Source of the DNA: Desulfurivibrio alkaliphilus AHT 2 | GTDB lineage: Bacteria > Desulfobacterota > Desulfobulbia > Desulfobulbales > Desulfurivibrionaceae | NCBI RefSeq assembly: GCF_000092205.1 | Contig: NC_014216.1 | Location: forward strand, 2,795,742 to 2,859,741 | Direction: 5' to 3' | DNA: 64,000 nucleotides | Shown: positions 1-64,000 of the stretch, piece by piece | Layout: every line of letters begins with the position of its first letter | How positions within the stretch are numbered: position 1 is the first letter of the stretch | Made by a program: the position numbers and the translations under genes | The notes under the pieces: generated by a model | Seen by the model: the letters and a program-made list of their open reading frames with translations, nothing else | What the model was told of the DNA's origin: nothing | Databases searched by the model: none

Positions 1-2971
1 GTATCTGTCGGTAGTAGCGGACAATATCCAGAAAAGCCTCGATCCTGGTTTCCAGCCCGGCGTCGGCGGTATGGCTGTCCAGCTCCAGGGTGAGCGAAGG
101 CTTGCTGCCCATCATGTCCCGGAAGTAGGTGAGCAGGAAGGAGTCCGGTCCGCAGGAGAAGTTGGTGATATAGGTGCCGTACAACTGGGGGTGGTTTTTC
201 ACCAGCCGGGCCGCCTTCATGATCATCCGGCCCATGGCCCAGTACATGTTCATGTCGGCACTCAGCGGTTCGTCTTCAAAGGGCAGCATGTCGATTGGGA
301 TAATCCGGATGCCCCGGGAGGCGAACTTGGCGGGAATGCCCTTGTTGGCCTCCCGCACCAGGCTGTTGTAGGGCCGGCCGAAGAGCACCACCGCCGTGCT
401 TTCCGGGTCCCGCTCCAGTTCGGCCAGGGCTTGGCGACCCATCTCCTTGAGATCGTTGCGGAAAGACTCCTGGTCGGCGATGGCCGCCTTTAGCGCCGCT
501 TCGGCCCGCCTGGGGTCGGCCCCCAGTTGCCGGGCCAGGTCCTGGAAAACCGTCAGGTTGGCGGCAAAGCCCTGGCTGAAATCAAACACCGGGGTTAGAA
601 TCGGCCGTTGCTCCGCGGCGGGGAAGGTGGCCCGCAGGTAATAGGGTTCCCCCTGCACAAAGGGGCAGATGCAGGAGGTGGTGGCGTCGTCGGTTACTTT
701 TACTGCCCGGATATGGGGCAAAAACAGGTAGTCAGGCTTTTTGTCCAACAGGTCGGCAAAAAGGCCGTGCGCCAGTTCCACTGGGTAGCAGAAAGGGGCG
801 TTGCGCTTGTCCACCCCGTTGGGGTCGAGCTTTTCCGAGAGCACCGGCTTGAAGCCCAGCTCCTGGAAGAAACGGTTAAAGAGCGGGAAGAAGGTGTTGA
901 TCAAAAACGAGCGGTTAATGCCCACCGTTTTTTGTTCGGCCGGCGGTGAACCCGCGTCAACCGGGGCGCGGAACCCCTGGTCAACCTCGGGGGTTGTGGC
1001 TTGGGGCGCATCCCGGAATGCCCGGCGTTCCCGTTGCACCACCAGGTCCAGACCGCTGCTTTCCACCTTGCGGCGATGGATGATGTTGTCGTAGCGGTTG
1101 CAGATGCCGCCGAAGGGGTAGCTTTTGCCGTTGATGATGATCCGGGAGATCTCGCAGCCCCGGTCGCAGTCCTTGCCGCCGCCGCACTTGAAGGGCTGGC
1201 CGTATTCCACCTCCCGCACCGCCAACTCGTTAAGATCGAAGCGGTCGGGTTCCAGCAGGCCCTGTTCCAGGCGGCGTTCCGCCTCCAGGGCTACCCCGAA
1301 GGCGCCCATCAGGCCAGGGTCCGGGGGTACCACCATCTCCTTGCCGGTGAGCGCCGCCATGGCCGCTGGTACCGCCTCGTTGTAGCAGACCCCGCCCTGG
1401 ATGAAAACCTTGCGGCCCACCGGGCGGTTGCCCTTGACCCGGTTGGTGTAGTTCATGCAAATGGAATAAACCAGCCCGGCCACGATATCCTCCAGTGGAA
1501 CCCCTTCCTGGGCCGCGCTTTTGATGTCCGAGCCGATGAAGGCGGCACACTGGTCATTGAAGTTGGGCGGGCTGGTGGCGCGGTAGGCGGTTTCCCCGAT
1601 CTCGGTTACCCCGATGCCCAGGCTCTCCTTGGCCGCCTCTTCGAGAAAGGAGCCGGTGCCGGCGCTGCAGGCCTCGTTCATGGCGTAGTCCGAGGGCACC
1701 CCGTTGGTGATGTAGGTGTACTTGGCATCCTGGCCGCCGATTTCAAAAATGGTGTCTACCTCCGGGTCGAAATGCACGGCGGCGGTGGCGTGGGCGATGA
1801 TCTCGTTGATTACCCCTTCGCTCAAGGCGTGCAGGCCGGCGATCTGGCGACCGGAACCGGTTACCCCCAAAGCCTCGATGATGATCGAGCGGCTCAACTC
1901 CGGGCCCAGTTGCTGGGCCAGCGAGGCGTACACCCGGCGGGAGGCGCCCACCGGGTCGCCGTCGGTGCGCAAGTAATCGGCGGCGATGATGGCTTTGTCG
2001 GACCGCCGCATGATCACCCCCTTGGTGGTGGTGGAACCCACGTCCAGGCCCAGGATGCAGCGGTCCCCGGCCGCCGCCTGGCCGCGGGTGGAGGGCTTGA
2101 AGTCCACCAGGCGGCGGAATTCGGTGAGCGGCTGATGGTGGGAAAAGCTGCCGCGCCGAGTGCTGAACACCTGCTCCGGGGCAGGCAATGGCCGGGTTTC
2201 GTGCTCCAGGGCCCACAGGGCCGCCCCCAACGCTTCCATGGCATCCGGGGGGGCATCGGCAGGGTCGGGAATCGCCAGATCGGCGATCTCTTCCCGCAGG
2301 TAGTGGACCATCGACTGGTTGGCGGCGCAGCCGCCGATGAGCAGCACATGGTCCGAGGGCATTTTTTTCAGCAGTTCCAGGATCTTGCCGGCCATCATCC
2401 GGCTCAGCCCCGCCACCACTTGGTCTTTGGGAATCCCCTTGTTCAGGGCGTGGGTGCAGTCGCTCTTGCAGAACACCGAGCAGCGGCCGGAAACCTGGTA
2501 GCGCTTGGCCGGTTGCCCCATGGCCTCGACATCTTCCAGTGACAGCGACATCCGGCCCAACTGCTGCAATAAAAACTCACCGGTTCCGGAAGCGCACTTG
2601 TTGCCGCTCTGGATATGCTGAATCCGCCCGTCATCGTCCAGACGGTAAACCATGAAGGTCTCGCCGCCGGCGGAAACCACGGTCCGGTAGGAATGGTCAG
2701 GGGGCAGCACGAAGCGGCAGGCCTGCTCCACCGCCTCCGGTTCGGGAATGGTGGAGAGGGCCAGATGGTTGCGAAATTTGCGGCCGGTGGCCGCCACCTT
2801 CAGGCCGGGCGGCTGCTCCACCGTGGCCAGCATCTCGGTTAATACCCGGCGCGGGTTGCCCTCATGGGAGCGTTTGCGCTGCAGGCTGATCGTGATCTTT
2901 CCCCCCTCGTCCCGGGTCAGGCCCACCATGCTGATGGTGGAGGCCCCCAGGCAGATACCCAGTGCTTGCAT
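1..2971 (-). CDS. 2-hydroxyacyl-CoA dehydratase-type activase, 3' end outside window
   Basis: About 990 codons of a longer protein are visible; the 3' end lies beyond base 1. Proteins of this family use an ATPase dimer with a [4Fe-4S] cluster to send high-potential electrons to acyl-CoA dehydratases or benzoyl-CoA-type reductases. Two ASKHA ATPase modules are seen in tandem: the first contains NKCASGTGEF, the second begins LGLDVGSTTTKG near residue 305 and carries IGGQDAKY and NEACSAGTGSF. A DUF2229-like region follows (PLFNRFFQELGF, then several conserved Cys). This double-activase plus DUF2229 layout is typical of the 1400-residue fused form. The ATG at 2971 follows GAGG at good spacing. 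The true substrate cannot be told from sequence. Confidence 0.85.
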   Translation of the reverse strand, partial: MQALGICLGASTISMVGLTRDEGGKITISLQRKRSHEGNPRRVLTEMLATVEQPPGLKVAATGRKFRNHLALSTIPEPEAVEQACRFVLPPDHSYRTVVSAGGETFMVYRLDDDGRIQHIQSGNKCASGTGEFLLQQLGRMSLSLEDVEAMGQPAKRYQVSGRCSVFCKSDCTHALNKGIPKDQVVAGLSRMMAGKILELLKKMPSDHVLLIGGCAANQSMVHYLREEIADLAIPDPADAPPDAMEALGAALWALEHETRPLPAPEQVFSTRRGSFSHHQPLTEFRRLVDFKPSTRGQAAAGDRCILGLDVGSTTTKGVIMRRSDKAIIAADYLRTDGDPVGASRRVYASLAQQLGPELSRSIIIEALGVTGSGRQIAGLHALSEGVINEIIAHATAAVHFDPEVDTIFEIGGQDAKYTYITNGVPSDYAMNEACSAGTGSFLEEAAKESLGIGVTEIGETAYRATSPPNFNDQCAAFIGSDIKSAAQEGVPLEDIVAGLVYSICMNYTNRVKGNRPVGRKVFIQGGVCYNEAVPAAMAALTGKEMVVPPDPGLMGAFGVALEAERRLEQGLLEPDRFDLNELAVREVEYGQPFKCGGGKDCDRGCEISRIIINGKSYPFGGICNRYDNIIHRRKVESSGLDLVVQRERRAFRDAPQATTPEVDQGFRAPVDAGSPPAEQKTVGINRSFLINTFFPLFNRFFQELGFKPVLSEKLDPNGVDKRNAPFCYPVELAHGLFADLLDKKPDYLFLPHIRAVKVTDDATTSCICPFVQGEPYYLRATFPAAEQRPILTPVFDFSQGFAANLTVFQDLARQLGADPRRAEAALKAAIADQESFRNDLKEMGRQALAELERDPESTAVVLFGRPYNSLVREANKGIPAKFASRGIRIIPIDMLPFEDEPLSADMNMYWAMGRMIMKAARLVKNHPQLYGTYITNFSCGPDSFLLTYFRDMMGSKPSLTLELDSHTADAGLETRIEAFLDIVRYYRQI

Positions 2972-3015
2972 GTCTACCTCGCAAAAAAAACGTGTTGAGC
3001 CACTAAAACGAAACA

Positions 3016-3037
3016 GTGCTGGTAACTCACCAGGCAC
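3016..3037 (-). other. small hairpin in the upstream region of the activase gene
   Basis: GTGCTGGT (3016-3023) can pair with ACCAGGCAC (3029-3037) with one bulge, about 45 bases upstream of the activase ATG. The remainder of the 377-base gap between the activase and tusA-like genes shows no coding potential; it holds an AT-rich stretch near 3060-3080 that could contain the activase promoter, and the tusA promoter listed separately. Confidence 0.25.
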
Positions 3038-3206
3038 GACGTATTATTGCTCCCTGGCAAATCTTATATAATAATAGATTCCACAAAATCATGCTCTCGC
3101 TTTTCTTGCTCTAGGTTTTTCTCCTTGATTTTAGGTGACCAGGACGGCCTAAAGTGACACAATGTGCCACCTGAAGCGGGGGGCGGTGGTTGCCGGGCTT
3201 TTTTTG

Positions 3207-3236
3207 TTGACATCTTCTTTACCGGTCCGTTATAGG
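3207..3236 (+). promoter_or_regulatory. sigma-70 promoter of the tusA-dsrE operon
   Basis: TTGACA at 3207-3212 and TATAGG at 3231-3236 are separated by 18 bases, upstream of the TusA-like gene and pointing into it. This leaves a leader of about 105 bases. Confidence 0.6.
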
Positions 3237-3348
3237 TTACAGACCCTTGCTAGATTCTGGGTAGCGCCCTTTGTTTACCCAGCCTGTTTAATACGGTGAG
3301 CAACGGTATTTCTTCATCATCACCAAACCACAAAAAAGGAGAGCAATC

Positions 3349-3591
3349 ATGGACGTAAACAGCATTACTCCCGACCAGACCCTGGACACCAAAGGACTTA
3401 GCTGCCCCATGCCGCTGCTGAAGACCAAGAAGGCGGTCGGCCAACTCGGTTCCGGCCAGATTCTCGAAGTACAGGGTACCGATCCCGGCTCCAAAAACGA
3501 TATGCCCGCCTGGTGCGAACGGGAAGGCCATGAGTTCCTGGGCATCAAAGACGGCGACGGCTTCTTTTCCGTATTCCTGAAGAAGGCCTGA
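3349..3591 (+). CDS. TusA-family sulfurtransferase
   Basis: An 80-residue protein of normal TusA length. TusA proteins carry persulfide sulfur on a conserved cysteine between donor and acceptor enzymes in the cytoplasm. The diagnostic motif LSCPMPLL is present with the acceptor cysteine at residue 19, followed by the basic KTKKAV helix. AGGAGA lies just upstream of the ATG. It heads a same-strand run with DsrE-type and TusB-like proteins, which suggests a sulfur relay. Whether it serves tRNA thiolation or dissimilatory sulfur metabolism cannot be decided here; the absence of tRNA-modifying genes nearby and the second TusA-like gene at 52.6 kb favour a role in sulfur energy metabolism. Confidence 0.9.
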   Translation: MDVNSITPDQTLDTKGLSCPMPLLKTKKAVGQLGSGQILEVQGTDPGSKNDMPAWCEREGHEFLGIKDGDGFFSVFLKKA

Positions 3592-3695
3592 TCGTCTATA
3601 TCAGGGCGGATATTCGGCCCGTCGGACCTTTTGTATCCCGTTCCGGCGGCTGCCGGGTGGCATTTTCTGCACAATGAATCGCGATGGAGGACAGC

Positions 3696-4010
3696 ATGGC
3701 GAACAGTTTAGGTATTTTTGTTACCAACCCCGATAACATGCAGCATATCATGGGGGTGACCAAGGCCGCCAAAGCCAAAGGTATTAAGGTAAAAGTCTTT
3801 TTTACCTGGAGCGGCACCAAATTGACCCAGGATCCTGCCTGGTCCGAGCTGGTGAAACTGGCCGACGACGTTTCGATTTGCGCCGACAGCTACAAAAAGA
3901 TGGGCTTCAATGTTGAAGACGTTCCCGAAGGGTTGACCACCGAAAAGATGGCCACCCAGGCCCAGCACGGCGACATCATCGAAAACTATGAGCGCTACAT
4001 GACACTGTAG
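3696..4010 (+). CDS. DsrE-family sulfur-relay protein
   Basis: A 104-residue DsrE/DsrF-fold protein. The N-terminal strand GIFVTNPDN, the amphipathic AAKAKGIKVKVFFTWSG segment and ADDVSICADSYKKMG with a likely sulfur-binding cysteine at residue 62 fit the family. DsrE-type proteins accept sulfane sulfur from TusA-like partners. I chose the ATG at 3696 rather than the in-frame ATG at 3684, because GGAGG at 3686-3690 is an ideal ribosome site for 3696 and would lie inside the coding region of the longer form. It is followed at 18 bases by a second DsrE-like gene. Confidence 0.85.
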   Translation: MANSLGIFVTNPDNMQHIMGVTKAAKAKGIKVKVFFTWSGTKLTQDPAWSELVKLADDVSICADSYKKMGFNVEDVPEGLTTEKMATQAQHGDIIENYERYMTL

Positions 4011-4028
4011 GACAGGGAGGTTATTAAT

Positions 4029-4325
4029 ATGTCTAAAAAACTGTTTTTTATGTACAAAAACCCGGACTACGTCGTGGACGGCATTCGTTCCGCCCTCGGT
4101 CAGGCCGTGGAGAACAACTATGCCTTCGGTGCGGTACTGACCGATATGCCGGAACTGGACGAGCACAACAAGGAAAACGTCGACTGGATCCGGGACATGG
4201 AAGGTGAGATGTACTCCACCGTTCCCTCAGTTTGCGAGAAAAATGAGCTGACCCCCATCACCCTTGAGGAACTGGGTAAGCAGTTGCGTGACATGGATCT
4301 CGTCATTCCGTACGGCATTAAGTAA
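4029..4325 (+). CDS. DsrE-like small protein
   Basis: A 98-residue protein starting MSKKLFFMYKNPD, with an alternating strand/helix pattern like the DsrE/F fold (a C-terminal segment MDLVIPYGIK resembles the last strand). It contains one cysteine, in SVCEKNELTPITLEEL, which could be the relay residue. AGGGAGG precedes the ATG. Its place between DsrE and a TusB-like reading frame supports a TusC/DsrF-like role, but the sequence similarity I can see is weak, so the family call is partly contextual. Confidence 0.6.
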   Translation: MSKKLFFMYKNPDYVVDGIRSALGQAVENNYAFGAVLTDMPELDEHNKENVDWIRDMEGEMYSTVPSVCEKNELTPITLEELGKQLRDMDLVIPYGIK

Positions 4326-4354
4326 ATCGAGCTAAATAAGCACAGGAGTAGATT

Positions 4355-4528
4355 ATGAAAATCCTGCATGTATATCGTTCAGAGCCGGATGGCGATACCA
4401 AGAAGCTGGTGGAGATCGTTTCCGAGGGCCGCGAGGCCGCCGAGTTCAAGCTTTTCGAAGGCCAGGTTGATTACGACAAACTGGTGGACATGGTGATGGA
4501 CGCCGATAAGTCCATCTGCTGGTGGTAG
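4355..4528 (+). CDS. short TusB/DsrH-like protein, 57 residues
   Basis: A small reading frame, MKILHVYRSEPDGDTKKL onwards, ending SICWW. AGGAG sits 6 bases before the ATG, and the gene follows the DsrE-like gene by 29 bases. TusB/DsrH proteins are about 95 residues, begin with a similar LH-strand and end close to an aromatic tail; here the middle is shorter. The single cysteine lies three residues from the C-terminus, just where the DsrH relay cysteine would be expected to matter. It is either a minimal DsrH or an unrelated partner of the DsrE proteins. Confidence 0.55.
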   Translation: MKILHVYRSEPDGDTKKLVEIVSEGREAAEFKLFEGQVDYDKLVDMVMDADKSICWW

Positions 4529-4552
4529 TCGTAACCTGCTAGCAGTCCGCCG

Positions 4553-4659
4553 GTAATCGTTCAGCAGCACCGCATCTTCGGGCGATCAGTCAGGCTTGCG
4601 TACAGGGGTACGCTGCGCCTGTCTGATTGCCCGAACCTGCGGTGCTGCTGAACGATTAC
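4553..4659. repeat. palindromic element family A, copy 1
   Basis: A nearly perfect 107-base hairpin: arms of about 22 bases (starting GTAATCGTTCAG and ending CTGAACGATTAC) enclose further paired segments TTCGGGC/GCCCGAA, ATCAGTCAGGC/GCCTGTCTGAT (one mismatch) and GCGTAC/GTACGC around the loop AGGG. The same architecture recurs at 26555-26662 and 56923-57032. It lies directly after the TusB-like gene and may also act as a transcription barrier. Confidence 0.85.
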
Positions 4660-4713
4660 GGCATTGCCCCATTTTTTATTTTCCCCTTTTCATTTTCCCG
4701 CTGGTGGCCTTGC

Positions 4714-5859
4714 TTGAACTCTTCCGCCGCCCCTCTTATTTCCGTTATAGTGCCCAATTACAATGGGGCCGCCACCATCGGCGGCTGCCTGGAGGCCCTG
4801 GCAGCCTCGGATCACCGGAATTTTGAAATCATCGTGGTGGACGACGGTTCCGGCGACGGTTCGGTGGCGTTGATCAACTCGTTTATCAAGCAGCATCGGA
4901 ACCGGCAGGGCCAGGTCCGGCGGGAGGCGGAATCGGCTTGCCGGCTGATCACCCTCAAGCGTCGGAGGGGAGCTTCGGCGGCCCGGAATGCCGGGGCGGC
5001 GGCGGCCAGGGGAGGATATCTGTTTTTTATCGATGCCGATTGCCTGGTCTTGCCCGATACCTTGAGCCTGGTGGCCAGGGCCGCCGAGGAGCACGGGGCC
5101 GGGGTGGTGGTGGGCGGTACCTATACCTTGCAGGCCTACGATGCTGGTTTTTTCAGTAATTTTCAGTCGACCTTTATCCACCACTTTGAGACCAAGCGCC
5201 TGGAGGAGCCCGACTATATCGCCAGCCACGCCATGCTGATCGCCGCCGACACCTTTAAGGCCGGCGGCGGCTTCCCCGAGGCCTTCATGCCCATCATCGA
5301 GGATGTGGAGTTCAGCCACCGCTTGCGCCGCCACGATTTTATCCTGCGCATGGCCCCGCAAATTCTGGTGCGCCACGTCTTCAACTACGACCTGCGCCGG
5401 TCACTGGCCAACGCCTACCGTAAGGCCCGCTACTGGACCACCTATTCCCTGGCCAATCGCGATCTTTTGACCGACTCGGGCACCGCTTCCCGGGAGCTGA
5501 AGATTAACGTCGCCGCCTGGGGGGTCAGTCTACTGCTGTTGCTGCTGGCGCTGTTGCTGTGGTGGTTGGGGCCGGAATCGGCGGCGGTGGTCGGGGAGCT
5601 GGGCAATAACTCGGCTGCAGCTGGTGAAGGAGTTGCTTCCCCCTGGGCTCTGCTCTTTACCGCCCTGGTGGTACAGGTTGCCAACGGTTTGGAGCAGCGC
5701 CCTTTGCTGGCCTCGTTTTACCGGGCCGGCGGGATCATGTTTGCCCTTGGCGCCGGCCTCTACTACGCCCTGCTCTACCCTCTGCCGGTGGGGTTCGGCG
5801 CCCTGCGGGGAGCGCTGGGCTACCTGGCGGGCGAAGAAGGTATGGGCCATGGCCGCTGA
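4714..5859 (+). CDS. family 2 glycosyltransferase with C-terminal membrane segments
   Basis: A GT-A fold glycosyltransferase begins at SVIVPNYNGAATIGGCLEAL; EIIVVDDGSGDGS is the nucleotide-sugar motif and FFIDADCLV carries the metal-binding DxD. The C-terminal third has three hydrophobic segments (GVSLLLLLLALLLWWLG, LLFTALVVQVANG and FALGAGLYYALLYPLP), so it is membrane anchored. No ATG is available near the domain start. I use TTG 4714; the upstream TTG at 4627 would place the start inside the right arm of the palindromic repeat. The last 11 bases overlap the next gene, a radical SAM enzyme, implying translational coupling. Donor and acceptor are unknown. Confidence 0.8.
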   Translation: MNSSAAPLISVIVPNYNGAATIGGCLEALAASDHRNFEIIVVDDGSGDGSVALINSFIKQHRNRQGQVRREAESACRLITLKRRRGASAARNAGAAAARGGYLFFIDADCLVLPDTLSLVARAAEEHGAGVVVGGTYTLQAYDAGFFSNFQSTFIHHFETKRLEEPDYIASHAMLIAADTFKAGGGFPEAFMPIIEDVEFSHRLRRHDFILRMAPQILVRHVFNYDLRRSLANAYRKARYWTTYSLANRDLLTDSGTASRELKINVAAWGVSLLLLLLALLLWWLGPESAAVVGELGNNSAAAGEGVASPWALLFTALVVQVANGLEQRPLLASFYRAGGIMFALGAGLYYALLYPLPVGFGALRGALGYLAGEEGMGHGR

Positions 5860-6976
5860 AGCCGGCAGTCGCGGGGGCCACCGCCGTTATTCCCCCTTTC
5901 GCCACCTGGGCAGCGTGCTGTACAAAAAAGATCCCCTGCACCTGACCATCTTTCTTACCCGCCGCTGTAATCAGCGTTGCTCTTTCTGTTTTTACCTGGC
6001 CGCCGATACCTCACCGGCGGCCGCAAAGGCCATGGAGCTGTCGCTGCCCGAGTTGGAGCAAATTGCCGCTTCAAGTCCGCCCTTGCTTTGGCTGGCCTTT
6101 TCCGGTGGGGAGATTTTTCTGCGCGACGACCTGGCGGCCATAACGGCAAGCTTTTACCGGCATACCCGGCCGGCCATTATCCTGCTGCCCAGCAACGGCC
6201 TGGATACCCCCCGGATTACGGCGGCGGTGAGCGACATTCTGCGCCGCTGTCCCCGCTCCACGGTGGTGGTCAAGCTCTCTTTGGACGGGCCGCCGGCGGT
6301 GCACGACGCCCTGCGGGGGGTGCCCGGCAGCCATGCCGCCTGCCTGCGCACCGCCGCCGAGTTGGGCAAGCTGCAAGGGCAGTGGCCTAATTTTGAGCTG
6401 GGGATCAACTCGGTCTTTTGCCCCGCCACCCAGGAGAGCATGCGGGAGACGGTGGATTTCGTAGCCGGCCTGCCCCATATCAACACCCACACCATCTCGT
6501 TGGCCCGGGGCGATCTGGCCGACAAAAGCCAATTGGCGGCGGACCTGGAAAAGTATCACCAGGCCTGCGAATACCTGGCGCAGAAACTAAAAAAACGCCA
6601 GGCCGCCACCTACCGTTTCGGCGGCGCCCGGCTCAAGGCGGCCCAGGATATTCTGCAGCGCCGCTATATTTTGGCCACCGCCCGTCAGGGCCAGGCTCAG
6701 TTGCCCTGCTATGCCGGCCGGCTCAACCTGGTTATCGCCGATGACGGTACCGTTTATCCTTGCGAGGATTTTCGCTCGGCCATGGCCATGGGCAACATCC
6801 GGGATTTTGACGGCAAGCTGAAAAACCTGCTGGCCAGCCCCAGGGCCCGGGAGGTGGTGGCGGCCATCCGCCGCCACGGCTGCTTCTGCACCCACGAGTG
6901 CTACATGATGACCAACATCCTCTTTAATCCTGTCACCTGGCCGTCCCTGCTGAAAGAATACCTGCAACTGCGGTAA
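5849..6976 (+). CDS. radical SAM protein with SPASM-like C-terminal cysteines
   Basis: A 375-residue enzyme. LTRRCNQRCSFCFY is the CX3CX2C motif for the SAM-cleaving [4Fe-4S] cluster, and FSGGEIFLRDDL is the SAM-contacting GGE motif. The C-terminal part has CYAGRLNLVIADDGTVYPC and GCFCTHEC, resembling a SPASM or twitch auxiliary cluster region. The ATG at 5849 follows AGAAGG and overlaps the glycosyltransferase gene by 11 bases. Radical SAM/SPASM enzymes next to a membrane glycosyltransferase often modify peptides or lipids, but no precursor peptide gene is visible nearby. Confidence 0.85.
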   Translation: MAAEAGSRGGHRRYSPFRHLGSVLYKKDPLHLTIFLTRRCNQRCSFCFYLAADTSPAAAKAMELSLPELEQIAASSPPLLWLAFSGGEIFLRDDLAAITASFYRHTRPAIILLPSNGLDTPRITAAVSDILRRCPRSTVVVKLSLDGPPAVHDALRGVPGSHAACLRTAAELGKLQGQWPNFELGINSVFCPATQESMRETVDFVAGLPHINTHTISLARGDLADKSQLAADLEKYHQACEYLAQKLKKRQAATYRFGGARLKAAQDILQRRYILATARQGQAQLPCYAGRLNLVIADDGTVYPCEDFRSAMAMGNIRDFDGKLKNLLASPRAREVVAAIRRHGCFCTHECYMMTNILFNPVTWPSLLKEYLQLR

Positions 6977-6993
6977 ACCCCATAGACCTGGGC

Positions 6994-7124
6994 GGGGGCC
7001 GTAAAAACCGGTAGCGGCGGGTTTGCCGATGGCCGGGCGCATGGACGCGCAAGGGGCCGTCGGCACCTCGGAGGCCGGCAGGATGCCGGCCGAGAATGAG
7101 CCGCTACCGGTTTTTACGGCCCCC
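6994..7124. repeat. large cruciform-capable inverted repeat between convergent genes
   Basis: A perfect 24-base inverted repeat (6994-7017 and 7101-7124; arms contain CCGTAAAAACCGGTAGC) encloses two further hairpins: GCCGATGGCC with GGCCGTCGGC (one wobble) and GGCCGGCA with TGCCGGCC. Together these would fold into a three-way junction. It separates the ends of two convergent radical SAM genes and could serve as a bidirectional transcription end or as a mobile palindromic unit. I saw no second copy in the window. Confidence 0.8.
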
Positions 7125-7173
7125 ACCCCGTGGCAAAAACCTTTGACCTGGATGACCCATTATCGGCGTAAAG

Positions 7174-8652
7174 TTATTTGTCCTTGCTCCGGTGGAAGAT
7201 GCGGTCGCCGATTAGCAGCCAGAAGAGGCTTTTAGCCCCGTTGACGGCGGCCTTCAGATCGTGGATGCTGCGCAGGGCTAGCAACCGCCGCCAGAGGAAT
7301 TTGGGCCGGGAATAAAAGCGCTTGAAGGCCAGGCGGCGGAGCTCGGCAATCTCTTCCCGGGTCATGGAGTAGGGGATAAAGGCCGCCCCCTGGTAGGTGT
7401 ATTCACTGAGGTCGTGGGAGACGGTGCCGTATTGATCGAGGTTGTCCCACAACTCGGTCCCGGGGAACGGGGTTAGGGCGTGGAAGTTGGCGATATCCGG
7501 GTCCAGCTCCAGGGCAAACTCGATGGATTTAAGACCATCTTCAAAGGTCTGGCCGGGAATGCCGAAAATGAAGGGGGTGTAGACGGTGATCCCCGCCTCC
7601 TTGGCCGCCGCCACTGCCTTTTTGATCTGGCCGGGGGTGATCCCTTTGCGGATGGTGTTGAGGTCCTTCTGTACCCCGCTTTCGGCCCCGAACAGGATGG
7701 CCCAGCAGCCCGCCTCTTTAAAGGCCTTGAGCAGGGGCAGGTCCACTTGGTTGACGCAGGCCGAGGCAAACCAGGTGAAATCCAGTTGCTCTTCCTTGAT
7801 CCGCCGGGCCAGTTCCATGGCCCGCTGGTAATCCGCCGCCAGGGTGTCGTCGATGAACTTGATCTCCCGGTAGCCTTGGGCCAGGCAGTGGCGGATCTCG
7901 GCCATGACGTTATCCACCGAGCGGTAGCGGATGCCGCTTTTGCGGCTCTTGTCGATCTGGAAGCAGTACAGGCAGTGCCGGTTGCAACCCCGGGAGGTGA
8001 TGATCACCGCCACCGGGCGGCGCTTGTAGGTGGCCGGCGGCGGCACGTAATCGTCGATTTCGCCCAGCAATTCCCGGGCCGGGAAGGGCAGGGCGTCCAG
8101 GTCGGTGATCAGCGGCCGGGGCGGGTTGAGCACGATCTCCTGGCCTCGCCGCCAGGCCAGGCCCTTGATGTCGCCCAGGTCCGGCCATGGTCGGTCACCG
8201 TTGCCGCCATCGGTGGTAACAGGCGAGCCGGCCAGCATCTCCAGCAGTTCCACCACCGTTTCCTCCCCTTCACCGGTTACCACCACATCAAGCTCCGGGC
8301 ATTCGGTCAGGCACTTTTCCGGCAGGGCAATGGGGAAGGGGCCGCCCACCGCCAGGGCGCCGTTGAACCCGGCCTGGCGCAGGGCAGTGGCCATTTTTTT
8401 GGCCTTGTCCCAGCCGAAGGTGGTGGAGTAGAGGCCGATGAACTCCGGGGCAAATTCGGCAACGCCGGCCATGATCTCCTGGTGCGGGAGAAAAGCGCCG
8501 TTTAAAAAGCGCACCTCGTGCCCGGCCTGCTGCAGGGCGGCGGCCACGTAGAGCGTGCCCAGGGGCTGCCAGTAGTTGATCTGGCTGCCGGCGGTCTTGC
8601 TGGAGAAGATCTCCTCGGGCAGCCAGGGTGGGATAATCAGGGCGCATTTCAT
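7174..8652 (-). CDS. B12-binding-domain radical SAM protein
   Basis: A 492-residue protein. The N-terminal half is a cobalamin-binding-type Rossmann domain (MKCALIIPPWLPEE, then GLYSTTFGWDKAK and VVTGEGEET). TSRGCNRHCLYCFQIDKS near the middle is the CX3CX2C cluster motif, followed by an Elp3-like TIM barrel (FIDDTLAADYQRA, IRKGITPGQIKKA, FGIPGQTFEDG). Family members are methyltransferases or ring-forming enzymes; the substrate is unknown. ATG 8652 starts at the domain boundary; the longer TTG-initiated reading frame adds only 14 unconserved residues. It is convergent with the other radical SAM gene. Confidence 0.85.
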   Translation of the reverse strand: MKCALIIPPWLPEEIFSSKTAGSQINYWQPLGTLYVAAALQQAGHEVRFLNGAFLPHQEIMAGVAEFAPEFIGLYSTTFGWDKAKKMATALRQAGFNGALAVGGPFPIALPEKCLTECPELDVVVTGEGEETVVELLEMLAGSPVTTDGGNGDRPWPDLGDIKGLAWRRGQEIVLNPPRPLITDLDALPFPARELLGEIDDYVPPPATYKRRPVAVIITSRGCNRHCLYCFQIDKSRKSGIRYRSVDNVMAEIRHCLAQGYREIKFIDDTLAADYQRAMELARRIKEEQLDFTWFASACVNQVDLPLLKAFKEAGCWAILFGAESGVQKDLNTIRKGITPGQIKKAVAAAKEAGITVYTPFIFGIPGQTFEDGLKSIEFALELDPDIANFHALTPFPGTELWDNLDQYGTVSHDLSEYTYQGAAFIPYSMTREEIAELRRLAFKRFYSRPKFLWRRLLALRSIHDLKAAVNGAKSLFWLLIGDRIFHRSKDK

Positions 8653-8708
8653 GGAAACAATCTCGGAGGATGGTGATCGAGCAATCCCGTACAACGGTTT
8701 TGCGGTTT

Positions 8709-8756
8709 AAAAAAAAGGGAGGATGGCCATGTCGTCACGACCATGGCGATCCTCCC
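8709..8756 (-). terminator. rho-independent terminator of the YedE gene
   Basis: On the minus strand a 15-base stem (GGGAGGATCGCCATG with one mismatch) closes a 10-base loop and is followed by eight T residues. It lies 56 bases after the YedE-type transporter stop. Confidence 0.85.
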
Positions 8757-8811
8757 GGTCAACTCATCAGGGGGGCTAACTTTTCGCTTTGAAGGGCCGT
8801 AAGCGAACAGC

Positions 8812-10068
8812 TTACATTTCCAGAACGCCCTTCTGGGTTTTTTCGTTCCAGGTAACGGCGATCCACCAGGCGGCCATGGCGCCGAAGATCACGGCCAAAG
8901 AGCCGCCCCAGCCCAGCCAGGTGTTGGGCAGGTAGGTGAAGCTGCCCAGCATGCCTTCGCTGAAGGGCAGCGGGGTGCCGGCCTGGTACCAGGCAATGAT
9001 CCCTTCGATGTCGCGGGGGCCGTGGATAAACTTGCTGGTCAGGGCTGCGCCCAAACCAAAGAAGGGAACCACGATCCAGAGTTTGATCTGGCCTTCACCC
9101 ACCCGCCAGAGGGCGCCGGTACCGCAGCCGCCGGCCAGCACCGCGCCGAAGCCGAAGATAACGCCGCCCAGTACGCCGCCCCAGCCAAAGACGCCGCGCA
9201 GGTAATGGTCGGCCGACACGATCCCCTGGTACTTGAGGACCGCAATGCCGATTACCAGCAGCACGATGGAAAGGGCCACGGCCTTGGCCATCTTGCAGTC
9301 ACCGGTCATGTGCGGCTCGCGGAAACCCTGGATCATGCACCAGCGGCCGCGCTGGAAGACGTAGCCCAGCGCCGCAGCCAGCAGCAGTACGCCGCCCAAA
9401 ACGCCCAGGGGCTGCCAGGCGCCCATGCCCCAGAAGTACTCCTCGCTGCCGGCGTAAGCATAGGCTCCCCAGATCAGGGCCGCCAGGGCGCCGATGCCCA
9501 GCACGATCTGCAGGGCCGGGGGGACGTTGAAGGTCTTGGCGCCGCCCTGGCCCCAGGAAACGTTTTCCATCTCCCAGTAAGTGTACTTCAGGGCCAGAAT
9601 GGCACCGATGATCAGGCCGAAGAACATGGCAAAACCGTGGGCCGACAGGTTGCCCAGGGCGTTGTAGAAACCGCCCACGTTGCAGCCGCCGCCAAGAATG
9701 GCGCCGATGCCCATCAGGGAACCGGCGATCACCGCCTTGAGCATCTCGATGCGGGGCGGGATTCGGAAGGCGAAGTTGCCGCCCAGGCAGGCAGAAATAA
9801 AAGCGCCGGCGATAAAGCCGATACCGATGATGGAGCCGCTGTGCAGAAAAATGTTGCCGGGGGCGGACTCGTTGACGCCTACCCCATAGAGGGCCCAGTC
9901 GCCCCAGTTTTGTACCGCCCCGGTGGCGCCCCAAGAGGTATACCAGGCGGCGATAACCACACTCAAAAAGGCGATGATGATCCCGGTGGTGTACGGGTTC
10001 CATTTGTCCTGACAGAGAATCTTGTACAGTTCTTTGGCCTGCTGGCCAAGCACGCTTCCTTCGCTCAT
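8812..10068 (-). CDS. YeeE/YedE-family membrane transporter
   Basis: A 418-residue polytopic membrane protein. The duplicated YeeE/YedE core is clear: ISACLGGNFAFR (Cys 94) and GGGCNVGGFYNALG (Cys 129) in the first half, and RGRWCMIQGFREP with GGCGTGALWRVGEG in the second. These cysteines form the sulfur-handling path in the thiosulfate transporter TsuA; other members are linked to selenium metabolism. The protein therefore probably moves thiosulfate or another sulfur (or selenium) species across the inner membrane. AGGAGAGGG precedes the ATG. It lies downstream of the secreted Gly/Tyr-rich protein gene with a strong hairpin between them. Confidence 0.9.
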   Translation of the reverse strand: MSEGSVLGQQAKELYKILCQDKWNPYTTGIIIAFLSVVIAAWYTSWGATGAVQNWGDWALYGVGVNESAPGNIFLHSGSIIGIGFIAGAFISACLGGNFAFRIPPRIEMLKAVIAGSLMGIGAILGGGCNVGGFYNALGNLSAHGFAMFFGLIIGAILALKYTYWEMENVSWGQGGAKTFNVPPALQIVLGIGALAALIWGAYAYAGSEEYFWGMGAWQPLGVLGGVLLLAAALGYVFQRGRWCMIQGFREPHMTGDCKMAKAVALSIVLLVIGIAVLKYQGIVSADHYLRGVFGWGGVLGGVIFGFGAVLAGGCGTGALWRVGEGQIKLWIVVPFFGLGAALTSKFIHGPRDIEGIIAWYQAGTPLPFSEGMLGSFTYLPNTWLGWGGSLAVIFGAMAAWWIAVTWNEKTQKGVLEM

Positions 10069-10107
10069 ACCCTCTCCTGTTCCCTATAGAGTTTGAAAGT
10101 CACTGAA

Positions 10108-10157
10108 AACGCGGGAGACCACTTGCCTCCTCAGCAAGTGGTCTATAGTCCCGCGTT
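10108..10157 (-). terminator. strong hairpin between the Gly-rich gene and yedE
   Basis: AACGCGGGA and GACCACTTGC pair with GCAAGTGGTC and TCCCGCGTT, leaving a 5-base bulge and a 7-base loop. Only four T follow on the minus strand, so it may attenuate rather than fully end transcription from the Gly-rich gene into yedE, or protect one of the two transcript halves. Confidence 0.55.
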
Positions 10158-10188
10158 CCCTGGTTGTTAAGCTTGGGCTGGTTGCTGC

Positions 10189-10506
10189 TTAGCGACCATA
10201 GCCTCCGCCGGGCCGAGGCGGAGGTGCACCGTAGCCGCCGCCGCGGGGCGCCGGCGGTGCGCCGTAACCTCCACCGGGCCGGGGAGGCGGAGCGCCGTAG
10301 CCGGGAGCCCGGCCTTTGTCTTCATCCTCCTGGCCGTATCCGCCGCGGGGCGGAGCGCCGTAGCCGCCGCCTTGCTGAGCCGGGGGGGCGCCGTAGCCGC
10401 CGCCGCGGGCCTGAGCCTCATCGGGGCCGCCGATCTGGCCCTGGAAGGCCACGAAGCCGAGCATCCCGGCTATCAGTAACATGCCCACATAACGTGAAGT
10501 TTTCAT
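10189..10506 (-). CDS. secreted Gly/Tyr/Pro-rich repeat protein
   Basis: A 105-residue protein with a signal peptide (MKTSRYVGMLLIAGMLGFVA, cleavage probably after DEAQA) and a mature part made almost wholly of GGGYGAPP-type units; YGAPP occurs five times, separated by short PRP, APR and AQQ linkers and one acidic insert QEDEDKGR. A strong AAGGAGG site precedes the ATG. No enzymatic domain is present. The composition recalls sulfur-globule envelope proteins of sulfur oxidisers, which are small, exported and Gly/Tyr rich, and the next gene is a YedE-type sulfur transporter. That link is inference; a surface-matrix or adhesive role is equally possible. Confidence 0.75.
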   Translation of the reverse strand: MKTSRYVGMLLIAGMLGFVAFQGQIGGPDEAQARGGGYGAPPAQQGGGYGAPPRGGYGQEDEDKGRAPGYGAPPPRPGGGYGAPPAPRGGGYGAPPPRPGGGYGR

Positions 10507-10869
10507 TTTGGAACCTCCTTAAAAAGTGTTTCCTTGGTCTCAAGGGGCGGTGCCAGCGCACCCTTTTTTTGGTTAAACTGCTGTTGCCTCTTGCAGCCAT
10601 CGTACTTGTTGGCAGGCTGCTGTTTAAAGTTAAAGACCCTGGTAATGGCCGGCTTGTTCCCAGCCATGGTTTGCGGAATCAGGGACAGCCTTGTTTTTTG
10701 CTGCCACTAAGTGGCATCCGCCAGGAAAGCCGCATTGCCACTTTACCTGTTTGCTTGTGCCCAGCTCTTGCGGCAACGTCGTAACAGGCTGCCGGCAATG
10801 TTAAAAAATTGTATGGCATTTTATGTGATTGTCTAAGTTTTTGCAAAATAAAAAATGATTTTTGAGCAA
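10507..10869. other. 363-base intergenic region upstream of the Gly-rich gene
   Basis: No gene is seen. The stretch must contain the promoter of the Gly-rich gene (minus strand). GGTGC/GCACC with a following run of seven T near 10550-10567 forms a small plus-strand hairpin; the right half is AT rich (10800-10860) and could hold the promoter. I could not pick one convincing -35/-10 pair. Confidence 0.4.
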
Positions 10870-12609
10870 TTACCAGCCAGCGTCGGCCAAGTGGTAGATG
10901 GTTACCAGCGGGCGATACTGAAAAACTCCGCTGTGGGCGGAGAACTGGGCGGCATGACGGTAATTGTCCAGCAGCATGATCACCTCCGGCGGGGTGCGGG
11001 CGGCCGGGCTGCCCTTGATCACCACCACCGTTTCCGGCCTGAAAGCAGGAGCGGCGGTGTAAAACTCCGGCAGGTTCATCTCCCAACTGAAACGCAGGGG
11101 GGATTCGCTTACTCCGTCCGGTGGTGGCGGCGGGCTTGCCGGCGGCAGGTAGATCAGCTTTTGGGTGCTGAAAAGATCAAGCAGGGGAAGGGTTACCCGG
11201 GGGTCCAGGACCGGTTCGGGCTCGGCCAGCACCACCACCCCGACCCGATGTGGCGGCAGGGCGCTGAGAAAGTGGCCGGCCTCCATCAGGTTGCGGTCGC
11301 CGGTGCTGTTTAAAAAGGGTTTGAAGGCCCCCCAGGCCAAAAGCAGGGAGGAGCCCGCCACCACCAGCAGCAAGTGGCGGCGCAGGGCGGGATCGGCGAG
11401 ATCGCGCAGGCCGTAGCCGGCCATCAGGGCCAGCAGGGGGAAGATGGGCAGCGAGTAGCGGATGCGGCGCAACTCCAGCACCACCAGCAGCAGAATAACC
11501 AGCCAGGCCACCGCCAGGTAGCGTAAATCCCGCCGATAGCCGGCCCGGAAAAAGGAGTAGAGCAGGGCGGCGGTGAGCAAAGGATGGGTCTGGAAGAAAA
11601 AGGTGGAGATCAGCCCCTCGCTCCAGCCGCCTTTAAGGGCCGGGCGCTGGAACTCCAGCAGCAGGGCGATCTGTTCGGCCATTATCTCCCTCTGTCCCCA
11701 GAAAAAAGCGGCGGCGGCGAGCAAGCCCGGCAACAGGGCCAGGACGGCCCGGATCACGGCCCGGCGGGGTTGCGGCGCCAGTGAACAGAAAAAGATCGGG
11801 ACCAGGCCGGAGAGCAGCAGCCAGGCGGAATATTTAACCAGCAACACCCCGAGCACTGCCAGAGCGGTAAGGGGAATATACCAACCCCCCCGGGTCATGG
11901 CCCGGTGCAGGGAGGCCAGGGCCAGCAGCAAAAAGAACATGGTGCCGATATCCACCAGCAGCAGCGGGGTCTGGCTGTACAGATAGGGGAAGCCGAGAAA
12001 AAGCAGGGCGCCGGCCCGGCCGGTGTCTTCATCCCACAGATCCCGGCCCAACTGGGCAATGAGCAGGGTGGTAAGGGCAAAGAGCAGGGCGTTGAGCAGT
12101 TGCGCCGCCAGCCGGCTCTCGCCGAAGATGGTAAAAAGCAGGCCGTAGAGCATGGACATCAGGGGCAGGTCGGTCCAGGCGAAGATCTCCCGCCCCCACT
12201 CTCGGTAGAAATAGAGCGGGCCGTGCTCGCTGAAACTTTTGGCTTGGATGAAGTAGCGGCCGGCGTCGACGATCATTTCCGGGCTGTCCATAAACAGCAG
12301 GCAGGCCAGAAAGGCCACCGGGGCGATCAAAGCCGGTGCCGGCAGACCCCCGCCCGTCTCCCTCCCTCGCCGGGCGCGCCACCATTGCGGCGCCAGGGCC
12401 AGCAGCCAGAACAACGGGGTGAGCAGCAACAGCAGCAGCCACAAGTGCAGCGGGTCGGCGGCCGCAAAGACCCACTGCCAGCTGGTCAGGGCGTTGTCAT
12501 CCAGGTGCCTGGCCCGGTACAGCAGCACCGGAAAGAGCAGCGAAAGCCCGGCAATGAGCAGGTGACCCTGGTGGCGGCGCCGGCAAATTGGAAAAATGTC
12601 TTTTGGCAT
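10870..12609 (-). CDS. ArnT/PMT-like membrane glycosyltransferase (GT39-type)
   Basis: A 579-residue protein with about ten hydrophobic segments and a first periplasmic loop carrying acidic residues (MDSPEMIVDAGRYFIQAKSF), as in dolichyl/undecaprenyl-phosphate-dependent transferases. The motif DLPLMSMLYGLLFTIFGES and the following LLNALLFALTTLLIAQLGR resemble the PMT-2 region. The C-terminus is a soluble, proline-rich periplasmic domain. Such enzymes move sugars from polyprenyl phosphate onto lipid A, proteins or glycans outside the inner membrane. It is the last gene of the five-gene minus-strand operon. The exact acceptor is unknown. Confidence 0.7.
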   Translation of the reverse strand: MPKDIFPICRRRHQGHLLIAGLSLLFPVLLYRARHLDDNALTSWQWVFAAADPLHLWLLLLLLTPLFWLLALAPQWWRARRGRETGGGLPAPALIAPVAFLACLLFMDSPEMIVDAGRYFIQAKSFSEHGPLYFYREWGREIFAWTDLPLMSMLYGLLFTIFGESRLAAQLLNALLFALTTLLIAQLGRDLWDEDTGRAGALLFLGFPYLYSQTPLLLVDIGTMFFLLLALASLHRAMTRGGWYIPLTALAVLGVLLVKYSAWLLLSGLVPIFFCSLAPQPRRAVIRAVLALLPGLLAAAAFFWGQREIMAEQIALLLEFQRPALKGGWSEGLISTFFFQTHPLLTAALLYSFFRAGYRRDLRYLAVAWLVILLLVVLELRRIRYSLPIFPLLALMAGYGLRDLADPALRRHLLLVVAGSSLLLAWGAFKPFLNSTGDRNLMEAGHFLSALPPHRVGVVVLAEPEPVLDPRVTLPLLDLFSTQKLIYLPPASPPPPPDGVSESPLRFSWEMNLPEFYTAAPAFRPETVVVIKGSPAARTPPEVIMLLDNYRHAAQFSAHSGVFQYRPLVTIYHLADAGW

Positions 12610-12637
12610 ACTGAGCTTAACTGCTTAAAACACCGGT

Positions 12638-14239
12638 TTATTGTTCGTGGTACTCTTCTTCGCTGTTGACTTCCCAGATCGCCTGCTTGTCGGTGTCGCC
12701 GTTTTTTGCCGCCGTTACCGCCGCCATGGCCGCCAGCATGGAATGGTCCATGTTGTTGTAACGGTGCATACCGTTGCGGCCGATTAAAAAGAGATTTTCC
12801 AGGCGGTCGGTAAAATCGCGGATCTCGTGGAACTGGTGATAGGTGCCGAAATAGGCCGGGTAAGCCTTGGGTTGGCGGATGACCACCCCGTCCAGCACGT
12901 CGGCGGGGGTGATGAAGCCCAGGCGGCTCATCTCTTCCACTCCCAGTTGCTGCAGTTGCCGGTCGGCCATGCTCCAGAGGTCGTCGCCCTCATTGCAAAA
13001 ATATTCCAGCCCCACCCAGACCGTGTTGGAGTCATGCACCAGGTAGGGGCTCCAGTTGTTGAAGATCTGCAGCCTGCCCAGGCGCACGTCGTGTTCCTGG
13101 ATGTAGATCCAGTTGTCCGGCAGCAGTTTGTCGGTGGCTGCCCGGTGGTTTTGGCTGTTCTGCTTGCCGGCCGGGGTGCCGCTCATCCGGCTGAGCAACA
13201 GGCCGATGGTAAGGAAATCCCGGTAAACCAGCCCCCGGCCCAGTTCCCGGATCTTCGGCGGGGTCTGGTCTAGGGCGGCGATCAGGTCGCGCACCGGCAT
13301 GGTGGAAAAGCAGAATTCGGCCTCTTCGGTGTATTCGGTGCCGTCGGCCAGGTTGCGAACCCGTACTCCGGTGACCCGCTTGCCGCTGGTGCTGATGCCC
13401 ACTACCTGGCGGCCGGTGAGCAACTCACCGCCCTGTTCGGTGACCCGCTTGGCCACCTCTTCCCAGAGTTGGCCGGGGCCAAGCTTGGGGTAGAGAAAGT
13501 GGTGGATCAGGCTGGTTTCCACCTTTTGCCGGTGTCGGACCCGGGGGCTGGTGAGCAGGAAACGCAAGGCGTGTTTAACCGCCCCGGCCACGGACAGCCC
13601 CTTGACCCGCTGGGCCCCCCATTCGGCGGGAATTTCCCGGCAGGGCCGGCCCCACACCTTCTCGGTGTAGTCTTTGAAAAAGGTGGCATAGAGGCGATAG
13701 CCGAAGCGGTTGATAAAAAAATCTTCCAGGTTTTGCTCTTCCCGGATGGGAAACAGGTGGGCGCGCAGATAACTGAGCAGAATCAGCAGCAGGCGGCCCA
13801 CCCCCAGGGCTCGGACCAGGGGCAGGCCCACGGCCAGCGGATAGTCGAGGAAACGGCGGCGGTGCAGAATCCGGGAAAGGCGGAAGCGTTGGAGCATTAC
13901 CAGGTCGGTCTGTTCCGGGTCCGGGCCGCCGGCGGTCAGCAGGTCGGCCAGGTCGCGCCCCAGGGCCCGGTCGTCCCGGGCCGGCGCCCCTTGCGGGGGC
14001 ATGATTTCCTGCCACCACTCCATGATCTTTTGGGAGCGGGAAAAAAAGCGGTGGCCGCCGATGTCGATGCGGTTGCCCCGGTAATTTTCGGTTCGCGAAA
14101 TGCCGCCGATATGGGGTGAGGCCTCCAGGATCAGCGGGGTGATGTCGGTCTGGCGCAACAGTTCCAGGGCGGCGGTGAGCCCGGCGGGGCCGGCGCCGAT
14201 GATGATGGCCCGGCGTTTTGGCGGCGAAGGAGCAGACAT
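12638..14239 (-). CDS. NAD(P)/FAD-dependent oxidoreductase, UDP-galactopyranose-mutase/protoporphyrinogen-oxidase-like
   Basis: A 533-residue flavoprotein. [19 protein letters not shown] is the N-terminal dinucleotide-binding fold, followed by [17 protein letters not shown] and [12 protein letters not shown], the pattern of the amine-oxidase/UDP-galactopyranose-mutase superfamily. [21 protein letters not shown] near the C-terminus is the second FAD-contacting motif. Its operon partner is a membrane glycosyltransferase, which fits a role in envelope sugar or lipid chemistry. Coupled four bases after the thioredoxin-fold gene. Substrate unknown. Confidence 0.8.
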
Positions 14240-14243
14240 GGGG

Positions 14244-14786
14244 TTATTGCCTGTTGCTGGAGTTTTGCTGGTCGGCGGCTTCCCGCAGCCATTCTTCCAG
14301 CTTGGCCTTGGCCGGCTGCCGGCCGGCGCAGAGCAGTTGGTCGTTGATCACCAGGGCCGGGGTGCGGGGCATGCCGAAGCGCCCGATTTCGTCGGGATCC
14401 TGAATTTGCAGAATATCGGCGGCGATCCCCAGCTCCGACATCACCTCCAGCACCATGGTGCCCAAGCGGTTGCAGGAAACACAGCCGGGCCCCAAGATGC
14501 GGATTTGCAACGTGCCGTCCTGGCGCTGTTCACCACGTTGCAGCCGGTCATACTCCTGCGCCAGGGCCTGGTGGTAAAGTTCTTCCCGGCCGGGGGGAAT
14601 GTAGTTCTGCTCGGCTACTTGCCGATATAAACGCTCCAGGATCTGTTCCCGGGGGTGGTCTTGGTCGGCCAGGGCCTTCCCCAGGGCAACATCCAGCCCC
14701 AGCAGGCCGATAACCGCCCGCCCGACTTTCAGTGAGCGCTGAAGAGGGGATTCCATGGTTGAAGAATGTCCGGTTGGTTTTTGCAT
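14244..14786 (-). CDS. thioredoxin-fold protein with N-terminal helical domain
   Basis: A 180-residue protein. The C-terminal 75 residues are a small thioredoxin of the redox-active disulfide type: [18 protein letters not shown] with a CVSC active site, cis-proline region [17 protein letters not shown]. The N-terminal 90 residues form a predicted helical region of unknown function ([20 protein letters not shown]). The ATG at 14786 overlaps the stop of the ATP-grasp gene (TAATG), so translation is coupled. It may supply reductant to an operon partner. Confidence 0.8.
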
Positions 14787-15562
14787 TACCCTGGCCGTGC
14801 CCCATCGCTTGCACCGGCAGACGGGGACATGATCTGCTCCAGGCGCCGACGGTATTCTTCGGGACTGATCTGTGCCCCCCGCAGGCCGCCCCGCAGGTTG
14901 ATTTCGCCTAAGTAGACCCGCTCCGGCAGCAAAAAAAGGTCCAGGTGGGCGTAAGGAAAGCGGCCGCGTTCCATGACCTGCCGGCATAAAGCCAGTTGTT
15001 CCGCAGTCAGGGTCCAGGGTTCGCTGTGGCCGCCGCAGTGGAGATTGTGGCGAAAACCCGAGGTGTTGTGGCGCAGGTAGGCCTCCTGGTATTCGCCCAG
15101 AATGATCACCCGGATATCACGGCCCTCCGGCGCAAAGGGCTGCAGGACAAAAGGGGGCTGCAGCACCCCCAGGGTGGCCTGGTTGAGCACCTCTTCCACG
15201 CTGTTCCAAAGCAGCACGCCCATGCCGGCGTTGGCCCGGTCCAGCTTGGTAACCACCCGGCCGATGCCGGCGGCGTGATATTGTGTGACCGCCCGGTGCA
15301 GGGTGTGAAGATCATGAATGGCCAGGGTGTGGGGCAGCATAAAAGGGGCAAACACCGCCGCCTGCATCACCTTGGAGCGCGACAGCGCCTGGGCTTGGGC
15401 CGGAGGGAAAAGCAGCACCCCCCGCTGGGTCAGATCCCACAGCAGGTACTCTTCACCGGGAGCCAGCCGGACCCGGGTAACTACCCGGTCCCCGGCGGTC
15501 AGCCGGTGGTATTCGCGGCGCAGGGTTTCGTTGTCACGGATCAGCCGGGGGTGGGAAGTCAA
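14786..15562 (-). CDS. ATP-grasp (RimK-like) domain protein
   Basis: A 258-residue protein. RVVTKLDRANAGMGVLLW, the loop FVLQPFAPEGRDIRVIILGE and the late LGEINLRGGLRGA fit the ATP-grasp core: glycine-rich lysine loop, acidic adenine contact and metal-binding E/N pair. Family enzymes join carboxylates to amines or thiols via acyl phosphate. The start is a TTG preceded by GGGAGG six bases away; no better ATG exists upstream of the domain. Its tight coupling to a thioredoxin-fold protein and a zinc ribbon suggests a peptide or amino-acid ligase, but no substrate is evident. Confidence 0.75.
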   Translation of the reverse strand: MTSHPRLIRDNETLRREYHRLTAGDRVVTRVRLAPGEEYLLWDLTQRGVLLFPPAQAQALSRSKVMQAAVFAPFMLPHTLAIHDLHTLHRAVTQYHAAGIGRVVTKLDRANAGMGVLLWNSVEEVLNQATLGVLQPPFVLQPFAPEGRDIRVIILGEYQEAYLRHNTSGFRHNLHCGGHSEPWTLTAEQLALCRQVMERGRFPYAHLDLFLLPERVYLGEINLRGGLRGAQISPEEYRRRLEQIMSPSAGASDGARPG

Positions 15563-15578
15563 GAGCGGCCTCCCGGGG

Positions 15579-15854
15579 CTAGAAAAGCATTTCCAGAAAG
15601 CGTGAGTGGAAATGGGAAAGATCGGCGTTGCACTCCCCGCAAAACAGCTTGATCTCGCCCAGGATCTGGGATTCGTCGCCTTCCTGGGTAAAGCTGCCGT
15701 CCTGGTTTTGCCGGTAGTGGGTGGTGAGAATCACGTCGTCGGCGACTTCCAGAAAGTCGGTGTCGTTGCCGCAGTTGGGGCATTTGATCAGAGCCAGGCT
15801 CTGGCTGATGGTACGCTTTTTTTGCTGTTCGTCGCGGTTGCGGGCTGCTTCCAT
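15579..15854 (-). CDS. zinc-ribbon small protein
   Basis: A 91-residue protein with two paired cysteine knuckles: LIKCPNCGNDTDFLEVADDV and KLFCGECNADLSHF. The two CxxC pairs spaced about 45 residues apart form a probable zinc ribbon. I chose the internal ATG 15854, preceded by AGGA, because the upstream extension to 15971 is proline/arginine rich and looks noncoding. It is the first gene of the five-gene operon ending with the membrane glycosyltransferase. Function unknown. Confidence 0.7.
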   Translation of the reverse strand: MEAARNRDEQQKKRTISQSLALIKCPNCGNDTDFLEVADDVILTTHYRQNQDGSFTQEGDESQILGEIKLFCGECNADLSHFHSRFLEMLF

Positions 15855-16119
15855 GTTGGTTCCTGTAGCTGGGAGATCGGCCAGGGCCGGGTTGGTGACC
15901 ACGGGGTATTCGGTGGTGGCCCGGCGGAAAAGAGGTTGCCTGGTTCGCCCAGGTGTTCGTTGGTAAATCACGTAATATATTCTTCCGCTGCGCCCTCGTC
16001 AACCTTTATCATCCTGCTGTAAAACGGGCTGATAGCGGCCCGGGGGGCGAAATGATTGCCGCTGAAAGTGACAATGATTTCGTGAGATTGGTTAGAGCCT
16101 TTATGGGCCGCGTGGCGAC

Positions 16120-17001
16120 TCAGTCGAAGAGATGCAGGATATTATCTTCGCTGCGGTGAATGGTCTGGTGCAGATTGCCGATCATCACCTCCACTTTTTT
16201 CGGGTTCAGTTCGAAACCGTTAATGCTGAGGAATTTCAGCAGCTTGGGGTTGCTGAAGATGGCGGCGGTGGTCGGCTCTTCCGCTTTGAGGCTGGGGTAG
16301 CCGATGATTTTGGCAAAAATATTGGCCAGGTAAATTACGATGGAGCTGCAGGGGTAATCCCGGTCGTGCCAGGGGGCGTGGTGGTACAGTACGGGGCTAA
16401 CCACCTGGGGGGGGAAGTCCCACTGGTGCAGCAGTTTAGCGGCCACCTGGTAGTGGGTAACCCCCAGGACTTCCTTCTCCGCCTTGCTGAACGACTGGTG
16501 CCGGCTGGCGACCAGGGTTAGAATCTGCTTGAAATCGTCGCGGAAATAGGCGTCGAAGACGATCTTGCCGATATCGTGGATCAGGCCGGAGAGGAAGATG
16601 GCGTCATCCTGGCAGCGAAAGTGGTTGGCCAGATATTTGGCGATCTGGCTGCAAACGATGGCATGCCGCCAAAAGCCCCGGCGGTCGAAGCCGTTGCTCT
16701 CCTGTTGCTGAAAAAAGTCGTAAACCGCCAGGGCGCTCAGGATGGAACGCAGTTCGTTGGCCCCCAGAATGGCCAGGGCGTGTTCAATGGTGTGCACTTT
16801 GCTGAGGGTCATGTGCAGCGGCGAGTTGGCGATGCGCAGAATTTTGACCGCCAGCGGCGGGTCCTGCTCGATCAGGGCGGCGATTTTCCGGTAATCTACG
16901 GTTTCATCGTCCAGCAGATAGGAAATCCGGTGGGCGATGGCCGGCAGGGTGGGAAGTTCTTCAATGCGCTGGCTGATTTCCTGCACAGTATGGGTGGACA
17001 T
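16120..17001 (-). CDS. HDOD domain signalling protein
   Basis: A 293-residue HDOD protein: ELPTLPAIAHRISYLLDDE at the start, PPLAVKILRIANSPLHM and the HD-like GLIHDIGKIVFDAYF, then ATHYQ-like GVTHYQVAAKLLHQWDFPP. HDOD proteins relay signals (second messengers, chemosensory or type IV pilus behaviour) without clear catalysis. It follows the MinD/FlhG-like ATPase with a one-base gap, and both follow a PilB/GspE-like ATPase, so a link to pilus or flagellar positioning is plausible. Confidence 0.85.
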   Translation of the reverse strand: MSTHTVQEISQRIEELPTLPAIAHRISYLLDDETVDYRKIAALIEQDPPLAVKILRIANSPLHMTLSKVHTIEHALAILGANELRSILSALAVYDFFQQQESNGFDRRGFWRHAIVCSQIAKYLANHFRCQDDAIFLSGLIHDIGKIVFDAYFRDDFKQILTLVASRHQSFSKAEKEVLGVTHYQVAAKLLHQWDFPPQVVSPVLYHHAPWHDRDYPCSSIVIYLANIFAKIIGYPSLKAEEPTTAAIFSNPKLLKFLSINGFELNPKKVEVMIGNLHQTIHRSEDNILHLFD

Positions 17002-17002
17002 T

Positions 17003-18250
17003 TCACGATTCCTTGGAGCGGTTAGACCCGGCGGCGTATGCCTGCAGGTCCAGTACGTAAACCTGTCGATCCTTGGCCGGGGTGCTGGGCCGGTTATGGT
17101 CGCCGGAATGCGCGGGGCCGGGATTTTTACCGTTGGCTCCCAGGGCCTCCCGGATTCGGCTCAACTCGCTGGAGACCTGCCCCAGGTTGCCAGCCAGTTG
17201 CTGGACAATGGGTATAAAGGGCATAAAAGCCTGCAGCGGGTCTTGTGGGTTGGTGGCCTGCCTCGGCTCCCCAGTTTCCCCTGGCTCCCCGGTTGCGCTA
17301 CTTTCACCCGCTGCCGACGGGGCAACCGGTGGCGGCACCGCCGGTGTTTCCTCTGCCGCCTCCATAACCGGTGCAACAACGGCTGGTTCCGGTGGCGGGA
17401 CGCTCTCTTGGCCCCTCTGTTCCTGCCGCTTGCCTGGAATATCGAGCGGCATGTTGAAATACTTGAAGCAATTGTTCCAGAAAACCGTCATATCTTCCGG
17501 CGCGGTTTTCTCGGCACTTTCGTTGGTCAGCCGCTGGGTCAGGGAGCGAATGCAGGAGGCGGCGCCGGATTGCGGGTAGAGCTTCATGAACGACTTTTGC
17601 TGCTGCAGAGCCCGGGGCACCACCTCATCCTGGAAGACCAGGCCAAGAGGTTCCAGCGGCACGCCAAGGTACTTATCCACCGCCATCCGGAACTTCTTGA
17701 AGACGCCTTTGGCGGAAGCCACATCGGGGCAACGATTTACCACAACCCTTACCCGGCCGCCATATTTATTTCTCGTTAACACCTTGAGCAGGGAATAGGC
17801 GTCGGTCATGGAAGTGGGTTCGCTGGTGATCACCAGCACCACCTCGGAGGCCGCCAGGCAGAAGGCCACCACGCTGCGGGAAATACCGGCGGAGGTGTCG
17901 AAGAGGAAAAAATCGTAGCGGCCCAGGGCGGCGAATGATTTGACCAGGGTGTCGAGATGCTCGGCCTCCAGGTTGGCCATCTCTTCCACACCGCTGCTGC
18001 CGGGGATGATGTTGACCCCCGAAGAGTCGTGGATGATGATATCCTGAATGGTTTTCTCGCCCCGGATCACGTCGCCGATATCATGCTCGGGGTTGATCCC
18101 CAGCATGATGTTGATGTTGGCCGTACCCAGGTCGGCATCAAAGAGGCAGGGCCGGTACCCCAGTTCGGCCAGGTGAATGGCCAGGTTGACCGTGAGGTTG
18201 GTCTTGCCGACGCCGCCCTTTCCGCTGGTGATGGCAATGGTTCTGTTCAT
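17003..18250 (-). CDS. MinD/ParA family ATPase, FlhG-like, with long Pro-rich tail
   Basis: A 415-residue protein. AITSGKGGVGKTNLTVNLA is the deviant Walker A of MinD/ParA proteins, LFDADLGTANINIMLG is switch I and FFLFDTSAGISRS is Walker B. Residues 1-270 match FlhG/MinD length; the rest is a proline/alanine/glutamate-rich linker plus a small C-terminal segment (FMPFIPIVQQLAGNLGQVSS). Start chosen at ATG 18250; the upstream TTG adds six residues. It lies between a GspE-like ATPase and HDOD gene. Probably controls the number or place of a surface machine. Confidence 0.85.
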   Translation of the reverse strand: MNRTIAITSGKGGVGKTNLTVNLAIHLAELGYRPCLFDADLGTANINIMLGINPEHDIGDVIRGEKTIQDIIIHDSSGVNIIPGSSGVEEMANLEAEHLDTLVKSFAALGRYDFFLFDTSAGISRSVVAFCLAASEVVLVITSEPTSMTDAYSLLKVLTRNKYGGRVRVVVNRCPDVASAKGVFKKFRMAVDKYLGVPLEPLGLVFQDEVVPRALQQQKSFMKLYPQSGAASCIRSLTQRLTNESAEKTAPEDMTVFWNNCFKYFNMPLDIPGKRQEQRGQESVPPPEPAVVAPVMEAAEETPAVPPPVAPSAAGESSATGEPGETGEPRQATNPQDPLQAFMPFIPIVQQLAGNLGQVSSELSRIREALGANGKNPGPAHSGDHNRPSTPAKDRQVYVLDLQAYAAGSNRSKES

Positions 18251-18318
18251 GCTGTTTCCATGGTGCAATGGTGAGATTTATGACGGGGGTTGGCGCCCCA
18301 CCGGGAAGGCTCCGGGCG

Positions 18319-21003
18319 TTAGCCAAGCGGCACGGCGGTGATCCGCACGTTGCCATCTTCGCTTTCGAAGTTGAACAGGATGCTGCGGCTGCCGGTGCTG
18401 AGGCGGAGCTCGTGAAAGTTGTCGTTAATAAAACGGCCGAACAATTCCCGGTCGATCTGCTCTTTGCTTTGGCTGATGGCGGCCAAAGACTGGTACTCTT
18501 CATACATCTGGTCGATCCGCACCCCTTCGGTGGCCGGGTCGGTGAGCATGAAACCGCGCCCCCGGCCGGTGCTGCTGGCGGGTGCAGGTTCGCCGGAGCC
18601 GGCGGCGGCATTAAGCCCCCGCTTGCGGAACATCTGGATCATCTCGTGGGGCACCACCCGCAGGATCTCTGAAATGGTGGTGTCGCCGAGCTTGAGCAGG
18701 CCGTCGTCGACCATGGTCTTCATCAGCCCCTTTTCCACCGCTTCCGCTTTCAGTTCATCGACACTGGCGCCTTTGCTGAAAGATTTGAAGTCGCTGGGCA
18801 CAAACAGTTCCGACAGCAGGGTGCGGCCGCTGAAGCCGGTGAAATCGCAGTCGTTGCAGCCTTCCCCCTTGAAGAAGGTTAAATGGGTTGGGTAGTCGTT
18901 AAACAGCGGGCTCCATTCCTCTTCGCTGGGCACGTAGTCCGCCAGGCAGGTGGGGCAGATGCGGCGCACCAGGCGCTGGGCCAGCACGCAACTGAGGCTG
19001 GCGGCGATCTGGGCCCGGTCGACCCCCAGGTCGTCCAGCCGGCCCAAGGTGCTGATGGCATCGTTGGTATGCAGGGTGCTCAACACCAGGTGCCCGGTCT
19101 GGGCGGCATCGAAGCCGATGTGGGTGGTTTCCTCGTCGCGCATCTCGCCCACCAGGATCACATCCGGGTCCAGGCGCAGGAAAGAGCGCATCAACTGGGC
19201 AAAGGAAAGTCCGATCTTGGGGTTGATCTGGGTTTGCATGATCCCCGGAAAGCTGTACTCGATGGGGTCCTCGGCGGTGATGATCTTCAGGGTGGGGTCG
19301 TAAATATACTGCAGGGCACCGTAAAGGGTGGATGACTTACCGCTGCCGGTGGGGCCGGTGACCAGTACCATGCCGGCGGCGCTTTTCAGGAAAATCTTGA
19401 AGGGGTCCAGCACGTGGGGTGAGTGGTTGAGCTTTTCCAGGCCCACGTTGGCCTTGCGCGAGTCAAGAATCCGGATGGTGATGTTCTCGCCGCTGATCGC
19501 CGGGCAGGTGGCCACCCGGAAGTCCAGGTTGTACTTCTGGCCCATGGTGCGGTCGAAGTAGTTGATGCGGAAAACACCGTCCTGGGGAATGCGGCGCTCG
19601 GAAATGTCCAGGCTGGACATGACCTTGATCCGGGAAACGATGGCCGCCGGTTTTTCATTGATCTTGTTTTGCAGCCAGCCGGCCTTGACCTCGCGCAGCA
19701 CGCCGTCGATGCGGAAGCGCAGTTTGGCGCCCTTGCGGTCCTGCTCGAAATGGATATCGCTGGCCTTGTGGGTAATGCCGTATTTGACGATGTAGTTGAC
19801 CAGCTCCTCGGTTTCCAGGTCGTAGGCGCCGTAGTCGTTCTGGGTGTCGGCAACCTCGTCGATGTCTTCGGAAAGCTCAAGCTGCATGGAGTCGGCCGGG
19901 CCTGCCTCGGGGGTACTCTCTTCGCTTTCGGTTTTGGCCTCCGGGGAGCGCTGGCCGCTTAGCTTTTTGCTGTAGAGAATTTCAAAAAGCTCGGCAAACT
20001 TGGTTTCGGTAATGAAGATGCAGGATATGTTGAGGTGGTCGTAAAGCTGATTGAGATCCCGCACAGTGCGGATTTTTTCGGCACTGAGGGTGGCCACGGT
20101 GAGTTCATTGCCCTGCATGGAGATGGGCAGGATCAGGTTTTTTTCGGCATACTTGGGGCTGATGATTCTGGTCAGCGCTTTTTTGTCGTTCTCGCTGTAA
20201 ATAAAGCCTTCCAGGGCTTTAAAAGGAATCCCGGCCTGCTTGGAGATGGCCTCCTGGAGCTGGGAGTTGGTAATCAGTTTGTTGTTGATCAGCAGGGTTC
20301 CCAGGGGAATGCCTTCCCGTTGCTGCTGGGCCAGGTTTTTCTGCAGTTTGTCCGGGTCCAGGTAGCCCAGTTTAATCAGGATTTCGCCCAGTTTGGTCTG
20401 CTTGTCGTATTTGTTGAGAATACGGTCCAGGTCAAGGGGGCTGATCAGCCCCAGGTCACAGCAGATCTCGCCGAGGCTGCGGGAGGCCTTCTGGGTTTTC
20501 AGGGCGGTGGCGATATCCTGCTGGCTGACCAGGTTGAGTTTAATCGCCAGATCGCCCAGCTTGTCCGAGCAGGCCTGTTCTTTGATCAGCTCGTACAGGG
20601 CTGCTTCGTCCAGGAAACCCTCATCGATCAGCGCCTGCCCCAAAGCCTTGCCGGGATCTTTTTTCTGCAGGCAGAACATCAGCTGTTCCTGGCTGACGTA
20701 CTTCTTCTCCACCGCCAGGGTGCCCAGGTGCTTGCGAAAACTGGGGTGTTCCTGCAGGCGGTGCAGGTCCTTTTCGCTGAGTTTGCCCTGCTTGACCAGA
20801 ATCTGCCCCAGGGGCAGACCGATCAACTGTTTTTCCTGCTGCTGGAGCTGTAGAACCCGGTCGATGTCCTGCTGGCCGACCATCTTTTCCCGAACCAGCA
20901 ATTCGCCAAGACGGAAATGGCCGTTTGGGTTGGGTGTCAGCTCGGAGTTTAAGGCCGGTTTGTTCATCGGTTGACCTGTAATGCTTTTCTCGCCGCTGGC
21001 CAT
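18319..21003 (-). CDS. PilB/GspE-type secretion ATPase with eight N-terminal MshEN-like repeats
   Basis: An 894-residue protein. Residues 20-260 contain eight tandem copies of a 28-35-residue unit opening LGELL, LGQIL, LGTLA, LGQAL, LGDLA, LGEIC, LGEIL and LGTLL, each followed by an LxxxxL helix; this is the GspE N-terminal/MshEN repeat, which in MshE binds cyclic di-GMP. The ATPase has VTGPTGSGKSSTLYG (Walker A), LRLDPDVILVGEMRDEET (Asp/Walker B) and the CX2C pairs of GspE. About 130 residues after the ATPase end in a MXAN_5187-like module (RIDQMYEEYQSLAA). Start at ATG 21003 after GAGG; ATG 20967 is an alternative. Powers pilus or type II-like assembly. Confidence 0.85.
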   Translation of the reverse strand: MASGEKSITGQPMNKPALNSELTPNPNGHFRLGELLVREKMVGQQDIDRVLQLQQQEKQLIGLPLGQILVKQGKLSEKDLHRLQEHPSFRKHLGTLAVEKKYVSQEQLMFCLQKKDPGKALGQALIDEGFLDEAALYELIKEQACSDKLGDLAIKLNLVSQQDIATALKTQKASRSLGEICCDLGLISPLDLDRILNKYDKQTKLGEILIKLGYLDPDKLQKNLAQQQREGIPLGTLLINNKLITNSQLQEAISKQAGIPFKALEGFIYSENDKKALTRIISPKYAEKNLILPISMQGNELTVATLSAEKIRTVRDLNQLYDHLNISCIFITETKFAELFEILYSKKLSGQRSPEAKTESEESTPEAGPADSMQLELSEDIDEVADTQNDYGAYDLETEELVNYIVKYGITHKASDIHFEQDRKGAKLRFRIDGVLREVKAGWLQNKINEKPAAIVSRIKVMSSLDISERRIPQDGVFRINYFDRTMGQKYNLDFRVATCPAISGENITIRILDSRKANVGLEKLNHSPHVLDPFKIFLKSAAGMVLVTGPTGSGKSSTLYGALQYIYDPTLKIITAEDPIEYSFPGIMQTQINPKIGLSFAQLMRSFLRLDPDVILVGEMRDEETTHIGFDAAQTGHLVLSTLHTNDAISTLGRLDDLGVDRAQIAASLSCVLAQRLVRRICPTCLADYVPSEEEWSPLFNDYPTHLTFFKGEGCNDCDFTGFSGRTLLSELFVPSDFKSFSKGASVDELKAEAVEKGLMKTMVDDGLLKLGDTTISEILRVVPHEMIQMFRKRGLNAAAGSGEPAPASSTGRGRGFMLTDPATEGVRIDQMYEEYQSLAAISQSKEQIDRELFGRFINDNFHELRLSTGSRSILFNFESEDGNVRITAVPLG

Positions 21004-21154
21004 GCACTGCGCCTCGCAAGAGCTTAAGTGAGAAGGAGGAAAATGTGCCGGGAATTGCAAGCTCCAGGTCCTGACGCATTATAACTTCCGTTTTCCTTAT
21101 AATTGAGCCCACCCTTGATTGTCAATAAAAGGCGAGTATTTAAGCAGGAGAGGC

Positions 21155-21712
21155 TCAGGGTTTGGTGATCCGCTCCAGGCTGATGGTAAGCTGCAGCCTT
21201 TCTCCGCCCTGGATTCGCAGCTGGCGCTGCACCGGCTGGTATCCTTCGGCGGTAACCTGTAAGCGGTACTCGCCGGGCAGCAGTGCCAGCTGGTAGGAGA
21301 GATCGGGGTGGCGCTGCAGGGGGTAGTCGTTGATGGTGGCCTGGGCCTGCACCGGCTCCACCAGCAGGTACACCCGGCCGGCGGGAAGGGGCGGGGGGGC
21401 TTCATACCAGGGGGTCTCTCGCTGGTAATAACCCGGGTGGGGCGGGTAATGGGGGTAGAAATAAGGAGGGTAGCCCGGGTAATGGTAATAGGGCGGCCGG
21501 CCGGGGTAGCCGGGGGGCGGGTGGTAGAGATAGGGCGGTGCATATGGGGTATCAAAAATCACCTCCCCCGGTGGTGCCCCCCAGCTGTGTTCCGGTTGCG
21601 GCGGTATTGCCGGCGGTCTTTTGCCTTGGGCCGCCGTCGTTGGTGGCGTCAGCAGCAAAAACAGGGTTACCATGGCGGCCGCGAAGGTTGCCGGCAAATA
21701 CTTGCGGTTCAT
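21155..21712 (-). CDS. secreted Pro/Tyr-rich PEGA-domain protein
   Basis: A 185-residue protein with a signal peptide (FAAAMVTLFLLLTPPTTAAQ), a middle section dominated by PPYYHYPGYPPYF-like aromatic/proline repeats, and a C-terminal PEGA-type beta domain (VYLLVEPVQAQATINDYPL then LLPGEYRLQVTAEGYQ). PEGA domains bind surface glycans or anchor to membranes. Third gene of a secreted-protein operon with a CsgG-like protein. Confidence 0.75.
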   Translation of the reverse strand: MNRKYLPATFAAAMVTLFLLLTPPTTAAQGKRPPAIPPQPEHSWGAPPGEVIFDTPYAPPYLYHPPPGYPGRPPYYHYPGYPPYFYPHYPPHPGYYQRETPWYEAPPPLPAGRVYLLVEPVQAQATINDYPLQRHPDLSYQLALLPGEYRLQVTAEGYQPVQRQLRIQGGERLQLTISLERITKP

Positions 21713-21798
21713 TATTTTTCCTCCCGGGCAGCGGTATGGGCCGGCGGCCTGTCAGCCCGCGGTAAAGCGGGCTGATCACGGTCCATGGGCGGGTGGTG

Positions 21799-22542
21799 TT
21801 AGCGGTGCTGATAAAACTCCGCCGGGGTTTGCTCGACCACAAAATCCACCGCCTCGGCAATGGCCCGGCGGATGGCCTGCTCCATGGGGGTGCGGGCAAA
21901 GGTGGAAAGGCCGCCGGAGCCCTGGGAGCCGAAGGCCGAGCCGCCCAGGTCGAAGCTGCGGGCCTTGCCTTCCACGTTGGTGGCCGACAGGATCCGGCCG
22001 GTGGCGGTATCGACGACACGCAGGTCCAGTGCCACGTGGGCTTGCTGAACGCCGGCCGTCAGCGACCCGAGTCGGTCGCCCAGCAGGCCGCTGCGGCCCC
22101 TGACCGTGCCCTTGGTGCCGGAGGTGCCGGGGTCGAAGCCGGTGACCGCGGCGATCACCATCAGTTGAGCGCCTTCCAGTTCACCGATGGGGGCGGTGGT
22201 GTCCTGCCGGAAACGGCCGCTGGCGCCCAGGTCCTGTTCGGCAATGACCGCCGAGAGCTTCTCCCGTTCCAGCACAATGAAACGGTTGGTGTTGAACAGC
22301 TCGGTGACCAGCATGTCCTGCATGCCGCGCCCGTATTCCCGGCGGTACTGGCCTCGCCCCACGGTCTTGTCTTCAAAATCGGCCACCGCGATGGCCGCCT
22401 TGGGACCATGGTAATCCTCGGCCCGGGCCGTGCCCATATCCGGGCCGCCGGACTGCGCTTGGGCAGTAGCCGCCGGGATAATGAAGGAGCAGGCCGCCAA
22501 CAGAAAAAACGCGTTGATTAACGTAGTCAGGTTTGCTTTCAT
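21799..22542 (-). CDS. CsgG/HfaB-like secreted protein
   Basis: A 247-residue exported protein. After an N-terminal signal sequence (MKANLTTLINAFFLLAACSF) comes KAAIAVADFEDKTVGRGQYR and GMQDMLVTELFNTNRFIVLERE, the standard CsgG opening, and later HVALDLRVVDTATGRILSATN. CsgG forms the outer-membrane curli channel, though many CsgG-like proteins act elsewhere. An LAAC lipobox is possible. AAGGAGG precedes the ATG at 22542; longer frames lack a ribosome site. Confidence 0.8.
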   Translation of the reverse strand: MKANLTTLINAFFLLAACSFIIPAATAQAQSGGPDMGTARAEDYHGPKAAIAVADFEDKTVGRGQYRREYGRGMQDMLVTELFNTNRFIVLEREKLSAVIAEQDLGASGRFRQDTTAPIGELEGAQLMVIAAVTGFDPGTSGTKGTVRGRSGLLGDRLGSLTAGVQQAHVALDLRVVDTATGRILSATNVEGKARSFDLGGSAFGSQGSGGLSTFARTPMEQAIRRAIAEAVDFVVEQTPAEFYQHR

Positions 22543-22574
22543 GGTTTTCCTCCTTCGCTGGTGGTTGGCAGTGG

Positions 22575-23513
22575 TTAGTCCCTTTCCCGCAAGCGAATCC
22601 GATCGGGCCAGGTGGCCGGGTCGGTGTGAATCATGATCCGGGTACGGTAGGCGTGTTGGTCGATTTCGGCCAGCAGGTTGACCCAGTCGTCCCAATCGAT
22701 GCCGGCGGCGGTGCCGGGGGTGCCGACGGGCATGCCCGGCGAACGGGTGCCGGTGGCCATCTGCCGGGCCAGGGCCTGGGCTTCCTCCATGCGGCCGGAC
22801 ATGGCCAGGGTCTGCATCTGTAAGGCCAGCGCTTCCATGTCGGCCTCGGCAAGCACCGGCGGCAGGTTTTCATCATGATAGCGGCGGATCATGGCCTGGG
22901 CCTGGTTCAGGGTGCGCCCCCGTTCATCCCGCTCCGCAGAAGGAAAAAAGAGGCTCCATTGCAGATGGTGAAAGCGCTCGCAGGCGGCGTTGAAATCCGG
23001 CCAGTCGCGGGCGGGGTCGTTGACCACCATGTTGAGCAGCGGCTCGAAAAAGTCAGACGGCGGCCTGCACCTGGGGTCGGCATCGGCCAGTTGCGGCGGC
23101 ATGGCCACCCCGGCGGGCGTGCCCTCTTCCGTTGGTTGGGGGCTGGAAATTTCCACCGCCACCAGCTCGGGATGAAGAGCGGCCTTTTCCAGCGGAATCA
23201 CCCGGTGCAGGACATAACGATAATGCACCAGGCGGCCGCCGCGGATCTCCGGCTGGTAACTCTGTTGCCCGGAGCGGAGTTTTTCCAGTGGCCCCAGTTG
23301 CTGTTCGTAAAAGGCTACCACGGCGGCAATGGGGTCATGGCTGTAAAAAACCCGCACATACGTTTGCTGCTGCCCTCCCACCGCATGTTCCGCCGCCACC
23401 GCGCCGGGATAAACCGGGGCCGCCAACTGCTGCGCCTTGGCCGTAAAGGGCCAGGCCAAAAGCATGATCAGCAGCATCCCTTTAAGCAAATTGCAACCTG
23501 TGGCCACCGGCAT
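22575..23513 (-). CDS. secreted protein of unknown function, operon with CsgG-like gene
   Basis: A 312-residue protein with a signal peptide (LLKGMLLIMLLAWPFTAKAQ) and no domain I can name. PVYPGAVAAEHAVGGQQQTYVRVFY with DPIAAVVAFYEQQLGP recalls small periplasmic proteins that sense or bind in stalked folds. A GCGGAGGTG ribosome site precedes the ATG. First gene of the three-gene operon with CsgG-like and PEGA proteins, so it is likely part of the same envelope structure. Confidence 0.65.
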   Translation of the reverse strand: MPVATGCNLLKGMLLIMLLAWPFTAKAQQLAAPVYPGAVAAEHAVGGQQQTYVRVFYSHDPIAAVVAFYEQQLGPLEKLRSGQQSYQPEIRGGRLVHYRYVLHRVIPLEKAALHPELVAVEISSPQPTEEGTPAGVAMPPQLADADPRCRPPSDFFEPLLNMVVNDPARDWPDFNAACERFHHLQWSLFFPSAERDERGRTLNQAQAMIRRYHDENLPPVLAEADMEALALQMQTLAMSGRMEEAQALARQMATGTRSPGMPVGTPGTAAGIDWDDWVNLLAEIDQHAYRTRIMIHTDPATWPDRIRLRERD

Positions 23514-23814
23514 TTTTCACCTCCGCGGTTAATCGACGGTTTTCAGGTTTTGTGCGGGCTGACAGCGCAGGCGCTGTTCATCCTTTCTATAGTCAGGTCT
23601 TTTATTTTTTTTAGCATTTCCCCGCTTGCAGGTAAACCAATATTGTCGGGTAAAGCTTGTTCCCGGCTTACTCCGGCTGTCCCCCGGTTTGCCGAAGTTG
23701 ACAAAAGTGGTCGGCAGCGGGTATTTTCGCGGCGTCCATCACAGTCAGCAGCCAAGCTGCGGCCCGGCTTTTTTTCAGCCTTAATAATTTTTAATCGTGT
23801 GGAGCAGTAAAATT

Positions 23815-25623
23815 ATGGCCCTGGTGTCTTTGCAACAGGTCAGTCTGGCCTTTGGCGGCCGGCCTTTGCTGGATGAGGTTAATCTCCAGCTGGAACCCGG
23901 CGAGCGGATTTGCCTGCTGGGCCGCAACGGCGAGGGCAAATCCACCCTGCTGCGCCTGCTCAACGGCGAAGTGGAGGCCGATGGCGGCGAGATCGTGCGG
24001 CAAAAGGGCCTGCGTTGCGCCTGCCTGGAGCAGGAGGTGCCGGCGGAGTTGCGGGGCACAGTGTACCAGGTGGCCGCCGGCGGGCCGGGGCCGGTGGATT
24101 CTCTGCACCTGGAGAAGGTGTTGAGCCGCTTGGATTTGCCCGCCGAGCAGGAGTTTGGCTCCCTCTCCGGCGGGCTCAAGCGCCGGGTGCTGCTGGCCCG
24201 GGCCCTGGCCGGCGACCCGGAACTGCTGCTGCTGGATGAACCCACCAACCATCTCGATATTGCCGCCATCACCAGGATGGAAGAGATTTTACTGAACTTC
24301 CCCGGCGCCCTGCTCTTTGTTACCCACGATCGGCAGCTGGTCCGCCGCCTGGCTACCCGGATCATCGAGCTGGATCGGGGCCGGCTTACCAGTTGGCCGG
24401 GAGATTACGACAATTACTTGCGCCGCCGGGATGAACGGCTGGCCGCCGAGCAAAGCGGCCAGGCCAAGTTCGATCGCAAGCTGGCCGAGGAGGAGGCCTG
24501 GATTCGTCAAGGCATCAAAGCCAGGCGCACGCGCAACCAGGGCCGGGTGGAGGCTTTGCGCAAGATGCGCCGGGATCGGGCGGCCCGGCGGGAGCAAAGC
24601 GGGCGGGTGAAGATGCAGATCCAGGACGGCACCCGCTCCGGTCGCCTGGTGGCCGAGGCCAAGGAGCTCTCTTTCACTTACGGTGCCGAGCCGGTGATCA
24701 GCGGGCTTACCACCACCATCATGCGGGGCGACAAGGTGGGCATCATCGGCCCCAACGGGGTGGGCAAGTCCACCCTGCTGCGGCTGCTGCTGGGGCAACT
24801 GGCGCCCACCGCCGGCCACCTGCGGCTGGGGGTTAACCTGGAGATTTGCTATTTCGACCAGCAGCGCGAGCAGCTCGACCCGGCCCGCACGGTGGCGGAC
24901 AACCTGGCCGAAGGCCGGGACACGGTGCTCATCAACGGTCAGTCCCGCCATGTGCTGGGCTACCTGAAGGACTTTTTGTTTACCCCCGAACGGGCCCGCT
25001 CGCCGGTGGCGATTCTTTCCGGCGGCGAGAAGAACCGGCTGCTACTGGCCCGCCTTTTCACCCGCCCCTGCAACGTGCTGGTGATGGACGAGCCCACCAA
25101 CGACCTGGATGTGGAAACCCTGGAGTTGCTGGAAGAGCTGCTGCTGGACTTCAAGGGAACCCTGCTGCTGGTAAGCCACGACCGGGCATTTCTCGACAAC
25201 GTGGTCACCAGCACCCTGGTTTTTGAAGGGCAGGGGCGGGTGGTGGAGTACGCCGGCGGCTATCAGGACTGGCTGCGCCAGCGGGCTGCGGCTGAGGCCG
25301 CCGGCAAGAACACCGAGCCGGCGGCCTCCACCAGGGCGGGTGAGCGCGGGAATGCCGCCCCGGCGGCGACAGGGGAAAAAGAGCGGCAGCCGGCCGGGCT
25401 GAGTTTCACCGAGAAACACGAACTGGCCGAGCTGCCCGCCAAGCTGGAAGCCCTGGAGGCCGAGCAGGAGGAACTGAGCGCGGCCCTGGCGGAGCCCGAT
25501 TTCTACCGCCGCCCGGCCGAGGAGATCACCGACCACCAGCAGCGTTTGCAAGCTCTCCAGGAGAAGCTGGAGGCCGCCTACCAGCGCTGGGAAGAACTGG
25601 AAGAAAAAGCCCAGGCAGACTGA
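23815..25623 (+). CDS. ABC-F ATPase (Uup-like)
   Basis: A 602-residue soluble protein with two ABC cassettes: GRNGEGKSTLLRLL and LSGGLKRRVLLARAL in the first, GPNGVGKSTLLRLLLG and LSGGEKNRLLLARL in the second, each followed by DEPTNHLD or DEPTNDLD. The inter-domain linker is basic and helical, and the C-terminus is a coiled coil (PAKLEALEAEQEELSAALAE), as in Uup. ABC-F proteins act on the ribosome or on branched DNA. ATG 23815 is preferred to the GTG six codons upstream. Followed closely by a transporter gene. Confidence 0.9.
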   Translation: MALVSLQQVSLAFGGRPLLDEVNLQLEPGERICLLGRNGEGKSTLLRLLNGEVEADGGEIVRQKGLRCACLEQEVPAELRGTVYQVAAGGPGPVDSLHLEKVLSRLDLPAEQEFGSLSGGLKRRVLLARALAGDPELLLLDEPTNHLDIAAITRMEEILLNFPGALLFVTHDRQLVRRLATRIIELDRGRLTSWPGDYDNYLRRRDERLAAEQSGQAKFDRKLAEEEAWIRQGIKARRTRNQGRVEALRKMRRDRAARREQSGRVKMQIQDGTRSGRLVAEAKELSFTYGAEPVISGLTTTIMRGDKVGIIGPNGVGKSTLLRLLLGQLAPTAGHLRLGVNLEICYFDQQREQLDPARTVADNLAEGRDTVLINGQSRHVLGYLKDFLFTPERARSPVAILSGGEKNRLLLARLFTRPCNVLVMDEPTNDLDVETLELLEELLLDFKGTLLLVSHDRAFLDNVVTSTLVFEGQGRVVEYAGGYQDWLRQRAAAEAAGKNTEPAASTRAGERGNAAPAATGEKERQPAGLSFTEKHELAELPAKLEALEAEQEELSAALAEPDFYRRPAEEITDHQQRLQALQEKLEAAYQRWEELEEKAQAD

Positions 25624-25646
25624 GCGTTGCCAGGCAAGAGGCCATC

Positions 25647-26558
25647 GTGGAAAACTTTATCCTGACCATCTCCTTTCTGCTTATCGGCCTGCTGCTGCAG
25701 CGGTTGCCGCAACTGCCCCAAGACGCCGCCCAGACCCTGAATCTGTTTGTCATCTACGTATCGCTGCCGGCGCTGGTGCTGCTCAAGGTACCCCAACTGG
25801 AATTTTCCCGCGAGCTGCTGGTGCCGGCCCTGATGCCCTGGGGGATGCTGGCGGTCTCCGCCCTGGCGGTGCTGCTGCTGGCCCGGGCTCTGGCCTGGAG
25901 CCGGGAGATCACCGGCACCCTGCTGCTGCTGGTGCCCCTGGGCAACACCTCGTTTCTGGGCATTCCCATGGTCAACGCCTTCTTCGGTGAAGAAGGGATT
26001 CCTTATGCCCTCATCTACGACCAGTTCGGCTCTTTCCTGGCCCTGGCCACCTACGGTTCTTTGGTGGTGGCCATCTACGGCAGCCAGGGGGAAAAACCTT
26101 CCTGGCGGACGGTGGCCAGAAAGATTGCCACCTTTCCCCCTTTTCTGGCCCTGATTCTGGCCCTGGCGCTGGCCCTGGGGCCGGACCCGGCCGCCATCCC
26201 GGCCCCCGTGACCGCGCTTTTGGCCAGCCTGGCCGCCACCCTGGTGCCGGTGGTGATGATCGCCGTGGGCCTGCAACTGAGCCTGCGCCTTAATCGCGAG
26301 GTGCTGGCACCCATGGGGCTGGGGCTGGCCATCAAGCTTTGCCTGGCGCCGCTGCTGGCCCTGCTGGCGGTCCAGGCCCTGGGGCTTGAAGGCCTGGCCG
26401 CCCGGGTGGCGGTCTTTGAGGCCGGCATGCCGCCCATGGTCTCCGCCGGCGCCCTGGCGGTGGTGGCCGGCCTGTCTCCGAAACTCACCGCCGCCATGGT
26501 GGGGCTGGGTATCCTGCTGTCCTTTGTCACCCTGCCCCTGCTGTTCCAACTGCTGTAA
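25647..26558 (+). CDS. AEC-family (auxin efflux carrier-like) transporter
   Basis: A 303-residue membrane protein with about ten hydrophobic segments, LPQDAAQTLNLFVIYVSLPALVL near the start and GNTSFLGIPMVNAFFGEEG, the signature of bacterial AEC permeases, then a repeated half with VVMIAVGLQLSLRLNRE. Substrate unknown; related permeases move malonate, malate or other organic anions. GTG start after AGAGG. The stop codon lies within the left arm of palindromic repeat copy 2. Confidence 0.85.
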   Translation: MENFILTISFLLIGLLLQRLPQLPQDAAQTLNLFVIYVSLPALVLLKVPQLEFSRELLVPALMPWGMLAVSALAVLLLARALAWSREITGTLLLLVPLGNTSFLGIPMVNAFFGEEGIPYALIYDQFGSFLALATYGSLVVAIYGSQGEKPSWRTVARKIATFPPFLALILALALALGPDPAAIPAPVTALLASLAATLVPVVMIAVGLQLSLRLNREVLAPMGLGLAIKLCLAPLLALLAVQALGLEGLAARVAVFEAGMPPMVSAGALAVVAGLSPKLTAAMVGLGILLSFVTLPLLFQLL

Positions 26559-26662
26559 CCGAACAGCCGCACCGCATCTTCGGGCGATCAGCCAGGCTTA
26601 CGTACAGGGGGTACGCTGCGCCTGGCTGCTTGCCCGAACCTGCGGCACGGCTGTTCGGTTAC
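26555..26662. repeat. palindromic element family A, copy 2
   Basis: A 108-base hairpin between convergent genes. Outer arms start GTAACCGAACAGCCG and end CGGCTGTTCGGTTAC; inner pairs are TTCGGGC/GCCCGAA, CAGCCAGGC/GCCTGGCTG (perfect) and CGTAC/GTACG. Relative to copy 1 both sides of the stem change together, which supports a selected structure. It includes the AEC gene stop codon and can act as a bidirectional terminator. Confidence 0.85.
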
Positions 26663-26717
26663 GGCCCGTTACACCAGCAAGTTAACCACTACGCTTACCA
26701 ACTGCTTGCGTAAAAGT

Positions 26718-27845
26718 TTACAGCGGGACGGCAACACCGTCGATGTATATGCCTTCCAGGTAAGAGAGTTTGCGCGGCAATTGCCCGGCCGTGCCCCTGG
26801 TGACCAGGAAGGTGGCCTGCCGCCCCACGGCCAGTTCCCCCAGCCGCTCAAAGCCGAAGAAGGCGGCGCCGTTTACCGAGGCGCAGCGGATGGCCTCGGC
26901 GAGGGAGTAGCCGGCCTTGATAAACAGCTTTACCTCTTCCGCCACCGCTTCGCCGTGGATGATGCCCGCGCTTCCGGCCCCGGTGCCCACCGCCGTGGTT
27001 ACTCCCAGTTCTTTGGCCCGCTGCAGCAAGGCCAACTGCTCGCTTAAGGTCTGGCGCCATAACGCTTCGGCGCCGGGTACCGGTTTCCCCGGCGCCACGT
27101 AGCGCTGGGAAAACCGGCAGCAAATATTGCCGCCGCCCCGGGCGCCATCCAGGGCGTTTTTGGCCCGCAGCAGAGCGGGCAGCCACAACACCCCCCGGGC
27201 CGCCATTTGTTTGAGGTTATCCTCACCCATGGCATAGCCCTGCTCGATGGCGTCGCAGCCGGCCGCCAGCGCCTCGGCCACCGCCTGCCGGCCGTTGGCC
27301 ACCACCACCGCCTTTTTGTCGCCCCGGTGCTGCAGCAAACGGTAAAGATCGCCGGCGCTCAGCCGGTTGTCCGGGGCGGCGTCCGCTTCGATATTGGCGG
27401 AATAACCGATGCGAAGAAAATCATGGGGGGCGGTGCGCAGGGCAATCGGCCCGCTCGGCGCCATCCGCTGCTGGTAGTCCGCCACCAGGCCGGTTGCATC
27501 TTCACCGTCGGCCGCCCCCAGTACGCCGTGGCTGAGGCAAAAACCAAGATGGCGTTGCAGCAGGGCGATCCGGGCTTCCGGGGTGGTATCGGCGAGACCC
27601 GGTGGTGCGGCCGGGCCCAGGGAAGACGAGCGGGCCAGGGCCACGCTGCCGTCCACCAGGGCCGGCAGCAGGGTGGCGTGCGACAGGTCGGTTACCGCCA
27701 CCCCCGGGGGGAGGCGCGGCAGCTCCGCCACCGGTCCGATGGCGGTGATACAGCCCGCCTGCATCGCCAGAAAGACCCGCCGCCGCACCCCCGCTCCGCT
27801 ACCGTCGAGCAGGTTCCCCGCCATGATGATGTGATCTGCGTTCAT
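26718..27845 (-). CDS. amidohydrolase-superfamily protein lacking the metal ligands
   Basis: A 375-residue protein with the imidazolonepropionase/amidohydrolase layout: N-terminal beta sandwich (ILLDGSG-type start AGNLLDGSGAG), TIM barrel and C-terminal VNGAAFFGFERLGELAVGRQATFLV. The usual HxH metal site after the PALVD strand reads DGSVAL, the barrel histidines read VVANGRQ and IEQG where family members have H, and the late aspartate motif reads GTGAG. The metal centre is therefore absent and the protein may be catalytically different or only a binding protein. Opposed to the AEC transporter. Confidence 0.75.
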   Translation of the reverse strand: MNADHIIMAGNLLDGSGAGVRRRVFLAMQAGCITAIGPVAELPRLPPGVAVTDLSHATLLPALVDGSVALARSSSLGPAAPPGLADTTPEARIALLQRHLGFCLSHGVLGAADGEDATGLVADYQQRMAPSGPIALRTAPHDFLRIGYSANIEADAAPDNRLSAGDLYRLLQHRGDKKAVVVANGRQAVAEALAAGCDAIEQGYAMGEDNLKQMAARGVLWLPALLRAKNALDGARGGGNICCRFSQRYVAPGKPVPGAEALWRQTLSEQLALLQRAKELGVTTAVGTGAGSAGIIHGEAVAEEVKLFIKAGYSLAEAIRCASVNGAAFFGFERLGELAVGRQATFLVTRGTAGQLPRKLSYLEGIYIDGVAVPL

Positions 27846-27965
27846 GCCTTTGTTCCCCTGAAATCTTCATCCTACAAAAAGGAGGGTGGTAAAGCAACTT
27901 GGTGGGGTGATACGGGCTTTGCAGACAGGCAGGCCAGTATGGGCGCCAACCCCTGGCAATCCGCC

Positions 27966-27994
27966 TTGACAAGCCCGGCCGGTGGCTCTAGAGT
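27966..27994 (+). promoter_or_regulatory. promoter giving a possibly leaderless MTHFR transcript
   Basis: TTGACA at 27966-27971, a 17-base spacer, then TAGAGT at 27989-27994. The predicted start falls at about 28001, the A of the ATG, and no ribosome-binding sequence precedes that ATG. Confidence 0.45.
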
Positions 27995-28000
27995 GCCGCC

Positions 28001-29542
28001 ATGACCTTATCCCCTTTTTTTCGCGCCCTTAGCGATCCCGACAACTTTACTCTGACCCTGGAGCTGGTGCCCGGCCGCAGTGGTCGTGGTACCGGGCATG
28101 ACCGGGCCCTGGCCGTGGCTCGTCAGGCCGTGGCCGACGGCCGACTGACAGCGGTCAGCATTACCGAGAACGCCGGTGGCCAGGTGGCCCTGTCGCCCGA
28201 GGTGCTGGGGGTGGAGATCTGCGCCCTGGGCCTGGAGGTGATTGTCCATCTTTCCTGCAAAGACAAGAACCGCAACCAGATGGAGAGCCAGCTTTTTGCC
28301 TGGGATCGGCTGGGGATCAGCGACCTGCTGGTGATTACCGGAGACTACCCCAAGCCGGGCTACCGTGGGCTCTCAAAACCGGTTTTCGACCTCGACAGCG
28401 TACAGGCGCTGGACCTGATCGGCGTCATGAACCGGGGAGGGTGGCCAAGCGGCGGGGAGAAAGCCCGGCCGAATCCGCTGCTCCAGACCACCGGTTTTGT
28501 TAAAGGGGTGGCGCTCTCGCCCTTTAAGCACAGCGAGCCCGAGCTGGTGATGCAGTATGTTAAGCTCCGGCGCAAGCTGGCCGCCGGGGCAGACTATATC
28601 ATTACCCAGATTGGTTACGACGCCCGCAAGTTTCAAGAAGTCCTGCTGTTTCTGGAACGGCAGGGGCAGGGGCGGGTGCCGGTGCTGGGCAATGTTTTTA
28701 TTCCCAGCCTGAAGGTGGCGGAGTTGATGTATCGGGGTGAAATTCCCGGTTGCGTGATTCCCGAGAAACTTTACACCACCATGCAACAAGAGGCCCGCTC
28801 GCCGGACCGGGGCAAAAAAGCCCGCCTGATGCGGGCCGCCGCCCTGCTGGCGGTGCTTCGGGGGCTGGGTTATGCCGGGGCCCATATCGGCGGCCCGGGG
28901 CTTACCTACGACGATATCGCCCTGGTGCTGGATCGGGCGGAGGAATTGGCCGCCGACTGGCGGGCGCTGTTGCCCGAACTGGCCTTCTGGCCCGAGGATT
29001 CATGCTTTCTTTTCCGCCGGGACCCTGAAACCGGCCTCAATCTGCCGGAAGAGGAGCCGCTGACCGAGCCGGGCGGGGAAAAATGGTCTTACTACCTGTC
29101 CCACCTGGCCCACGAGGCGGCTTTTGTGCCCCGCGGTCCCTTTTATCGGCCCATGAAACGGCTTTGCCTGGCCTGGGATGACAGCCGTTTAAGCCGGGCC
29201 CTGATCCATTTCGAGCATTTGCTTAAATTCCTGGCCTTCGGCTGTAAAAATTGCGGGGATTGCACCCTGGTCGAACTGGCCTATCTTTGCCCTCAGGCCG
29301 CCTGCGCCAAATATATTCTCAACGGCCCCTGCGGAGGCAGCCGCGACGGCTGGTGCGAGGTCTACCCCGGTCGCCGCCGCTGCATTTACGTGCGCGCCTA
29401 CCAGCGCCTGAAAAGCGTGGGGCGGCAGGCGGAAATGAAAGATGATCTGGTGCCGCCCCGCGACTGGTCGCTGAACAACACCTCTTCCTGGGTTAATTAT
29501 TTCCGTGGCCTCGACCACCAGGGCGGCCCCGACCAGGATTAA
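28001..29542 (+). CDS. methylenetetrahydrofolate reductase with C-terminal zinc/iron-sulfur-type domain
   Basis: A 513-residue fusion. Residues 1-310 are the MetF barrel (LELVPGRSGRG, VHLSCKDKNRNQMESQL, LLVITGDYPKPGYRG, GADYIITQIGYDARKF), which reduces methylene- to methyl-tetrahydrofolate. The C-terminal 150 residues match the MTHFR_C module: FGCKNCGDCTLVELAYLCPQ and LNGPCGGSRDGWCEVYP supply cysteines for a metal cluster. This fusion is common in anaerobes using the Wood-Ljungdahl pathway, where electrons come from a partner protein rather than a bound NADH site. It appears monocistronic. Confidence 0.88.
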   Translation: MTLSPFFRALSDPDNFTLTLELVPGRSGRGTGHDRALAVARQAVADGRLTAVSITENAGGQVALSPEVLGVEICALGLEVIVHLSCKDKNRNQMESQLFAWDRLGISDLLVITGDYPKPGYRGLSKPVFDLDSVQALDLIGVMNRGGWPSGGEKARPNPLLQTTGFVKGVALSPFKHSEPELVMQYVKLRRKLAAGADYIITQIGYDARKFQEVLLFLERQGQGRVPVLGNVFIPSLKVAELMYRGEIPGCVIPEKLYTTMQQEARSPDRGKKARLMRAAALLAVLRGLGYAGAHIGGPGLTYDDIALVLDRAEELAADWRALLPELAFWPEDSCFLFRRDPETGLNLPEEEPLTEPGGEKWSYYLSHLAHEAAFVPRGPFYRPMKRLCLAWDDSRLSRALIHFEHLLKFLAFGCKNCGDCTLVELAYLCPQAACAKYILNGPCGGSRDGWCEVYPGRRRCIYVRAYQRLKSVGRQAEMKDDLVPPRDWSLNNTSSWVNYFRGLDHQGGPDQD

Positions 29543-29598
29543 TTGTTGCCCCGCAGGGGGCTGCGAGCAAAGGGCCTGGTGGTTTCAAAACCAAAGCC

Positions 29599-30504
29599 TT
29601 ATTCACCAAGCCGCTTAGCCGCAAGAGATTCCTTTTGAGCGCTTGAATATACACTAAGCGCAGTAACTGTGATCAAAATCAGTCCCATGCCCAAGATCTG
29701 TAACGCAGCCAGGCTTTCGTTTAAAACCACGACACCAAACAGCGAAGCGGTGACTGGTTCGACCATCGCCACAATAGACGCTACAGCCGGTGCGGTATGG
29801 TTCAATCCAACAATGTAGAAAATGAATGACAACCCGGCGCCAAGAACCCCCAATATAACGAACAGTGGCCAACTGGGTGCTGACAGCACTTCCACTGTCT
29901 GTTCGGAATCGCTAAGCAAGAAAAGTATGATTATGAGTACTGAGAATGCTACAACGAGAATCGCCTGTGGGCTGCCGTGCGGTGCCGCATACTTGAAGCC
30001 GAATATAAATACTGCATAGGACAGGCCGGAAAGCAGCCCGGCACCGGCAGCGAGCAGCGTAACGTCTCCTGCGCCGATCTCATAAATACCTGTAAGCAGT
30101 ACCACGCCCAGCATTACCATCACGATTGCTGCCCACTTGAACAGAGTGGGTTTTTCGAGCTTGATCGTAAAGGACACTAGATAGACGAACACCGGTGCGC
30201 AGTACATCAGGGTCGCTGCAACTGCGACACTGCCCTCTGCAATACTTATGAAATAAAACGAGAAGTTGCCGGCTACGCCCACACCGGCAATCGCTGACCA
30301 GAACCATAACCGGCTGCTTGCCAAACCGCTGCTGCTAGGGCGCAACACCAGCCAGGCGAGAACGAACAACAGCCCTATCGCGCCCCGGTGGAACGACACC
30401 ACAACCGGGTCCCAGCCCTGGGCAGTGAGAATGCCGCCAATCCCGCCCGATAGTCCCCAGCATAGTGCAGCAAGAATTACAAAAACCGTACTCAGACCAA
30501 CCAT
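29599..30504 (-). CDS. EamA/DMT-family transporter, cassette-like
   Basis: A protein of about 300 residues with ten hydrophobic segments and two EamA repeats (LAALCWGLSGGIGGILTAQG; AAGAGLLSGLSYAVFIFGF), typical of drug/metabolite exporters. I prefer ATG 30504, behind AAAGGG, to the GTG five codons upstream. Base composition is clearly lower in GC than the flanking core genes, with codons such as ATA and AAA more common, so it was probably acquired. It follows the OYE gene on the same strand and opposes the integrase, as an integron cassette gene would. No clear attC was found at its 3' end. Confidence 0.8.
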   Translation of the reverse strand: MVGLSTVFVILAALCWGLSGGIGGILTAQGWDPVVVSFHRGAIGLLFVLAWLVLRPSSSGLASSRLWFWSAIAGVGVAGNFSFYFISIAEGSVAVAATLMYCAPVFVYLVSFTIKLEKPTLFKWAAIVMVMLGVVLLTGIYEIGAGDVTLLAAGAGLLSGLSYAVFIFGFKYAAPHGSPQAILVVAFSVLIIILFLLSDSEQTVEVLSAPSWPLFVILGVLGAGLSFIFYIVGLNHTAPAVASIVAMVEPVTASLFGVVVLNESLAALQILGMGLILITVTALSVYSSAQKESLAAKRLGE

Positions 30505-30559
30505 TTTCCCTTTCTGCACTCATTTGTTTTTCGGGAGGGTTACCTACTAACGGGTCACC

Positions 30560-31675
30560 TTATGTATTCTTTTCTCTTTCTTTTGATTCTATTACACAAT
30601 AAATTCCACCCTCCTTAAATCCCGGCTGAAAACAGCCGTTGCAAGATATGCATTTGGCCGGAGAGTGGTCCCCCTGACTCCAACGTTGCGCCAAGGCAGG
30701 CTCCCTGATGAATGGTCGAGCCATGGCTATATAATCAATCCCTTCATCACTAACTGACTTTTCCGTCATCTCATAGCTTCTGTACCCTCCAACCACCATC
30801 ACCGGGCAGTTGGTCGCTTTCTTGATTTGCTTAGCTAGGGAAAGATTATAAGCCTCCTGCTCTGGCTTCTCAATTTTGATCCGGACCGGGGTTTTGTCTC
30901 CCGAGGCTGAGGTGCCTCCACTCACCTCGATGGCATCGATTCCGGCATTGTCCAGCATTGTCGCCGCATATATCGAATCTTCTATACTCAAGCCGCCTTC
31001 TACAAAGTCAGCTCCGTTAAGCTTAATCAACACGGGGAAATCGTCACCGACTGTTTGTCGTACAGCATGGTAAACTTCGAGGAAAAAACGGCAACGGTTG
31101 TCGATACTCCCTCCATATTCATCCGTACGCTTGTTAGTGTGAGGAGAGAGGAACTGATTGATCAAATAGCCATGGGCGCCATGAAGCTGGATGGCATCAA
31201 AACCGAAGGTCTTAGCCCTTCTTGCCGCTTCAGCAAAAGCCACCACGATTTCTGCTATATCTTTTTTTGACATTTCCTTAGGAAGTTCAGGGAATTGTTC
31301 AACCTGCACAGCTGATGGTGCAAGAGGTTGGCAGTGGGCTGTCGCTGCATTAGTTTGCCCCCCGGCATGAACTAATTGAATACATATCTTACCTTGCTGG
31401 TCATGCACCGCCTTAGTAAGAGCTTTCATTTCCCGGGCAAAATCGTCGGTGTGAATACCCATCTTTCCAGGGAGCTGTTTGCCCTCCGGCCTAACAAAGC
31501 TATATCCCGTGATAATCAAGCCAACACCACCGCGGGCGAGATCCCTGTAGTAGTTGGCCAGCCTTTCCGTGGGTCGGCCATCTACCTCGCACATGCCTTC
31601 CCACGTCGCTGATCGGACAAGGCGGTTTTGTAAAATCATACCGTTTATCGTGGTTTGGTCAAATAAGGTTGCCAT
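30560..31675 (-). CDS. NADH:flavin oxidoreductase, Old Yellow Enzyme family, cassette-like
   Basis: A 371-residue flavoprotein. LFDQTTINGMILQNRLVRSA opens the barrel; IQLVHAGGQ, FDAIQLHGAHGYLINQFLSP and RTDEYGGSIDNRCRFFLEV are OYE/dienoyl-CoA-reductase hallmarks, and FIREPALAQRW follows the FMN phosphate site. A C-terminal CISCNGC motif hints at a partial iron-sulfur site as in larger family members, but the second domain is absent. CAGGAGAA precedes the ATG. GC content is well below that of neighbours. The attC-like site lies immediately upstream, so it sits as the next cassette after that site. Confidence 0.85.
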   Translation of the reverse strand: MATLFDQTTINGMILQNRLVRSATWEGMCEVDGRPTERLANYYRDLARGGVGLIITGYSFVRPEGKQLPGKMGIHTDDFAREMKALTKAVHDQQGKICIQLVHAGGQTNAATAHCQPLAPSAVQVEQFPELPKEMSKKDIAEIVVAFAEAARRAKTFGFDAIQLHGAHGYLINQFLSPHTNKRTDEYGGSIDNRCRFFLEVYHAVRQTVGDDFPVLIKLNGADFVEGGLSIEDSIYAATMLDNAGIDAIEVSGGTSASGDKTPVRIKIEKPEQEAYNLSLAKQIKKATNCPVMVVGGYRSYEMTEKSVSDEGIDYIAMARPFIREPALAQRWSQGDHSPAKCISCNGCFQPGFKEGGIYCVIESKEREKNT

Positions 31676-31704
31676 GCCAATTCTCCTGGTATTTTTAATT
31701 GCTT

Positions 31705-31787
31705 CTCTAACGCCAAGCTAACCAGACCGCGCCAATAAACTTGCCGCGTAGCGCCGCCAACGTTCCCGCGGTCTGGTTAAGTGTTTT
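31705..31787 (-). repeat. attC-like integron recombination site, interrupted by a group II intron
   Basis: Read on the minus strand, the site has GGTTAGCTTGGCGTTAGAG at its right end: an L' box and an R' box close to GTTRRRY (31705-31711). Arms CGCGGTCTGGTTA and TAACCAGACCGCG (31717-31731 and 31767-31780) form the imperfect stem with a variable middle, as in attC. The left R box is cut after GTT by the group II intron, which begins at about 31788. The OYE gene starts just beyond R'. Confidence 0.7.
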
Positions 31788-33632
31788 GTGTACGCCCGGC
31801 ATGGGCGTGATCTTATGGGGTGCAAGTCCCCTGTATGTGAACCCTGGTACTGTCGAGATGACAGAACCACAAATACTAGCCGAAGGCAAGGGCGTTCCCG
31901 CGAGGGACCGTCCGGAGGAAGCCGGAGTGCAAAGCTATGAGCCGACGAACAGAAATGGCATACAAGGCCCAGCTTCCGGGCAAGTCAGCACAACATGACG
32001 AAGCCCCGGGTTCAGGAGGTAGGGTAAATGCCGCGGTTGTGTAGCTACAGATCACGTTCTTATCCGGGGAGACCTGCCCGGCAAGCGGTTCAGCTCACGC
32101 TGGACAGCGTCCTGCATGGCAACATGCCGGATGACCAGGCAGGAGTCAGCAGAGGCCATAGTAGTTCCGCCACGCGGAACGAAGGGCCGAACCCAGAGAA
32201 GGGAAAAGGCCCGGCAAGCTCGGCCGCCGCAACGAACCCGACCGGGGGAGCGGCCGCCCGGCGCGTTGCCGATCAACCTGATCCCGATGCAAACCTGCTG
32301 GAGCGGATTCTCTCCCGCGCCAACATGCTCAAGGCATGGGAGCGGGTGAAAGCCAACAAAGGAGCGCCGGGCATGGACAACATGCCCATCGCCGACTTTA
32401 TGGCCTTTGCCCGCGAACATTGGGAGGAAATCCGGGCTTCACTCCTGGCAGGCACCTACCAACCCTTGCCGGTCAAACGGGTGGAGATCCCCAAACCAAC
32501 CGGAGGCACGCGCCCCCTGGGGATTCCCACCGTGCTTGACCGCCTGATCCAACAAGCCATGGCGCAGGTACTGCTGCCGATCTTCGATCCGGATTTCTCG
32601 GAGGCCAGTTACGGCTTCCGGCCGGGACGCTCGGCCCACGACGCCATCCATCGGGTACGCGACTATATCCGCCAAGGATACCGCGTGGCCGTGGATGCCG
32701 ATCTGTCGAAGTTCTTCGACACCGTGGATCACGACCTCCTGATGAACCGGGTCGGTCGGAAGGTCCGCGATCAGCGGGTTCTCCGGCTGGTCGGAAAGTA
32801 CCTGCGGGCCGGGGTTATGATCGACGGCCGCCGCCGGGAGACCCGGAAAGGGGTGCCCCAGGGCGGTCCGCTCTCACCTTTGCTCAGTAACATCCTGCTC
32901 GACGACCTTGACAAGGAACTGGAACGGCGCGGTCACCGCTTCGCCCGGTATGCCGATGACTTCATCATTCTGGTGAAGAGTCGCCGGGCCGGGGAACGGG
33001 TCATGACCGGCATCACCCGGTTTCTGGAAAGCAAACTCAAGCTCGTGGTCAACCAGGAAAAGAGCAAGGTGGCCCCAACCAACGAGAGCGGTTTTCTCGG
33101 GTTCATCTTCAAGGGCGCCAAAATCCGCTGGTCGGACAAGGCCTTTGCCGAGTTCAAGCGGCGGGTCAAGAAGCTGACCGGGCGAAGTTGGGGGGTCTCG
33201 ATGGCCTTCCGGCTGGCCAAGCTCGCGGAATACCTGCGGGGCTGGATGGGCTACTTCGGCATCTCGGAATATTACCGTCCGTTGCCGGAGATTGACCACT
33301 GGCTGCGCCGGCGGGTGCGGATGTGCCACTTAAAACAGTGGCGACGCTGCCGCACCAAGGTCCGCGAACTGACCAGACTTGGTTGCAACCTGCGGCTGGC
33401 CATTTCCATCGGCCTGAGCCGCAAGGGGCCGTACCGGCTGGCCAAGACCCTGGCCACCCAATCGGGGATGACCAATCAATGGCTGAAGGATCAGGGGTTG
33501 TTGTCTGTCAAAGAACTGTGGGTGAACATCCATTACCCCGCTACGGCGCGGTAGCTCATGGGAACCGCCTAGTGCGGACCCGCATGCTAGGTGGTGTGGG
33601 GAGGGGGAGGGAGAGCCTCCCCCTTACCCGAT
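31788..33632 (+). mobile_element. group II intron, bacterial class C-attC-like
   Basis: The 5' end GTGTACGCCCGGCATGGGCG with ATGGGGTGCAAGTCCCC is the domain I start of this intron type. Domain V is recognisable at 33564-33595 (ACCGCCTAGTGCGGA paired with GCATGCTAGGTGGT) and domain VI as a GGGGGAGG/CCTCCCCC hairpin ending TTACCCGAT at 33632. A maturase-reverse transcriptase lies in domain IV. It is inserted right after the attC hairpin, antisense to the cassette genes, which is how class C-attC introns target the folded bottom strand. Exact ends are uncertain by a few bases. Confidence 0.8.
32124..33554 (+). CDS. ltrA: group II intron reverse transcriptase/maturase
   Basis: A 476-residue protein encoded in domain IV of the intron. 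Reverse transcriptase blocks are complete: RPLGIPTVLDRLIQQAMAQV, SYGFRPGRSAHDAI, VDADLSKFFDTVDHDLL, KGVPQGGPLSPLLSNILLDD and the active site FARYADDFIIL. The thumb and maturase X region follow (GFLGFIFKGAKI, LAEYLRGWMGYFGISEYYR). No HNH endonuclease domain is present, as in class C introns. An in-frame ATG at 32028 follows AGGAGG and would add 32 residues from conserved intron RNA sequence; the shorter start is my choice. Confidence 0.88.
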   Translation: MPDDQAGVSRGHSSSATRNEGPNPEKGKGPASSAAATNPTGGAAARRVADQPDPDANLLERILSRANMLKAWERVKANKGAPGMDNMPIADFMAFAREHWEEIRASLLAGTYQPLPVKRVEIPKPTGGTRPLGIPTVLDRLIQQAMAQVLLPIFDPDFSEASYGFRPGRSAHDAIHRVRDYIRQGYRVAVDADLSKFFDTVDHDLLMNRVGRKVRDQRVLRLVGKYLRAGVMIDGRRRETRKGVPQGGPLSPLLSNILLDDLDKELERRGHRFARYADDFIILVKSRRAGERVMTGITRFLESKLKLVVNQEKSKVAPTNESGFLGFIFKGAKIRWSDKAFAEFKRRVKKLTGRSWGVSMAFRLAKLAEYLRGWMGYFGISEYYRPLPEIDHWLRRRVRMCHLKQWRRCRTKVRELTRLGCNLRLAISIGLSRKGPYRLAKTLATQSGMTNQWLKDQGLLSVKELWVNIHYPATAR

Positions 33633-34037
33633 TGGCCGCAAGCCTTTCTGACAGGCTGGCGGCTTCCCACCTGGACCAACGGTAAACGGAGTCGATACGA
33701 ATGTCGGTCAAAGCCTGCTCGGCTGTCTAGCGAAGCCTTCACCATTGCTTTTCCATTCTCCGTCACTTGCCATCCTTCTCCTAAGCTGATGGCTACCGCC
33801 TGCCCGTCTACGGAGACAGGATCATTTTCTCTCTCGGCTCCATCCTTCTCCGGAGCTGCCGCTTTCGCCGACGCTTCTACGGAGACGGGTGACTCACTTC
33901 TTCGTACAAAAAGAACTACGCGGCTGCGGCCATGCGGCGCCCTCACCCAACTCGGGCTACTCCGCCCTTTCCAGTGCAAGGCCAACAGTGGTTTAGGCAG
34001 AATTGGCAAAATATAGAAATAGGCAGAAAGCGGCCTA
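33633..34037. other. region between intron and integrase: hairpin and internal repeats, no supported gene
   Basis: A hairpin GCCGC-A-AGCCT with AGGCT-G-GCGGC (33635-33663) directly follows the intron; its single unpaired bases resemble the extrahelical bases of attC. Further right, two imperfect copies of a unit containing ATCCTTCTCC and TCTACGGAGAC occur near 33772-33830 and 33841-33890. Long open frames exist on both strands (33587-34009 minus, 33591-34016 plus) but neither has a usable start or ribosome site. By integron logic, attI and perhaps a first cassette should lie here; I could not fix attI. Confidence 0.45.
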
Positions 34038-34065
34038 TTGATTTTGGCTCAATTCTGTGTATTAT
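34038..34065 (+). promoter_or_regulatory. integrase promoter
   Basis: TTGATT at 34038-34043 and TATTAT at 34060-34065, 16 bases apart, 61 bases before the integrase ATG. No LexA-type palindrome was seen between promoter and start. Confidence 0.45.
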
Positions 34066-34125
34066 TTGTTTTCGGGCTGCTGCTTGTTCCCCTCTGGTAA
34101 CTGTCTATTATTGGGAGGCTACCTG

Positions 34126-35523
34126 ATGCCATCTACAAAGTCAACGCCAAATAAAAAGGTCGAAATCTTTTGGGACCGCTATCTTGGTTTGCTCAATAAG
34201 CGCGGAGTTAAGCCGAAGGTGGCTCGCTGGTATGTCAGGCGGGCCGAGGCTTTTGTTAAATCGTTGGATGGTCGTAAGCTGCGGGAGCTGGGTGCTACGG
34301 AGGTCAACCGCTACCTGGAAGATCTGGGCCGCAAAGACAGAATAGAGGGCTGGCAGTTTCGTCAGGCGGTGGATGCTATCCAGAATTTGTTGCAGATTGC
34401 CGGGGCGTCGTGCGAGAAGGAAGTTAACTGGGAGTACTGGCGCAATTCCGCCCAGGAATTGGCGGCGGATCATCCCAGTGTTGCCCGGGAACAGGGGGTG
34501 TTGCCCAGCACCACGCCGCTGGGGCAGGCGCCCCTGTTGGATGCCGTGCGCGGGCGGCACGAAAAGCTGCTGGATGAGTTGGTGTTGGCCATTCGGCGGC
34601 GACGTTACGCCATTCGTACCGAGCAGGCTTATCTTGGTTGGGCCTGCCGCTATTTGCGCTTTTTGGGCGAGCGGGAGCCGGCGGTGGCCGGCGAGGCGGA
34701 TATTGCCTTGTTTTTGCAAAAGCTGGCGGTGGAGGGCCGGGTGGCGGCCAGCACTCAAAACCAGGCCCTTAATGCCTTGGTCTTTTTTTACCGCGAAGCG
34801 GTGGGTCGCGAGGTGGGGGAGTTGGGCGATTTTGTCCGGGCCAAGCAGCCCAGGCGGTTGCCGGTGGTGCTCAGCCGGTCGGAAACAGTTCGGCTGCTGG
34901 AGGCCCTGCGCGAAATCAGTGCCCTGCATCATCTTATGGCCTCGCTGCTTTACGGCACCGGCCTGCGGTTAATGGAATGCGTCCGCCTGCGGGTGCAGGA
35001 TGTCGATTTCGACCTGGGGCAGATTATGGTCCGCGACGGCAAGGGCCAAAAGGACCGGGTGGTGCCGTTGCCCCAGGGGGTACAAGAGCCTTTGCGGGAC
35101 CACCTGGCCGAAGTGCGGCGTTTGCACGAGGAAGACCTGGCTCAGGGTCTGGGTGAGGTCTATCTGCCCGAGGCCCTGGGCCGCAAATACCCCAACGCCG
35201 CCCGGGAGTGGGGCTGGCAGTTTGTCTTTCCCAGCGGCCGCCTTTCCACCGACCCGCGCAGCGGCGTGGTCCGGCGGCACCATATCCATGAAAACGGCCT
35301 GCAGAAGAGCATCAAGAAGGCCACCCTGGCGGCGGGCCTGACCAAGCGGGTCAACTGTCATGCCCTGCGCCACAGTTTCGCCACCCACCTGCTGGCCGCC
35401 GGCTACGATATCCGCACCGTCCAGGAACTGCTGGGTCATGCCGATGTTTCCACCACCATGATCTACACCCACGTCCTCAACCGTGGCGGCCAAGGCGTGG
35501 TCAGCCCCCTGGATGTTCTTTGA
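34126..35523 (+). CDS. intI: integron integrase with N-terminal extension
   Basis: A 465-residue tyrosine recombinase. The catalytic set is visible: [18 protein letters not shown] (Arg), [13 protein letters not shown] (His-x-x-Arg) and [15 protein letters not shown] (His, nucleophile Tyr). [17 protein letters not shown] followed by the RRHHIHEN segment is the IntI-specific insertion that separates integron integrases from XerC/D. The N-terminal 120 residues ([20 protein letters not shown] onward) add an extra SAM-like domain to the usual 320-340 residues. GGGAGG precedes the ATG. It recombines attC cassettes with attI; cassettes are expected to the left, which is where the attC and opposed genes lie. 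Confidence 0.88.
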
Positions 35524-35546
35524 ATGCAATGTTCGCTGATACGCGA

Positions 35547-35909
35547 TCATGCAAGTGAATTCTGGTCTCTGGTAATTGCTTTTAGGCGCTTAACCTGCTT
35601 CGCCTCAGGACTGTTCATTGCGTGCCAAAGATCCCAATCCTGTTGCAAGCCCAACCAGAAATCAGGGGACATACCCAAAACACGGGCAAGCCGCAACGCC
35701 GTATCCGGAGTTACCGAACGTCTTCCTTTAATAATTTCGTTGAGACGGGGGTAAGAAACGCCCAAGCAGCGAGCAAGTTCCACTTGGGTAAGTTTAAGCG
35801 GCTTAACGAATTCCTCTAGAATCATCTCCCCGGGATGGGTCGGGGGGCGATTGCGTGGCAGCCGCCTACCAACATTAGTGATAGTCTGTGATTTCAATTT
35901 CGTAGGCAT
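35547..35909 (-). CDS. higA: HigA-family antitoxin (XRE helix-turn-helix), no partner toxin visible
   Basis: A 120-residue protein with NRPPTHPGEMILEEFVKPL at the start of the HigA/VapI helix-turn-helix, then LTQVELARCLGVSYPRLNEI and RRSVTPDTALRLARVLGMSP. The N-terminal 20 basic residues are an extra. GGAGGAAGG precedes the ATG. HigA normally binds its operator and neutralises the RNase HigB encoded just upstream, but the 160 bases upstream contain no HigB frame. It is convergent with the integrase and lies in the integron edge, where toxin-antitoxin genes are common. Confidence 0.85.
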   Translation of the reverse strand: MPTKLKSQTITNVGRRLPRNRPPTHPGEMILEEFVKPLKLTQVELARCLGVSYPRLNEIIKGRRSVTPDTALRLARVLGMSPDFWLGLQQDWDLWHAMNSPEAKQVKRLKAITRDQNSLA

Positions 35910-36069
35910 GGCCTTCCTCCCATATGAGGTCGGTCGACAATAGTGGACCCGAAGACCCTACATGGCTTTTTGCATTTTATAAAACCGGCGGTTAACTGAG
36001 CAAACGCCGCTGGCAAAGCAGTTGCGAAGCGGAGGGTTTGGCTTCCTTTGCAGGGGCCCTTAAAAAATC

Positions 36070-36155
36070 GCGCTTGTTTGCAGGCGGGCCGAGGCTTTTG
36101 TTAAATCGCTGGAGGGGTGCAAGCTACGGGAGCTTGATGCTACGGCGGTCAACCG
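36070..36155 (+). pseudogene. fragment of an integron integrase 5' region
   Basis: CAGGCGGGCCGAGGCTTTTG at 36081 and the following 60 bases closely match bases 34236-34315 inside intI (covering the [17 protein letters not shown] to ATEVNRYLE part), with scattered substitutions and no remaining frame. It is a relic of a second integrase copy or of a local duplication, 1.8 kb from the intact gene. Confidence 0.75.
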
Positions 36156-36174
36156 CCAGCCCGGTTGGTGATCT

Positions 36175-38487
36175 TCATGAGGCAGACAATTCCACCTGAT
36201 CCAGCTTGTCGAGGGTAAAGCTCTGCTCCTTGGTCAGGTCAACATGGCGCACGATGGGGGAGATCCCGGTGTCGACCAGGCTGTTGAAGGCGGCGAACTC
36301 TTCCTGGCTTATCTGCTGGTACTCTTCGTTCATTACCGCAAAATCGTTGCCGTAAACCCGGAAGAGCAAGGCCTCTGGGAAACGGGTCTGCAATTCTGTG
36401 GCGAAAAGCCGCAGGATGCTGTTGCCCTTTTCCCAGCCCTGCTGTTTGTTAAGCCGCGCCAGCCCCTGCAAATGGCAAAGGTAGAGGCTTTGGTACTGGT
36501 TGCTCTGCAGGGCGCTTTTAAGAAAATTTTCATTATGCAGCCCGGTCAACTGATCGTTGAAAAAGTAAGCGAAGCGCTCCCTTTCCAGGTCGGATAACGG
36601 GGTTTGGCTGAAGCGGCACAAGGCCCGGTGGTCGGTGCAGAAACGTTCTTCGCCGATCTCGCGGGCCGCTCGGTCCGGGGGGGTGGCCCCGGCCAGGGCC
36701 TTGACTGCCGCTTCCACCACCTCCGGGTGGAACTGCTTGCCGCTCATGGCCTGGAGCTTCTTCAGAGCGGTGGGAACATCGCTTTTGCTCTGGTAGACGC
36801 GGTTGGTGGTGATCGCGTCGAAGGCGTCGGCCACGGCCAGAATTCTGGCCAGCAAAGGAATGTCATCGCCCGCCAGGCGGTCGGGGTAGCCGCTGCCGTC
36901 ATGCCGTTCATGGTGATACAGCACGATCTCGGCCAGGTTGGCATACATATCGATGCCGGCGAGCATCTCGTGGCCGGCAACGGTGTGCAGCCTGATCAGG
37001 TCGTGTTCCAGCGGGGTGAATCGGCCCGGCTTCATGAGCACTGCGTCCGGGGTGGCGATTTTGCCGATGTCGTGCAGGATCGCCGACTTGGTCAGGCGCT
37101 TGATTTCCTCCTTGGGCAGCCCCATCTGGCGGCCGATCTTCAGGCTGTATTCGGCCACCCGCTGGGTATGACCGGCGGTGTAGGTGTCTCGCTGCTCGAT
37201 CATGTTGACAAAGGTCAGGATGGTCTCTTCGTAATTGGCGGTTCGTTCGGCGTTGAGGCGGTTCAACTCCTCCCGGTGCCGAAAGGAGTAAATGGCAAAC
37301 CCCAGATCACCGGCCAGTTCTTCCAGCATGGTGATCTCTTCCGGCTCGAATCCCTCCGGGCGCCAGGTGTATACCGCGAGCACCCCCAACGGCTGTTTGG
37401 TGCCGCCGGGTTGCGACAGCGGCAGGGTAATCATCTGCTGGAAGCCGTCGATGGCGCTTGGCTGGTGCCAGGGAGGGGAGGAGTGGGGATAAAGCTCTGA
37501 GGTCTCGATCACGCTTTGGTGGTCCCGCAGCGAGCGGGCCGCAGGGTGATGGTGGAAGGGAGAGCGGGGATCATCAATAGAATAGGGCGGGGTGTCAAGG
37601 CCCGTCGCCGGCGCGGAGGGGGGCGTTGCCGCCCCGGGCCCGGGGGCGACCGGTGCCTGGGAGGCATGGTAAACGGTTTGGATGGCCCCCTGTTCCAGCA
37701 ACCCGAGCCAGCAGAACTTATAATTTTTGCGCTGGATAAACCGGTCGCAGGCCTGGGTCAGCAGGGTTTTCAGGTTCGGTGCGGTCAGCAGCAGCCCGTT
37801 GATGTCGGAAACGGTCTGCATGATCTCGCGCAGATAGATCTCCAGATCGAGCAGTTCTTTGATCTCCCTGGTTCTTTTCCGGACCCGTTCTTCCAGCGAT
37901 CGGTTGATCTCGGCCAGTTCTTCTTCCGCCCGGTGTCGCCGGTAAATTTCCTGTTCCAGCGGCTTGATGGCCAAAAAACGGAACAGCAACCACAGGATGA
38001 TGCCGAGGGTGATGGAGACCGACAGGGAGGCGAGCAGCAGTTGGTTGCGGAGTTGAACCAGGATGGTTTCCGTCTGCTGGTAGTCCTTTTCCAGCTTCAG
38101 GGTGAGAAGGTGGGTGTCGGCAAATTCGACCCTTTTTTCCAGGACAAAAAGGTGCTCCGAGATGGTCGGGCGCTGGAAGGCGGTAAGCGAGTGGCCCAGG
38201 GGGGTAATCGCCTCGAAACGCACGATCTCCTGGTTGTTGGCGCCCCATTGCTGAATAAATTGCTCGATATCGGCCAAGCGCATGCGGAGCATGGGTTCGG
38301 TCATGAAGGTCGCGGCTTGGGCCAACTCCACGGCGGCCTGTTCCCGCACCTCCTGCATCAGGTTTTGCCGCTGCTGTTTGAGCACGACATAGTTGATCAG
38401 GATCAGGCTGATCAGCAGCACGCCGATCAGCGCGATGATCGCCCGGTTATAAGAAAAGATGCGGTCGGGGGAAGCGGTCTGGGTCAT
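36175..38487 (-). CDS. membrane HD-GYP phosphodiesterase with GAF and degenerate GGDEF-like domain
   Basis: A 770-residue protein. Two membrane segments (ALIGVLLISLILINYVVLK near 20-40 and ASLSVSITLGIILWLLFRFL near 155-175) flank a periplasmic sensor region. A coiled linker, a GAF-like domain and an HD-GYP domain follow: ILHDIGKIATPD and HHERHDGSGYPDRLAGDDIP. HD-GYP enzymes hydrolyse cyclic di-GMP. The last 150 residues look like a GGDEF fold with the signature decayed to YGNDFAV, so it should not make cyclic di-GMP. The cognate target may be the MshEN-like ATPase elsewhere in the window. Confidence 0.85.
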   Translation of the reverse strand: MTQTASPDRIFSYNRAIIALIGVLLISLILINYVVLKQQRQNLMQEVREQAAVELAQAATFMTEPMLRMRLADIEQFIQQWGANNQEIVRFEAITPLGHSLTAFQRPTISEHLFVLEKRVEFADTHLLTLKLEKDYQQTETILVQLRNQLLLASLSVSITLGIILWLLFRFLAIKPLEQEIYRRHRAEEELAEINRSLEERVRKRTREIKELLDLEIYLREIMQTVSDINGLLLTAPNLKTLLTQACDRFIQRKNYKFCWLGLLEQGAIQTVYHASQAPVAPGPGAATPPSAPATGLDTPPYSIDDPRSPFHHHPAARSLRDHQSVIETSELYPHSSPPWHQPSAIDGFQQMITLPLSQPGGTKQPLGVLAVYTWRPEGFEPEEITMLEELAGDLGFAIYSFRHREELNRLNAERTANYEETILTFVNMIEQRDTYTAGHTQRVAEYSLKIGRQMGLPKEEIKRLTKSAILHDIGKIATPDAVLMKPGRFTPLEHDLIRLHTVAGHEMLAGIDMYANLAEIVLYHHERHDGSGYPDRLAGDDIPLLARILAVADAFDAITTNRVYQSKSDVPTALKKLQAMSGKQFHPEVVEAAVKALAGATPPDRAAREIGEERFCTDHRALCRFSQTPLSDLERERFAYFFNDQLTGLHNENFLKSALQSNQYQSLYLCHLQGLARLNKQQGWEKGNSILRLFATELQTRFPEALLFRVYGNDFAVMNEEYQQISQEEFAAFNSLVDTGISPIVRHVDLTKEQSFTLDKLDQVELSAS

Positions 38488-38694
38488 AGCAAAGAATTAT
38501 AGCCCATCCGGACCGTATTTCAAAGCAGCCGTTAGTGGGCATTGACTTTGCCGGGATTCGGTGTAGTTTTTGGCAACCGTTGAAGCGGCCATTTGTAGCC
38601 TTGGTTTATGTTGCGAGGTTGGTTGTGATTGCTTTTTACGTGTCAAAATCAAGAGGCATACTGGCCGTAATAAGGCCATGATCCGGAACGGCAG

Positions 38695-41163
38695 ATGCAG
38701 GATGAACTGAAGGGTATTGTCGAGCGGGTTACCTTTCATAACCCGGAAAACGGCTGGTCGGTGCTGCGGGTGCAGCCCTTTGATCAGCGCCTGGAGGCGG
38801 TGCCGGTGCTGGTCCACCAGCAGCGGGTCTTTGCCGGGGCCACCATGCGTTTTCTGGGGCAGTGGAGTGAGCACCCCCGTTTTGGCCGCCAGTTCAAGGC
38901 CGACACCGCCCTGGAGGTGAAGCCGGCTTCCGCCGCGGCGCTGGAAAAATATCTCGGCTCCGGCTTAATCAAAGGTGTCGGCCCCAAGACCGCCCGCAAA
39001 ATCGTGCGCCATTTCGGCGACCAAACCCTGGATATCTTCGAACAGGAGATCGACCGGCTCACCGAGGTGCCGGGAATTGCCGAGGCCAAGCTCAAAAGCA
39101 TCAGCGCCGCCTGGCAGGAGCACCGGGCCATCCGCGAAGTAATGCTCTTTTTGCAGGGCCATGGCATCAGCACCCTGTTTGCGGTGCGGATCTACAAGGA
39201 GTATGGCGATAAGGCCATCGAGGTGGTCAATGCCGATCCCTACCGGCTGGCCGAGGATATTTTCGGCATCGGCTTTTTTTCCGCCGACCAGGTGGCCCTG
39301 AGCCTGGGCTTTGCCAAAGATGGCGAGCCGCGTCTGATGGCCGCCATCCGCCACGTGCTGGCCGCCGGCCGGGAGCAGGGGCACTGCTACCTGACCCTGG
39401 CCCAGGTGATCGCCGGGGTCAATGAACTGCTGGAGCTGGACATCGCCCCCCGTGCCGAAGGCTTGCTGGCCCAGATGGCGGCGGCGGGCAAGCTGATGGT
39501 GCGCACCCTGGCCGATAGCCAGGGCAATCCCCAAACCTGTTATTATTCCAAGACCCTTTATTACGACGAAGAAACGGTGGCGACCAGGATCAAGGCCCTG
39601 CTGGCGCCGGTGGAAGTGGACCGGCAGCGGGTGGCCGACTGGCTGGCCCGTTACTGCCAAAACCAAAAGATGGAGCTTTCCGCCGAGCAGCAACAGGCGG
39701 TGGCCGGTGTTGTGGGCCGCCGTTTTGCCATCCTCACCGGCGGGCCGGGTTGCGGCAAGACCACCGCCACCCGGGTGCTGGTGCGGCTGCTGGAGGCCAT
39801 GGGTCAAAGGGTGGTGTTGGCCGCCCCCACCGGCCGGGCCGCCCAGCGGCTGGGTGAAGTGGTGGGCCGCGAGGCCCGCACCATTCACCGGCTGCTGGAA
39901 TGGCAGGGCAGCGGCTTCAAGCGCCGGGCCGACCACCCCCTGGAGGGTGATTTTTTCATCGTCGATGAATGTTCCATGCTGGATGTCAGCCTTAGCGCCG
40001 CCCTGTTGCGGGCCGTGCCGCCCCAAGGCCAGGTGCTGTTCATCGGCGACCCCGACCAGTTGCCGCCGGTGGGGGCCGGCAACGTGCTGCGGGATCTGTT
40101 GAATGTTGCGGCTGTGCCCGCTTTCCGGCTGACCAAGGTGTTTCGCCAGGCGGCGGCCTCGGCCATTGTCCGTTTTGCCCACCAGATCAACCGCAGCGAA
40201 GTACCCCGGATTGATTCCCCCTTCCAGCACCCGGAGCGCTGGCAGCAGGAGTGCGACTGCCTCTTTCTCGATGCCGATGAGGCCACCCGGGAGCAGTTGC
40301 ATTTTTTAGGCCGGGTGCGCCGCCATTTCGCCCCGGATCATGGCCGCTTCCGGGAGCAGGCCGACCCCTTCAGCTTTCGCCTGGAAGAGGCGGTGCGGCC
40401 CTATGAAAGCGAATTTGAATTGCCGGAAAAGTTTCGCCATGTCGACCTGGAGCAGTTGCTGGGGGCCGAAAGCCGTTCCGAGGAACTCAAGGCCCTGCTG
40501 AAAAAGGTGCACCCCTGGTCGGCCCTGCATTACGGGCTGTCGGCGGTGGAGGTGGTAAAGAAACTCTACCGGGAATGGATTCCCAAGTACCGGGGGCAGG
40601 GAAGTGCGGAGACGGGTATTGAAATCCAGGTACTCTCGCCCATGACCCGGGGCAGCCTGGGCACCCGCAACCTCAACGAGGTGTTGCAGGCGGAGATCAA
40701 CCCCGCCGGGCCGGGGCGGCCCGAGGTGCGGCTGGGGGAGCGGCTTTTCCGCCTGGGCGACCGGGTAATCCACACCCGCAACAACTACGACCTGGAGGTG
40801 TTCAACGGCGATATCGGGGTTATCAGCGCCGTCGATCATGAGGCCCAGACCTGCGAGGTCACCTTCCCCCCGGACAGCCGCCGGGTGAATTACCGCCGCG
40901 ATCAACTGCCGGAGCTGGAGCTGGCCTATGCCATCACCATCCACAAGTCCCAGGGCAGCGAGTTTGCCGCGGTGATCATCCCGGTGTTGAGCCAGCATTA
41001 CCGGATGCTGTTCAACAACCTGATCTACACCGGCCTCACCCGGGCCCGCCGGCTGGCGGTGCTGGTGGGCAGCCGCCGGGCCCTGGCCCTGGCGGTCCAC
41101 AACCGCGACACCGCCCAACGCCAGACCGCCCTGGTACCGTTACTGGCCGCCGACTCCCCGTAA
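38695..41163 (+). CDS. recD2: RecD2-type ATP-dependent DNA helicase
   Basis: An 822-residue superfamily 1 helicase. The N-terminal OB-like and helix-hairpin-helix part (GIVERVTFHNPENGWSVL, LIKGVGPKTARKIVRHFG) is the RecD2 hallmark. Motor motifs: FAILTGGPGCGKTTATRVL near residue 348, FIVDECSMLDVSLSAALL, FIGDPDQLPPVGAGNVLRD, VFRQAAASAIVRFAHQIN, then YAITIHKSQGSEFAAVIIP and YTGLTRARRLAVLVG. An insert of about 80 residues (DEATREQLHFLGRVRRHF and on) is longer than usual between motifs III and V. RecD2 acts in replication restart and repair without RecBC. The ATG has only a weak ribosome site. Confidence 0.88.
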   Translation: MQDELKGIVERVTFHNPENGWSVLRVQPFDQRLEAVPVLVHQQRVFAGATMRFLGQWSEHPRFGRQFKADTALEVKPASAAALEKYLGSGLIKGVGPKTARKIVRHFGDQTLDIFEQEIDRLTEVPGIAEAKLKSISAAWQEHRAIREVMLFLQGHGISTLFAVRIYKEYGDKAIEVVNADPYRLAEDIFGIGFFSADQVALSLGFAKDGEPRLMAAIRHVLAAGREQGHCYLTLAQVIAGVNELLELDIAPRAEGLLAQMAAAGKLMVRTLADSQGNPQTCYYSKTLYYDEETVATRIKALLAPVEVDRQRVADWLARYCQNQKMELSAEQQQAVAGVVGRRFAILTGGPGCGKTTATRVLVRLLEAMGQRVVLAAPTGRAAQRLGEVVGREARTIHRLLEWQGSGFKRRADHPLEGDFFIVDECSMLDVSLSAALLRAVPPQGQVLFIGDPDQLPPVGAGNVLRDLLNVAAVPAFRLTKVFRQAAASAIVRFAHQINRSEVPRIDSPFQHPERWQQECDCLFLDADEATREQLHFLGRVRRHFAPDHGRFREQADPFSFRLEEAVRPYESEFELPEKFRHVDLEQLLGAESRSEELKALLKKVHPWSALHYGLSAVEVVKKLYREWIPKYRGQGSAETGIEIQVLSPMTRGSLGTRNLNEVLQAEINPAGPGRPEVRLGERLFRLGDRVIHTRNNYDLEVFNGDIGVISAVDHEAQTCEVTFPPDSRRVNYRRDQLPELELAYAITIHKSQGSEFAAVIIPVLSQHYRMLFNNLIYTGLTRARRLAVLVGSRRALALAVHNRDTAQRQTALVPLLAADSP

Positions 41164-41177
41164 CCGCTTACGATCAA

Positions 41178-41378
41178 TCAGGCCGCACATGCCGGGCACA
41201 CCCCGGTGATCTCAATGGTTTGTTGGGCCATGCTGAAGCCCAGCTCCCGGGCCTTGCGGTCGATGGTGGCGCTGATATCGCTATCGGAGAGTTCCGCGCG
41301 GTTCAGGGCCTCGTCCTGGCAGTTCTGATGATTGTGCCCCTTGTGCAGGAAACCGGTAACCACCGCCGTATCGTTCAT
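41178..41378 (-). CDS. Fur-family C-terminal-like small protein
   Basis: A 66-residue protein resembling the C-terminal half of Fur/Zur regulators: CQDEALNRAELSDSD, the helix IDRKARELGFSMAQQ and the closing EITGVCPACAA, which corresponds to the CxxC zinc knuckle of Fur proteins. The DNA-binding domain is missing, so it is either a remnant of a fur/zur gene or a free-standing dimerisation/metal module. It follows the histidine-rich zinc protein gene on the same strand, in keeping with a zinc context. Confidence 0.55.
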   Translation of the reverse strand: MNDTAVVTGFLHKGHNHQNCQDEALNRAELSDSDISATIDRKARELGFSMAQQTIEITGVCPACAA

Positions 41379-41415
41379 GCTCCCACCCGATTACTGTTGT
41401 CAGCGAAAGGCTGTA

Positions 41416-42189
41416 TCATAGAGTCAGGCGGGGGTTCTGTGGTCGCAAGTCCGCTCCCACCTGACCGGCCGGGGTCACAGCCTGCACCCTGATCCTCTCG
41501 GTGCCGGGAAAATGCTCAAAGAGCCGGAAGTCGATCCGGTCGAGACGTTCGGGCCGCTCGCAATGAAACTCCCACAGCCCGGTGAAGTCTGCATGGTCAT
41601 GATCATGATCATGCTTGTGTCCATGTCCGTGATGATGGTCGTGGCCGTGGTCACCATGTCCGTGCTGGTGGTCATGGCTGTGGTCTCCATGCTCATGGCT
41701 ATCCCCATGCCCATGTTCATGTCGGTGATCGAGATCAAAATCCGATCCGATCTTGGCTCGCACCTGCCGGCAATGGGCGGCCGGGGGCAGGGCGAAAAGT
41801 TTTTCACCCTCGGCCAGCAACTCTTTGGCCTCGCGGATGGCCTGGCGCTGCTCCCCGGTTCGGGGCTGATGCTCGAACCCCACCTTGTTGAAGCCGGGGC
41901 TGACCATGTCGATGACCAGTAGGGAACCCTCCACAATCAGGTTGATTTCCGCCAGCCCGTGGACATGTGCCCCCAGCCCGGTGCCGTGCCCATGGCCATG
42001 ATCGTGCCCGTGTCCGTCATCATGCCCATGGGAGTGGTGGCTATTATGGCCGGAGCGCTTTTCGTGGTGGCCGTGCTCGTCGTGATGAGCGCCCACCGGC
42101 TGGGCCTGGAGCAGCAGCAGGCCCAGCGCCATTCCCAGCGCCTGCCGCAGAAAAAGTTTTTTTCCTTTCCGTTTGTTGGCAACAATCAT
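41416..42189 (-). CDS. ZrgA-like (DUF2796) periplasmic histidine-rich zinc protein
   Basis: A 257-residue protein with a signal sequence (LGMALGLLLLQAQPVGA), a first His-rich block (HGHHEKRSGHNSHHSHGHDD), the conserved ALGAHVHGLAEINLIVEGS-like core (here LGAHVHGLAEINLIVEGSLL), and a second long His/Asp block (HGHDHHHGHGHKHDHDHDH). The core and the closing RIRVQAVTPAGQVGADL match DUF2796/ZrgA, a zinc-uptake accessory that feeds an ABC transporter. A Zur-like operator lies 26 bases upstream of the start, supporting induction on zinc limitation. GGAGG precedes the ATG. Confidence 0.85.
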   Translation of the reverse strand: MIVANKRKGKKLFLRQALGMALGLLLLQAQPVGAHHDEHGHHEKRSGHNSHHSHGHDDGHGHDHGHGHGTGLGAHVHGLAEINLIVEGSLLVIDMVSPGFNKVGFEHQPRTGEQRQAIREAKELLAEGEKLFALPPAAHCRQVRAKIGSDFDLDHRHEHGHGDSHEHGDHSHDHQHGHGDHGHDHHHGHGHKHDHDHDHADFTGLWEFHCERPERLDRIDFRLFEHFPGTERIRVQAVTPAGQVGADLRPQNPRLTL

Positions 42190-42214
42190 ATCGGTATTAC
42201 CTCCGCGGTGAAAT

Positions 42215-42237
42215 GAAATGTTATATCATAGCAAAAT
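42215..42237 (-). promoter_or_regulatory. Zur-like operator
   Basis: TGTTATATCATAGCA (42219-42233) is close to its own reverse complement and to the Zur consensus TGTTATAATATAACA; the flanking GAAA on one side extends the match. It lies directly before the ribosome site of the ZrgA-like gene. Confidence 0.6.
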
Positions 42238-42340
42238 AGTATGGCGGGGTGAGCGTGTCAATATAATTTCCAGCCAGGTTTTTCAGCCGTCGCTTCACGG
42301 GCGGCAGGCCGAATTCCTGTTCGGTTGCCCTAAAAAATTA

Positions 42341-42369
42341 TTGACAGCGTAACTTGTCACTGCTATATC
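42341..42369 (+). promoter_or_regulatory. sigma-70 promoter with overlapping inverted repeat
   Basis: TTGACA 42341-42346, 17-base spacer, TATATC 42364-42369, about 88 bases before the Cys-tail gene at 42457. The arms TGACA and TGTCA (42342-42346, 42355-42359) form an inverted repeat over the -35 and spacer, a typical repressor position. Confidence 0.5.
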
Positions 42370-42456
42370 CAAGCCTGAATGTTTGGTTGTCTTAACTTTT
42401 TATTGGCTCTCAAAAACTACGATTTTCAGATAATCCCAACACAAGGAGAAGCCGAC

Positions 42457-42861
42457 ATGCTGGAGCAACGGGAAAACCTTACCATTGATTACCGCAAACA
42501 GCAAAATGCGGTGCACTTGCGCTTGTCCGGCGATTTTGACGGGCCGGCGGCGTTTTGCCTGGTTGATTTTTTGCAGGCCCGCTTCATTCCGGGCGACCGG
42601 GTATTTATTGGAACCGACCGGTTGCACCGGGTGGCTCCGAGCGCTCGTAGCGCCCTGCGCGCCTTGTTGCGCTGGGTCGGTGTGCCGGCCGAGGCCGTTT
42701 TTTTCAAAGGGAGTAAGGCCCATGCTCTGGCTTTTGACGGCAGTAGGGTGATTGCCGTCAGGGCAAGCGACAAATGTGGTTGCGGTAAGAATTGCGCCAA
42801 TTGCGGCGGTAAAAACGGGCAGAAAAAGAGTGAGACCACCAGGGATGAGCAGGTTAACTAA
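42457..42861 (+). CDS. small protein with Cys-rich metal-binding tail
   Basis: A 134-residue protein beginning MLEQRENLTIDYRKQQ. The body LHLRLSGDFDGPAAFCLVDFLQ with RLHRVAPSARSALRALLRW resembles a STAS-like fold, but the match is weak. The tail KCGCGKNCANCGGKNGQKK supplies four cysteines in a CxCxxxCxxC array, almost the same as the tail of the next gene. AAGGAG precedes the ATG. A shared tail suggests the two proteins bind the same metal or cluster. Confidence 0.65.
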   Translation: MLEQRENLTIDYRKQQNAVHLRLSGDFDGPAAFCLVDFLQARFIPGDRVFIGTDRLHRVAPSARSALRALLRWVGVPAEAVFFKGSKAHALAFDGSRVIAVRASDKCGCGKNCANCGGKNGQKKSETTRDEQVN

Positions 42862-42877
42862 ACCCGCTTTTTTAGGC

Positions 42878-42928
42878 CAACAAAATTAGGCATGCTAAAA
42901 AACATTAATGTGCCTTGTTGATTTTTTT
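42878..42928 (+). terminator. hairpin with T run and embedded palindrome
   Basis: CAACAA and GGCA (42878-42892) pair with TGCC and TTGTTG (42911-42920), followed by seven T (42922-42928). Inside lies TTAGGCATGCTAA (42886-42898), a near-palindrome similar to DtxR/MntR-type operators. It ends or attenuates transcription between the two Cys-tail genes. Confidence 0.5.
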
Positions 42929-42953
42929 ACTAAACTTAATCCAGGTGTAAGCC

Positions 42954-43355
42954 ATGTCTATTGCAATCATCGGCGGTATGAAGAGGCTGGAGAGCCGTTA
43001 CCGGGAAGAGGGGCGGCGGCGGGGTTTTGACCTTAAAGTTTTCAACGTGGCCGGTCGTGACCTGGAGCGCAAGCTGCTGAAGATGGCGGCGGTGGTTCTG
43101 TTCACCGACCGGATTTCCCACAACGCCCGCCGGGAGGTGGTGCGGGCCGCCCGTCTTCACCGGATTCCCCTCTACCAGTATCATTCCTGCGGGCTTTGCA
43201 CCCTGCGCGACTGTCTCGATTGCCTGTCGGCGCCCTCCGATGGTAAGGATACAGGGCAATGCGGTTGCGGCCGTGATTGTGCCAATTGCGACGAAAAGGG
43301 CAAAGGCAAGGGGGCAAAGGGTGGCCGCCCGGCCGGTGCCGGCTTGGCCCATTGA
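42954..43355 (+). CDS. DUF2325-family protein with Cys/Lys-rich tail
   Basis: A 133-residue protein. SIAIIGGMKRLESRYREEG and the VLFTDRISHNARREVVRAAR segment are the DUF2325 core, followed by the usual cysteine cluster SCGLCTLRDCLDCL. The tail CGCGRDCANCDEKGKGKG copies the tail of the preceding gene. The frame stops at TGA (43353-43355), yet the same frame continues with a lysine-rich run (TKKKKQPAAKARAKTVP) to a second TGA at 43434, which overlaps the ribosome site of the next relic. The first stop could be a recent nonsense change or read-through point. Function unknown. Confidence 0.75.
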   Translation: MSIAIIGGMKRLESRYREEGRRRGFDLKVFNVAGRDLERKLLKMAAVVLFTDRISHNARREVVRAARLHRIPLYQYHSCGLCTLRDCLDCLSAPSDGKDTGQCGCGRDCANCDEKGKGKGAKGGRPAGAGLAH

Positions 43356-43437
43356 ACCAAGAAGAAAAAGCAGCCGGCGGCCAAGGCCAGGGCTAAAACC
43401 GTTCCCCGCAAAACCAGCACCAAGAAGGAGGCCTGAT

Positions 43438-43612
43438 CATGTCGGGATTTTTGTCATCCGCCCAATATTTTCTGCCGCCGGCTGAGTCGGGGCGAAATCG
43501 ACACCGAAGTCCTGGACGGGGCGGCCATCAGCGCTGCCCTTACTATCTTGACGATCCTGCGATTCGGTTATACATCGCTCTGCCGAACTGACCCCGGCGG
43601 CGCCCCGGCTTG
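43438..43612 (+). pseudogene. decayed N-terminal fragment of a P-type metal ATPase-like gene
   Basis: An ATG behind AGGAGG starts MSGFLSSAQYFLPPAE and stops early; one base out of frame, LSRGEIDTEVLDGAAISAAL follows, which resembles the segment preceding the first paired helices of heavy-metal P-type ATPases (R-x-x-I-D-x-x-x-L-D-A-A-A). The frameshift and the lack of any catalytic domain mark it as a relic. The family call rests on one short motif. Confidence 0.4.
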
Positions 43613-44035
43613 ATTGTACGGCACGAGCAGCAAACAGGGCTGGGAAGGCGCGGTGAGCCTTAGGGTACCGGCGAATATGACGATTTCGGCCTCCGGGCCG
43701 TTTACAGTGTTGACAGCCGAAAGCGATTAAGTTATACCCGCCCGATGAAACCTTTGCGGAGTATTCGGATTTATTGCCGCATGGGGCCGGTATTTCAGTC
43801 CAGGAAGTTTCGAGGCAATGCCCGAGGGCATTTCGGTTTACTTCAAACAATAAGCAGACCAAATAAAAAACATGGAATGTGACAGTAGCAGTTTTCATAA
43901 CCGGATAATCGAGCTGCCGGAAGCGGCCGATCATCCTCCGTCGATCATGCCCGGGTTCATCCGGCTTGGTGGCGCCTTTCCTTCTTCGCGGGTACTTTTT
44001 ACCACCTGCCGACGCTAAAGGCCACCTGGCGGTGA
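43613..44035. other. 423-base stretch without a supported gene
   Basis: No intact reading frame with a start signal is seen on the plus strand, and the minus frame spanning it has no start site and odd composition. Pieces may derive from the same decayed gene as the upstream fragment. AT-rich blocks near 43850-43890 may contain the mgtE promoter. Confidence 0.4.
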
Positions 44036-44057
44036 GTCCGGGCCATATTACCCGGAC
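44036..44057 (+). promoter_or_regulatory. hairpin in the mgtE leader
   Basis: GTCCGGG and CCCGGAC form a perfect 7-base stem over an 8-base loop, ending four bases before the GAGG ribosome site of mgtE. It could control translation. The surrounding leader does not match the M-box magnesium riboswitch sequence as far as I can see. Confidence 0.4.
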
Positions 44058-44071
44058 ACGCGAGGTGGACC

Positions 44072-45466
44072 ATGTACAACCAAGCTCTCCACAAGACCCT
44101 GCTGGAGTTTACCCAGCGGGGCATCGATTCGTCCAACAAGGAAAAACTAGGCCAATTCATCGCCAAGCATCATGCCGCCGACCTGGCCGGGGTGCTGGAA
44201 CGGCTGGACCCGGCCGAGGCGCTGCCCTTTTTCGAACTGCTGCCCATCGAGGAACAGGCCGAGGTATTTGGTTACTTCAACTCGGCCTTTCAGCAGGAGA
44301 TGGTTGATGTTTTGAGCCCCCGGCGGCTGGCCGAGTTGGTGTCGGTGATGGACGCCGACGAACGGGTGGATTTTTTCAATAAGCTGGACGAGGAGCACCA
44401 GCAGGCCATCATGCCCTGCCTGGCTCAGGCCGAGCGGGAGGATATCCGCAAGCTGGCCTCTTACCGGGAAGGCACGGTGGGGGCCGTCATGACCTCCGAC
44501 TACGCCGCGCTCACCGCCGATCTCACCGTGGCCCGGGCGCTTGAGAAACTGCGCCGCGAGGCCCCGGACAAAGAAACCATCTACAACGCCTACGTGGTGG
44601 ATGAACAGCGGCGGCTACTGGGGGTGGTATCTTTAAAAGACCTGATCCTGGCCCGGCCGGAGGCCAAGGTGCAGGATCTGATGAACCGCGGCCTGGTGGT
44701 GCTGCGGGCCGAAGAGCCGCAAAGCGAGGCGGCGGCCAAGATCGCCCGCTACGATTTGCTGGCCATCCCGGTGATCAACGGCGACGACAAGCTGGCGGGG
44801 ATCGTCACCCACGACGACGCCCTGGACGTCAGTGTGCAGGAGGCCACCGAAGACTTCCACCGCATGGCCGGTATGACCCACAAATCGCCGGGCCTGGGCG
44901 AGGTCAACATGCTGGACGCCAGCCCCTGGCTGATCGTGCAAAAACGGCTGCCCTGGCTGCTGATCCTGGTCTTCATGAACATCTTTTCCGGCGCCGGCAT
45001 CGCCTTTTTCGAGGATACCATCGAGGCGGTGGTGGCCCTGGTCTTCTTTTTGCCGCTGCTCATCGACAGCGGCGGCAACGCCGGCAGCCAGGCCTCCACC
45101 CTGATGATCCGGGCCCTGGCCACCGGCCGCGCCCATCTTAAAGACTGGTTTGCCCTGCTGGGCAAGGAGGTCGGGGTGGCCCTGCTATTGGGCGGCGGCA
45201 TGGCGCTGGCGGTTTCGGTGGTGGGTATTTTCCGGGCCGGGCCGGAAGTGGCCATGGTGGTGGCGGTTGCCATGGTCTGCACGGTCCTGTTCGGCAGCCT
45301 GGTGGGAATGTCGCTGCCTTTTGTGTTGAGCAAACTGAAGCTGGACCCGGCCACGGCCAGCGCCCCGCTGGTAACTTCCATTGCCGACATCGGCGGGGTG
45401 CTGATCTACTTCTCCCTGGCCACCTGGCTGTTGCGCGACATGATCGTGGCGGCCGGTGCCGGGTAA
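44072..45466 (+). CDS. mgtE: MgtE magnesium transporter
   Basis: A 464-residue protein with the full MgtE plan: N-terminal superhelical domain (HHAADLAGVLERLDPAEALP), two CBS domains (GAVMTSDYAALTADLTV; VQDLMNRGLVVLRAEEPQS), the plug helix and five membrane segments with the selectivity region LPLLIDSGGNAGSQASTLMIRAL and SAPLVTSIADIGGVLIYF. The channel opens when intracellular magnesium is low. GAGG precedes the ATG. Transcription runs into a long hairpin shared with the opposed porin gene. Confidence 0.93.
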   Translation: MYNQALHKTLLEFTQRGIDSSNKEKLGQFIAKHHAADLAGVLERLDPAEALPFFELLPIEEQAEVFGYFNSAFQQEMVDVLSPRRLAELVSVMDADERVDFFNKLDEEHQQAIMPCLAQAEREDIRKLASYREGTVGAVMTSDYAALTADLTVARALEKLRREAPDKETIYNAYVVDEQRRLLGVVSLKDLILARPEAKVQDLMNRGLVVLRAEEPQSEAAAKIARYDLLAIPVINGDDKLAGIVTHDDALDVSVQEATEDFHRMAGMTHKSPGLGEVNMLDASPWLIVQKRLPWLLILVFMNIFSGAGIAFFEDTIEAVVALVFFLPLLIDSGGNAGSQASTLMIRALATGRAHLKDWFALLGKEVGVALLLGGGMALAVSVVGIFRAGPEVAMVVAVAMVCTVLFGSLVGMSLPFVLSKLKLDPATASAPLVTSIADIGGVLIYFSLATWLLRDMIVAAGAG

Positions 45467-45516
45467 GCCGGGGCCGCGACCCGTTGCTGTTGCTGGAGTG
45501 CGCAATTTGCCCGGCT

Positions 45517-45614
45517 AAAAAAAACGCCCCAGCCGCTCTGATGGTCACCGCCCCGAGCAGGAGGAGGTGGAGTGAGGGTCGCCAAAGGCGATGACCATCA
45601 GAACGGCCGGGGCG
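45517..45614 (-). terminator. long-stem terminator of the porin gene
   Basis: Arms at 45525-45547 and 45592-45614 pair over 23 bases with two wobble or mismatch positions; on the minus strand eight T follow. It ends the ExtH-ExtI transcript and may also stop mgtE read-through. Confidence 0.8.
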
Positions 45615-45634
45615 TAAGGGGGCGGCCCCCCGGC

Positions 45635-46825
45635 TTAAAAGAGGAACTGCAGCATCGTGGTTACGGTTTTAAAATCCTGACTGTTCTGGTTTTCAACATC
45701 GAAGTCGGTATCCGACCACTCCAGGGTCAGCCGCAGGTCCTGCCCCCGGAGGAAATAGTTGACCCCCAGGTTGATGCGGTCGATTTCCTGGTCCACCACC
45801 CCATACAGGTTGGCGAAATTCCAGCTTTCATAGCGGCCGAAAAACTGCAGCTGGCCCGGGCCGACCCGGTTGGGCAGCAGATATCCGGCCTGGGCGTAGT
45901 AGCCGTTTTTCTCGCCGTCAATCCCCATGCTCACCGGGTCGGGGTCGCCGCCCAGGTAATTGTCGTCGAAGGAGACATCCAGGTAGGCGGCCTCCATGGT
46001 GAAGGTGCCGGCGCGGGTGGGCAGTTCTCCGAAGAGGTCCACGGTCCAGGCCTGGTAGTCGTTGGGGTTGGTTTCCAGGGTCTGGTTGCCATAAACCGCT
46101 TCCCTTTCATACTGGTAGCCGCCGCCGATGGTCAGCATCCGGCGATTGCCGAAGTATGTACCGAAGTAGAGGGGAGCGGGTTCGGCGTCCAGCAGGCTGT
46201 AATGGGCCCGGACGGTGTAACGCAGGTCGTTGCCCGGGGCGTTGTCTTTCAGGCCGGTGGTGGCCGATACTTTGTACTGCAGCTTGTCATCGAGCAGGTT
46301 GCCCCAGACCATGGCGCCGTAATCCCTTGAACGGCGGGGCAGGGCGGTGTAGACAAAGTCCGAGCGATCCAGGGTAAGGGCGAAAAAGCAACCCACGTTA
46401 TGGGCTCGTACCAGGGGGTCCTTGATCAACCCGGCCCGGACCTGGGCATTTGGGTGTACATTGGCCAGGAAGTAGGCATCCAGTACATGGAAGTCGCTGG
46501 AGGAGTCATCCCGCACGTTCAGGGGTTGAATGCGCCGGTCGCCCTGGTTTTCGATGGCGTAGTAAAAGCCGTATTTGCCGTCGTCGAGTCGACCCATCAG
46601 GGAGATTCGGTTGCGCCGGAAAAAGATCTCGGCGGTGTCGTCGGTGCCGTCGCTGCCGGAGCCGGTGTCTCGCCACTGGCCGTAGAGTTGCATTTCATAG
46701 TTGAGTTGCAGCCAGCCCTGGTCGTTGGGCAGGTAGATCACCGGGCCGGCCACTGCGGTTTGGGCGCCCGCCCACAACAGGCAGCCGGTGGCCGCCCCGA
46801 TACCGATAAGTTGCTTAAATTTCAT
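45635..46825 (-). CDS. outer-membrane porin, ExtI-like
   Basis: A 396-residue protein with signal peptide (LIGIGAATGCLLWAGAQTAVA), many short amphipathic strands and a C-terminal phenylalanine (TTMLQFLF), the mark of beta-barrel porins. Early residues QGWLQLNYEMQLYGQWRDTG and RRNRISLMGRLDDGKYGFYYAIE fit the phosphate-porin-like fold used by ExtI proteins of selenite/tellurite reduction loci. The preceding gene is an ExtH-like rhodanese, which strengthens that reading. It probably lets an oxyanion or sulfur species reach the periplasm. Confidence 0.75.
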   Translation of the reverse strand: MKFKQLIGIGAATGCLLWAGAQTAVAGPVIYLPNDQGWLQLNYEMQLYGQWRDTGSGSDGTDDTAEIFFRRNRISLMGRLDDGKYGFYYAIENQGDRRIQPLNVRDDSSSDFHVLDAYFLANVHPNAQVRAGLIKDPLVRAHNVGCFFALTLDRSDFVYTALPRRSRDYGAMVWGNLLDDKLQYKVSATTGLKDNAPGNDLRYTVRAHYSLLDAEPAPLYFGTYFGNRRMLTIGGGYQYEREAVYGNQTLETNPNDYQAWTVDLFGELPTRAGTFTMEAAYLDVSFDDNYLGGDPDPVSMGIDGEKNGYYAQAGYLLPNRVGPGQLQFFGRYESWNFANLYGVVDQEIDRINLGVNYFLRGQDLRLTLEWSDTDFDVENQNSQDFKTVTTMLQFLF

Positions 46826-46859
46826 ATATCACCTTTCTGATGCGTTTTGTCTGGTTGTG

Positions 46860-49247
46860 TTAGCGATAACCGGGAGCCGTGGGCGCGATGCCGTCGGGAA
46901 TCGGGTCGAAGGCGCCGGGGTCGGTTTCCACGCAGCAGGGCGCGCCGCTGATGGAGGCGTCCTCCTGGTTGATCCGGTTGGCAAAGGGGGCGTAGGAGTT
47001 GGCGCCCAGGTAGTTTGTTTCGTCGGTTTTGTTGTAGGTGATCTGGCCGGAGTAATCGGCTTTGTCGGTCCGCCAGGGGGAAGCCGGATTGAGGGAGCCG
47101 TCGTAAAGCGACTCGTTTCTGGCCATCTGGCCCCACTCGATCCAGGCGCCGTCGTAAATCTTGGCCGGCCAGTTCAGGGCCGCATCCAGGGCCAGGAAGG
47201 TGACGCCGGCCCGCCAGGAGGTGCGGCAGTAGCTGTAAGTGGTGGTGTTTTCATCGGCACCCAGGTCGTTCATGGCCGTTTCCAGTTCATTCAGCGGCAG
47301 CAAACGGCCGTTCTCATCCAGCAGGGTGACCCAGTCCTGGTGCCCGGCACCTTCAATGTGCCCTTCAAAGGCGACATAGGTTCTGGCAATGTCGTTGCTC
47401 ACCCAGGTGGTGCCGGGATCGCCGTTATATTCGGCGGCGGAACGGGCATCGATGATGGTGAAGGCCGCGGGAACCGCGCCCAGAGGAGTGCCGGAACCGT
47501 CGGTCACCGCCATCATCTCTTGCAGGCTGGCCCGGAAACGGTCCTTGGCGGTATCCTGGGGCAGCTCGCAGACGCTGTAATCGGAAGCTGCTTCCGCCGG
47601 GGCCTCGGTGGCCAAAGCGGTGCCGGTTTCTTCAGCAAAATGGCCGCTGTTGCCGTCCAGCACCCGCAGCCGTTCCCGCGGGAAGCCCCAGTAGCGGAAG
47701 TTGAAGTAGGCCCGCCCCAGGTGCATCATGTTGGGGTTGCCGGGGCCGGTGGTCAGGACGATGATGGTGTCTTCATCGATCCCGGTGCGCTGGATCAGGT
47801 CATTCATCTGGGTAATGGTCGGCACCTGGGAAACGGTGTCGGCGATGCCGTCGTTGCGGGTGGCCGACAGGTCTGCCGCGGTGTTCAGCAGAAAGGCGCC
47901 GGGGATATGGCCCTCTTCATAGGCGGCGGCAGCACCCACGTGCAGGACAACGAAGTTGTCGTAATCATAGGGGTCGCCGTTGGCCGTGGGGGCGCCGTTT
48001 GCCTGCCAGTCGGCCAGATCGGCGATGGAGAGCATTACCTCCACCGGGCGGTCGTTGGGGGCTGGCGGGTTGGTGTCGCAGGTGTTTTTGTCGGTTTCGT
48101 TGATCAGATTGGCCCGGGGGGCGAAGGAATCGGCGTTTGCAAGCGGTTCCACAATCCGGTTTTCGTAGTTGATCGCCTCGCTGCGGGCGGTGGTGTCGGT
48201 GCGCCAGGGGGAGTCGGGCATCAGGGCGCCACCGTAGTTCATATCGTTACGGGCCATCATGCCCCACTGTACCCAGGCGCCGTCGTAAATTTTAGCCGGC
48301 CAGCGCAGGACTGCGTCCAGGGCCAGGAAGTTCACCGCCGCCCGCCAACTTGTCTGGCAGTAAGTGTAGGCGGTGGTGCCGGGGCCTGCTCCGGCCTCTT
48401 CCATGATGGCCAGCAGTTCATTTTTGCCCAGCATGGCGGTGGGGTTGTTCGGGTCCAACAGGGTGGTCCACTCCTGCAACTGCGCCCCACGAACGCGGCC
48501 GCCGAAGGCCACCCCGCCGCGAAGATCTTCCCCTTCGTACTCTCCTTCCGAGCGGGCATCGAGAATTACGGTGCTGTCGGCCCCGTTTTCCGCCACGGAA
48601 ATCATCTCTTCCAGGGAGGCGCGCAGATTGATGTTGGCCTGCAGATCGGTCACGCTGTAGTTCGACGACCTGGGGGCCGGCGGCGAATTTTCCGCCAAAG
48701 CATAACCGCCGGCATCCTGGTAGGTGGCGGTCTTGGTGCCGTTGAGCACCCGCAGCCGCTCCCGCGGGAAGCCCCAGTAACGGAAGTTGAAGTAGGCCCG
48801 GCCGACGTTCATCATATTGCCGTTACCGACCAGGACGATCACCGTGCGCTCGTCAATCCCGGTGCGCTGGATCAGGTTGTCCATCTGGGTGGCGGTGGGT
48901 ACCTGGCTGGGGGTGTAGGAAACGCCGTTGGAGCGTTCCGCCCGCAGGTCATTGCCGGTGTCCAGATGGTAAGCGCCGGGAATATGGCCGGCCTCGTAAC
49001 CGGCGGCGCTGTCCACATCCAGGATCACCATGCGGTCGTAGCCTTTGGAATCGGTGCCGTAGCCGCCTTCCACCCAGTTGTTCAGGGTGTCGGCGTCGAT
49101 CATGACGTTGGGGTTGTTGTTGGACGCCGCCTTGGCGTCGTAGTCGGTGCCGCCGCAGCCGGTAAGCAGCAGCAAGGCGCCGGCCAGCAGGCCCAGCAGG
49201 GCATACAGGCGGGTGGGTTTGCCGTGGTTCAGATACTTGCTTGCCAT
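46860..49247 (-). CDS. multi-domain rhodanese lipoprotein, ExtH-like
   Basis: A 795-residue exported lipoprotein (LLGLLAGALLLLTGC, lipidated Cys 31). Two homologous halves of about 380 residues each contain two rhodanese folds. In each half the second fold carries the active loop YCQTSWRA (Cys 297) or YCRTSWRA (Cys 674), while the first fold has GNGNMMNVGRAYFNFRYWG or GPGNPNMMHLGRAYFNFRY with no cysteine. Rhodaneses move sulfane sulfur or selenium. The pairing with the porin and the sigma-54 promoter upstream fit the ExtH/ExtI locus type linked to selenite/tellurite handling in Geobacter. AAGGAGG precedes the ATG. Confidence 0.82.
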   Translation of the reverse strand: MASKYLNHGKPTRLYALLGLLAGALLLLTGCGGTDYDAKAASNNNPNVMIDADTLNNWVEGGYGTDSKGYDRMVILDVDSAAGYEAGHIPGAYHLDTGNDLRAERSNGVSYTPSQVPTATQMDNLIQRTGIDERTVIVLVGNGNMMNVGRAYFNFRYWGFPRERLRVLNGTKTATYQDAGGYALAENSPPAPRSSNYSVTDLQANINLRASLEEMISVAENGADSTVILDARSEGEYEGEDLRGGVAFGGRVRGAQLQEWTTLLDPNNPTAMLGKNELLAIMEEAGAGPGTTAYTYCQTSWRAAVNFLALDAVLRWPAKIYDGAWVQWGMMARNDMNYGGALMPDSPWRTDTTARSEAINYENRIVEPLANADSFAPRANLINETDKNTCDTNPPAPNDRPVEVMLSIADLADWQANGAPTANGDPYDYDNFVVLHVGAAAAYEEGHIPGAFLLNTAADLSATRNDGIADTVSQVPTITQMNDLIQRTGIDEDTIIVLTTGPGNPNMMHLGRAYFNFRYWGFPRERLRVLDGNSGHFAEETGTALATEAPAEAASDYSVCELPQDTAKDRFRASLQEMMAVTDGSGTPLGAVPAAFTIIDARSAAEYNGDPGTTWVSNDIARTYVAFEGHIEGAGHQDWVTLLDENGRLLPLNELETAMNDLGADENTTTYSYCRTSWRAGVTFLALDAALNWPAKIYDGAWIEWGQMARNESLYDGSLNPASPWRTDKADYSGQITYNKTDETNYLGANSYAPFANRINQEDASISGAPCCVETDPGAFDPIPDGIAPTAPGYR

Positions 49248-49365
49248 ACATCCTCCTTTATGTTGCACATAATTGCCTCCGGGTTGTTGCCTTACCTGGT
49301 CAGGAATCGGCCACTGAAGCCGGCTTCCGGACGCCGGTTCACCGGAGGCGGACACCCCCTGTTAG

Positions 49366-49381
49366 AGCAAGGGGCGTGCCA
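49366..49381 (-). promoter_or_regulatory. sigma-54 (-24/-12) promoter of the extH-extI operon
   Basis: On the minus strand the site reads TGGCACGCCCCTTGCT, an exact match to TGGCACG-N4-TTGCW, 119 bases before the ExtH-like ATG. A sigma-54-dependent response regulator gene lies immediately upstream. Confidence 0.85.
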
Positions 49382-49427
49382 GTGCAAAATCACGATGTTT
49401 CAGGCAGAAGTGAATGGCGTGATTATT

Positions 49428-49490
49428 TCAAAATGAAAGATTGTTGCAAAATGAAAGAAACAGCCGGTGGGTTGAGTCGCAAAATAACAG
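49428..49490 (-). promoter_or_regulatory. probable enhancer sites for the sigma-54 activator
   Basis: CAAAATGAAAGA occurs twice at 18-base spacing (49430-49441 and 49448-49459), with a third partial copy GCAAAATAACA near 49479. The repeats lie 50-110 bases upstream of the sigma-54 promoter. Confidence 0.45.
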
Positions 49491-49522
49491 CCGGGAAGTA
49501 GTGTTGCGGGGGTGTCGGTTGG

Positions 49523-50893
49523 TCAGGATGGGGTGTTGATTTCGTATTTCTTGATTTTTCGCCACAAGGAGGCGGGGCTGATGCCCAGCAGTTCGGCGGT
49601 CTTGCCCCGATGGCCGTTGGCCCGTTGCAGGGCCTTGATAATCAGCTTTTTTTCCATGGAGGCCATGGTAAGCGACTTGGCGTCGTCCGCGGTGGTGTGG
49701 AGTTCAGCCTCTTCCCCGCCGGTTTCCAGGGGGGGCAGGTGCTCGGCCTGCAATTCCTGACCAGGGCAGAAAAGCAGCGCCCGTTCCACCGCGTTTTCCA
49801 GTTCGCGGACATTACCCGGCCAGGAATGGTCCAGTAAACGGGTTATTACCGGGGCGGGAATGGTTTGCACCTGCTTGTCGTACTTGGCGTTATATTTGGC
49901 CAGAAAATGGTGGGCCAGCAGGGGAATGTCCTCGCGCCGCTGCCTTAACGGCGGTAACTCCAGGCTGACCACGTTAAGGCGGTAAAAAAGATCACGTCGG
50001 AAACTCCCCGCTGCCACTCCTTCGCTCAGGGGGCGGCTGCTGGCGGCAATCACCCGGACATCGGCCCGGCAGGGCTGGCGCCCGCCGACCTTCAGAAAAG
50101 TACCCTCCTGGAGCACCCGCAGTAGTTTGACCTGAAAATTCAAGGTCATGGAGTCGATTTCATCAAGAAACAGGGTGCCCTGGTCCACGGTTTCAAACAG
50201 CCCGGGTTTGTCCTGGTCGGCCCCGGTGAAGGCGCCTTTGACGTGCCCGAACAGTTCCGATTCCAGCAGGGTTTCGGGCAGCGCTCCGCAGTTGATGGCT
50301 AAAAAGGGTTGCTTGTGGCGCCCGCTCCATTTGTGGATAAGTTTGGCCGCCAGTTCCTTGCCGGTTCCGGTTTCGCCGTTGATCAGGACCGTGGTGGAAA
50401 AGGGGGCCACCTGGGCGATTAGTTCCTTGAGCTTTTTCAGCGGCGGGCTTTCCCCCACCAGCTCATCCCCCCGGCAGCCGGCCACCTGCTGCTGCAGGCG
50501 GCGGTTTTCCTGCCGCAGCCGGGCGTGTTCAGTGGCCCGCTGCACGGTGAGCAACAGCTCGTCGGGTTCGAAGGGTTTCTGGATGTAGTCGTAGGCCCCC
50601 TTTTTGATGGCCTCCACGGCAGATTCAACCGTGCCATGGCCGGTGACCAGCACCACCATGCTATCGGGATTGGCGGCCAGGGCCTGTTCTAGAATTTCGA
50701 TCCCGCTGAAATGGGGCATCTGAAGATCGGTGAGAATCACGTTAAATGACCGGCTTTGCAGGAGCTGGGCCGCCTCCCGGCCGTCGGCGCAGAGTTCCGC
50801 GGTAAAGCCGGCGCTTGCCAGGGTGTCGCGCAGCAGTTGGCGCATGCGCAAGTCGTCGTCAATCACCAGGATGGGGTCGCTTGGCTGGCTCAT
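49523..50893 (-). CDS. sigma-54-dependent response regulator (NtrC family)
   Basis: A 456-residue protein: receiver domain with phospho-acceptor Asp 56 (ILTDLQMP) and VTGHG/KPF motifs, AAA+ domain with GETGTGKE (173-180), GAFTGA (220-225, the sigma-54 contact loop) and FLDEIDSM, then a Fis-type helix-turn-helix (RGKTAELLGISPASLWRKI). It activates sigma-54 promoters from distant sites. Its start overlaps the kinase stop (ATGA). The best target in view is the -24/-12 promoter 140 bases downstream of its end, before the ExtH-like gene. Confidence 0.92.
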   Translation of the reverse strand: MSQPSDPILVIDDDLRMRQLLRDTLASAGFTAELCADGREAAQLLQSRSFNVILTDLQMPHFSGIEILEQALAANPDSMVVLVTGHGTVESAVEAIKKGAYDYIQKPFEPDELLLTVQRATEHARLRQENRRLQQQVAGCRGDELVGESPPLKKLKELIAQVAPFSTTVLINGETGTGKELAAKLIHKWSGRHKQPFLAINCGALPETLLESELFGHVKGAFTGADQDKPGLFETVDQGTLFLDEIDSMTLNFQVKLLRVLQEGTFLKVGGRQPCRADVRVIAASSRPLSEGVAAGSFRRDLFYRLNVVSLELPPLRQRREDIPLLAHHFLAKYNAKYDKQVQTIPAPVITRLLDHSWPGNVRELENAVERALLFCPGQELQAEHLPPLETGGEEAELHTTADDAKSLTMASMEKKLIIKALQRANGHRGKTAELLGISPASLWRKIKKYEINTPS

Positions 50894-52593
50894 ATTTTAC
50901 CTTGAAATGGTGCCCCGGAAGAGGTTTCGCCGGGCAGGGAGACCAGCAGCGCCGCCCCCCCGTCGCGGGCGGCGGCGGCCTCGATGCTACCGCCCAAGTC
51001 GCCGATAATCCCGGCACAAATGGAAAGCCCCAGGCCGGTACCTTCACCCACGGGTTTGGTGGAATAAAAGGGGTCAAAAATCCGGGAGCGGTGTTCCGGG
51101 GTAATTCCCGGTCCGTTGTCCGCCACCTGCAGCAGCACGTTTTGCTCCTGGGTGCTGGTGCTGACCCTGATTCGGCCCTCCTGGCCGATGGCCTGCATGC
51201 CGTTGAGCACCAGATTAATCACCACCTGCTCCAGCTCGCCGGGGTCGGCGATTACCGGGGGCAGTGGCTGCAGTTCCAGTTCCAGTTCGATCCGGCGTTT
51301 TTCCAGATCGGTGGTTAACAGGGGAATGGCCTTTTCAATGATGCCGTTCAGGTCGCAGGCTTGCCGGGTGCGGCCGGGTTGCCGAGCTTCGCGGGCAAAA
51401 CTCAGCAGGGCTTTGATAATGGTGCTGCTTCTCCGGGTCTGCTCAGCGATGATTTCCAACCGCTCCTGCTGGGCGGAGGTAAGGTTATCGTCTTTGATCA
51501 GCAGCCGGGCATAACCCAGGATGCTGGCCAGCGGGGTGTTGAGTTCATGGGCCACCCCGGCGGAAAGCTGGCCGATGGCCGCCAGTTTTTCGGCCCGGAA
51601 CAACATCTGGGCCTTCTTTTTTTCCGTCGTGATATCGCGAAAGGTGATAACCCGGCCGACTCCCTCGCCTGGGGGGGCCGGCATCCGGTTGGAGTCGGCG
51701 GAAAGCAGCCTTTCTTCCCCGGCCGGGGTGCGGTGGGTAAACTCCGTGCCGCTGGGTTCCTGGCCGGTGGCCAGCAGTTCGGCCAGGGCGGGGAAAGGCC
51801 CGGCCAGCGCCTGGTTCATCAGCGCCTCTTCGGGGTAGCCGGAAATGTCCACCGCGGCGTGGTTACAGGTGGTTATGACGCCCTCGGGGTTAACCACCAG
51901 CAGCCCTTCCGAGAGGCTTTCAATCACCGTGGCCAGCTTGTTTTTTTCCTGCAGATAATACTGCCGCTGTTGCTGCTCGGCCAACTCCGCCTGTTTTTTG
52001 TCGGTGATATCCAGGGCTACCTCGATAACCTGGCTTACCGTGCCGTCTGCATCTTTGGCAAACGGGGTGGTGATAACGTTGAAGTATTTGTTTTTCTTTT
52101 TTACGTCGCGCACCAGTGCCGGCCGGCCGGTGGCAAACGTTTCCATGGCCGGGCAGCCCATGCCCGGAGAGTCCCGGGCGCAGTATATTTCGAAGCAGCT
52201 GTGGCCGATGATATCCGGGCGGTCGGGATCGACCAGCAGTTGGCGCTGCTTTTCGTTGCAGCGCTGAACGTTGAAGTCGCGATCGATAATGGAGATCCCC
52301 ACGCCGGTGGTATCGAAGATCGCCTCCAGTTCATCCTTGGCCTGCTGCAGTTCGTTGATGTTCTGGTTGAGAAAATCGAGAATCTGGGAAAAGGAGTCGG
52401 CAATGATCCCGATGGGGTCAAGTTCGATCAGGGTCTGGTCGTCCAGCTCGTCGTACTGCAACGGGGAGGTGCCCATAATCTGCAGCAGATGGTTGGTCTT
52501 GGCCCGGATGTAAGCGGTAAGCCGCTGGTTGTCCGCCGCCAGCGCCGCCAGCTTATCCGCTTCGGGGTCTTGAGGTTGAGGTTTTGCTGCCAT
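50890..52593 (-). CDS. PAS-domain sensor histidine kinase
   Basis: A 567-residue kinase without membrane segments. A short N-terminal coiled region precedes two PAS domains (the first around IFDTTGVGISIIDRDFNVQR, the second around IESLSEGLLVVNPEG), then the H-box GVAHELNTPLASILGYARLL, N-box ELEQVVINLVLNGMQAIG and G-box VGEGTGLGLSICAG. The first PAS contains CARDSPGMGCPAMETFATG, a cysteine pair that might sense redox or sulfur state. ATG 52593 follows GGAG. It is coupled to the response regulator. Confidence 0.9.
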   Translation of the reverse strand: MAAKPQPQDPEADKLAALAADNQRLTAYIRAKTNHLLQIMGTSPLQYDELDDQTLIELDPIGIIADSFSQILDFLNQNINELQQAKDELEAIFDTTGVGISIIDRDFNVQRCNEKQRQLLVDPDRPDIIGHSCFEIYCARDSPGMGCPAMETFATGRPALVRDVKKKNKYFNVITTPFAKDADGTVSQVIEVALDITDKKQAELAEQQQRQYYLQEKNKLATVIESLSEGLLVVNPEGVITTCNHAAVDISGYPEEALMNQALAGPFPALAELLATGQEPSGTEFTHRTPAGEERLLSADSNRMPAPPGEGVGRVITFRDITTEKKKAQMLFRAEKLAAIGQLSAGVAHELNTPLASILGYARLLIKDDNLTSAQQERLEIIAEQTRRSSTIIKALLSFAREARQPGRTRQACDLNGIIEKAIPLLTTDLEKRRIELELELQPLPPVIADPGELEQVVINLVLNGMQAIGQEGRIRVSTSTQEQNVLLQVADNGPGITPEHRSRIFDPFYSTKPVGEGTGLGLSICAGIIGDLGGSIEAAAARDGGAALLVSLPGETSSGAPFQGKI

Positions 52594-52635
52594 GATCACT
52601 CCGTTGCCCTGCCTTGGGCGGCGCAAACTTTGCTT

Positions 52636-52890
52636 TTAATGCCGGTCCACCACAATCTGATAATAGGTGTCGACCTTCTCCACCTCCACCCGGTAACCCA
52701 TCTTGCGAGCCGACTCCGTTACCGTGACGGTGGCGTTACGGTGGTCTGTGCGGATCAGCAGCCGGGTTTGGCCGTCGCTGATTTCCTGCCGCCGCTGATT
52801 GATTTCTTTCAGTACCACCAGCAGGCAGGCCGGGCAGACCTGTCCCAGGATATCTAGTTCTATGGTTTCAGGGGTTGCAGCAGCAGACAT
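52636..52890 (-). CDS. TusA-like protein with CPAC motif
   Basis: An 84-residue TusA-fold protein. The usual DxxGxxCPxP reads LDILGQVCPACLLVVLKEIN: the second proline is replaced by a cysteine, giving a CxxC pair instead of a single sulfur-carrier cysteine. The rest (TRLLIRTDHRNATVTVTESARKMGYRVE) keeps the TusA strand-helix order. It opens the operon with the kinase and regulator, so it may pass sulfur or redox state to the sensor. Confidence 0.8.
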   Translation of the reverse strand: MSAAATPETIELDILGQVCPACLLVVLKEINQRRQEISDGQTRLLIRTDHRNATVTVTESARKMGYRVEVEKVDTYYQIVVDRH

Positions 52891-52971
52891 TTGTTGATCA
52901 CCTGAGAATAATACGGGGCAGCAGCCCGCCGATCGGCAGGCCGTTCAGCAAAGCGGCATCTCTTGTTGGTG

Positions 52972-52984
52972 TTACACTGTGTAA
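52972..52984. promoter_or_regulatory. perfect palindrome upstream of the TusA-like/kinase operon
   Basis: TTACACTGTGTAA is a perfect 13-base inverted repeat, 82 bases before the TusA-like ATG and next to an AT-rich TAATATAAT stretch. It is a plausible operator. Confidence 0.4.
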
Positions 52985-53048
52985 TATAATGCTTTACCTT
53001 TGAAAAGCAAATCGGATTTCTCGGCCCGGTTTGCGTTGGTAACAAGCC

Positions 53049-53080
53049 AAAAAAAAAGCCCGCCGAAGCGGGCTTTTTTT
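53049..53080. terminator. bidirectional rho-independent terminator
   Basis: GCCCGC-CGAA-GCGGGC flanked by a run of nine A on the left and seven T on the right. In the plus direction T follows the stem and in the minus direction the A run gives T as well. It separates the selenoprotein gene end from the TusA-like/kinase operon upstream region. Confidence 0.75.
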
Positions 53081-53101
53081 ATCTAACCGCAAGTGCGGTG
53101 T

Positions 53102-54304
53102 TTAGCGGATATCAAACTTACCATCGGCGGAGATGCTGATGGTGGCGTTGAGAAACTGGACGCCTTTGGGGTTTGCGTAATTGCCCCGGGTGGCCAGGGC
53201 GTGGTAGACGCCTTCAGCCCGGATGCCGGTGACGCAGTGAATGACGATCTGCTTGTCGGTGGGCACCTTGCTTACCAGTTGCTCGTAGTTGGCGTGGAAC
53301 TTGTCGTCGGGCAGGTTGATGGCGCCGGGCAGATGGCCGGCTGCGTACTCGTCGGCGCTGCGCACGTCGAGAATCACAATTTCACCGCCTTTTTCCGCCA
53401 TCATTTTATTAAATTCGGCGGCGTTGATGCTGCGCGGCAGCGTGCCGGGGGCAACTTTGGGCAGTTCCTTGGGCTCCAGGGCCACCACGCCGCTGGGCTC
53501 ATTGCCCCACAACGGCAGGCCTGCTTCTTTCCAGGCCGGCTCGCCGGCTAAATATACGAAGAGATCGCGATAACCCAACTGGGCCGCCCGCCGGGCGGCT
53601 CGATCACTGTGGGGTCAGCCATAACCTCCGCAATAGAAGATCAGCCGGGTGTTAAGATCCCGGGGCAGCAGGCTCTTTTTCAGGTCCCATTGGTTGATGG
53701 GAATGGACAAGGAGCCGGGAATGAAAGACTGGCGATGGACATTGGTGGGGCGGGTGTCGACGAGGATAAAGTTGGCATCCTCGGCCGTCATCAGATGGTA
53801 AATGTAGGGAGTTTCCGAGATCAGGTAGTTGCCGGCGGCCTTCCAGCCGGGGTCACCTTCGTAGTAGACCTTAATGTTGGTCAATCCGTGCTCCATGGCG
53901 ATTTTGGCCGCTTGGGTGCTCAGCGGGCAATGCAGGCCGCCGCAGTAAAAAATAATCTGGCGGTCGCGGGGGAGCTTGTCGATGTTGGCGGCTACTTCGC
54001 CGGGGGTCATGTGGATGGCACCGGGGATGTGGCCTTCCTGGTAGCGGCCTTTGGGGCGGGTGTCCACCATCAGGAACTGGTCATTGGTGTCCAGAGTGGC
54101 TTTGACCAGCGCCCGGTCACCGTAGACTTTGTCAAAAAGGTCCATTACTTCGGCGGTGGTAATCCGCAGCTGCGGATCCTGCTCCACGTGTCGGGGGCCG
54201 GTGTCGGGCGTTGCCGTTTTGCCGGCCATGCCGCAGGCGGTAAGCAGAAAAGCCGCCAGGAGTACCACCCCCAGCTGGGCGACTTTGTTCCTCAATCTTT
54301 GCAT
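53102..54304 (-). CDS. selenocysteine-containing three-domain rhodanese lipoprotein (in-frame UGA)
   Basis: Two adjacent open stretches (54304-53618 and 53614-53102) form one 400-codon gene joined by a single in-frame TGA at 53617-53615. Signal peptide with lipobox LLTAC (Cys 24). Domain 1 ends [18 protein letters not shown] (Cys 121, Cys 126); domain 2 has FYCGGYG-U-PHSDRAA with the UGA at codon 230 exactly where domain 1 has its second cysteine; similarity runs straight through the UGA ([14 protein letters not shown] versus [14 protein letters not shown]). Domain 3 has the classical loop [10 protein letters not shown] (Cys 357). A SECIS-like hairpin follows the UGA. Likely a periplasmic sulfur/selenium transferase. 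GGAGGAGG precedes the ATG. Confidence 0.85.
53583..53599 (-). promoter_or_regulatory. bacterial SECIS-like hairpin
   Basis: On the minus strand GCCGCCC-GGC-GGGCGGC forms a perfect 7-base stem with a GGC loop, starting 15 bases after the UGA. Spacing and a loop opening with G fit what is known of bacterial SECIS elements, which lie inside the coding region just after the UGA. Confidence 0.6.
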
Positions 54305-54424
54305 CTTGTTACCTCCTCCTTGTCCTTTACATTGGTGGTTTAGGAAGCAAAGCACCGCGGTCTGCGGGGCCGCCCCGGTTGTGCCCGAAGGCTATCTGCC
54401 CTCAGGTGACACCTTGTATTCTTA

Positions 54425-54440
54425 AAAAGAACGTTCTTTT
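54425..54440. promoter_or_regulatory. 16-base perfect palindrome in the selenoprotein leader
   Basis: AAAAGAACGTTCTTTT is a perfect inverted repeat 121 bases before the ATG and downstream of the proposed promoter; a possible repressor site or short hairpin. Confidence 0.4.
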
Positions 54441-54511
54441 CCCTAGATGTTGGAAAAAATGTGAAAAAAACCGCTAAAAAAATCGTTAAGGTTCTATTAC
54501 CAGTGGTTCCG

Positions 54512-54540
54512 AAAATAGAAAGAAACGGGCGGGATGTCAA
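54512..54540 (-). promoter_or_regulatory. promoter of the selenoprotein gene
   Basis: On the minus strand TTGACA (54540-54535), 17-base spacer, TATTTT (54517-54512), giving a leader of about 200 bases before ATG 54304. Confidence 0.5.
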
Positions 54541-54544
54541 TTAA

Positions 54545-54568
54545 AAAAATCCATACCTCTTTAGGTAT
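54545..54568 (-). terminator. weak terminator after ligA
   Basis: ATACCT/AGGTAT with a 4-base loop followed on the minus strand by GGA and seven T. It lies 110 bases after the ligase stop; the bases between contain no gene. Confidence 0.45.
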
Positions 54569-54677
54569 CGATGTTGCAACACATTGTGGTGGTGGCTTGC
54601 CGGGGCGGCGGCAATAAAAGGGGCCACGGTCCCGGTGGTTGTGGTGGGTGAGGCAAATGCCGGGGCGATGGCAAGCC

Positions 54678-56908
<2,231 letters not shown>

Positions 56909-56922
56909 GATGTTTCCTCCTT

Positions 56923-57032
56923 GATAAACGTCCAGCAGCACCGCATCTTGGGGCGATCGGCCCGGCTTGCGTACCTGGGGTACGCGGCGCCGGTCCGCTT
57001 GCCCCAACCTGCGGCACTGCTGAACGTTTATC
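56923..57032. repeat. palindromic element family A, copy 3
   Basis: A 110-base hairpin in the spacer between divergent genes, ending two bases before the tautomerase ribosome site. Outer arms start GATAAACGTCCAGCAGC and end GCTGAACGTTTATC; inner pairs TTGGGGC/GCCCCAA (changed on both sides relative to copies 1 and 2), CGGCCCGGC/GCCGGTCCG (one mismatch) and GCGTAC/GTACGC. The paired changes support conservation of structure. Confidence 0.85.
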
Positions 57033-57140
57033 TCTCTGTTTATGTGCTATGGCGACCAATTTAATCTAATAGGCTTGCAATTCAAGGGTCGGGTTTTATT
57101 ATAGCCAAACTGGTGGAAACCTCAACGAGAAGGAAGCGGC

Positions 57141-57893
57141 ATGCCATTGATCATGATCAGCAATGACGACGGGGTTAACGCCCCCGGCCTGCGGGCCCTG
57201 GCCGATGCCATGGGTTCCCTGGGGCGGGTGGTGGTGGTGGCGCCGGAGGTGGACAACTCGGCGGTCAGCCATTCGCTGACCATGCGCCGGCCGCTGCACA
57301 TCCGGCAGTTGGCGGCCGGCATCTTCGCCGTCGACGGCACCCCCGCCGATTGCGTGATGATCGGGGTCAACAAACTGCTGGATTCCCGGCCCGACCTGGT
57401 GGTCTCCGGGATCAACCCCGGCGCCAACCTGGGCGATGACATCAATTATTCCGGCACCGTCTCCGCCGCCCGCGAGGGGACCATGATGGGCATTCCCTCC
57501 CTGGCGGTCTCTTTGGCGGCGGCCGACGGTGAAGGTTGTCTTTTTGCCGTGGCGGCGGCCCGGGCCCGGGAAGTGGCGGCGGAAATTTTAGAGCGGGGTT
57601 TGCCGCCGGACACCCTCTTCAATCTCAACGTACCCAACCGGCCGGCGGCTGAAATCAAAGGCCGGCGCTACACCCGCCAGGGCCGCCGGCACTATGAAAA
57701 CGCCATCCAGGAAACCTTCGACCCCTGGGGCCGCCGCCACTTCTGGATCGGCGGCGGCACCCCCCGCTGGAGCAAGGCGTCGGAAACCGACGTGCAGGCG
57801 GTGGCCTCCGGTTACGTCTCCATCACCCCCATCCACCTGGACATGACCAACCACCGGGCGCTGGAAGTTCTGCAAGGCACCAATGAACCCTAA
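57141..57893 (+). CDS. surE: 5'/3'-nucleotidase SurE
   Basis: A 250-residue SurE. ISNDDGVNAPGLRALADAM holds the metal-binding Asp-Asp, APEVDNSAVSHSLTMRRPL the conserved serine/arginine loop, and VVSGINPGANLGDDINYSGTVSAAREG the Asn-containing catalytic region. SurE removes phosphate from nucleoside monophosphates and is a survival protein. GAAGGAAG precedes the ATG. Its end overlaps birA. Confidence 0.93.
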   Translation: MPLIMISNDDGVNAPGLRALADAMGSLGRVVVVAPEVDNSAVSHSLTMRRPLHIRQLAAGIFAVDGTPADCVMIGVNKLLDSRPDLVVSGINPGANLGDDINYSGTVSAAREGTMMGIPSLAVSLAAADGEGCLFAVAAARAREVAAEILERGLPPDTLFNLNVPNRPAAEIKGRRYTRQGRRHYENAIQETFDPWGRRHFWIGGGTPRWSKASETDVQAVASGYVSITPIHLDMTNHRALEVLQGTNEP

Positions 57894-58704
57894 GCCGATG
57901 AACGATGTGCTGGAAGAGCCTGGCTGGCGGGCGTTGGCGATGGGTAAGGAATTGGCCGGCCGGCCGCTGATTTTTTTGGCCGCCACCGACTCCACCAACC
58001 GGGTGGCCCTGGAAATGGCCGAGCAGGGCGGGGGGCCGGCGGTGGTGGTGGCGGAAAGCCAGAGCGGCGGCCGCGGGCGCCTGCAGCGGCAGTGGCATTC
58101 ACCGCCGGAGGCGGGGATTTACGCCTCTTTTCTTTATTGGCCGCGGCTGGAGCCGCAGGATCTGGCCAAGCTTACCCTGGCCGCCGGGCTGGCGCTTGCC
58201 CGGGCGCTGGAAAAGAATACCGGCCTGCATCCAGGCTTGAAATGGCCCAACGACCTGCTGCTGGCAGGTAAAAAATGCGGCGGCATTCTCTGCGAATGCC
58301 GTTTGGTGGCGGGTACCGGCAAGCCGGCGGTGGTGATTGGTATCGGTCTTAACGTCAACACCCCAAGCCGGGATATTCCCCCGGAGTTGCAGCACAAGGC
58401 CACTTCCCTGCGCCTGGCAAGCGGCCGCACCTGGGACCGGGGAGTGTTGCTGGCCGCCCTTGGCCAAGAGCTGGATATAGTGGTGGCAACCATGGAACAG
58501 GGCGGGTTTGCGGAAATCCTGGCCTCCTGGCGGAAGCGCGACGCCCTGCTGGGCCATGAACTGGACTGGCTGACCCCAAACGGCCAGGTGGTGCGCGGCA
58601 TCTCGCTGGGCCCCGACCAGCATGGTATCCTCCAGATTCGCGACCACCAGGGCTGTACCCACGAAGTCATCTCCGGCGATATTACGGCCAACCTCGGTTC
58701 ATGA
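57883..58704 (+). CDS. birA: biotin--[acetyl-CoA-carboxylase] ligase, no DNA-binding domain
   Basis: A 273-residue enzyme. FLAATDSTNRVALEMAEQG, AESQSGGRGRLQRQWHSPP (biotinyl-AMP loop) and GLKWPNDLLLAGKKCGGIL are the catalytic core; the C-terminal VVRGISLGPDQHGILQI is the SH3-like domain. It lacks the N-terminal winged helix, so it attaches biotin but does not regulate. The ATG overlaps the surE end by 11 bases; the second ATG five codons later is an alternative. Confidence 0.92.
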   Translation: MNPKPMNDVLEEPGWRALAMGKELAGRPLIFLAATDSTNRVALEMAEQGGGPAVVVAESQSGGRGRLQRQWHSPPEAGIYASFLYWPRLEPQDLAKLTLAAGLALARALEKNTGLHPGLKWPNDLLLAGKKCGGILCECRLVAGTGKPAVVIGIGLNVNTPSRDIPPELQHKATSLRLASGRTWDRGVLLAALGQELDIVVATMEQGGFAEILASWRKRDALLGHELDWLTPNGQVVRGISLGPDQHGILQIRDHQGCTHEVISGDITANLGS

Positions 58705-58714
58705 TCTGTCAATG

Positions 58715-58741
58715 CCTTCTCTGGCGGGTTGGCAGAGAAGG
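58715..58741 (+). terminator. hairpin after birA
   Basis: CCTTCTCT and AGAGAAGG form a perfect 8-base stem over an 11-base loop, 11 bases after the birA stop. No T run follows. Confidence 0.4.
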
Positions 58742-58772
58742 TACGCCTAGCGCCGGGAGTGGGTGTTTTTCG

Positions 58773-58801
58773 TTGACATGGCCAAAGGCAGCCGCTATTG
58801 C
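58773..58801 (+). promoter_or_regulatory. promoter of the phosphotransferase gene
   Basis: TTGACA 58773-58778, 17-base spacer, TATTGC 58796-58801, about 95 bases before ATG 58897. Confidence 0.5.
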
Positions 58802-58896
58802 TGAAAAGCCATTGCAAAGGCTGATCGTTACAATTCAGGTACGGGCTGTATAGCGAATGAAAAATCTTGTCACCGGCAGCAACCAAGGGTTGGATA

Positions 58897-59979
58897 ATGG
58901 TCTGGAGTAAAGGTGTCCGCGCGCTGAAAGAGGCCATACAGGGACATCGTGCAGTGGGCCGAGCGGTGCATCGCTGTGAGTCGCTGTTGGTGAGTGGAGA
59001 GTACATCATCGGCTGGAACGCGGCTTGGCTGCGAGCCGAAGAGGGTATTCTGCGGGCAGGCCTCCCGGTCCAACAGGCCTTTCTTCGTCATCATGCGGCT
59101 TCCACTCAGTTGCAGCGCTGCGTTGAATGGTTTCCGCCATGGCGTATTAGCTGCCGGAAACCGCGGTCACTGGTTGGCAAACCCGCCAATATCCTGCTGT
59201 ATCGCGGTGACTGTTGCCTCCTGCTGGAGAGGGACGGGCTGCATGTTCGGCGGGTTTGTGAAGATCTGCAATTACTGGAGCGACTCACGGAAATATCCCG
59301 GACCCTTGGGCGATATTTGACCGTTCCCGCCATTGAACTGCTGGAGACTGGCATCCCGGGGTTGCACTGTACCCGGGAGTCAGTGATGGATGGCACTCCT
59401 TTCAAGCAGATGCCCCTCCATGCCTTGGAGGCCGGATACACCGAATTTCTGGAGCAGTGTTGCCGGCAGGCGTCCGGGGCCGGTGAGCCATATGCCGCAC
59501 CAGAGGTCATTGCGGAAGTGATTGACCAGTGGCCCCTGCCCGACTGGCTGCAAAGCGCTATGGGCCAAGGGCGACCGGCTCTGATCGATATGCTGTCTGC
59601 GGCGCCGGCTGTCCTTGCCCACGGTGATGCCCACCCCAATAATTTGATCCTGCTTCGCTCCGGGGCAACCGGCCTCATAGACCTTGAGCGGGCAGATCGG
59701 ATGCCCTTTTTCTTTGATGCCCTGTATATCCTGCGCTGCACCGATCCGGCCTGCAAACACCTCCGCGAGCGTTATCTGGCCGGCGCTTTCGACGGGCATC
59801 TGCAGCGGCTCTGGAAAGCAGCCGGCCAGACCTGGAATCCGGAGCACCGCCTGCTTTACCTGTTGGCCATCGGCATCGCCCACGGTTTGCGTGCATTGTA
59901 CCGCAATAAACCTGTCCCCCGTCGCGCACGGCGAGTACGGAATGTCACCCGAGCGCTGGAAGAATGTTTTCGCCGGTAG
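58897..59979 (+). CDS. APH-like phosphotransferase/kinase-fold protein
   Basis: A 360-residue protein. VLAHGDAHPNNLILL is the catalytic loop of aminoglycoside-phosphotransferase-fold kinases and GLIDLERADRMPFFFDA the metal-binding segment, with Glu in place of the common Asp-x-Asp second position. The N-terminal lobe is recognisable only loosely (NILLYRGDCCLLLERDG). Substrates in this fold range from sugars to lipopolysaccharide Kdo or heptose; the basic C-terminus KPVPRRARRVRNVTRALEE fits an envelope kinase. GC is a little below average. ATG 58897 has a weak ribosome site. Confidence 0.7.
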   Translation: MVWSKGVRALKEAIQGHRAVGRAVHRCESLLVSGEYIIGWNAAWLRAEEGILRAGLPVQQAFLRHHAASTQLQRCVEWFPPWRISCRKPRSLVGKPANILLYRGDCCLLLERDGLHVRRVCEDLQLLERLTEISRTLGRYLTVPAIELLETGIPGLHCTRESVMDGTPFKQMPLHALEAGYTEFLEQCCRQASGAGEPYAAPEVIAEVIDQWPLPDWLQSAMGQGRPALIDMLSAAPAVLAHGDAHPNNLILLRSGATGLIDLERADRMPFFFDALYILRCTDPACKHLRERYLAGAFDGHLQRLWKAAGQTWNPEHRLLYLLAIGIAHGLRALYRNKPVPRRARRVRNVTRALEECFRR

Positions 59980-60339
59980 TCAACTTGATAACATCGACCT
60001 TGCATTTCGGTATACCGGAGAAGCACGAGCATGGCTTCCATCAGCGTGTACCAGTCAGTGACTTCTTGGCAATAATACGCGGCTGCCATTTTTAATGGCT
60101 ACTTGAATGTGGTGAAAAGCATCAGTCATTGGCTTGTCAGATGCCGGTCGTGGCATAAAAATTCCCCTTAAAATCGTCTGGTTGTCGAAAACGATTGATT
60201 ATTCAAAGTTCCCATAAGACAAAGAGAAAGATGATTACAAGTAATAAGGCGCTGGCCCGAACCATGGCGGCCAATCTCTTTGTCGCCACTCCTTGGATCA
60301 ACCGTGGTCCGTAAATAATAGCCATATTCCAGGCAGGTG
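59980..60339. other. 360-base stretch without a supported gene
   Basis: AT-richer sequence with stops in all frames at short intervals and no ribosome site followed by a long frame. No TGT-N10-ACA NifA site was found. It probably holds remains of genes lost between the phosphotransferase and the permease. Confidence 0.4.
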
Positions 60340-60585
60340 GTTAACTGGCACAAGGCTTGCTCTGTGCCGGCCATGGTCGACGATTCCAACCCTCAGGCAC
60401 TGGCTTCATTCCTGAAGGAAAAGGAGGTGGCTATTTTCGTCGGCGGGGTCAAGGAGCGGCCCATCACCTACAAGCCTGGGGGGACCTTCTGCGATCACAA
60501 CCAAGAGCGCCAGGAACTCTCTGGTCAGCGCCACCACCTGCCTGCGGCAATCCCCTTAACTATGGATTTTGTTTATGACGCCTGA
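60340..60585 (+). pseudogene. relic of a nitrogenase-component-1-like gene
   Basis: The frame around NPQALASFLKEKEVAIFVGG followed by VKERPITYKPGGTFCDHNQE resembles the C-terminal third of NifD/NifE-type proteins, where a GGVKERPIAYK-like strand is followed by CDHNHER. It has no proper start, breaks off after about 55 similar residues and ends in unrelated sequence. With nifA encoded 2 kb away, it is likely a remnant of a nif-related gene. Confidence 0.5.
60346..60361 (+). promoter_or_regulatory. sigma-54 promoter-like sequence before the SLC13 permease
   Basis: TGGCACAAGGCTTGCT matches TGGCAC-N5-TTGCW at all consensus positions. It lies inside the relic frame, 214 bases before the permease ATG and 2 kb from an opposed NifA-type activator gene. 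Confidence 0.5.
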
Positions 60586-62434
60586 ACAACTGACCATCTT
60601 CGCCATCACCCTTTTCACCTTGGCGCTTTTTTTGTGGGGTCGCTGGCGTCATGACATGGTCGCCCTGGGGGCTTTGTTACTGGCGGTGCTGAGCGGTCTG
60701 GTGCCGGCTCATGCCGCCTTTGCCGGCTTTGGCCATCCGGCGGTCATCACTGTGGCCTGCGTTTTGATCCTCAGCAACGCCCTGCAGGCCACCGGCGCGG
60801 TAGAAGCTCTGACCCGGCGCCTGCTGCCTTCGGACGCCGGTCGTTTGGGGTCGCTGGCCGCCCTCACCGGCCTGGCCGCCTTGCTGTCGGGATTCATCAA
60901 CAATGTTGGTGCCCTGGCCATCCTGATGCCGGTAGCCATGCGGGTGGCCGCCCGCCAGAATCTGCCTGCCGGCCAGATCCTCATGCCTCTGGCCTTCGGC
61001 TCTATTCTCGGTGGAATGACCACGATGATCGGCACCCCGCCCAATTTGGTGGTCTCCGGCTTCAGAGCCGAAACCGGGGCCAGGGGTTTTGCCATGTTCG
61101 ACTTTACCCCGGTCGGCTTGGCGGTGGCGGTGGCCGGGTTGCTGTTCATTGTCCTGATCGGCTGGCGGCTGGTGCCCTATCGTCGGCAGACTGGCGATAA
61201 AAACTTTGAAACCAGTGCTTATGTCACCGAGGCACGTGTTCCTGAGGGTGCTTCCGTGATCGGGCAGAAGCTTCTTGAAATGGAGGCCGCACTGGTCAAG
61301 GCGGATGCGGAAGTCGTCGGCTTGATCCGTAACGAAGTGCACCTGGTTGCCCCCCACCCCTGGCGCCTGGTGCAGGCGGGTGATATTTTGTTGCTGCAGG
61401 CTGAGCCGGAATCGCTGACCAGCGCCCTTTCTTCGCTGGGTTTGCAAATGGAGGGGGCGGTGGAGGAGGACCCGGAGGAGCTGCAGGGCGAGGAAACAGC
61501 GGCCCTGCCCAAACAGTTTGCCGCCGAGGACGCGAGCTCCATGGAAAAAGATGGGCGTGAGCAGGATGGCCCGAAGGAGGAGGTGGAGTTGATGGAGTTG
61601 GTGGTCTTGCCGGATTCCCCTCTGCAGGGGCGATCCGCGACCGATATCCTTTTGCGCAGCCGCTATGGCATCAACTTGTTGGCCATCTCCCGCCAGGGTC
61701 AGCAGAACATCAAACGACTGCGCAATATGCAGTTTCGAACCGGCGACGTCTTGCTGATGCAGGGGGGGCAGGATGCTTTGCTGGAATTTGCCGTCAACTT
61801 CGGCTGTGTCCCCCTGGCAGAGCGGGAGTTGCACATCCCCGACCGCCGCAAGATCATGATTGCCAGTGGTATTATGGTGGCGGCGGTGAGCGGGGCGGCC
61901 CTCGGCCTTTTGCCGGCGGCGATCTCCTTTGCCGGTGCCGTGCTTGCGGCTTTGGTCACCGGCGTCATGTCGCCGCGCAAGGTTTACGAAGGGGTGGATT
62001 GGCCGGTGATTGTTCTGCTTGCCGCGCTGCTGCCGGTGGCTGGTGCCATGGAAAGTACCGGCGCCGCAGATCTGATTGCCACTTTCCTCCTCGATTTCAT
62101 TGCCCAGGGGAATGCCGTGATTGCCCTGGTGGTGATCTTGGTCGCCACCATGACCCTGTCGGACCTGATGAACAATGCCGCCACCGCGGCGGTGATGTGC
62201 CCGATTGCCATCGGGATCGCCGCCCAATTGGGGGCCAATCCCGACGGCTTTTTAATGGCGGTCGCGGTGGGTGCTTCCTGCGCCTTTCTCACCCCCATCG
62301 GACATCAGAACAACACGCTGATCCTGGGGCCCGGCGGCTTCCGGTTTGGCGATTACTGGCGCCTTGGTTTGCCCTTGGAGATTATCGTGATCGCGGTCAG
62401 CGTGCCGATGTTGCTGTGGGTCTGGCCACTATGA
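60575..62434 (+). CDS. SLC13/DASS-family permease with TrkA-C domains
   Basis: A 619-residue membrane protein. Two halves of membrane segments carry the paired signatures FINNVGALAILMPVA with GMTTMIGTPPNLVVSGFRAE and LMNNAATAAVMCPIAIGIA with GASCAFLTPIGHQNNTLILG. Between them lie two RCK/TrkA-C domains (EVVGLIRNEVHLVAPHPW; GINLLAISRQGQQNIKRL). This arrangement is that of sulfate- or anion-linked SLC13 permeases of bacteria. Sulfate, molybdate or dicarboxylates are possible substrates. The ATG has a weak ribosome site. Confidence 0.88.
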   Translation: MTPEQLTIFAITLFTLALFLWGRWRHDMVALGALLLAVLSGLVPAHAAFAGFGHPAVITVACVLILSNALQATGAVEALTRRLLPSDAGRLGSLAALTGLAALLSGFINNVGALAILMPVAMRVAARQNLPAGQILMPLAFGSILGGMTTMIGTPPNLVVSGFRAETGARGFAMFDFTPVGLAVAVAGLLFIVLIGWRLVPYRRQTGDKNFETSAYVTEARVPEGASVIGQKLLEMEAALVKADAEVVGLIRNEVHLVAPHPWRLVQAGDILLLQAEPESLTSALSSLGLQMEGAVEEDPEELQGEETAALPKQFAAEDASSMEKDGREQDGPKEEVELMELVVLPDSPLQGRSATDILLRSRYGINLLAISRQGQQNIKRLRNMQFRTGDVLLMQGGQDALLEFAVNFGCVPLAERELHIPDRRKIMIASGIMVAAVSGAALGLLPAAISFAGAVLAALVTGVMSPRKVYEGVDWPVIVLLAALLPVAGAMESTGAADLIATFLLDFIAQGNAVIALVVILVATMTLSDLMNNAATAAVMCPIAIGIAAQLGANPDGFLMAVAVGASCAFLTPIGHQNNTLILGPGGFRFGDYWRLGLPLEIIVIAVSVPMLLWVWPL

Positions 62435-62517
62435 TTTTCCATAAGCTGCCGGAAAAAGGGACCAAGAGTCACCCACCAGCGGTTGGAGGCCTACCGGGAA
62501 TTGCTGGCCGCCAACGC

Positions 62518-64000
62518 TCATAACTCCGGAATGGTGATGCCGTGTTTTTTTATCCGGTAACCCAGTTGGCGCGGGGTCAGGCCCAGGGCCCTGGCGGCTC
62601 GGGCCTGTACCCAGCCGCAACGGCTTAGCGCCTTGAGCAGTTCCGCTTTTTCCATTTCCTGCAAAGAGCCGCCGGCGGCGGGCGTGTTCTGCGAGGGGGA
62701 GGGCGGTTCCGGTGGGGCTTCCTGTTCCCTTAAATAGTAGGGCAGATCGGCCAGCTTCATCACCGGTCGATCGCTCATGATCACCAGCCGTTCAATCAAA
62801 TTTTGCAACTCCCGAATATTGCCGGGCCAGGAGTAGGAGACCAGTTGGTTAATGATCTCCGGCCCCAGGTGCACCTGTTTGCGGTTGGCCTGGTTGCTGC
62901 GGCTCAGGAAGTGTTCGATGAGCAGGGGAATGTCTTCCCGTCTTTCCCGCAGGGGAGGCAGCATTACCGGCACCACGTTGAGCCGGTAATAAAGATCGGC
63001 CCGGAAAGAACCCTGGCGAACGCAATCTTCCAGGCTGCGATTGGTGGCGGCAATAATCCTGACGTCCACCTTGATGGTGCGGGTGCCGCCCAGCCGTTCG
63101 AACATCCGTTCCTGTAAAACCCGCAGCAGCTTGGCCTGCAGGGGCAGCGGCATCTCCCCGACTTCGTCCAGAAACAGGCTGCCGCCGTCCGCCAGCTCGA
63201 AACGTCCCTTCTTCTGGTTCAGCGCCCCGGTAAAGGCGCCCTTTTCATGGCCCAGCAGCTCACTTTCCAGCAGGTTTTCCGGCAGGGCCGCGCAGTTGAC
63301 CTTGATGAAAGGCTGTTGCCGGCGCGGGCTGGCCTGGTGGATGGCCCGGGCCACCAGTTCCTTGCCGGTGCCCGATTCCCCCAGCAGCATGGCAGTGGCC
63401 CGGCTGGGCGCCACCTTGTTGATATATCGGTAAACTTCCTGAATTCTTTTGCTTTCCCCGATAATGCCATAACGGTTGCCGCGCCCGGAAAGGGCCTCGC
63501 GCAGCTGGCTGTTTTCCTCCTGCAGAATCTGCTGGCTGGAGGAAAAAGCACGCTGCAGGCTGAGAAACTGGGCGATCAGGGTGGCCACCACGGTTAAAAA
63601 GCGGATGTCTTCCTCAAAAGATATTTCCGGCCCGAAAAGACGGTCAACCGACAGCACCCCCACCGGGTTTTCGTTGAGCGTTACCGGTACCCCGATGAAG
63701 GAGATCTCTCCTTTGGGCAGGCGGGTGCGGGCTCCGGTTCGGTTGAGAAAGAGGGGTTCGTTGTGGATATCGGGCACCACGAAGGGGTAGGCATTGGCAA
63801 AGACCCGGCCAATCACCCCCTCGCCCGGTTGGTAGATGCCCCGGGCAATCTCGTCCGGGCTCAAGCCGTACGAGGCCACGATGGCCAGGCGGCCGCCGGG
63901 TTCTTCCTCCAGGACCAGGGTGGCCCGCTCCATGCGCAGGGTCTCATGGAGGACGCGCAGGGTTTCGTCCAGGGTTTTTTTGATATCCAGGGCCGAACCG
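62518..64000 (-). CDS. nifA: NifA-type sigma-54 activator, 5' end outside window
   Basis: The 3' 494 codons are present; the frame stays open to the window edge beyond the Met at 63933 (upstream residues [20 protein letters not shown]). Order: GAF domain ([38 protein letters not shown]), AAA+ domain with GESGTGKE and GAFTGA, linker and Fis-type helix-turn-helix ([19 protein letters not shown]). This matches NifA, which turns on nitrogen-fixation genes. The residues between AAA+ and HTH lack the cysteine motif of oxygen-sensitive NifA as far as I can see. Other nif genes are presumably beyond the right edge. Confidence 0.88.

What the first reader, a model, noticed from the sequence alone, without database searches (positions are those of the whole stretch)
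53102..54304. Rhodanese lipoprotein with an in-frame UGA that looks like selenocysteine
Two frames of the minus strand are in register and separated only by TGA at 53617-53615. Protein similarity to the first rhodanese domain continues across the stop: CGGLHCPLS in domain 1 aligns with CGGYG-UGA-PHS in domain 2, so the UGA replaces a cysteine. Tandem domains with Cys in one and Sec in the other, inside a periplasmic lipoprotein next to an ExtH/ExtI-type locus, would be an unusual selenoenzyme for sulfur or selenium transfer. An automatic annotation would split it into two genes.
Basis: partly seen in the sequence, partly recalled or inferred. Interest (0 to 1): 0.9.

Follow-up and report, generated by a model that had tools for sequence, protein, structure and literature searches.

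The report
Triple-rhodanese selenoprotein in sulfur bacterium
A sulfur-handling lipoprotein of the soda-lake bacterium Desulfurivibrio alkaliphilus carries an in-frame "stop" codon that comparison of about 145 relatives shows is read as selenocysteine, and its sister gene in the same genome, also a selenoprotein, sits in the polysulfide-reductase operon.

Summary
Gene 53102-54304(-) encodes a lipoprotein with three (not two) rhodanese domains, interrupted only by UGA at 53617-53615, in the active-site loop of domain 2 (CGGYG-U-PHS). Among 146 aligned relatives, all 43 in-frame UGAs in the conserved region fall in exactly two columns, the C+5 positions of domains 1 and 2, which are otherwise mostly Cys. 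A close Desulfurivibrio relative has TGT there. Coding constraint continues past the UGA. All 40 Sec sites carry a hairpin at near-fixed spacing, nearly all with a G at the loop start, which Cys copies often lack. selA, selB, tRNA-Sec and a Sec-type selD are in the genome. A paralogue with Sec in domain 1 is the last gene of the psrABC operon, and some relatives elsewhere also follow psrAB(C). Best reading: a periplasmic sulfane-sulfur carrier for polysulfide metabolism, with a Cys-x4-Sec resolving pair (inferred). Rhodanese selenoproteins are known, and a 2026 review lists a UxxS form. No NCBIfam model reached its cut-off here. The new points are the three-domain architecture, the Psr link and Sec moving between tandem domains. 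Biochemistry is untested.

The parts
53102..54304 (-). triple-rhodanese lipoprotein gene, 400 codons including UGA=Sec230
   Evidence: orthologues L087/L101, L086/L098 and L096 with UGA at the same codon
54233..54304 (-). signal peptide and lipobox (LTAC, Cys24)
   Evidence: sequence [24 protein letters not shown]; the D. dismutans paper predicts the putative orthologue RS12800 as a lipoprotein (PMC12142623)
53927..53944 (-). domain 1 active-site loop C121-GGLH-C126 (Cys form)
53615..53632 (-). domain 2 active-site loop C225-GGYG-U230
53615..53617 (-). UGA codon read as selenocysteine
53583..53599 (-). SECIS-like hairpin GCCGCCC-GGC-GGGCGGC, starting 15 nt after the UGA
53219..53236 (-). domain 3 loop C357-VTGI-R362 (classical rhodanese CxxGxR type)
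   Evidence: C in 144 and R in 140 of 146
53049..53073 (-). intrinsic terminator GCCCGC-TTCG-GCGGGC plus T-run, just after the full-length stop
   Evidence: read from the sequence, (the consensus scan did not list it)
52636..52890 (-). TusA-family sulfur carrier (VCPAC motif)
   Evidence: PF01206, 46 bits
50890..52626 (-). PAS histidine kinase
49523..50893 (-). sigma-54 response regulator
46860..49355 (-). ExtH-type rhodanese lipoprotein
   Evidence: NF040901, 429.6 bits
45635..46825 (-). ExtI-type outer-membrane porin
   Evidence: NF040900, 565.4 bits

Best explanation
The gene encodes a periplasmic lipoprotein selenoprotein with three rhodanese domains. SHOWN: UGA230 is under selection as the Cys/Sec position of the domain-2 active-site loop, has a SECIS-like element, and the host has the whole Sec machinery. 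INFERRED FROM CONTEXT: it binds and passes on sulfane sulfur (polysulfide or S0 sulfur) in the periplasm, in the same physiological module as PsrABC and the ExtH/ExtI/TusA locus. INFERRED, LEAST CERTAIN: Cys225 (and Cys121, Cys357) take up sulfur as persulfide. Sec230 at position +5 is a resolving nucleophile that attacks the Cys225 persulfide, hands over or releases the sulfur as HS-, and leaves a Cys-Sec selenenylsulfide that a periplasmic reductant reopens. My estimates: selenoprotein 0.97, sulfur-transfer role 0.65, resolving-Sec step 0.35.
For: All 43 in-frame UGAs in the conserved region of 146 relatives lie in the two C/U columns. Cys/Sec exchange occurs between near relatives: TGA versus TGT in Desulfurivibrio SpSt-1224 (L097), and, at the domain-1 site, G178 (Sec) versus G381 (Cys) of one genus. 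SECIS-like hairpin: inner five pairs formed in 93.5% of cells at 40 Sec sites versus 62% at 200 Cys sites, stem of 5 or more in 100% versus 53%, G in the first two loop bases in 97.5% versus 46%. Same-gene control: -19.6 kcal/mol after the UGA, -9.7 after Cys126. Sec machinery. Coding constraint on both sides of the UGA. Function: paralogue G000:490857-492113 with Sec in domain 1 lies directly after psrA-psrB-psrC and by position is DaAHT2_0417, described beside the putative sulfur reductase operon (PMC5016858). In D. dismutans the Psr operon, which includes a triple-rhodanese gene, is strongly upregulated during sulfur disproportionation (PMC12142623). About 17 of 80 named relatives lie within a few kb of psrAB(C) homologues, including Bacillota.
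Against: No protein-level proof of Sec. The single hairpin is not unusually stable against shuffles (z -0.94); the evidence is comparative. The window gene is not itself in a psr operon, and in G195 it stands alone between unrelated genes. Many relatives are Cys/Cys, so Sec is not essential to the family. No geometry or reductant for the proposed Cys-Sec pair was tested.
Confidence: 0.68

Rival explanations
1. It is a selenoprotein, but its job is selenium rather than sulfur: handling selenite-derived Se entering through the ExtI porin, together with ExtH.
For: ExtH and ExtI neighbours and their tie to selenite uptake and reduction in Geobacter (PMC5877670; PMC8981825). Some Bacillota relatives lie beside psr-like operons in genera close to selenite respirers (the selenite link of such operons is from my own knowledge).
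Against: The extKL-S cytochromes of the Geobacter cluster are not beside ExtH/ExtI here. The paralogue and other relatives sit with psrABC, and the adjacent carrier is TusA-family. The organism lives on sulfur.
Confidence: 0.2
2. It is a selenoprotein used for thiol-redox or antioxidant work (disulfide or peroxide reduction), with the rhodanese fold as a scaffold.
For: The CxxxxU/C pair resembles redox pairs. TsoB, with a rhodanese domain and UxxxxU, is described as DsbD-fusion-like (PMC13188914).
Against: All three domains keep rhodanese loops, including an almost invariant Cys and Arg in the domain 3 loop. Gene context is sulfur respiration.
Confidence: 0.12
3. The UGA is a real stop: a pseudogene, sequencing error, or two separate proteins.
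For: An ordinary gene caller would split it.
Against: The same UGA codon occurs in independent genomes L087, L086 and L096. Only one disruption, purifying selection after it, and 43 of 43 UGAs at the Cys column.
Confidence: 0.02

Closest known systems
Rhodanese-like domain-containing selenoprotein form 1, motif UxxS (WP_010941598.1; PMC13188914)
   Same: Rhodanese domain with the UxxS motif; here U230-PHS. Relatives with Sec in domain 1 show U-V-L-S and similar.
   Different: The listed sequence could not be fetched, so identity of the families is a lead, not a test. No three-domain layout, Sec in domain 2 or Psr link was found described.
TsoB (NF045694), rhodanese/DsbD fusion-like selenoprotein, UxxxxU
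   Same: Same spacing of two reactive residues in a rhodanese loop; best NCBIfam hit at 120 bits.
   Different: Far below the 805-bit cut-off; one Sec rather than two; only rhodanese domains found by Pfam.
Triple-rhodanese protein of the Desulfurivibrio psr operon (DaAHT2_0417; AMeS2 RS06465)
   Same: 47% identical paralogue in this genome with three rhodanese domains; also a selenoprotein by sequence.
   Different: Sec in domain 1 instead of domain 2; encoded in psrABC. The papers read do not mention Sec.
Multi-domain sulfurtransferases 1yt8, YnjE, EanB
   Same: Tandem rhodanese folds among the best structural matches; 1yt8 is also the best sequence match.
   Different: About 16-21% identity, low TM-scores (domain arrangement differs), no Sec reported in these entries.

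Membership tests
Bacterial selenoproteins | in-frame UGA at a position that is Cys in homologues | tested here: met
   43 of 43 UGAs in the C/U columns; TGT in L097
Bacterial selenoproteins | SECIS-like hairpin just downstream with G at the start of the loop | tested here: met
   comparative against Cys copies
Bacterial selenoproteins | host has selA, selB, selC, selD | tested here: met
Bacterial selenoproteins | Sec present in the purified protein | not testable with these tools
   needs mass spectrometry or 75Se labelling
Rhodanese superfamily (PF00581) | profile match over the gathering score and active-site Cys | tested here: met
   153 bits, cut-off 22.2, three stretches; C121, C225, C357
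Rhodanese superfamily (PF00581) | sulfurtransferase activity | not testable with these tools
   assay needed
TsoB (NF045694) | score over the curated cut-off; two Sec | tested here: not met
   120 against 805 bits; one UGA
rhodanese_LYCAU (NF041203) | score over the cut-off; CxU motif | tested here: not met
   69.6 against 115 bits; Sec is at C+5
ExtH (NF040901) | score over the cut-off | tested here: not met
   34 against 200 bits for the query; the neighbour at 46860-49355 meets it
Rhodanese selenoprotein form 1 (WP_010941598.1) | UxxS motif | tested here: met
   U-P-H-S
Rhodanese selenoprotein form 1 (WP_010941598.1) | full-length homology to the reference sequence | not testable with these tools
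   the record is not in the collections available

The most novel reading that the evidence does not exclude
A selenoprotein family not covered by any NCBIfam model at its cut-off works in polysulfide respiration or disproportionation, and its selenocysteine has moved between equivalent sites of tandem domains: domain 1 in the Psr paralogue, domain 2 in this gene and in some Bacillota, both in one genome of the same phylum (L025). It would be a natural experiment on what Sec adds to a rhodanese.
Probability: 0.5. Interest if true: 0.7.

Novelty: new variant of a known kind. Interest (0 to 1): 0.52.

Why it matters
Two selenoproteins in one cultured, much-studied sulfur disproportionator appear to belong to its periplasmic sulfur-transfer system, and the genome and physiology papers read here do not mention selenocysteine. 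If confirmed, polysulfide metabolism in these bacteria depends partly on selenium, and the natural Cys/Cys, Cys/Sec, Sec/Cys and Sec/Sec versions would let one test directly what Sec contributes to sulfur transfer.

Tried and rejected
Pseudogene or sequencing error (rejected). Filing under TsoB, LYCAU or ExtH (rejected on cut-offs). Rfam on the region: nothing at gathering score; I read the weak hits as terminator-driven or chance. Folding energy of the single hairpin against shuffles: not significant (z -0.94), so the argument uses Cys copies as control. Association with selA across the phylum: 53 of 53 relatives have it but so do 355 of 395 sampled genomes, so it hardly discriminates. Whole-chain fold comparison only says 'tandem rhodanese'. 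A regex motif count missed some Sec sites (for example L110); the alignment count replaces it. The respiratory selenite reductase paper was not held.

Full report
WHAT IS THERE. Reading 53102-54304(-) with TGA as U gives a single 400-residue frame with a lipoprotein signal ([10 protein letters not shown]), one UGA (residue 230, 53617-53615), a TAA stop and a terminator hairpin shortly after that stop. Domain 1 has loop C121-GGLH-C126, domain 2 C225-GGYG-U230, domain 3 the classical C357-VTGI-R362. AlphaFold gives confident models of the individual domains (mean pLDDT 89, pTM 0.63, so the domain arrangement is less sure), and the best structural matches are multi-domain sulfurtransferases.

ORIGIN. 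The identification rests on this size match.

IS IT SELENOCYSTEINE? Machinery: SelA 633 bits, SelB 351 bits, tRNA-Sec 73 bits, SelD 384 bits with its own in-frame TGA. Comparative test: homologues were collected by six-frame searches that read through stops and from named genomes. In an alignment of 146 (which holds a few loci twice, fetched from both collections), position 126 is C in 107 and U in 31, and position 230 is C in 94 and U in 12; the rest have gaps or other residues, mostly proteins whose second domain is degenerate. All 43 in-frame UGAs in the conserved region lie in those two columns, none elsewhere. One Desulfurivibrio relative has TGT at the codon (L097), three have TGA, and substitutions after the UGA are most frequent at third positions just as before it. 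SECIS: 40 Sec sites were compared with 200 Cys sites of the same loops. Every Sec site can form a stem of five or more pairs at nearly fixed spacing, and 97.5% have G in the first two loop bases; Cys sites reach 53% and 46%. Compensating changes are visible (C-G, G-C, T-A at the same pair). In this gene the UGA is followed by a -19.6 kcal/mol fold, the Cys126 codon by -9.7. I regard the Sec reading as about 97% certain short of mass spectrometry.

DISTRIBUTION AND SEC MOVEMENT. Sec is usually in domain 1. It is in domain 2 in the Desulfurivibrio orthologues of this gene (L018, L087/L101, L086/L098, L096), in Natroniella and Fuchsiella (Bacillota; L109, L110, sequence) and in a Clostridia MAG (L115), and in both domains in L025. 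On the tree these Sec forms are separated by Cys/Cys lineages (its labels came from a motif that missed L110 and L115). The direction of change is not resolved.

CONTEXT AND FUNCTION. Downstream on the same strand lie a TusA-family carrier, a PAS histidine kinase, a sigma-54 regulator, an ExtH-type lipoprotein and an ExtI porin. In D. dismutans AMeS2 (L091/L101) the same order holds, with a YeeE/YedE-type transporter between the rhodanese gene and tusA; AHT2 keeps only its last codons. The AMeS2 paper places its lipoprotein sulfurtransferases RS12800 and RS05165 with porin RS05170 and YeeE/YedE, probably this locus, and assigns them to polysulfide handling (PMC12142623). The paralogue (47% identical, Sec in domain 1) is the last gene of psrABC, by position DaAHT2_0417 (PMC5016858). 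In AMeS2 the Psr operon, which includes the triple-rhodanese gene RS06465, is strongly upregulated in disproportionation. About 17 of 80 named loci have psrA/psrB homologues within a few kb; no chance expectation was computed. Hence a sulfane-sulfur transfer role is the best reading (0.65) and selenite handling the main rival (0.2).

MECHANISM, INFERRED. C225 is the rhodanese catalytic position by alignment and the Sec sits at +5. A Cys-x4-Sec pair could take sulfur as Cys persulfide and resolve it through a selenenylsulfide, speeding transfer or release. This is chemistry by analogy and was not tested.

NOVELTY. Rhodanese-like selenoproteins are listed in reviews (PMC13188914 forms 1-5; PMC9312934). 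No NCBIfam model reaches its cut-off on this protein, its paralogue, L109 or L025. The papers read on Desulfurivibrio do not mention selenocysteine in these genes. I therefore call it a new variant of a known kind: three domains, Psr-linked, Sec in the second domain.

Noticed in passing
window 52898-52945 (-): Remnant NGLPIGGLLPRIILR* just before the TusA-like gene matches the C-terminus of the YeeE/YedE-type transporter present at this place in D. dismutans (L091:12692-13930), suggesting that the transporter gene was lost from AHT2.
   Followed up: partly
window 46860-49355 (-): The ExtH-type protein is about twice the length of the family model and matches it in two stretches, so it looks like a tandem duplication of ExtH.
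   Followed up: no
window 54425-54440: Perfect 16-bp palindrome AAAAGAACGTTCTTTT about 120 bp upstream of the start codon, possibly an operator.
   Followed up: no
L088:10858-12114 (-), genome 490857-492113: Triple-rhodanese paralogue, last gene of the psrABC operon, has Sec in domain 1 (CGGLA-U-PFT) and a NapC/c7-type multiheme cytochrome gene after it.
   Followed up: yes
L025 (G314), loops of domains 1 and 2: Natural double-Sec version, with UGA in both domains; the 45 bases starting at each UGA are identical, suggesting recent gene conversion or domain duplication.
   Followed up: partly
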